Shown here: positions 1 through 23,507 of the stretch, piece after piece
Layout: each line of letters opens with the position of its first letter
Numbering within the stretch: the first letter of the stretch is position 1
From: a virus
Direction: 5' to 3' (one strand)
Virus record (IMG/VR): IMGVR_UViG_3300033182_000556
Coordinates: 1 to 23,507 of that record
Length of the DNA stretch: 23,507 nt
The notes under the pieces: model-generated
Database searches by the model: none
What the model was told of the DNA's origin: nothing
The model's input: the letters and a program-made list of their open reading frames with translations, nothing else
Translations under genes and position numbers: made by a program

Positions 1-1
1 T

Positions 2-274
2 ATAGCTAAAAGATCTGGATCGTGGAGTCACGCTATGGCTTGGGTTGCGGTTGATGATTCCAGAGAAAGGCACAACGAAATACTATTCTGCATTCAAAAT
101 TCGTGGGGCGTCTGGAATGGCGGTCCTAAAGTATTAGATCAACCAGATGGTTCATTCTGGATTAGGGAGAGAGATGCTATAGGAATGATTAATCAAAGTG
201 GTGCTTGGGCCTTTAGTGATGTTGATGGCTTCCCTCCGAGAAAAACAGACTGGACTCTAGATGAGGTATTCTAA
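2..274 (+). CDS. Papain-like cysteine protease, C-terminal part (5' truncated)
   Basis: The reading frame is open to the left edge, so only the C-terminal 90 residues are here. Two marks of the papain (C1-like) fold are visible: a His in the context W-S-H-A-M, encoded at 29-31, and an Asn in the motif C-I-Q-N-S-W-G about 28 residues later, matching the catalytic His and the Asn of the NSWG box. A W-I-R segment and the ending F-S-D-V-D-G-F-P follow. The catalytic Cys would lie upstream, outside the window. An ATG at 35 is in frame but follows the catalytic His and is probably internal. Related proteases are found in tailed phages, often near structural genes; the substrate is unknown. The stop overlaps the next start (TAATG). 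Confidence 0.72.
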   Translation: MAKRSGSWSHAMAWVAVDDSRERHNEILFCIQNSWGVWNGGPKVLDQPDGSFWIRERDAIGMINQSGAWAFSDVDGFPPRKTDWTLDEVF

Positions 275-645
275 TGAAAAGTAAAATAATTCTCACGATA
301 GTTCTCTTTTTATCGTCATCTGTAGCATATTCAGAACTTGATAAATCAATGTTTGAAAAGTTATATGCTAGTATGGTGGATCAATGGAGAGTTGATGTAG
401 TAAAAGCATTCGATGAAGCTGAAAAGGAATTACTTGATATAAATACTCCTGTTGGACCAAATGAAGATCCAGCAAAATGCCCATGCAAAGGAAGTGGAGT
501 TATTGTTCACGGTGACGGCCACGAAACTCCTTGCCCATTCCATAGTAAGGAATTTGGATCATTGAATACAAAAGGATTTGTATGTGAATGCGATAGTAGG
601 TGTGCATGTGAAGTATGTCAATGTGAAAAAATGGAGATCAAATAA
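274..645 (+). CDS. Exported Cys-rich protein with HGDGH motif
   Basis: A 123-residue protein. Residues 1-20 look like a signal peptide (K2, K4, hydrophobic core, A-Y-S before a likely cleavage site), so it should be exported. A helical, acidic middle is followed by a knuckle at 69-90 with C-P-C-x-G-S-G, H-G-D-G-H and C-P-F-H, resembling the CxCxGxG zinc knuckles of DnaJ. The last 20 residues hold six more Cys (104, 106, 110, 112, 115, 117). Nine Cys in a protein predicted to leave the cytoplasm suggests metal binding or disulfides. The start overlaps the upstream stop (TAATG) and the last base overlaps the next ATG, so it is in one operon with an exported thioredoxin-like protein. The function is not recognised. 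Confidence 0.72.
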   Translation: MKSKIILTIVLFLSSSVAYSELDKSMFEKLYASMVDQWRVDVVKAFDEAEKELLDINTPVGPNEDPAKCPCKGSGVIVHGDGHETPCPFHSKEFGSLNTKGFVCECDSRCACEVCQCEKMEIK

Positions 646-938
646 TGTTTGACTTGGAATTCATCCTAAAGGGTGTAGCACTAGTAGTTGCTATTGGATT
701 ACTACTAACAAATGTAGACTTTTCATATTTACTAGCCAAGCTAACTATCAAATCTGATAAAGTTGTTGTTCCAAATAATAAGGTAATAGTCAAGGTTGAT
801 GAGGATAGTCAATTCCTCAAAACTCTTGAATTATGGTATTTGCTAAAGAAACAATGCGATGATGCTAATCTTAAAGAAGCATCACTTAAAATGGATGAGG
901 TGTTTCCTCTATTGAATGATAACTTAGAGGAGGCTTAA
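645..938 (+). CDS. Small protein with N-terminal membrane segment, unknown
   Basis: A 97-residue protein. Residues about 7-24 form one hydrophobic stretch (G-V-A-L-V-V-A-I-G-L-L-L) typical of a membrane anchor. The rest is soluble, mixed-charge and mostly helical, ending in an acidic tail (N-L-E-E-A). The start shares one base with the upstream stop, which supports translational coupling. The neighbours are also exported or membrane proteins. I do not recognise the family. A holin or spanin-like role would fit the size but nothing specific supports it. Confidence 0.65.
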   Translation: MFDLEFILKGVALVVAIGLLLTNVDFSYLLAKLTIKSDKVVVPNNKVIVKVDEDSQFLKTLELWYLLKKQCDDANLKEASLKMDEVFPLLNDNLEEA

Positions 939-939
939 A

Positions 940-1410
940 ATGAGATTAGTAAAAATTGCAGTTGCAATTGGACTACTGTTCTTCGTATTCTTTGGATCAA
1001 TTCCAGATGGAATAAACATTAATCCATTACCACCAGATGAAGTCGATGAGGTTGTAACATTAATTGATGTTGAAAAGCCATCTGATGAGATTTTATCAAA
1101 GGTAAGACCAGTTGCGTCTTTAGTTACCAGTATAGAAGATAAGGCAAAGATTGCATTGTTTAATCATGAATTTGCCTCAAGGATTAGCAGATATGTAGTA
1201 GACTGTCAGCAGTTAAATGATATATATACCAATGCTAGCAAAAGATTTTTTGGGGATAGTATGAAAGGTAAATATCCACTTCTATCCTCAAAGTTAGTAG
1301 AACTATTTGAATCAGTACTAACTGATGAAAATCATATAATATCAACAGAAGAGAAGGATTCGATAAGCAAGCTCTTTAATGGATTGGCTTGGGCATTACT
1401 GGAGAAATAG
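940..1410 (+). CDS. Predicted exported or membrane-anchored protein, unknown
   Basis: A 156-residue protein. Residues 1-20 are a signal peptide or anchor (R2, K5, then A-V-A-I-G-L-L-F-F-V-F-F-G). A Pro-rich, acidic segment (N-P-L-P-P-D-E-V-D-E) follows, then a helical body. The ATG at 940 is preceded by GAGGAGG at 930-936, a strong Shine-Dalgarno site that overlaps the end of the upstream gene. No catalytic motif was recognised. It belongs to the same membrane/exported gene cluster as its neighbours. Confidence 0.68.
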   Translation: MRLVKIAVAIGLLFFVFFGSIPDGININPLPPDEVDEVVTLIDVEKPSDEILSKVRPVASLVTSIEDKAKIALFNHEFASRISRYVVDCQQLNDIYTNASKRFFGDSMKGKYPLLSSKLVELFESVLTDENHIISTEEKDSISKLFNGLAWALLEK

Positions 1411-1411
1411 T

Positions 1412-2053
1412 ATGGACGTTTCCAAAATCAAAGAAGCTATTGAAAGTATTTTCTCATCAGATGGATTGCAAATAGCAAAGTTTAAATTCTTTTGCCCTCC
1501 AGAAATTTCAACTGGTATCTCAAAAACTGATGAAGGCGTTAGTATAAATTTCCTAGATAAGCTACCATATGTTAAAACGAGAAAGCTTCTTATTCCGATT
1601 ACTGTTGAAGTAGAAGGCTTAACTCTTAGAGATAATGGCGGAACTGTAAAGCTAAAATATTTGCCAGATTTTGATTTCAGTTATGACTTCGCCAATGACG
1701 AAAAAACATTTGGTACTCCACCACAAAAGAAATTTGACTTAACAAGCATTAAAGATCAGATTGCAACCCAGTACCCAGACCCAGAAAGACAAAAAATAGC
1801 AAAATTAGTATTGAAATATGCAAACGAATGGTCTGTCCTTGCAAGTGCTTCTGGTTTAGACATAAAAGAATGTAGCAAAAATAGCAGGAAGAAATTAACG
1901 GAAGACTGTAAGGCTTTCGTAAAGGATAATATAATCAAATCACAAGAAATAGAAGCAAAGTCAGCTATACTGACTTTTATTGTGCTGTATTTTGTACTTC
2001 CGGCTATTATTAACTGGGTAGTAAAAAAATTCCTAGATAACTTTTTCAACTAA
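1412..2053 (+). CDS. C-terminally membrane-anchored protein, unknown
   Basis: A 213-residue protein. The start at 1412 is preferred over an in-frame ATG at 1379 because GGAG at 1401-1404 sits seven bases upstream and the 1379 start would overlap the previous gene by 32 bases. The first ~110 residues alternate hydrophobic and polar residues (strand-rich), followed by a helical Lys-rich part with two Cys. Residues about 183-201 form a hydrophobic segment (L-T-F-I-V-L-Y-F-V-L-P-A-I-I), then a short basic and aromatic tail. This topology suggests a tail-anchored membrane protein. The function is not recognised. Confidence 0.68.
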   Translation: MDVSKIKEAIESIFSSDGLQIAKFKFFCPPEISTGISKTDEGVSINFLDKLPYVKTRKLLIPITVEVEGLTLRDNGGTVKLKYLPDFDFSYDFANDEKTFGTPPQKKFDLTSIKDQIATQYPDPERQKIAKLVLKYANEWSVLASASGLDIKECSKNSRKKLTEDCKAFVKDNIIKSQEIEAKSAILTFIVLYFVLPAIINWVVKKFLDNFFN

Positions 2054-2080
2054 ATACAAATTCCAGAAAGGAGTTGTATT
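2053..2080 (+). promoter_or_regulatory. Inverted repeat flanking the Shine-Dalgarno of the thioredoxin gene
   Basis: AATACAA at 2053-2059 is the exact reverse complement of TTGTATT at 2074-2080. The 14-base loop contains AAAGGAG (2067-2073), and the ATG follows at 2081. In mRNA this could place the ribosome site in the loop of a weak 7-bp hairpin. The stem is A/T-rich, so its stability is doubtful. Confidence 0.3.
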
Positions 2081-2479
2081 ATGAAAAGTCTCCTCATTGT
2101 ATTATTACTCACATCTTTTACGCCTTTTGGGCCTTTTAATTTCCTCAATGAAGATCCCCCCGCACCTGAGCCAGTTCAAGTTGTTGATCCTGCTCCAGTA
2201 GTAAAAGAAAAAAGCAAAAAGAAACTGCTTTATTTCACAGCGTCATGGTGCGGTCCATGTCAAAACTTTAAAAGGAATGAGCTTCCCAAATTAGTAAAAC
2301 AGGGTTTCGATATTGAAGTTTACGACATAGACGAAACCCCTGAAATGTATAGAAAATGGAAAAAATCTGATAGATATATACCACTTTTTGTTTTCATAGG
2401 CGAAGATGGCAAAGAATACTCCAGAACAACTGGATATCAAACATCAACGGCTATTTCAAAAATCTGGAATGCAGAATAG
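2081..2479 (+). CDS. Exported thioredoxin-like protein
   Basis: A 132-residue protein. Residues 1-20 are hydrophobic after M-K and look like a signal peptide or anchor. A Pro-rich spacer (residues 26-40) leads to a thioredoxin fold from about 47. The W-C-G-P-C active site is at 56-60 and a likely cis-Pro is at 101 (Y-I-P-L-F-V-F). The fold is compact (about 85 residues) and a C-terminal helix closes it. Thioredoxins reduce or form disulfides; export would place this one outside the cytoplasm, perhaps acting on the Cys-rich exported product of 274-645, which is inference. A strong Shine-Dalgarno (AAAGGAG) precedes the ATG. It is the last gene before a promoter-containing gap. Confidence 0.82.
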   Translation: MKSLLIVLLLTSFTPFGPFNFLNEDPPAPEPVQVVDPAPVVKEKSKKKLLYFTASWCGPCQNFKRNELPKLVKQGFDIEVYDIDETPEMYRKWKKSDRYIPLFVFIGEDGKEYSRTTGYQTSTAISKIWNAE

Positions 2480-2488
2480 TTTTTCTAC

Positions 2489-2517
2489 TTGACAGGCATT
2501 CTCTAACGGTGTATACT
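2489..2517 (+). promoter_or_regulatory. Sigma-70 type promoter upstream of nrdA
   Basis: TTGACA at 2489-2494, a 17-base spacer, and TATACT at 2512-2517: -35 perfect and -10 five of six. It lies in the gap between the exported-protein cluster and nrdA (ATG 2631). Transcription would start near 2524. Confidence 0.8.
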
Positions 2518-2523
2518 GCCATG

Positions 2524-2606
2524 CAGAAACAGTATTTTTTTCTCATTGAGAGCTAAAATAGAAATATCCAAATAGCCAGTAGGTCATTGACCCGCTGGCA
2601 TTTTTT
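2524..2606 (+). ncRNA. Candidate short leader RNA or small RNA (about 80 nt)
   Basis: The segment runs from the predicted start of the 2489 promoter to the T-run after the hairpin at 2575-2599. It contains two small palindromes sharing the core TCATTGA: TCTCATTGAGA (2541-2551) and GGTCATTGACC (2582-2592). If the terminator works, a discrete RNA of about 80 nt results; if it is partial, this is an attenuator leader for nrdA. No known RNA family was recognised. Confidence 0.3.
2575..2606 (+). terminator. Hairpin plus T-run before nrdA (terminator or attenuator)
   Basis: GCCAG at 2575-2579 pairs with CTGGC at 2595-2599; inside, GGTCA (2582-2586) pairs with TGACC (2588-2592), with one T-G wobble and one mismatch between. 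ATTTTTT follows (2600-2606). This is the form of an intrinsic terminator, but it lies downstream of the 2489 promoter and before nrdA. A weaker alternative, ATACTG/CAGTAT (2513-2535) followed by T's to 2541, overlaps the -10 box. Confidence 0.55.
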
Positions 2607-2630
2607 AACTAGATATAGAGAGTTTAGATT

Positions 2631-4859
2631 ATGAAAGTAACAAAAAGAGACGGCGAAAAGGAAGATTTTTCAGTTGAGAAGATACATAAGGTTGTTGAAT
2701 GGGCTACAGAGGGAATAAATGGGGTTTCCTTTTCAGATATAGAAATGAATGCTAATCTATCTCTCTACGATAGTATATCAAGTGAAGAAATACATCAGAT
2801 ACTTATCAAATCTGCTAATGATCTCATATCAAAATCAGCACCAAATTATCAATACGTTGCTGCTAGATTGCTCAATATGCAACTTCGTAAAACCGTTTGG
2901 GGTTATGGAGATCGCCCTCTTAATTTTGTTCATTTTCTAAAAACAAATATTGATAATGCTGTTTATGACCCATTCATTCTAGAGAAATGGTCAGAAGAAG
3001 ATATTCAAACATTTGAAAAGCATATCAATCATGATAGGGATAATCTATTCACATATGCTGGACTTCAACAACTCATAGATAAGTACCTAGTAAAAAACAG
3101 AACTACTGGCAAGATATACGAGACTCCACAGTTTGCATATATGTGTATTGCTATGTGTTTATTTGATACTGTTAGCGAGGTAAAAGAAGCATATGATTGT
3201 TATTCAACATTTAAGATCAATCTACCAACGCCAATTATGGCTGGCGTTAGAACAAATATTCGTCAGTTTGCCAGTTGTGTACTTGTTGATGTTGATGACA
3301 ATCTCGACGCGATTTTTTCTAGCATTCATGCTGTTGGAAAGTATACTGCCCGCCGTGCTGGCATTGGATTAAACATTGGGCGTATGCGTCCCATTAATTC
3401 TCCTATTCGTGGAGGAGAGGTTATCCATACTGGATTGATTCCATATTTGAAGAATTTTGAGTCAGCAGTTAAGTCTACTAGTCAAAATGGTCTTCGTGGT
3501 GGCTCTGCCACCGTCCATGTTCCGTTTTGGCATTATGAAACCGAAGACATTCTTCTTCTAAAGAATAATGCTGGAACAGACGATAATCGAGTTAGAAAGT
3601 TAGACTATTCTATACAGTTCTGCAAGTTGTTTTATGATCGTCTTATAAAGAATGAAGATATCACCCTATTTAGCCCTCACGAAGCAGTAGGCTTGTATGA
3701 TGCGTTTGGTGATAACGAAAAATTTGAGAAACTATATCTCAAATATGAAAATTCTAAAGGCATGATGTTTAAGAAAAAGATTTCAGCAAGAAAGCTTGCA
3801 GAAGTATATTGCAGAGAACGTCTAGAGACGGGACGAATCTATTCTATGAATATTGATAACGCTAACGAGCATGGCTCATGGAGTATACCATGTTATATGT
3901 CTAATCTTTGTCAGGAGATTATTCATCCAACTCAGCCAATTCAGTCCATTGATGATAAAGATGGTGAGATCGGAATTTGTATTCTTTCCGCAATAAACCT
4001 TCTTGAACTATCAAGTGACGAAGATATTGAAAAGGCATGTAGAATGGCAGTAAGAACTCTAGACTCAGTAATTGACTATCAAGAATATCCAGTTGCTGCT
4101 GGCGAAAATTTCACTAAAAATCGCAGATCTCTAGGCATCGGTATTACAAATCTCGCTGGGTTCTTGGCTAAAAATAAAGTTCTATATAGCGACAATGCCG
4201 CATTGCACCTTATTCATGAAACAATGGAAAAGATTCAATGGAATCTCATTAATGCTAGCTGTGATCTAGCAAAAGAAAAAGGAAAATGTCCAAAGTTTGA
4301 AGACACAAAATATGCTAAGGGACTTCTCCCCGTTGATTGGTACAAGAAAACAGTAGATGAACTTGTTAAGCCTGTATATACAATGGATTGGGAATCGCTT
4401 AGAAAGAAGGTCGCTGAGTTTGGTCTACGTCATTCTACTTTATCTGCAATCATGCCATGTGAAAGTAGTTCAGTAATTCAGAATAGCACAAATGGTATTG
4501 AGCCTGTTAGAAATCTACTTTCCTTCAAGAAGGCAAAAAACGGTGTGCTTAAACAGCTTGTTCCATACTTCTATTCACGTAAGAACTATTACACAACCGC
4601 ATGGAGTCTAAAAGATAATAAATGCATTCTTAATATCTCTGCTGTTATCCAAAAGTTTGTTGATATGAGTATGAGTACAAATCTATATTACAATTATGCC
4701 AATTATGATGGCGGAAATATTCCACTAAGCGTAATGATTAAAGATCAAGTCTATGGATATAAATACGGACTAAAGAACTTTTATTACGCTAATACGCCAG
4801 ATGGCGATGGGGAAACTGAAAAGGAAATGAACTGCGAGTCTGGAGCATGTGCAATATGA
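2631..4859 (+). CDS. nrdA: Class I ribonucleotide reductase, large (alpha) subunit
   Basis: A 742-residue protein, close to the family size (E. coli NrdA 761). It reduces ribonucleoside diphosphates to deoxy forms with NrdB in the cytoplasm. An ATP-cone-like segment occupies about residues 1-90. The redox Cys pair is C216 (F-A-S-C-V-L) and C450 (G-I-C-I-L-S-A-I-N-L); the catalytic triad is N425, C427, E429 in N-L-C-Q-E-I. P-C-E-S-S-S lies at 609-614, the radical-transfer tyrosines are Y718-Y719 (F-Y-Y-A-N-T), and the C-terminal shuttle Cys are C735 and C740 in C-E-S-G-A-C-A-I. All key residues are present and the frame is uninterrupted, with no intron or homing gene, which are common in phage nrd genes. 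It is preceded by a promoter and a hairpin/T-run, and the stop overlaps the next start. Confidence 0.97.
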   Translation: MKVTKRDGEKEDFSVEKIHKVVEWATEGINGVSFSDIEMNANLSLYDSISSEEIHQILIKSANDLISKSAPNYQYVAARLLNMQLRKTVWGYGDRPLNFVHFLKTNIDNAVYDPFILEKWSEEDIQTFEKHINHDRDNLFTYAGLQQLIDKYLVKNRTTGKIYETPQFAYMCIAMCLFDTVSEVKEAYDCYSTFKINLPTPIMAGVRTNIRQFASCVLVDVDDNLDAIFSSIHAVGKYTARRAGIGLNIGRMRPINSPIRGGEVIHTGLIPYLKNFESAVKSTSQNGLRGGSATVHVPFWHYETEDILLLKNNAGTDDNRVRKLDYSIQFCKLFYDRLIKNEDITLFSPHEAVGLYDAFGDNEKFEKLYLKYENSKGMMFKKKISARKLAEVYCRERLETGRIYSMNIDNANEHGSWSIPCYMSNLCQEIIHPTQPIQSIDDKDGEIGICILSAINLLELSSDEDIEKACRMAVRTLDSVIDYQEYPVAAGENFTKNRRSLGIGITNLAGFLAKNKVLYSDNAALHLIHETMEKIQWNLINASCDLAKEKGKCPKFEDTKYAKGLLPVDWYKKTVDELVKPVYTMDWESLRKKVAEFGLRHSTLSAIMPCESSSVIQNSTNGIEPVRNLLSFKKAKNGVLKQLVPYFYSRKNYYTTAWSLKDNKCILNISAVIQKFVDMSMSTNLYYNYANYDGGNIPLSVMIKDQVYGYKYGLKNFYYANTPDGDGETEKEMNCESGACAI

Positions 4860-5326
4860 CAATATGGTGGAACTGTCCTCAATGTAATAAAGTTACAGAT
4901 GAATTCGAAAGTATTAAATCAAGTAAATGTCCTAAATGTATAACAGAAAAGGAGAAAGAAATGTCGAAAATATTTCAGACTAGATTCTATAGAGTCGAAA
5001 ATAAAAATAGACATCATAATGCAACTGAGTGGTATTTCTTATCTAAGACTGTTAATGGTCAAGATTACTTATTTACAAAGGCGGCACTCGATGAAGCACA
5101 AACAAGAGCAGAAAAAAATCCAGAAGATATCCCAAGCAATCTTATTTCAATCAATCCAGAGGAAATACTTAACGAAAAAGAATGGCTCATCACAGAAAAG
5201 TCAAAACTAGAAGATGCACTTGACATTGAGAGTAGAACTGTTAGAATTTGGAAGTACATAGCATTTGGAAGTATGTTTTTCTTTTATGCTTTAGGTCATT
5301 CGGTATACTTTTTAGCTACAGGTTAG
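4856..5326 (+). CDS. Zinc-ribbon and membrane protein between nrdA and nrdB
   Basis: A 156-residue protein from the ATG at 4856, which overlaps the nrdA stop (ATGA). Residues 7-28 hold C-P-Q-C and C-P-K-C, a zinc ribbon. A middle domain (about 36-95, with W-Y-F-L-S-K and F-T-K-A-A-L-D-E-A) is followed by a helical region and a C-terminal hydrophobic segment (about 131-154). A second in-frame ATG at 4961 has a much better Shine-Dalgarno (GGAG at 4951-4954) and would give a form without the zinc ribbon. An in-frame ATG at 4847 is also possible but lies inside nrdA. It sits between the reductase genes, so it may act with them, but no function is recognised. Confidence 0.7.
   Translation: MTIWWNCPQCNKVTDEFESIKSSKCPKCITEKEKEMSKIFQTRFYRVENKNRHHNATEWYFLSKTVNGQDYLFTKAALDEAQTRAEKNPEDIPSNLISINPEEILNEKEWLITEKSKLEDALDIESRTVRIWKYIAFGSMFFFYALGHSVYFLATG
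5220..5247 (+). promoter_or_regulatory. Possible sigma-70 promoter upstream of nrdB
   Basis: TTGACA at 5220-5225, a 16-base spacer, and TAGAAT at 5242-5247 (five of six). It lies inside the preceding coding region, about 90 bases before the nrdB ATG. Confidence 0.4.
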
Positions 5327-5334
5327 GTTTTAAA

Positions 5335-6408
5335 ATGAAGACTATATTCAATACCAAAAACATTGATCCTATGAGTCAGCCATTATTTCTTGGTAAGGAT
5401 CTTGGTGTTCAACGATACGATATGATCAAATATCCAGTCTTTAAAGATTTGGATAGTAAGCAGATGATGAACTTCTGGCGTCCAGAAGAAGTTGAGCTTA
5501 AAAAAGATAGAAGTGATTTTCAAACACTAACTGATAACGAGAAGTTTATCTTCACCTCTAATTTGAAATACCAGACAATGCTCGACAGTGTAATTTGTCG
5601 TGGAGTTCCTACTCTTCTAGAATACGTTACAAATACTGAACTTGAAGCGTGTTTAATGACATGGCAATTCTTTGAAAAGGTCCATTCTCAGAGTTATAGC
5701 TATATCATTCAGAATGTTTACGCTGATAGCTCTGAAATCTTCGGCGGTATCTATGAAGATAAGGAAATAATGAAGCGGGCAAACAGTGCTATTCGCGACT
5801 ACAATGACCTTATGGGAATGAATATTGATACTAATAAGGTTTCTGATATTAAGAAACAAATCTATATGACGATTGTTAGTATAAATATACTTGAAGCGGT
5901 TCGCTTCTATGTTAGCTTTATTTGCTCCTTTGCATTCGCCGAAAATAAGAAGATGGTTGGCAATGCAGATATTATTAAGCTTATTAAGCGTGATGAAGCA
6001 TTACATCTTACAAATACGCAAGAAATCTTGAAAATTCTTCATAGAGAGGATTGTGAAGGATTTATTAAAACTGCAAATGACTGCCAAGAAGATGCACTTA
6101 AAATGTTCGAAAGTGCAGCAGCGGAAGAAAAAGAATGGGCATCCTATCTATTTAAAGATGGTTCAATTATTGGTCTAAATGAAACCGTGCTGCATAAGTA
6201 TATTGACTGGCTATGTATGTCAAGGAGAAAGACTATTGGCCTGCCATATGACAGCGTTGGAAAGAATCCAATTGCTGGATGGACTGAACCTTGGCTAAAT
6301 AGCGAAAGTGTTCAGGTTGCACCACAAGAACATGAAATTACTTCATATAAGATTGGTGCAAGTAAGAATGATTTGAGCGAAATGGATTTTGGAGATATGG
6401 GACTATGA
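5335..6408 (+). CDS. nrdB: Class I ribonucleotide reductase, small (beta) subunit
   Basis: A 357-residue protein (E. coli NrdB 376) that carries the di-iron/tyrosyl radical cofactor for NrdA. Iron ligands are visible: D84 (M-L-D-S), E114 and H117 (F-E-K-V-H-S), E187 (L-E-A-V-R-F), E221 and H224 (R-D-E-A-L-H). The radical Tyr is Y121 in H-S-Q-S-Y, so this is a class Ia-like enzyme rather than a Tyr-less variant. The C-terminal tail (about 330-357) is acidic, as expected for binding the alpha subunit. The ATG at 5335 is chosen because an upstream in-frame ATG at 5248 would add residues unlike the family and overlap the previous gene; upstream sequence is TAGGTTTTAAAATG with a modest Shine-Dalgarno. 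Confidence 0.97.
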   Translation: MKTIFNTKNIDPMSQPLFLGKDLGVQRYDMIKYPVFKDLDSKQMMNFWRPEEVELKKDRSDFQTLTDNEKFIFTSNLKYQTMLDSVICRGVPTLLEYVTNTELEACLMTWQFFEKVHSQSYSYIIQNVYADSSEIFGGIYEDKEIMKRANSAIRDYNDLMGMNIDTNKVSDIKKQIYMTIVSINILEAVRFYVSFICSFAFAENKKMVGNADIIKLIKRDEALHLTNTQEILKILHREDCEGFIKTANDCQEDALKMFESAAAEEKEWASYLFKDGSIIGLNETVLHKYIDWLCMSRRKTIGLPYDSVGKNPIAGWTEPWLNSESVQVAPQEHEITSYKIGASKNDLSEMDFGDMGL

Positions 6409-6755
6409 CAAATCCTTTTAAGGATAACGTAACTATTGAAGGAAATAATATGAGCAATCTATTCACGTTGATTAATAATGTTGTTAAATGGCATCATGAT
6501 CGTAACCTAATTGATGGAAGTACTGATAAAGACCAAACGCTTAAATTGCTACAAGAGCTTGGTGAGTTATCAGACAGTGTATGTAAGGGAAAAGATATCA
6601 AGGATGATATTGGTGATATGCTTGTCGTGATGCTAAATATTACAGAAAGAAATGATGTATCCATAGCAGACTGTCTTGAGCGAGCATGGGATGATATCAA
6701 GGACCGTAAGGGCAGAATGGTAGATGGAATTTTCGTTAAAGAACAAGATTTATGA
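6405..6755 (+). CDS. MazG-like nucleotide pyrophosphohydrolase
   Basis: A 116-residue all-helical protein. It carries E-L-G-E at 51-54 and D-I-G-D at 68-71, the E-x-x-E and (E/D)-x-x-D metal-binding pairs of MazG-type enzymes, which hydrolyse NTPs or dNTPs to monophosphates. W-H-H-D-R-N-L-I-D-G-S-T at 29-40 is typical of phage MazG-like proteins. The ATG at 6405 overlaps the nrdB stop (ATGA). An in-frame ATG at 6450 has a better Shine-Dalgarno (AAGGA about six bases upstream) and begins at the conserved core, so the real product may be 101 residues. Placement after nrdAB suggests a role in the nucleotide pool or in lowering alarmone levels, as proposed for phage MazG. Confidence 0.85.
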   Translation: MTNPFKDNVTIEGNNMSNLFTLINNVVKWHHDRNLIDGSTDKDQTLKLLQELGELSDSVCKGKDIKDDIGDMLVVMLNITERNDVSIADCLERAWDDIKDRKGRMVDGIFVKEQDL

Positions 6756-6763
6756 GGTAAAAT

Positions 6764-7783
6764 ATGCCAATCCCAAAAAGAAAAGAAGACGAAGATAAAT
6801 CAGCATTCATCACTAGATGCATGTCTGATTCTGTTATGAATAAGGAATATCCAGAAAATTCAAAGAGATATGCTGTATGCATGGGTGCTGCCAAAGGCAC
6901 GCAAATGCAACAAGTGCAAGACAAGTATTATGAGAATACATATGGATCAACCGAAGAGTTAACAGAAGATAATATTTATTTCCCAGAAGAATCAGATTAT
7001 GTAGATTTTGATGAAGCGTCAGAAGAATGGGATGTAGCCAAAGAACGTCCTGGTCTATGGGAAAACATTCGCAAAAAGAAGGAACGTGAAGGCAAGAAAT
7101 ATAAGCCAGCAAAACCTGGAGATAAAGATCGCCCAGATCCAGATGCATGGAAAAGGGCACAGTCTAAGTATAAATATAAAGACATTGAAACAAACGAAAT
7201 TTTCCTGTATGATAGGATGGGTGTATACCGAAGAAACGGTAGAGTTTTAACATATATCGGTAAAGCAAGTGAAGATAGCGGTATGCAGATTTCACAAATA
7301 AATAAAATGCACGATCAGTTAATGGTTCTATCTAAAATAGTTAAATCTATTCCTGTAGAATTTCAAGAATGGACTAAAGATCATATTTCCAAGGCAGAGT
7401 ACTATATTCAGGCTGTTTATGATGCTATTCTTTATCCAACTGAAAAAGAAGAAGATGAAGTAGAAAAACCAAACAAAGTTGAAACAACTGACGATATAGA
7501 ATCCGCCTTTTCATCAGAATATCAAGGTCGTAAAGTAACTCTTAATAAGCCTTTCAGAACTCCAAAAGGGCCAAAGAAATTTTCCGTATACGTTAAGAAC
7601 GATAAGGGCAATGTCGTTAAGGTAAATTTCGGAGATCCTACAACTGATATCAAGCGTGATGACCCAGAAAGAAGAAAGTCTTTCAGAGCACGACATGGAT
7701 GCGATAAAGACCCAGGACCGCGATGGAAGGCAAAATACTGGAGTTGTCGTCAATGGAGAAGTAATAAAAAAGTAGAAGATTAA
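6764..7783 (+). CDS. Mosaic phage protein with DUF5872-like C-terminal module
   Basis: A 339-residue hydrophilic protein with several short modules that I associate with phage proteins. Residues 1-45 hold F-I-T-R-C-M-S-D-S-V-M and C-M-G-A-A. Residues about 97-133 hold L-W-E-N-I-R-K-K-K-E-R and a Lys/Pro-rich run. Residues about 207-224 (H-I-S-K-A-E-Y-Y-I-Q) are helical. Residues about 268-333 hold K-F-S-V-Y-V-K, K-R-D-D-P-E-R-R-K-S-F and a final C-D...C-R-Q-W, resembling DUF5872. Such modules recur in structural or scaffold-associated proteins, so a virion role is possible, although the neighbours are metabolic. The stop shares a base with a possible 29-codon reading frame. No enzymatic motif was seen. 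Confidence 0.75.
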   Translation: MPIPKRKEDEDKSAFITRCMSDSVMNKEYPENSKRYAVCMGAAKGTQMQQVQDKYYENTYGSTEELTEDNIYFPEESDYVDFDEASEEWDVAKERPGLWENIRKKKEREGKKYKPAKPGDKDRPDPDAWKRAQSKYKYKDIETNEIFLYDRMGVYRRNGRVLTYIGKASEDSGMQISQINKMHDQLMVLSKIVKSIPVEFQEWTKDHISKAEYYIQAVYDAILYPTEKEEDEVEKPNKVETTDDIESAFSSEYQGRKVTLNKPFRTPKGPKKFSVYVKNDKGNVVKVNFGDPTTDIKRDDPERRKSFRARHGCDKDPGPRWKAKYWSCRQWRSNKKVED

Positions 7784-7872
7784 TGTATATTTTGGTGATG
7801 CCTTTAATTTTAACAAATTACACTTACACTCAATCTAAAGCTATTTACTACAGATTAATTAAAAAACATTAA
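7783..7872 (+). CDS. Possible 29-residue microprotein
   Basis: An ATG overlapping the upstream stop (TAATG) opens a 29-codon frame ending in TAA at 7870-7872, filling most of the gap before the PhoH-like gene. The predicted peptide starts M-Y-I-L-V-M-P-L-I-L (hydrophobic) and ends basic (R-L-I-K-K-H). The TAATG coupling matches other starts in this window, but there is no separate Shine-Dalgarno and no homology can be seen. It may be chance. The rest of the gap to 7897 is AT-rich with no clear promoter. Confidence 0.25.
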   Translation: MYILVMPLILTNYTYTQSKAIYYRLIKKH

Positions 7873-7897
7873 AATCTTCTCTCAAAGAAAGATATAA

Positions 7898-8590
7898 ATG
7901 AAAAAGAAAAAGCCTTTACAACACATAAATAAGAGTAATAGACAATTAGAGCAACAACAAAGAAATGAACCTAAAACTCTGGAGGCAAAAACATACAATC
8001 ATAAGCAGTATATCAAGTCTATTTTGAGTAATGATATTACAATTTGCGTTGGTCCTGCTGGTTCTGGTAAATCATACATATCAGCAGGAATGTTCTCTCG
8101 TTTTTTACGAGAGGGTAAGTACGATCAAATTATTGCAACAAGACCGTTGGTTTGTTCAGGTAAAGATATAGGATCTCTACCTGGAGAAATGAATGAGAAA
8201 ATTGCTCCTTATCTAAAACCTATAGAAGAAAACTTTAAATACTTTTTAGGTTTTTCAAACTACGGTCAGTTATTAAATGATAGAAGAATTAGATACGAGC
8301 CTTTAGAAGTCATGAGAGGTTCAACATTTCATAACTCCCTCATGATTCTAGATGAAGCTCAAAATTGCACGGTTGATCAAATTAAGATGTTTATCACTAG
8401 AATGGGTAATAACTCAAAAGTTATAGTAAATGGGGATATTAAACAGACAGATATTAGAGATTTGAATGGATTGAGCATAGTAATTGATAAACTTAACTCA
8501 ATACCAGGAATTGGTATCTGTAGATTCAACTATGATGATATACAGAGAAATGGTATAATAGGAAGGGTTCTTAGAGCTTTGGAGGAATAA
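7898..8590 (+). CDS. phoH: PhoH-like ATPase
   Basis: A 230-residue P-loop protein. Walker A is G-P-A-G-S-G-K-S at 52-59, and Walker B is M-I-L-D-E-A-Q-N with D152 and E153. R-P-L-V...L-P-G-E-M-N-E-K-I-A-P-Y at about 82-105 and N-G-D-I-K-Q-T-D near 178 match the PhoH family. PhoH-like proteins are common in phages, especially marine ones; the bacterial relatives are ATPases linked to RNA metabolism, and the phage role is unsettled. The basic N-terminus (M-K-K-K-K) is unlike the core. The last base is shared with the next ATG (TAATG). Confidence 0.9.
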   Translation: MKKKKPLQHINKSNRQLEQQQRNEPKTLEAKTYNHKQYIKSILSNDITICVGPAGSGKSYISAGMFSRFLREGKYDQIIATRPLVCSGKDIGSLPGEMNEKIAPYLKPIEENFKYFLGFSNYGQLLNDRRIRYEPLEVMRGSTFHNSLMILDEAQNCTVDQIKMFITRMGNNSKVIVNGDIKQTDIRDLNGLSIVIDKLNSIPGIGICRFNYDDIQRNGIIGRVLRALEE

Positions 8591-8937
8591 TGCCGAGATA
8601 TGATTATAAGTGCGAGCATTGTGGCTTTCAGCTAAACGATGTTTATCAATCAATGTCTGATAAGCCACTTTCTCGCTGCAAGAATTGTAAAAAAAATAAA
8701 TTGAAGCGTGTCATTTTCTCCCCTCATGTTTTCGTGAGGGGAGAACCAACTACAATGGGACAGCTTGCTGAAAGAAATAGCGAAAAGATGGGAAAGTCCC
8801 AGGTTCAAGAAATGGCCCATAAAGACAAGGAGAGCAAAAAATCTGCATTGTCTGAGGCTAAAAAAGAAATGCGTTCAAAGATCGGATCTATGAACGAATC
8901 TCAAAAAAGGAGATATATTGAAGATGGAAAGATGTGA
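8590..8937 (+). CDS. FmdB-like zinc-ribbon protein
   Basis: A 115-residue protein. The N-terminal zinc ribbon has C8, C11, C30 and C33 in the frame M-P-R-Y-D-Y-K-C-x-x-C and C-K-N-C, typical of FmdB/CxxC regulatory proteins. After a short strand (V-I-F-S-P) the rest is charged and helical, with P-T-T-M-G-Q-L-A-E-R-N as seen in phage members. The function is probably regulatory or nucleic-acid binding, but unproven. The coding region contains a 13-bp hairpin at 8716-8745. The start is TAATG-coupled to the PhoH-like gene. Confidence 0.82.
   Translation: MPRYDYKCEHCGFQLNDVYQSMSDKPLSRCKNCKKNKLKRVIFSPHVFVRGEPTTMGQLAERNSEKMGKSQVQEMAHKDKESKKSALSEAKKEMRSKIGSMNESQKRRYIEDGKM
8716..8745 (+). repeat. 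Long perfect hairpin inside the FmdB-like gene
   Basis: Left arm 8716-8728 and right arm 8733-8745 pair over 13 positions with one G-T wobble and a TTTT loop (8729-8732); the core is TCTCCCCTCA against TGAGGGGAGA. No T-run follows on either strand, so it is not a normal terminator. It encodes part of I-F-S-P-H-V-F-V-R-G-E. Confidence 0.75.
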
Positions 8938-9136
8938 TTCTGTAATACTTATTACTCCAACAATTGGAGAATATAATCAGAGTAATATATTCCTAAGAAA
9001 TATGAATACTGATGAAATTAAATTCTTAGGAGAGGATTTAGTAGTTGAATATAGAAAAAAACATGATTCTTATAGTGAATGCATTAAGGATCTAAAAGAA
9101 AAAATGAAACGAATAAAATCAATATTGGAGGATTAA
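8924..9136 (+). CDS. Small protein, unknown
   Basis: A 70-residue protein from the ATG at 8924, overlapping the previous gene by 14 bases. A TTG at 8918 is an alternative in-frame start with better spacing to AAGGAG (8907-8912). The first half is strand-like (S-V-I-L-I-T-P-T-I), and the second half is a basic helix (Y-S-E-C-I-K-D-L-K-E-K-M-K-R). No family is recognised. A GGAGG at its end serves the next gene. Confidence 0.55.
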   Translation: MERCDSVILITPTIGEYNQSNIFLRNMNTDEIKFLGEDLVVEYRKKHDSYSECIKDLKEKMKRIKSILED

Positions 9137-9137
9137 A

Positions 9138-9452
9138 ATGGCTAAGAAAAGAACTACGAAAAGAACATTGTCTAAAGCTGAAAAGTTCTATATCACAAAC
9201 AAGTGTGCAACTTCTAGCTTAGAAGAAGTATCTAGGGATCTTGAATGTCCAGAAAGTGTCATCTCTGAATTTTATACAGAATGTCTTGACAATCTCAAAA
9301 TGCGAGATACAATAGATAATCTAATGATCAAAGACAAAAAGAATGGATGTACAGTAATGACTAAGGAGGCATCGGAAAAGGGTGAAGCCACAAGAAAATC
9401 AAGAACCGTCCGAAACGACACGAATCACATCCACAAGATCAGACAAGGCTAG
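9138..9452 (+). CDS. Small HTH-like phage protein, possible regulator
   Basis: A 104-residue protein with GGAGG seven bases before the ATG. The basic N-terminus (M-A-K-K-R-T-T-K-R) precedes a helix-turn-helix-like region, about residues 12-50 (L-S-K-A-E-K-F-Y-I and L-E-E-V-S-R-D-L-E-C-P-E-S-V-I). The motif N-G-C-T-V-M-T-K-E-A-S-E-K-G at about 69-82 resembles a short motif I associate with small phage proteins. DNA binding is plausible but unproven. Its 3' end overlaps the next gene by 71 bases in another frame. Confidence 0.55.
   Translation: MAKKRTTKRTLSKAEKFYITNKCATSSLEEVSRDLECPESVISEFYTECLDNLKMRDTIDNLMIKDKKNGCTVMTKEASEKGEATRKSRTVRNDTNHIHKIRQG
9286..9313 (+). promoter_or_regulatory. Possible sigma-70 promoter inside the 9138 gene
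   Basis: TTGACA at 9286-9291, a 16-base spacer, and TACAAT at 9308-9313 (five of six). It would transcribe the 9382 gene and the recombinase. Confidence 0.35.
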
Positions 9453-9879
9453 AAGGCCAAAAAAGCCTAAAGAATGCACAGAGAAAACTCCGTTTAAGTC
9501 AAAGTACAAGGAGGGCTATATTACGCCCTCCAACTTCTTGGCGGAAATGATTTTTGAGAAAAGGAACGAGGCATTTAATAGCGGCAAATGTCCAGAACGA
9601 TTCTGGGTAACGGGAAATAAACTACATGGTGCATACAAAGGTCAAGTTATTGCTGCTGCAAAACTACTAAAACAGTACCATGTAGATTCTATTATTAAAG
9701 CCATTAAGTCTCCAGAAGCTAAATATATCCTAAAAATTCAGGATAAAAAGCTGATTCCCATTATAGAAAAATTTGAGAAGAATCGGCTTGACAAGACGCT
9801 AACCGAGAGCTATAATACAACCGATGGCATATCAAAACCGTTCAGAGGTAAGAATAAAAACGTATTGAAGGATCTTTAA
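9382..9879 (+). CDS. Conserved-looking phage protein, unknown (GTG start)
   Basis: A 165-residue basic protein. The GTG at 9382 is chosen because AAGGAGG lies at 9363-9369 and no ATG occurs before the core; an in-frame ATG at 9547 would remove much of the protein. The N-terminal 35 residues are Arg/Lys/Pro-rich and disordered-looking. The core (about 45-140) is helical, with Y-I-T-P-S-N-F-L-A-E-M, E-R-F-W and L-H-G-A-Y-K-G-Q. No function is recognised. The coding region carries a GC-rich hairpin (9510-9531) and, near its 3' end, a perfect sigma-70 promoter for the next gene. Confidence 0.65.
   Translation: MKPQENQEPSETTRITSTRSDKARRPKKPKECTEKTPFKSKYKEGYITPSNFLAEMIFEKRNEAFNSGKCPERFWVTGNKLHGAYKGQVIAAAKLLKQYHVDSIIKAIKSPEAKYILKIQDKKLIPIIEKFEKNRLDKTLTESYNTTDGISKPFRGKNKNVLKDL
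9510..9531 (+). repeat. GC-rich hairpin inside the 9382 gene
   Basis: GGAGGGC (9510-9516) is the exact reverse complement of GCCCTCC (9525-9531), with an 8-base loop. The left arm contains an AAGGAGG-like Shine-Dalgarno sequence, which the stem would hide. No T-run follows. Confidence 0.5.
9788..9816 (+). promoter_or_regulatory. Perfect-consensus sigma-70 promoter upstream of the recombinase
   Basis: TTGACA at 9788-9793, exactly 17 bases, then TATAAT at 9811-9816. It lies inside the 3' end of the 9382 gene, with a predicted start near 9823, about 60 bases before the recombinase ATG at 9883. Confidence 0.82.
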
Positions 9880-9882
9880 TCT

Positions 9883-10920
9883 ATGGCTAAAGATAAAAAG
9901 AAAGTTGATTTGAGTACCGATAAGGCTATACAGAAAGCTTTCGGTAAAGTTGTTTCTAAGGGGTCTGAATTAATTGCTACAAAAAAAGACCTAAAACCAC
10001 TCAGTGTGAGTCCTGCATTAGATTTAGCACTTAATGGCGGTCTTCTAGAAGGTAGCTGGACAATCATATCTGGAGATCCTAAGACTGGCAAGAGCACAAC
10101 ATGTCTACAGGTGTGCAAGAATGCACAGGATGAAGGCAGGCCGGTTATATATGTAGACGGAGAAAGTAGGCTAAAGGCTTACAATCTCGTAGGAATTGAA
10201 GGATTAGATCTAGAAAAGATTCAGATTATTCATAGTCCAGACGATGGCGAGTCTCTAGCGGCAGAAGATTTTCTTGATATTGCTGAGAGTCTCATGAAAC
10301 GTCAAGAAAATCATGGTGCCGTATGTGTCATTGATTCATGCTCATCATTAGTTCCAAGAGCAGAACTAGAAGAGAGTACATCCGCTTCACTACGTGCTAG
10401 TCTACCGAAGCTTTTATCTCACTGGATTAAAAAGAATGCACAAACCGTTGCAAAGAATAAGATCAATGCACTTATTATTACCCACTACATTACAAATACA
10501 TCTGGTTATGGTAAAGTCAAAATACCAGACTGTGGTGTAATGGTTCAATATCAAGCTGATACTAGACTCGATATCTCGAAGATAGAGCCTTGGGAGGAAA
10601 ATAATAAAAGGGTTGGTCAGCTAGTACATTGGAAAATATCTTGTTCATCTATGGGAGCCTCTGGTACGGAATGCATCAGCTATATCAAGTATAATAAAGG
10701 CATTGATAAACTAAAGGAAATCATAGAACTTGCAGAATCTTTCGGTATTATAGAGAAAGCCGGTGCATGGTATTCTATACCATTCTTGGAAGGAACAGAA
10801 GGGTTTGACGAACCTCCAAAATTTCAAGGACAGTCTAAGATATATGAATTTCTTGTTGAGAGAAAAGATATCTTTGATGCCGTTCACTCTAAAGTAAAAG
10901 AGATGTTGTTAGATGATTAG
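9883..10920 (+). CDS. RecA/UvsX-like recombinase
   Basis: A 345-residue protein of the RecA superfamily, which coats single-stranded DNA and drives strand exchange using ATP. Walker A is G-D-P-K-T-G-K-S at 64-71; Walker B is V-C-V-I-D-S at 147-152; a candidate catalytic Glu is in V-D-G-E-S (E94). The core starts with P-A-L-D-L-A-L-N-G-G (44-53), as in RecA. The length and the C-terminal Y-E-F-L segment fit phage UvsX-type proteins. A perfect sigma-70 promoter lies about 60 bases upstream, suggesting early expression. The 3' end overlaps a nuclease gene by eight bases, making a likely recombination module. Confidence 0.9.
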   Translation: MAKDKKKVDLSTDKAIQKAFGKVVSKGSELIATKKDLKPLSVSPALDLALNGGLLEGSWTIISGDPKTGKSTTCLQVCKNAQDEGRPVIYVDGESRLKAYNLVGIEGLDLEKIQIIHSPDDGESLAAEDFLDIAESLMKRQENHGAVCVIDSCSSLVPRAELEESTSASLRASLPKLLSHWIKKNAQTVAKNKINALIITHYITNTSGYGKVKIPDCGVMVQYQADTRLDISKIEPWEENNKRVGQLVHWKISCSSMGASGTECISYIKYNKGIDKLKEIIELAESFGIIEKAGAWYSIPFLEGTEGFDEPPKFQGQSKIYEFLVERKDIFDAVHSKVKEMLLDD

Positions 10921-11341
10921 AGTTTTAGGATTCGATCAAAAAGAACACAAGTTCAATTTTGCTAAAAATAAAAACCGAAAATATCTCAGCAACAAATCCT
11001 CTCTACATGTAAAAACAAGAGAGATTATAGAAGAGCTTTTTCCGACTCTTTCCGTGTATGAAGAAGTAACTCTTCCAGGCTCAAAGAAGCTTGGAAGATC
11101 TTCTTTATTATATGCTGATTTTTTTATTCCAGAATTAATGCTTATAGTTGAAGCACATGGAAGACAGCATTATCAGTATTGTTCTTTTTTCCATGCAAAT
11201 AAAATAGACTTTATCAATACTAAGAAAAGAGATCTTGATAAGATTGAATGGTGCGAAATGAACGATATTAAAATAGCAGTACTACCTTTTGACAGGAAAG
11301 AAGAATGGAAACAAATAATACTGACAATTGCGAATCAATAA
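10913..11341 (+). CDS. PD-(D/E)XK nuclease (DUF559/Vsr-like)
   Basis: A 142-residue protein. The likely catalytic core is Y-A-D-F-F-I-P-E (D69) followed by I-V-E-A-H-G-R-Q-H (E80, Q85, H86), with an upstream helix Glu (R-E-I-I-E-E, 36-41). This E...D...E-x-x-G-x-Q-H layout fits the PD-(D/E)XK group that includes DUF559 and Vsr-like nucleases. The N-terminus is very basic. It overlaps the recombinase by eight bases and the next gene by 37, so it is probably co-translated with the recombinase and may process recombination ends; a mobile endonuclease is an alternative. Its substrate is unknown. Confidence 0.72.
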   Translation: MIRVLGFDQKEHKFNFAKNKNRKYLSNKSSLHVKTREIIEELFPTLSVYEEVTLPGSKKLGRSSLLYADFFIPELMLIVEAHGRQHYQYCSFFHANKIDFINTKKRDLDKIEWCEMNDIKIAVLPFDRKEEWKQIILTIANQ

Positions 11342-11796
11342 GAGGTCTGGATGAATTTACTTCTTGGGTAGAAGCATTCTGCAAGCAAAATAATATCATA
11401 GAGTATAAAGATAGCGAACATTATGATCACATAGTAAATATGCCACATGAAGATATACTCAGTCTATCTAGCGATGAATGCTTTGCGAATGCACTCACTT
11501 TAATGAATTATGCTGGCACTCTACAGAAAAAGCATGATCTCATAGATAGTCAATATCAATGGTGTACAGAGGCTATGAATACTATCTACGCTAGATATTG
11601 GGATAGATATGATAAATTTCTACCGGCTGAAGTAAGAAAAAAGTCTATCCTCATAGAAAATTCTTACGCTCAGGTAGTTGAAAAAATCAGACTCAGGCTG
11701 TATGCTAGTATGCAGATCCTGAATGCAACTGCTAAAGATATTAAGAAAAAGGTTTCATTATTTCAAGATTTAGGAAAGGCAAGGACATATAAATGA
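11305..11796 (+). CDS. Helical phage protein beside the recombination genes, unknown
   Basis: A 163-residue acidic, mostly helical protein. The ATG at 11305 is preceded by AGGAAAG and overlaps the nuclease gene by 37 bases. The region about 65-155 has long amphipathic helices (L-M-N-Y-A-G-T-L-Q-K-K and V-E-K-I-R-L-R-L-Y-A-S) and the ending D-L-G-K-A-R. Its place next to a UvsX-like recombinase and its size are compatible with a UvsY-type recombination mediator, but no diagnostic motif is visible, so this is a guess from context. Confidence 0.62.
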   Translation: METNNTDNCESIRGLDEFTSWVEAFCKQNNIIEYKDSEHYDHIVNMPHEDILSLSSDECFANALTLMNYAGTLQKKHDLIDSQYQWCTEAMNTIYARYWDRYDKFLPAEVRKKSILIENSYAQVVEKIRLRLYASMQILNATAKDIKKKVSLFQDLGKARTYK

Positions 11797-12314
11797 ATAT
11801 AGCAGAATTACTCAAGAAGGCATTAGCAGATGCCGATTGGACATCTGTATCCGAGGCATACTACATGCTTTCTGGTGAAAGAATGATAGAGCCTGGAGAA
11901 ACAGATGTTTTTAGTATGTTTACTAGCATCATGAATAAACTTGATGAAGTAATGGGTAGTAAACCGGAAAAAAAACCAAGAACACCAGCAAAGAAAAAAT
12001 CAAAACCCACAATAAAAAAGAGGACAGAGGTTGACAATGACTTCTCAACAAAGTCTAATAAGCCTTCTCGCAGCATTGCCGATAGAAAATTTGAAAACAA
12101 GTTTGAAGCAATGAGTGATGTAATTGCAGAGGCGGAGCGTGAAAGCGGATATGACAAAATTAATGATAATATAAAACCAACTAGTAGAAGTAGAAAATCA
12201 TATAAAACAAAGACGGTTAAGTGTATTGAATGTTTAAAATCATCTGATGTAAATCCAGTATTTGCAAAGGAAAACTACATATGTGATAATTGCCTTCAAA
12301 GAAGAGGTCGTTAA
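11793..12314 (+). CDS. Zinc-ribbon protein upstream of helicase, unknown
   Basis: A 173-residue protein coupled to the previous gene by ATGA. Residues 1-55 are helical; 57-77 are a Lys/Pro-rich linker (K-P-R-T-P-A-K-K-K-S-K-P); a helical part around 97-120 follows; and a C-terminal zinc ribbon has C144, C147, C164 and C167. The very basic linker and the zinc ribbon suggest nucleic-acid binding. Its location directly before the replicative helicase (TAATG overlap) would suit a loader or accessory factor, which is inference only. Confidence 0.62.
   Translation: MNIAELLKKALADADWTSVSEAYYMLSGERMIEPGETDVFSMFTSIMNKLDEVMGSKPEKKPRTPAKKKSKPTIKKRTEVDNDFSTKSNKPSRSIADRKFENKFEAMSDVIAEAERESGYDKINDNIKPTSRSRKSYKTKTVKCIECLKSSDVNPVFAKENYICDNCLQRRGR
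12031..12059 (+). promoter_or_regulatory. Possible sigma-70 promoter upstream of the helicase
   Basis: TTGACA at 12031-12036, a 17-base spacer, and TCTAAT at 12054-12059 (five of six). It is inside the preceding gene, about 250 bases before the helicase ATG. Confidence 0.4.
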
Positions 12315-14821
12315 TGTCTAAAATAGAGAGTAATCTTAAGAATGTTGCTTCTGAACGTGCAGTTCTTGCCGGTCTATTTCAGCATGGTCAAGAAAGCCTA
12401 ATTGAAGTAGAACTATTCATTAGCGAAGAAAGCTTTACTCTTGATGCAAATAAAGTCCTATATAAGTGTATTGTTCATGCTCTAAAGGATAAAGAGACTG
12501 CTGGATATGCAGATATTTTATCATCTGCTAAGAGTCTTAATCTTGATGAATATGTTGAGAGAAATGAAACTCTTAGGCATATCTCTGGGATTATGAACAC
12601 TCCAATTAATATAGACAATGTTGCAGAACATGCAAAAAAGCTAAAGAAACTTGAATTTGCACGTAAGGTTCAATCTCAGCTAAGAACTATCTATTCAGAT
12701 CTAAATGATGTTACTGGCGATGAGTCCATCAATGAAATCCTATCAGTTGCTGAATCTCCTATACAAGAGATTTGTCTTTCTTATATCAAAGAGGATGAAC
12801 TCACTCCTCAATTAATTGGCGATGATATTGATGAATATATAGAGCATTTGCAAAACAATGTCGGTAAATCAATTGGCATTACAACTGGATTAAAAGCATT
12901 CGATGAGGCTATTGGTGGAGGCTTAAGGAGGAAATGCGTTGATCTTATTGCCGCTAGACCCAAAGCACTTCGTCATGGATCTTTGGTGTACACAAAATAT
13001 GGACCCAAAAAAATTGAAGATATTCAGGCTGGAGATTCTGTGCTTCATCCAATACACGGATCAACAACAGTAACAGCCGTTTGGCCACACAGCAATATTG
13101 ATATCTACCGTATCTATTTTAAGGATGGTGATACCGTGGATTGCTGCGAAGATCACATATGGCATGTTGAAAAGGCTTATGGCGACAATGGCGAGGAACT
13201 AAAGACAACCAAAGAATTAATCAATGATTTAACATATGGACCTCAAGGAAGATACAAGTGGTTCGTGCCCCTACCAAAAATTGTAGAATTTAGAGAGCAG
13301 CATGTGCCTATTGATCCATACGCTATGGGTGTATTGCTTGGAGACGGTTCCGTAGCTAATAATACTTGTGTTTATCATACTATGGACAATGAAATTCATG
13401 AGTATATGACAACGTATGCTGGTTCGCTTGGAATGGAAGTAAAAATAGATAATCAGCAAGAAAATAACAAAGCTACTTCCTATAGAATAAATGGACTACA
13501 GGATAAATTACGAGAAACTGGCATTTTTGGACATAATTGCTATAGCAAATTCGTTCCAAAAGAATATATCTATAATACCGTAGAGGTTAGGCTTGCTGTT
13601 CTTGCCGGTCTTTTAGATACAGATGGAGACTGTACGATTGATAGTAGAAGCAATAATTCCAGAGTAAGATTCGGATCTGTATCATTACAGTTATGTAAGG
13701 ACGTTAAGGAAATAGTTCAGTCTTTGGGTGGTCTTTGCTCCATAAATAAAACACGAACAAAGTCCGAAGGTAAAGTGTTTGATTCTTATCGTTGTGAAGT
13801 TCGTTTACCAGAAGGAATCAATCCTTTTAGACTCTCACGAAAAGCTGAAAAATTTACTGGTCGTCAAATGGGACAACTAAAAAGAACAATTGTAAAAATT
13901 GAAAAAGTCGGACGGGATGACGCCAGATGTTTAACGCTGTCAGACAATGATGGTTTATTTATGACAGATAATTATATAGTTACTCATAATACGGGTAAAA
14001 GCTGCCTAGCAGATAATATCGCACTATATGTTGCTAGGACACATAATATTCCAGTTCTTATGCTTGACACAGAAATGAGCAAGCAAGATCACGTAAACCG
14101 TCTTCTTGCTAACATTAGCGAGACTGAGATTAATAATATTGCATCTGGCAAATTTTCAGATAGTGACCACATAAAGGATAAGATTATTGAAGGTGCTAAT
14201 TTACTAAAAGATATTCCTTATGATTACATTAGTATTGCCGGTAGACCTTTTGAAGAAACTCTGTCTATTGCCAAGCGTTGGCTTATCAAAAGGGTTGGGT
14301 ATGATGAAAATGGAGTTCTGAATGATTGCTTGATTATTTATGATTATTTGAAACTTATGTCTTCTACTAGTATCAATAATAATCTTGCAGAGTTTCAGGT
14401 GCTTGGCTTTCAGATTACAGCACTTCATAATTTCTGCGTTGAAAATGACTGCCCATGCCTGTCATTTGTTCAGCTTAATCGCGACGGCATTACCAAAGAA
14501 AGCACAGATGTTGTGAGCGGTTCAGATAGGCTTGTCTGGTTGTGTACAAGCTTTTCTATCTTTAAAGATAAAACAGAGGAAGAGAGATTGACAGACGGAA
14601 TGAATTCTGGTAATAAGAAGCTTATTCCCGTTGTGTCTAGGCACGGGCCAGGAATTGATGACGAGGGCTATATATGCCTTCAAATGGATGGTAAATATGC
14701 GAGAGTGAGAGAACTTGGTACTATTAGGAGTATGAAACGAAATGAGCACAACAATCAACAGGGATTCTCAGATCAAACAAACATTGATTCTGAAGGCGAA
14801 GTTGATGAAGAAGATTTTTGA
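12314..14821 (+). CDS. dnaB: DnaB-type replicative helicase with an intein in Walker A
   Basis: The precursor has 835 residues; removing the 342-residue intein (218-559) leaves 493, a normal size for a DnaB/gp41 helicase, which unwinds DNA at the fork. The N-terminal helical domain covers about 1-165. The Walker A motif is split: A-R-P-K (214-217) before the intein and T-G-K-S after it, so splicing restores A-R-P-K-T-G-K-S. Downstream, L-D-T-E-M, the Walker B-like L-I-I-Y-D-Y-L-K-L and a Q-L-N-R motif follow. The ATG at 12314 (TAATG) is preferred over an in-frame ATG at 12290 inside the upstream gene. Helicase activity must depend on splicing, because the P-loop is broken without it. The primase gene follows with a short overlap. 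Confidence 0.93.
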   Translation: MSKIESNLKNVASERAVLAGLFQHGQESLIEVELFISEESFTLDANKVLYKCIVHALKDKETAGYADILSSAKSLNLDEYVERNETLRHISGIMNTPINIDNVAEHAKKLKKLEFARKVQSQLRTIYSDLNDVTGDESINEILSVAESPIQEICLSYIKEDELTPQLIGDDIDEYIEHLQNNVGKSIGITTGLKAFDEAIGGGLRRKCVDLIAARPKALRHGSLVYTKYGPKKIEDIQAGDSVLHPIHGSTTVTAVWPHSNIDIYRIYFKDGDTVDCCEDHIWHVEKAYGDNGEELKTTKELINDLTYGPQGRYKWFVPLPKIVEFREQHVPIDPYAMGVLLGDGSVANNTCVYHTMDNEIHEYMTTYAGSLGMEVKIDNQQENNKATSYRINGLQDKLRETGIFGHNCYSKFVPKEYIYNTVEVRLAVLAGLLDTDGDCTIDSRSNNSRVRFGSVSLQLCKDVKEIVQSLGGLCSINKTRTKSEGKVFDSYRCEVRLPEGINPFRLSRKAEKFTGRQMGQLKRTIVKIEKVGRDDARCLTLSDNDGLFMTDNYIVTHNTGKSCLADNIALYVARTHNIPVLMLDTEMSKQDHVNRLLANISETEINNIASGKFSDSDHIKDKIIEGANLLKDIPYDYISIAGRPFEETLSIAKRWLIKRVGYDENGVLNDCLIIYDYLKLMSSTSINNNLAEFQVLGFQITALHNFCVENDCPCLSFVQLNRDGITKESTDVVSGSDRLVWLCTSFSIFKDKTEEERLTDGMNSGNKKLIPVVSRHGPGIDDEGYICLQMDGKYARVRELGTIRSMKRNEHNNQQGFSDQTNIDSEGEVDEEDF
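12965..13990 (+). mobile_element. Class 3-like intein with LAGLIDADG endonuclease
   Basis: An in-frame 342-residue insertion. Its first residue is Ala, not Cys or Ser (A-L-R-H-G-S-L-V), and it ends T-H-N followed by Thr (+1). The class 3 signature W-C-T is visible: W66 in D-H-I-W (block B), C322 in A-R-C-L-T-L (block F) and T340 in V-T-H-N (block G). In this class the block F Cys, rather than residue 1, is the first nucleophile. The endonuclease has two LAGLIDADG motifs: M-G-V-L-L-G-D-G at 121-128 and L-A-G-L-L-D-T-D-G at 213-221, with D127 and D220, so it looks active. The boundaries are fixed by restoring A-x-x-x-x-G-K-S in the helicase. Confidence 0.88.
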
Positions 14822-15815
14822 TCTTTTTGAATTCTTCGGCATTGACGAGTATTACGAATCTAATAACCTTTTGATTAGTAGTTGCCCCATCCATGAGGGC
14901 GATAATCAGACAGCATTCAATATCAATATTAATGAAGATAATGAAGAACATTATGGCAAATGGTTTTGCAATACGAAGGGGTGTCATAATGATAAGCCTG
15001 GAAAAGATATTATTTCTCTAGTATGGATGCTTCTAGAAAAGAAGGAAGACAAAGAAGTAAAATTTCCAGAAGTAATTAAGTTCTGTAAGAACTTCTGTTC
15101 AGATGTGTATATTGATGAAGATAGTGTTAATGCCGTTAAAAATGATGTATTTGACAAGCTATTAAAACTTCAAAGCAAGAAAGTAATCAAACAGAATATC
15201 TCAAAGATTAACAGGGAATCTGTGAGAAGTAGACTTCAATTCCCAGCCACTTTCTACATTGAAAGAGGCTTCTCGGAAAACGCATTAAATGAATTCGATA
15301 TAGGACTTTGCATGAATCCTAAAAGTCAAATGTATCAACGTGTAGTATTTCCGGTATACGATGAAAATGATGAATTCATGGTGGGGTGTACAGGGCGAAC
15401 GATATCAAACAGTCCTAGAAAATGGATTAATCAAAAGGGGTTCAATAAGTCGAACTATCTATATAATTATGGAAAAGCAATCGAGCACATTAGAAGGGCT
15501 GAGACTATAATACTAGTAGAAGGACAGGGAGATGTAATCAGACTATGGGAGGCTGGAATCTATAACGCTGTTGGAATGTTTGGATCTAAGATTAGCGATT
15601 CTCAAGAATTCCTTATTCAAAAAACGGGCGTGTCAAATATTGTTATTATGACAGATAACGATGATGCCGGTAATGCCTGTGCTAAAGATATTGTGGAAAG
15701 GCTAAAATATCTTTTCAACATCTATATCGTTAAGCTGCCAAAGAATGACATAGGCGATATGTCTATTGAAGAAATCAATACAATTATTAAACCTCAGATT
15801 GAAGGAAAATATTAA
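14805..15815 (+). CDS. DNA primase (CHC2 zinc and Toprim domains)
   Basis: A 336-residue protein that would make RNA primers at the fork with the helicase encoded just upstream. The zinc-binding N-terminus has C27, H30, C55 and C60 (C-P-I-H and C-N-T-K-G-C). The Toprim domain has L-V-E-G-Q-G-D-V at 237-244 (E239) and T-D-N-D-D-A-G at 283-289, followed by the common N-D-I-G-D-M-S-I-E-E near 314-323. The ATG at 14805 overlaps the helicase end by 17 bases and begins right at the zinc domain. An ATG at 14742 would add 21 residues and a longer overlap. The protein is short compared with bacterial DnaG (about 580) because it lacks the C-terminal helicase-binding domain. Confidence 0.85.
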   Translation: MKKIFDLFEFFGIDEYYESNNLLISSCPIHEGDNQTAFNININEDNEEHYGKWFCNTKGCHNDKPGKDIISLVWMLLEKKEDKEVKFPEVIKFCKNFCSDVYIDEDSVNAVKNDVFDKLLKLQSKKVIKQNISKINRESVRSRLQFPATFYIERGFSENALNEFDIGLCMNPKSQMYQRVVFPVYDENDEFMVGCTGRTISNSPRKWINQKGFNKSNYLYNYGKAIEHIRRAETIILVEGQGDVIRLWEAGIYNAVGMFGSKISDSQEFLIQKTGVSNIVIMTDNDDAGNACAKDIVERLKYLFNIYIVKLPKNDIGDMSIEEINTIIKPQIEGKY

Positions 15816-16606
15816 TGACAAAGATTATTGCACTTTCTGGTAAAAAGCAAAGTGGGAAAACTACTCTTGCAAATTATCTTCATGGGCATGAAATGAAGAG
15901 GCATGATGTAATAGAAAAGTTTTTTATATCACCTATTGGAGAACTTGTTGTAAACTGCACATTTCATGATGAGAACGGAAAAGAGTTTGAAGAAATGGGC
16001 GTGCTTGATCTTCAACAGAGAACAAACGAATTTTATCAATATGCTTCTAAGAGAGTTTGGCCCTTAGTCAGATGTTATAATTTCGCAGATTCTCTTAAAG
16101 AAATTTGTGTTATACTGTTTAATATTCCGCCAGAATGTGTGTATGGAACAGACGAACAAAAGAATCAAAAGCAGGAACATCTTCTATGGGAAAATATGCC
16201 TGGGGAATTCAATAAACTTGGCCCTATGACATCTAGAGAGTTTATGCAATTCTTCGGAACTGATATTATGCGTAAGATGTATGAGCCGGTATGGCTCGAT
16301 AATTGTTTTAAGCGTATCGAAGAGGATAGTCCAGATATTGCTGTGATTGCAGATTGTAGATTTATGAATGAAATTAAAGCAGTCCAAAAAAATGGTGGTA
16401 AGGTAGTCCGACTAACTAGATCTCCACATCTTAGTAATCATTCTAGTGAAATAGATGCTGATAATTATGACGGGTTTGATGCAGTGATTGACAATAAGGA
16501 TATGACAATAGAACAATCATGTGATGAATTTCTTAATGTCTTAATAGATATGGATATTACTAAAAAAATTAGAGATATTGGCAAATATACAGCTTCAATA
16601 AAGTAG
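15815..16606 (+). CDS. Deoxynucleoside monophosphate kinase (T4 gp1-like)
   Basis: A 263-residue P-loop kinase. Walker A is G-K-K-Q-S-G-K-T at 9-16. Further marks are F-A-D-S-L-K-E near 89-95, the segment V-Y-G-T-D-E-Q-K-N (113-121), S-R-E-F-M-Q-F-F-G-T-D (139-149), and I-A-D-C-R-F-M-N-E (177-185), followed by V-V-R-L-T-R. These fit the phage dNMP kinase family, which phosphorylates dNMPs to dNDPs and works with ribonucleotide reductase to supply replication. It is TAATG-coupled to the primase gene. Confidence 0.82.
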   Translation: MTKIIALSGKKQSGKTTLANYLHGHEMKRHDVIEKFFISPIGELVVNCTFHDENGKEFEEMGVLDLQQRTNEFYQYASKRVWPLVRCYNFADSLKEICVILFNIPPECVYGTDEQKNQKQEHLLWENMPGEFNKLGPMTSREFMQFFGTDIMRKMYEPVWLDNCFKRIEEDSPDIAVIADCRFMNEIKAVQKNGGKVVRLTRSPHLSNHSSEIDADNYDGFDAVIDNKDMTIEQSCDEFLNVLIDMDITKKIRDIGKYTASIK

Positions 16607-16613
16607 GTTTAAA

Positions 16614-17630
16614 ATGATTATATGTTATCACAGAAGTTCATCATTATCTACGCTAGAAATGTGCGAAATGAAATACTTCTTTCAGTATGTACTTGGCATG
16701 AAGGATAAAACAAATAAGAAAGCCGTTTTAGGCACAGTCTTCCACAGGGTAATGCAAGTGCTTGCTGACAAGAAGATTGCACAATCAAAGGGTGAAGAAT
16801 TCCTAGAAAATGATGATCTAGAGAATTTAACTTTTGAACAATGTGACGACATTGAGCATGTTACTAAACTATGCTTTGATTACTATGTAGAGCATGAAGA
16901 AGATGTTGGCCTAAATAAAAAGGATTATGATACATGTGTGAAATGGGTAGAGAAAGCATTAGCATACAATAATGGAATGCTAGATCCAAGAAATCAGAAC
17001 GTACATGCGACGGAATTATTCTTTGATATTACTATCAAGAAGCCTTGGGCTGAGTATTCTTACTTCGTAAATGGAGAAGAATTTACTGGACATTTAGCCA
17101 TCAAGGGAACTATAGACTTGATTATCAAGGAGGATGATTCATACTTCCAGGTTCTTGATTATAAGTCTGGTAGAAGATTGAATTGGGCAACAGGAAGAGA
17201 AAAGACATACGAGGATCTTTGTTCCGATAAACAATTGCTTCTATATTTCTATGCTCTCAAAAATCTATATCCCGACCATGACTTTTACACGAGTATCTAC
17301 TACGTTAATGATGGCGGCATATTTGACATAGTATTTTCTGATGATGATTATGATAAAGCTGAAAAAATGCTTAAAAATAAGTTCGAATATATCCGATCAA
17401 TAGAATTGCCCAGTCTTCTATCTGAAGATCAATCTCATTGGAAATGCACTAAATTATGCAAGTTTTCTGAATTTCAGGCAGACAAAGAAAAAACGACTTG
17501 CAAATTTTTCCACGATATGATAAAATCAAAAGGGATGGACGAGGTAGTGTCCATGTATGCAGACCTGAATAAACTTGGTAAATATGGAAGCGGAGGCGGT
17601 AAAATAGAGGGCGTCAATAATAATGGATAA
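16614..17630 (+). CDS. RecB/Cas4-like PD-(D/E)XK exonuclease with possible Fe-S cluster
   Basis: A 338-residue nuclease. Motifs in order: C17 (E-M-C-E-M-K-Y-F-F), G-T-V-F-H (40-44), K-G-T-I-D-L-I-I with D168, V-L-D-Y-K-S-G with D182 and K184, and Q-L-L-L-Y (Q207, Y211). The C-terminal part has C278, C282 and C296. One Cys before the nuclease core and three after it is the layout of the 4Fe-4S cluster in Cas4 and AddB. Such nucleases degrade or trim DNA ends in recombination. No CRISPR array or cas1 is nearby, so replication or recombination use is more likely. The end overlaps the HNH gene by eight bases. Confidence 0.83.
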
Positions 17631-18336
17631 AAAACTTTGCAACATATGTAATAAATTGCTTCCAAAAACAAACAAATTTTTTTACCCTTGTAGAAATTAT
17701 TTTCAGTCAACATGTATTCAATGCAAAAATTCAATACAAATAGACATTAATACGAATAATACAATATTGAAAATATGCAATGGATGTAATAAGCAAATGC
17801 CAGCTACAATCGAGTTTTTCCATAAATCTAAACGTGAAAGAGATGGATTAAGATCTAAATGCAAAAAATGCAGATCTTTAGAGAAGAAAGAATATCATAT
17901 TAAAAATAGAGAATCTATATTGGAAAGAAATCGTAAATATGAATCTAGACAGGATATAAAAGAGAAAAAGAAAAAATATAGATCATCAGAAAAGTATCGT
18001 AATAAAAGAAATACACTTGAAAGGCAATTACGATCTAAAAACCCATCATATAAATTAGTTCAATGTTTAAGAAATTCATTCAATAGATATGTAAGAAAAA
18101 ATAACAGCACCTTTTTATATATTGGGATTGAAAAAGAAAGTTTTATGGAATATATTGAGTCTAAATTTCAACCAGGAATGTCATGGGAAAATTATGGACA
18201 ATGGCATATAGACCATATAAAGCCTCTTTCATCATTTAATTTTAATAACGAGGAAGAAATATATTTGGCGTGGAATTATACCAACCTGCAACCATTATGG
18301 GCAATTGATAATTTAATTAAAGGTAGAAAATGCTGA
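17623..18336 (+). CDS. Free-standing HNH endonuclease with zinc fingers (homing-type)
   Basis: A 237-residue protein. The first ~85 residues contain C-N-I-C, C-I-Q-C, C-N-G-C and C-K-K-C pairs, two zinc-ribbon units. A very Lys/Arg-rich middle follows. The C-terminus has the HNH core [10 protein letters not shown] (about 193-202) and [11 protein letters not shown] (about 221-231), a type common in phage homing endonucleases. The DNA is visibly more AT-rich than its neighbours, suggesting a later arrival. It overlaps the upstream gene by eight bases and the downstream polymerase gene by seven, so it sits precisely at the gene joint without breaking either. Confidence 0.88.
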
Positions 18337-20177
18337 GAAACCATAGTCACTATTCGTTGCTATCTTCAATTTCTCGATCAAAGCAAATAGTTGACGCCTG
18401 TAAAGAAGCAGGCTACACATCGGCGGGCATCACAGATATAGCCACTATTAGTGGTTGTGTTAATTTTATACAGCAGTGTGACAAGAAATCTATCAAGCCA
18501 ATTATTGGCTCTGAAATAATCCTAGATGATAACTCTAGAATCACCTTGGTTTGCAAGAATAATAACGCATGGACTCAGATGCTAAAAATTATTTCTATAG
18601 CAAACAGTCCAGACAATTACCAGGACACACCAAGAATAAGTTTTGATGAACTAATCAAGACTATTACCACTGACGATTTTGTGTGTGTTGATGGATATGT
18701 TGGGAGTAAGTTATTTTCTATCATCATGCCAAATATTGATTGTATATTTGACAATTTGGATGGGGACAGCACAAAGGATTGTCTTGCTAGCGATTATAAA
18801 GAACTAGCATCTAAGCATGTATCTACTATGCGTTCTATTTTCAAGAATTACTATCTTGAAGTAAATAAAACAGATCATGAATCATATCCTGTAACAAAGG
18901 TTGTGCATGATGTAATAATGGAGATTGATCCAAAAACAGAGATTTCTATACCAGATACATCTTCATATTATCCAGAAAGAAAAGATGCCGTAGACCATCG
19001 TGTATTGATTTGTACAAAACTGAAAACAACCATGAAAAAACTAGATCAAAAGATTATTGAAAAGAAAGATCTAGAATCTATTCGCTTCATCCGTAGCGGT
19101 AATTACTATATCAAAAACTCTGATTTTATAACAGAGCAGTATGGCGTAGCTATGTATGATAATCTTAAAAAACTAGAACAGAGTATTGATGATCTAGACA
19201 TTTTGTCTAAACCTAAACTACCAGCGTTTGAAACACCGGATGGTAGTTCAGAAGATGATTACCTAAAACAATTATGTCGTGATGGCTGGAGAAGGCTTAT
19301 CATGGATAAAATTCCCAAAGAAAAGCATGAAGTATATAAGGACAGAGTATTGAAAGAATTAGAAGTTATCCAGAAAGCCAATCTTGCTGGATATTTTCTA
19401 ATCGTTCAGGATTACGTTAATCACTTTAGAGATATGGGCTGTCTGGTTGGACCAGCTCGTGGTTCAGGTGGCGGATCGCTTGTGTGTTATCTTACTGGTA
19501 TTACACTCATTGATCCAATTGAATACAATCTACTCTTTGAGAGGTTTTACAATGAGGGACGAAATACAGCAGATCATGTTTCACTTCCAGATATTGATGT
19601 TGACTTTCCTCCAGACTATCGGGATCAAGTCATCCAATATCTCAAAGATAGGTATGATGAATCTAAAGTATGCCAAATGCTCACGTTTGGTAAACTCGCG
19701 GGACGCTCAATACTTAAAGAGGTTCTTAGAGTAAATGAATTCTGCGGTTTTGAACAAATGAATGAAATTACAGAAAAGATTCCAAACGAGGCTGCGATCT
19801 CAGACCTTCTTGAAGAAATGGATAATCCATCAGTTATTCGATGGACACTTGAAAACGACAAGAATGCTCTTATTGATTATTGTTGGCTTGATGATGATGG
19901 TAATCTACAGGGAGAATATGCTAAGATATTTGAGCAGGCAATGAGAATGGAAGGAATTTTTAAAACTCAGGGCAAACATGCCGCTGGCGTTGTGATTGCA
20001 TCAGACGACTTGCAAATGGTTTGTCCTATGGTAAAATCTTCCAGAAGTTCAGAGCAAATCGCTGGGATGGAAATGGGCGACCTTGAAGCTATCGGTTGTG
20101 TAAAATTTGATATTCTTGGAGTAAATCTATTGAAGAAAATATCCGAAACGATACATGAGGTAAATGATGAACTATAG
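18330..20177 (+). CDS. dnaE: DNA polymerase III alpha, N-terminal half (PHP, palm, thumb)
   Basis: A 615-residue protein matching the first half of bacterial DnaE. The PHP domain is at about 1-290 (H5 and H7 in N-H-S-H-Y-S, D36 in I-T-D-I, E62 in G-S-E-I), but the His of the usual T-D-H is I37 and a second His (D-V-H-Y in others) is lost, so PHP nuclease activity is doubtful. Palm: [10 protein letters not shown] at 374-383 and the catalytic pair D421/D423 in L-P-D-I-D-V-D-F. Thumb follows, then the third catalytic Asp D594 in V-K-F-D-I-L-G. The protein stops 21 residues later, at the palm-fingers joint of E. coli DnaE. The rest is encoded at 20834-22381. No intein fragment is visible at the end. 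Confidence 0.93.
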
Positions 20178-20850
20178 AGATTTTATTGTATATGACTTTG
20201 AAACGACTAGTGCTAATCCCAATACTACGCAGCCGGTACAGATTGCTGCAATTGCTATTCATGGCAGAAAGCTAGAGATTAAAGAAGGTTCTGAATTTCA
20301 ATCTCTTATAAAGCCAGTATTTTGTCCAAAAGAATGCAAGAAACTTAACGTAGATCCACTTGAAGCGGGTGCTGTTGCTGTTCATGGTAAAACAGAGGAA
20401 ATACTAGCAGATGCTCCATCAGCAGAATCAGTATGGAAAAACTTTACAGATTATGTCAATCAATATAATTTCAAGGGTGGCAATTGGGGTGCCCCAATTC
20501 AAGTAGGTTATAATATTCGTAGTTTTGATTCTATTATTGTCAATAGACTTTGCATGGAAAAACCTTATAAATTTGGGCCAGCCGATGATAAACGCGGAGA
20601 ACAAAACCTGTTTAATAGACTTCATATGATTGACCTACTAGACTTTATGTTTGTTTTCTTTGAAAATAATAAAGAAGTTAACTCACTATCTGCTGATAAT
20701 CTAGTCAGAGGTTATATGGGTTATTCTGCTGGAAAAGCACACGATGCTATGTCTGACGTTATTATGACTGCTGAATTGTTTTGTAGGACCATGAGAATGC
20801 TACGCACAACTGCTAGTAGAAAGAATTTTAAAAATGCATTCAAAAATTGA
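20164..20850 (+). CDS. DnaQ-like 3'-5' exonuclease lying between the dnaE halves
   Basis: A 228-residue DEDDh exonuclease. Exo I: D11 and E13 in Y-D-F-E-T. Exo II: D122 in Y-N-I-R-S-F-D-S. Exo III: H193 and D198 in K-A-H-D-A-M-S-D-V. All five catalytic residues are present, so it should be active and probably supplies proofreading to the polymerase around it. GAGG at 20157-20160 precedes ATG codons at 20164 and 20167; the first overlaps the upstream dnaE half by 14 bases. The 3' end overlaps the second half by 17 bases. The three genes are in three different frames, so they make separate proteins unless frameshifting occurs. It resembles exonuclease I/DnaQ-type proteins in having extra loops between motifs. 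Confidence 0.9.
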   Translation: MMNYRDFIVYDFETTSANPNTTQPVQIAAIAIHGRKLEIKEGSEFQSLIKPVFCPKECKKLNVDPLEAGAVAVHGKTEEILADAPSAESVWKNFTDYVNQYNFKGGNWGAPIQVGYNIRSFDSIIVNRLCMEKPYKFGPADDKRGEQNLFNRLHMIDLLDFMFVFFENNKEVNSLSADNLVRGYMGYSAGKAHDAMSDVIMTAELFCRTMRMLRTTASRKNFKNAFKN

Positions 20851-22381
20851 TATCACTAATGTTCCAGAAAATGATGCCGATATATGGAAGATGATTGGAG
20901 AGGGCAGAGTTAAGGGTTGCTTTCAGATTGAAAGTCATCTTGGTAAAACATGGTGTCACAAATTAAAGCCAGAAAACATGACTGAGCTTGCAGCCCTTAT
21001 TAGTATTATTCGTCCTGGTACTCTTAAAGCTATTGTAGATGGAAAATCTATGACTCAACACTTCGTTGATAGAAAGCATGGTAAGGAAGATATTCCAAGT
21101 CTTCATCCTAGTATTGACGGCTTGCTTCAGGAAACATATGGAGTCATTGTCTACCAGGAACAGGCAATGGAAATCTCCGTTAGAATGGCTGGATTTGATC
21201 TTAAAGAAGCGGACAATCTTCGTAAGGCTATTGGTAAGAAGAAGGCCGATCTTATGAAAGAAGTCCGTGGTAAATTCCTAGATGGATGCAAAAAGAATTA
21301 CATAGATGAGGAAGTTGCAGAAGAAATCTTTGATATGATCGAAAAGTCTGCACGATATTCATTCAACAAGTCTCACGCCGTTGCATATGCTAAGATGGCA
21401 TACTGGTCGGCATGGACAAAGTATCATTATCCAGAGAAGTTTTTCAAGCATTGGCTGAGGAACGCAGATGAGAAGATAGACCCGGATATTGAAAAAAGAC
21501 AACTCATAATGGCCGCTAAGGCCGAAGATATCGAAGTGCGTGGACCAAACATTAACGTGCTAAAAGAAAACTTTTCATGGCAAGACAATGCTATATACTT
21601 TGGCATTTGTAATGTCAAGAATGTTGGCAAAGCACACCTAACTCAACTAATAGATGGGTTCAAAAGTCTTAAAGGGGAAAGAACGTGGCCTAATATTCTT
21701 GTTAATATTCTACCATCTGTAAATAAAAGGGCTGTAGAAAATCTTATCAAGACCGGTGCATTTACTGGATTAGGGAAAACTAGATCTGCAATGCTTCATG
21801 AATATCATTGCTATTTAGATCTTACAAAAAAAGAAATGCAGTCTATAAAAGAAAACATCAACATCACAGATTCGATAGCCGATATTGTACAAAGGTTTTT
21901 GTCCTATGGTCTAAAGAAAAGTGGGGGATTTATTTCAACAAAAGGAAGGCTAGACAAAGTAAATAACATACTTACTAGGATTAATAATCCTGGTAGGGAT
22001 TTGTCAGATAACGGCATGGTGTACGCTAAAACAGAGGAAAAGCTTTTAGGCTATTCAATTAATCATTCCGAGCTAAATGCATGTTCAGAAGCGTCTAATG
22101 CAAATACTACATGCAAGCAGGTAAATGATGGAAAGACAGATGCATCTGTTCTGGCAGTAGTGATTAAAAGACTTAGAGAATATAAAACTAAGAACGGCGA
22201 TATGATGGCTTTCCTATCAGTTGAAGATGAATCTGGAGAACTTGAAAATATTGTAGTTTTTCCAGACATCTACGAGCAAAACAAAGATATAATATATGAG
22301 CAGGCTACTGTCCTTATTTCTGGAGAGATACAGGATAAGCAACGAAACTCGTTCATTGTTGATAAGATTTTTTTGATATAG
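20834..22381 (+). CDS. dnaE: DNA polymerase III alpha, C-terminal half (fingers to OB fold)
   Basis: A 515-residue protein that starts where bacterial DnaE enters its fingers domain: V-K-G-C-F-Q-I-E-S at 26-34 matches the F-Q-L-E-S region, then I-R-P-G-T-L (59-64), V-Y-Q-E-Q-A-M (106-112), A-I-G-K-K-K (132-137) and N-K-S-H-A-V-A-Y (178-185). A helix-hairpin-helix-like segment lies at about 290-320, E-K-L-L-G-Y-S near 402-408 and an OB fold at about 437-515. It lacks the catalytic Asp residues, which are all in the upstream half, so it must pair with that protein. The ATG at 20834 overlaps the exonuclease gene by 17 bases, with no clear Shine-Dalgarno, suggesting coupled translation. Together the halves total 1130 residues, near full-length DnaE. 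Confidence 0.93.
   Translation: MHSKIDITNVPENDADIWKMIGEGRVKGCFQIESHLGKTWCHKLKPENMTELAALISIIRPGTLKAIVDGKSMTQHFVDRKHGKEDIPSLHPSIDGLLQETYGVIVYQEQAMEISVRMAGFDLKEADNLRKAIGKKKADLMKEVRGKFLDGCKKNYIDEEVAEEIFDMIEKSARYSFNKSHAVAYAKMAYWSAWTKYHYPEKFFKHWLRNADEKIDPDIEKRQLIMAAKAEDIEVRGPNINVLKENFSWQDNAIYFGICNVKNVGKAHLTQLIDGFKSLKGERTWPNILVNILPSVNKRAVENLIKTGAFTGLGKTRSAMLHEYHCYLDLTKKEMQSIKENINITDSIADIVQRFLSYGLKKSGGFISTKGRLDKVNNILTRINNPGRDLSDNGMVYAKTEEKLLGYSINHSELNACSEASNANTTCKQVNDGKTDASVLAVVIKRLREYKTKNGDMMAFLSVEDESGELENIVVFPDIYEQNKDIIYEQATVLISGEIQDKQRNSFIVDKIFLI
21973..21993 (+). repeat. Short hairpin inside the C-terminal dnaE half
   Basis: ACTAGGATT and AATCCTGGT pair over nine positions with one wobble and a three-base loop. 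It lies in coding sequence (R-I-N-N-P-G) with no T-run, so its significance is unclear. Confidence 0.3.
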
Positions 22382-22389
22382 GATTGAAT

Positions 22390-22686
22390 ATGAATCATTG
22401 CTCGTTTTTAGGAAAATTGGTATCTAAAGAATTTAGCGATTTAACAGGTATTGAAAAGATTGATTTAATATTACATGTCGAAAATAAACGAAAGGTAAAA
22501 AAAGACATCAAAAAGATGGATTATGAGCGTCTGAACTTTGAAGCATGGGGCACAGCCGCTATAAGTATAGAAAATAACTTGACAGTTGACGATCACATGC
22601 TTATAATTGATTCTACGGCAAGGGCAGACAATGGAGATGTTCGCTTTAGGATTAACGAGTTTAAGATAATCAAAAAAGGAAATTGA
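22390..22686 (+). CDS. SSB-like OB-fold protein
   Basis: A 98-residue protein. The pattern F-L-G-K-L-V near the N-terminus, I-D-L-I-L-H-V-E-N, F-E-A-W-G-T-A-A near the middle and F-R-I-N-E-F-K-I at the end fits a small single-stranded DNA-binding OB fold; aromatic and basic residues alternate as in SSB. It lacks the long acidic tail of bacterial SSB, so partner binding must differ. The ATG at 22390 is favoured by AGGA six bases upstream; a TTG at 22384 is an alternative. It follows the polymerase gene closely, supporting a fork role. A perfect promoter for the next gene lies within it. Confidence 0.7.
   Translation: MNHCSFLGKLVSKEFSDLTGIEKIDLILHVENKRKVKKDIKKMDYERLNFEAWGTAAISIENNLTVDDHMLIIDSTARADNGDVRFRINEFKIIKKGN
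22579..22607 (+). promoter_or_regulatory. Perfect-consensus sigma-70 promoter upstream of the sigma gene
   Basis: TTGACA at 22579-22584, exactly 17 bases, then TATAAT at 22602-22607. It lies within the SSB-like coding region, about 80 bases before the sigma-factor ATG at 22688. Confidence 0.8.
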
Positions 22687-22687
22687 T

Positions 22688-23164
22688 ATGAGCGTAAACG
22701 TTGAGCAGATGATTGAGGATAATAAGAAGCTTGTATATAGCATTGCAAATTCTATCTATATTAACAATAAGCTATTCTCTAAAGAAGATCTAATCCAGGT
22801 TGGATTTCTTGCACTATGCAGGAGCGGTCACAAGTATGATGAAACACGAGGAAAGGTTTCAACATTCATAACGCATTGTGTACGAAATGATATGATTAAG
22901 TTCATTAAGTCTAATAAGCTGCAAGGCGATCTTTTGTATACAGACAACTATAATATGAGTTATAATAGTAATTCAACAATGTCATGTATTGACTATAATG
23001 ATATTTGCTGTGCTAAAACAGATCTAGAGAAAACAATTGTTGATATGAAAATCAGTGGCGAAACAAATAAGAATATTGCCGCCGCATTGAATATCTCACC
23101 AAATAAAGTGTCTAAAATAATCAAGACAATGAAATCACGAATGGATAAGAGGAATAATGTCTAG
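22688..23164 (+). CDS. Phage sigma-70 family sigma factor
   Basis: A 158-residue protein. Residues about 10-76 match sigma region 2: L-V-Y-S-I-A-N-S, then S-K-E-D-L-I-Q-V-G-F-L-A-L, Y-D-E-T-R-G-K-V-S-T-F and a basic C-V-R-N-D-M-I-K-F-I. Residues about 112-155 look like region 4 with a helix-turn-helix (N-K-N-I-A-A-A-L-N-I-S-P-N-K-V-S-K-I). Regions 1 and 3 are missing, as in small phage sigma factors. It would direct RNA polymerase to phage middle or late promoters; these are not identified here. A perfect host-type promoter lies just upstream, suggesting early expression. The end overlaps the next gene by eight bases. Confidence 0.85.
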   Translation: MSVNVEQMIEDNKKLVYSIANSIYINNKLFSKEDLIQVGFLALCRSGHKYDETRGKVSTFITHCVRNDMIKFIKSNKLQGDLLYTDNYNMSYNSNSTMSCIDYNDICCAKTDLEKTIVDMKISGETNKNIAAALNISPNKVSKIIKTMKSRMDKRNNV

Positions 23165-23507
23165 AAAAAAGAAAATATTGTTTATTTCAGAGGCTGCATA
23201 TCTCAATACTGGATATGCAAAGTATAGTAAGGAGGTCATATCAAGAATCCATAAGACTGGAAAGTATGATATAGCCGAATTCTCCATTTATGGAAATGCA
23301 GAAGATCCAAGAAGGAAAAGTATTCCTTGGAAAAATTATTCAAATCTTCCAGATCCAAAAAATGAAAAAGAGGCATCATTATACGCCTCTAGTGCAGCTA
23401 ATCAATTTGGTGCCTGGAGATTTGAAAGGGTATGCTTAGACTTTGAGCCAGATATAGTATTCACTATTCGTGACTTTTGGATGGATTCTTTTATATACCA
23501 CTCACCA
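23157..23507 (+). CDS. Glycosyltransferase-like protein, N-terminal part (3' truncated)
   Basis: A frame of 117 codons from the ATG at 23157, preceded by AGAGGA, runs off the right edge without a stop. It begins K-I-L-F-I-S-E-A-A-Y-L-N-T-G-Y-A, the nucleotide-sugar-type N-terminus of GT-B-fold glycosyltransferases found in phages, followed by V-I-S-R-I-H, Y-G-N-A-E-D-P-R, and F-E-P-D-I-V-F-T-I-R-D-F-W-M-D, typical of the first Rossmann-like half. The catalytic C-terminal half is outside the window. The target (DNA base, virion or host surface) cannot be told. It overlaps the sigma gene by eight bases. Confidence 0.68.
   Translation, partial: MSRKKKILFISEAAYLNTGYAKYSKEVISRIHKTGKYDIAEFSIYGNAEDPRRKSIPWKNYSNLPDPKNEKEASLYASSAANQFGAWRFERVCLDFEPDIVFTIRDFWMDSFIYHSP

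Follow-up and report, generated by a model that had tools for sequence, protein, structure and literature searches.

Two genes for the halves of a phage C-family DNA polymerase, divided at the palm-fingers joint, with a DnaQ-like exonuclease gene between them

The window analysed here is a complete virus record of 23,507 bases that represents a fragment of a genome, and it carries a C-family DNA polymerase in two genes, dnaE-N and dnaE-C, with the gene for a DnaQ-like exonuclease (X) between them (Table 1). We consider it probable that these genes encode a replicative polymerase made as two polypeptides, which would reassemble non-covalently into an active enzyme and whose proofreader is encoded in the gap. 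The three open reading frames lie one in each forward frame and overlap by 14 and 17 bases, and a re-check of their coordinates reproduced the frames and overlaps given in an earlier note on this DNA. Genes for primase, helicase and RNR lie near the split dnaE. The open reading frame that follows dnaE-C is called SSB-like from its position and resemblance, and has no family match in Pfam or PHROG. The Endonuclease VII/HNH-like gene upstream of dnaE-N was found in one relative only (L004/L028), and for this reason is regarded as mobile and as no part of the enzyme.

Table 1. Features of the split polymerase locus, in positions of the window.
Feature	Position	Strand	Basis
Endonuclease VII/HNH-like gene, upstream, 7-base overlap with dnaE-N	17623-18336	+	PHROG_1035
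dnaE-N: PHP + palm + thumb half of C-family DNA polymerase, 615 aa	18330-20177	+	PF02811 + PF07733; alignment to E. coli Pol III alpha
Catalytic D421 + D423 (PDIDVDF) of dnaE-N	19590-19598	+	
Catalytic D594 (VKFDILG) of dnaE-N	20109-20111	+	
GAGG, Shine-Dalgarno-like core ahead of X	20157-20160	+	Sequence; enrichment across relatives
X: DnaQ-like DEDDh 3'-5' exonuclease, 228 aa	20164-20850	+	PF00929; PHROG_192 (DNA polymerase exonuclease subunit); invariant residues
dnaE-C: fingers + HhH + OB half, 515 aa	20834-22381	+	PF17657, PF14579; alignment to E. coli Pol III alpha
SSB-like ORF, immediately 3' of dnaE-C, neighbour kept in relatives	22384-22686	+	

By Pfam, dnaE-N consists of a PHP domain and PF07733, and dnaE-C of the PF17657 fingers, HHH_6 and an OB fold, the last with a match of 23.2 bits that is under the 27-bit cut-off and is supported by structure. 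The two proteins jointly present the C-family domain order of PHP, palm with three catalytic Asp residues, thumb, fingers, HhH and OB, and the catalytic core, a single polypeptide in this family, is divided between two ORFs in the window as in every split relative. The catalytic residues D421, D423 and D594 are where the earlier note had placed them and are invariant in 74 diverse homologues. The NCBIfam model TIGR00594 (length 1022) is divided between the proteins, with positions 4–572 in dnaE-N and 579–1021 in dnaE-C, so that nothing is missing between the halves. Together they do make up a whole DnaE as far as the OB fold, as had been claimed, but they lack the tau-binding domain found at the C terminus of E. 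coli alpha.

AlphaFold2 models calculated with alignments of relatives had a pLDDT of 91.5 and a pTM of 0.88 for dnaE-N alone, and a pLDDT of 90.7 and a pTM of 0.81 for dnaE-C alone; the prediction is of a confident fold for either half by itself. Predicted dnaE-N (residues 1–615) can be superimposed on residues 8–576 of E. coli Pol III alpha (2hnh) with Z 36.1 and rmsd 3.8 over 552 residues. Predicted dnaE-C (residues 1–515) aligns with residues 573–1073 (5fku_A; Z 21.6, rmsd 8.2, 449 residues), and its residues 1–336 align with residues 574–911 (4jom; Z 21.7, rmsd 3.6). Since the two alignments abut on E. coli alpha, the cut is placed in the linker that connects the last palm helix to the fingers, and both sequence profiles and structural alignment bear out the division at the palm-fingers joint that had first been noticed in the sequence. 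In fused polymerases this linker is variable in length, with 9 to 21 residues left uncovered by the profiles.

X matches PF00929 (RNase_T) with an E value of 1e-16, and its DEDDh catalytic residues, D11, E13, D122, H193 and D198, are invariant in 40 diverse homologues, in agreement with the proposal that an intact, functional-looking proofreader lies between the halves. Its scores against the curated DnaQ models are below the cut-offs (23.8 bits against 222.7 for TIGR01406, and 25.2 against 71.5 for TIGR00573); X is a member of the DEDDh superfamily, yet by the NCBIfam cut-offs it is not an epsilon orthologue. The protein has no extension resembling the tail by which E. coli epsilon binds alpha, and any docking of X would accordingly differ from that of epsilon. 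It does end in a conserved F-x-x-(A/S)-F tail which, speculatively, could serve docking or clamp binding.

Relatives were obtained from IMG/VR scans as several hundred loci and were classed by profile HMMs. When they were searched for the dnaE-exonuclease-dnaE order, it was found in every split relative of the clade, X lying between N and C in 335 of 335 split loci and being full-length in 331 of these. Because one contig can yield several loci, the 185 distinct X proteins in the split loci, or their 143 clusters at 90% identity, are the safer counts. Identity to the window among these relatives is as low as 42% for dnaE-N, 38% for dnaE-C and 32% for X. In 12 close pairs dN/dS was mostly 0.01–0.09 for all three genes, apart from single genes in two pairs with values of 0.17–0.33, and dnaE-N, X and dnaE-C are all under purifying selection. 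Although the window is a metagenome contig, the probability of an assembly error or of chance ORFs is negligible: it is refuted by the recurrence of the three genes in this order at hundreds of loci, which come from many metagenomes and include 185 distinct X sequences. Together with the low dN/dS, this recurrence also excludes a pseudogene.

In a collection of 50,697 phage records, the best match to the N-half of DnaE has about 30% identity, and none of the records matches the window at the DNA level; lacking any close match there, the clade is not represented in that collection by a cultured phage. Scans of contigs of host genomes with the exonuclease and the N-half found no relatives. A search for the T4 Gp23 capsid protein returned zero matches, controls included.

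Unsplit relatives were also sought, and they exist. Two contigs, L374 and L378 (the latter of 177.6 kb), carry an intact dnaE, no X was found in either record, and in the tree they form the sister group of the split clade with supports of 99–100. L374 has the gene order of the window, namely primase, dNMP kinase, PD-(D/E)XK nuclease, dnaE, SSB and sigma factor. Because these syntenic sister outgroups are intact and without X, the splitting of dnaE and the placement of X in the cut are assigned to the ancestor of the clade. In one further lineage, represented by the contigs of L107/L230 and of L229/L306, a single ORF encodes both palm and fingers and X directly precedes it; all 1142 codons of the L229 dnaE are open. 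This lineage nests within the split clade in the combined trees, and its placement outside was rejected by the AU test (p-AU 0.007) and again with another row set (p 0.035); the N-only tree places L107 weakly. These results counter the reading of the fused state as ancestral and favour re-fusion, so that the continuous joint of L107/L229 is an apparent natural re-fusion. The same lineage weakens the suggestion that the three parts are encoded in assembly order: with X preceding a continuous dnaE, the N-X-C order is not essential.

At the palm-fingers joint of the window, dnaE-N ends with HEVNDEL and dnaE-C starts with MHSKIDIT, both directly in DnaE homology, and no intein pieces are present, as had been read from the sequence earlier. 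Rfam gave no match in the window and 12 relatives, and thus no known intron ribozyme, and because X overlaps both halves the window has no room for an intron. Protein splicing is nevertheless known in this polymerase family. In L057 and L107 the fingers are broken by genuine split inteins, and an endonuclease gene separates the pieces; these breaks adjoin the cyanobacterial site and are independent of the palm-fingers split. L028 has an HNH intein in dnaE, and in L136 the palm is broken by a LAGLIDADG-type ORF. These inteins, whole or split, at other sites of dnaE, together with the overlapping ends in the window, which would permit frameshifting, are what speaks for a covalent joining of the halves, whether through an intron that escaped recognition, through an intein or through programmed frameshifting in the overlaps. 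We regard such joining as highly improbable, because both ends leave DnaE homology directly, Rfam is silent for the window and 12 relatives, X would need read-through or skipping, and the overlaps are dispensable. Many relatives have gaps, endonuclease genes (an EndoVII-like gene in L022 and a few others) or small genes of two unrelated families of about 60–80 aa between N, X and C, so no frameshifting or splicing route is common to all. At the palm-fingers joint, protein splicing is absent as far as visible. Shine-Dalgarno-like cores precede the starts of N, X and C in 57%, 66% and 54% of the relatives, compared with 13% for single random ATGs, a comparison that is rough because alternative starts were allowed; in the window the signal before dnaE-C is weak.

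A second polymerase gene was looked for in 15 larger related contigs of 100–231 kb, which may be incomplete, and none was found: each has one PF07733 polymerase, and neither PolA nor PolB was detected. PF17657 is likewise single-copy in the contigs tested, intein-divided copies aside. As the sole polymerase found, with conserved active sites and with primase, helicase and RNR genes nearby, the split enzyme is likely to be the replicative polymerase of the clade. The alternative, in which the split gene is decaying or non-replicative and a missing phage gene or a host enzyme copies the genome, draws on the possible incompleteness of the contigs and on the beta clamp, for which PF00712 found no match in 14 contigs. 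It is very unlikely given the low dN/dS of N and C, the invariant active site, the lack of PolA, PolB or a second C-family enzyme in the 15 contigs and the replication genes close by.

For an active PHP proofreader an active-site motif of nine residues, HHDHEH[C/H]DH, has been given (PMC12926913). In alignments judged by eye, this motif looks intact in L138, L140, L061 and L107 and broken in the window's group and in L142, L153 and L104. Since it is broken in several groups of the clade, PHP activity appears to have been lost repeatedly and X probably became the main proofreader. X might instead be an unrelated gene that landed in the cut and has another role, such as repair or host DNA degradation, rather than proofreading for this polymerase. 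This is unlikely: the missing epsilon-like docking tail and the scores below the NCBIfam cut-offs for an epsilon orthologue are in its favour, but X adjoins dnaE throughout the clade, the continuous dnaE included, its DEDDh residues are invariant, and the PHP active site has repeatedly been lost.

In the reading that we prefer, the two-gene polymerase with its proofreader in the gap, the ancestor of a large uncultured phage clade had its dnaE interrupted within the variable linker that leads from the last palm helix to the fingers, and the gene of a DnaQ-like exonuclease came to occupy the break, as sequence, synteny and phylogeny show. A single message would give the three proteins from three start codons, in the frames that are observed. 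The N protein, with all three catalytic Asp residues, and the C protein, each predicted to fold separately, would then bind non-covalently and rebuild the active site, while X would provide 3'-5' proofreading in the manner of E. coli epsilon, a role in keeping with the PHP active site having been lost more than once. A nested lineage would later have regained a continuous palm-fingers joint with X just upstream, as the tree tests favour. Only tentatively do we extend this to a more general proposal, that palm and fingers may be permanently separate subunits of a three-protein replicative polymerase across a deep phage radiation, with X, encoded between them, docked at or near their interface and one lineage re-fused.

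Several known systems resemble this arrangement in part. Cyanobacterial DnaE is also encoded by two genes, cut inside the fingers before CFNKSH, with a split intein that ligates the two products; the present cut lies about 175 residues earlier, and the ends of the window's halves are without split-intein pieces. As in E. coli alpha-epsilon, the proofreader is a separate DEDDh protein, and PHP is intact in neither E. coli nor the window. E. coli alpha, however, is a single chain, dnaQ lies at an unlinked locus, and epsilon carries the alpha-binding tail that X lacks. Dassa et al. 2009 reportedly found fractured genes in environmental phages, the halves bearing intein pieces with a homing endonuclease between. 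The likeness is in gene halves with a nuclease gene between, but both Dassa-type features are absent at the palm-fingers joint, where the interposed gene encodes a DEDDh exonuclease, and both are present at the second break of L057/L107. An isolate, Rossellomorea phage phiT1 (PV767480), has its Pol III alpha in gp20/gp18, cut at the same joint. It differs in having a 49-aa ORF and no exonuclease between, is about 29% identical and is outside the clade, so its split is apparently independent. Three other polymerases were rejected as same-joint splits: that of MVC_VPHSA1 is in many pieces, none cut at the palm-fingers joint, that of Jayan is cut in the palm, and that of BpsS-140 breaks earlier in N.

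In Aeromonas phages, the mobE-split nrdA of Aeh1 is reported to be functional and the PolB of phages 25 and 44RR is split into gp43A/gp43B (PMC2988022); these belong to other enzyme families, and what interrupts them is either a homing endonuclease gene or sequence that is not translated. In group 2.2 jumbo phages (Iyer et al. 2021), which also have PolB, a minimal Pol III alpha is split between distant genes; its N- and C-terminal proteins are thought to reconstitute the enzyme, and an exonuclease between them is not mentioned (PMC7824862). Both systems encode a phage C-family polymerase as N and C proteins. The jumbo-phage type has no PHP, whereas the enzyme described here runs from PHP to OB and has adjacent, overlapping genes with an exonuclease between, and neither PolA nor PolB was found in the 15 related contigs. 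We found no paper on the N-exonuclease-C order in a search that left preprints and subscription papers largely beyond its reach. The earlier statement that the arrangement was undescribed thus stands for this order, which is new as far as we have found, but not for the splitting of phage Pol III alpha as such, which was already known (PMC7824862).

Annotation pipelines may label such halves as fragments or pseudogenes. If our reading is true, a replicative polymerase has been cut through its catalytic core and, without splicing, is still apparently the sole replicase of widespread phages, with a separate exonuclease seemingly replacing PHP proofreading. A natural split polymerase would be a starting point to build on, and the unsplit syntenic outgroups together with the re-fused lineage would allow both the causes and the costs of splitting a gene to be tested in one enzyme.

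The dnaE genes of two related loci, L057 and L107, are broken within the fingers by split inteins, with junctions between SFN(K/R) and CLDPTT and between SN and SH, and a homing-endonuclease-like gene lies between the intein-bearing pieces in both. This break is a few residues from the intein site of cyanobacterial DnaE. L057 also carries the palm-fingers split, which separates dnaE-N (PHP, palm and thumb) from dnaE-C (fingers, HhH and OB fold), so that its polymerase is encoded in three pieces. The fingers of dnaE-C in L028 hold an HNH-containing intein (junctions between RPG and C and between HN and C).

The dnaE-N of L136 is itself broken by a LAGLIDADG-like ORF immediately upstream of the catalytic PDIDVDF, possibly lying inside an unrecognised intron. 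Endonuclease VII-like genes are inserted in L022, L160 and L192 where the intervening DnaQ-like exonuclease gene (X) meets dnaE-C, and that of L022 overlaps both neighbors. In the window, a LAGLIDADG intein interrupts the Walker A loop of the DnaB-like helicase; it begins with ALRHGS, lacking a Cys/Ser nucleophile, and ends at a junction between HN and T. W291, C547 and the +1 Thr of this intein resemble the WCT motif that marks class 3 inteins.

The gap between dnaE-N and X is occupied in two subclades by two conserved families of small proteins, unrelated to each other, with 42 and 25 members among the surveyed relatives and neither matching Pfam or PHROG; a relative of the second also adjoins X in L107. 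In a sister group (L061, L094, L119, L185 and L285), dnaE-C opens with an extra lead of ~30 residues in which a C-G-C motif resembling FxCGCxF is conserved. The window lacks this lead, which may have been acquired after the split for docking or metal binding.

Coordinates of the interrupting and accessory features
Feature	Sequence	Positions
Split-intein break of dnaE	L057	8518-11343
Split-intein break of dnaE	L107	4986-9672
HNH-containing intein in dnaE-C	L028	8628-10154
dnaE-N with LAGLIDADG-like ORF	L136	1326-4177
Endonuclease VII-like gene, X to dnaE-C junction	L022	8499-8918
Helicase with LAGLIDADG intein	window	12290-14821
Small ORF between dnaE-N and X	L114	6835-7047
Small ORF between dnaE-N and X	L141	4080-4331
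Split Pol III alpha of phiT1	L227	4929-8211

Outside the clade, the Pol III alpha of the cultured Rossellomorea phage phiT1 (L227) is cut at the same joint by a 49-residue ORF, making this isolate a practical laboratory model for the split.
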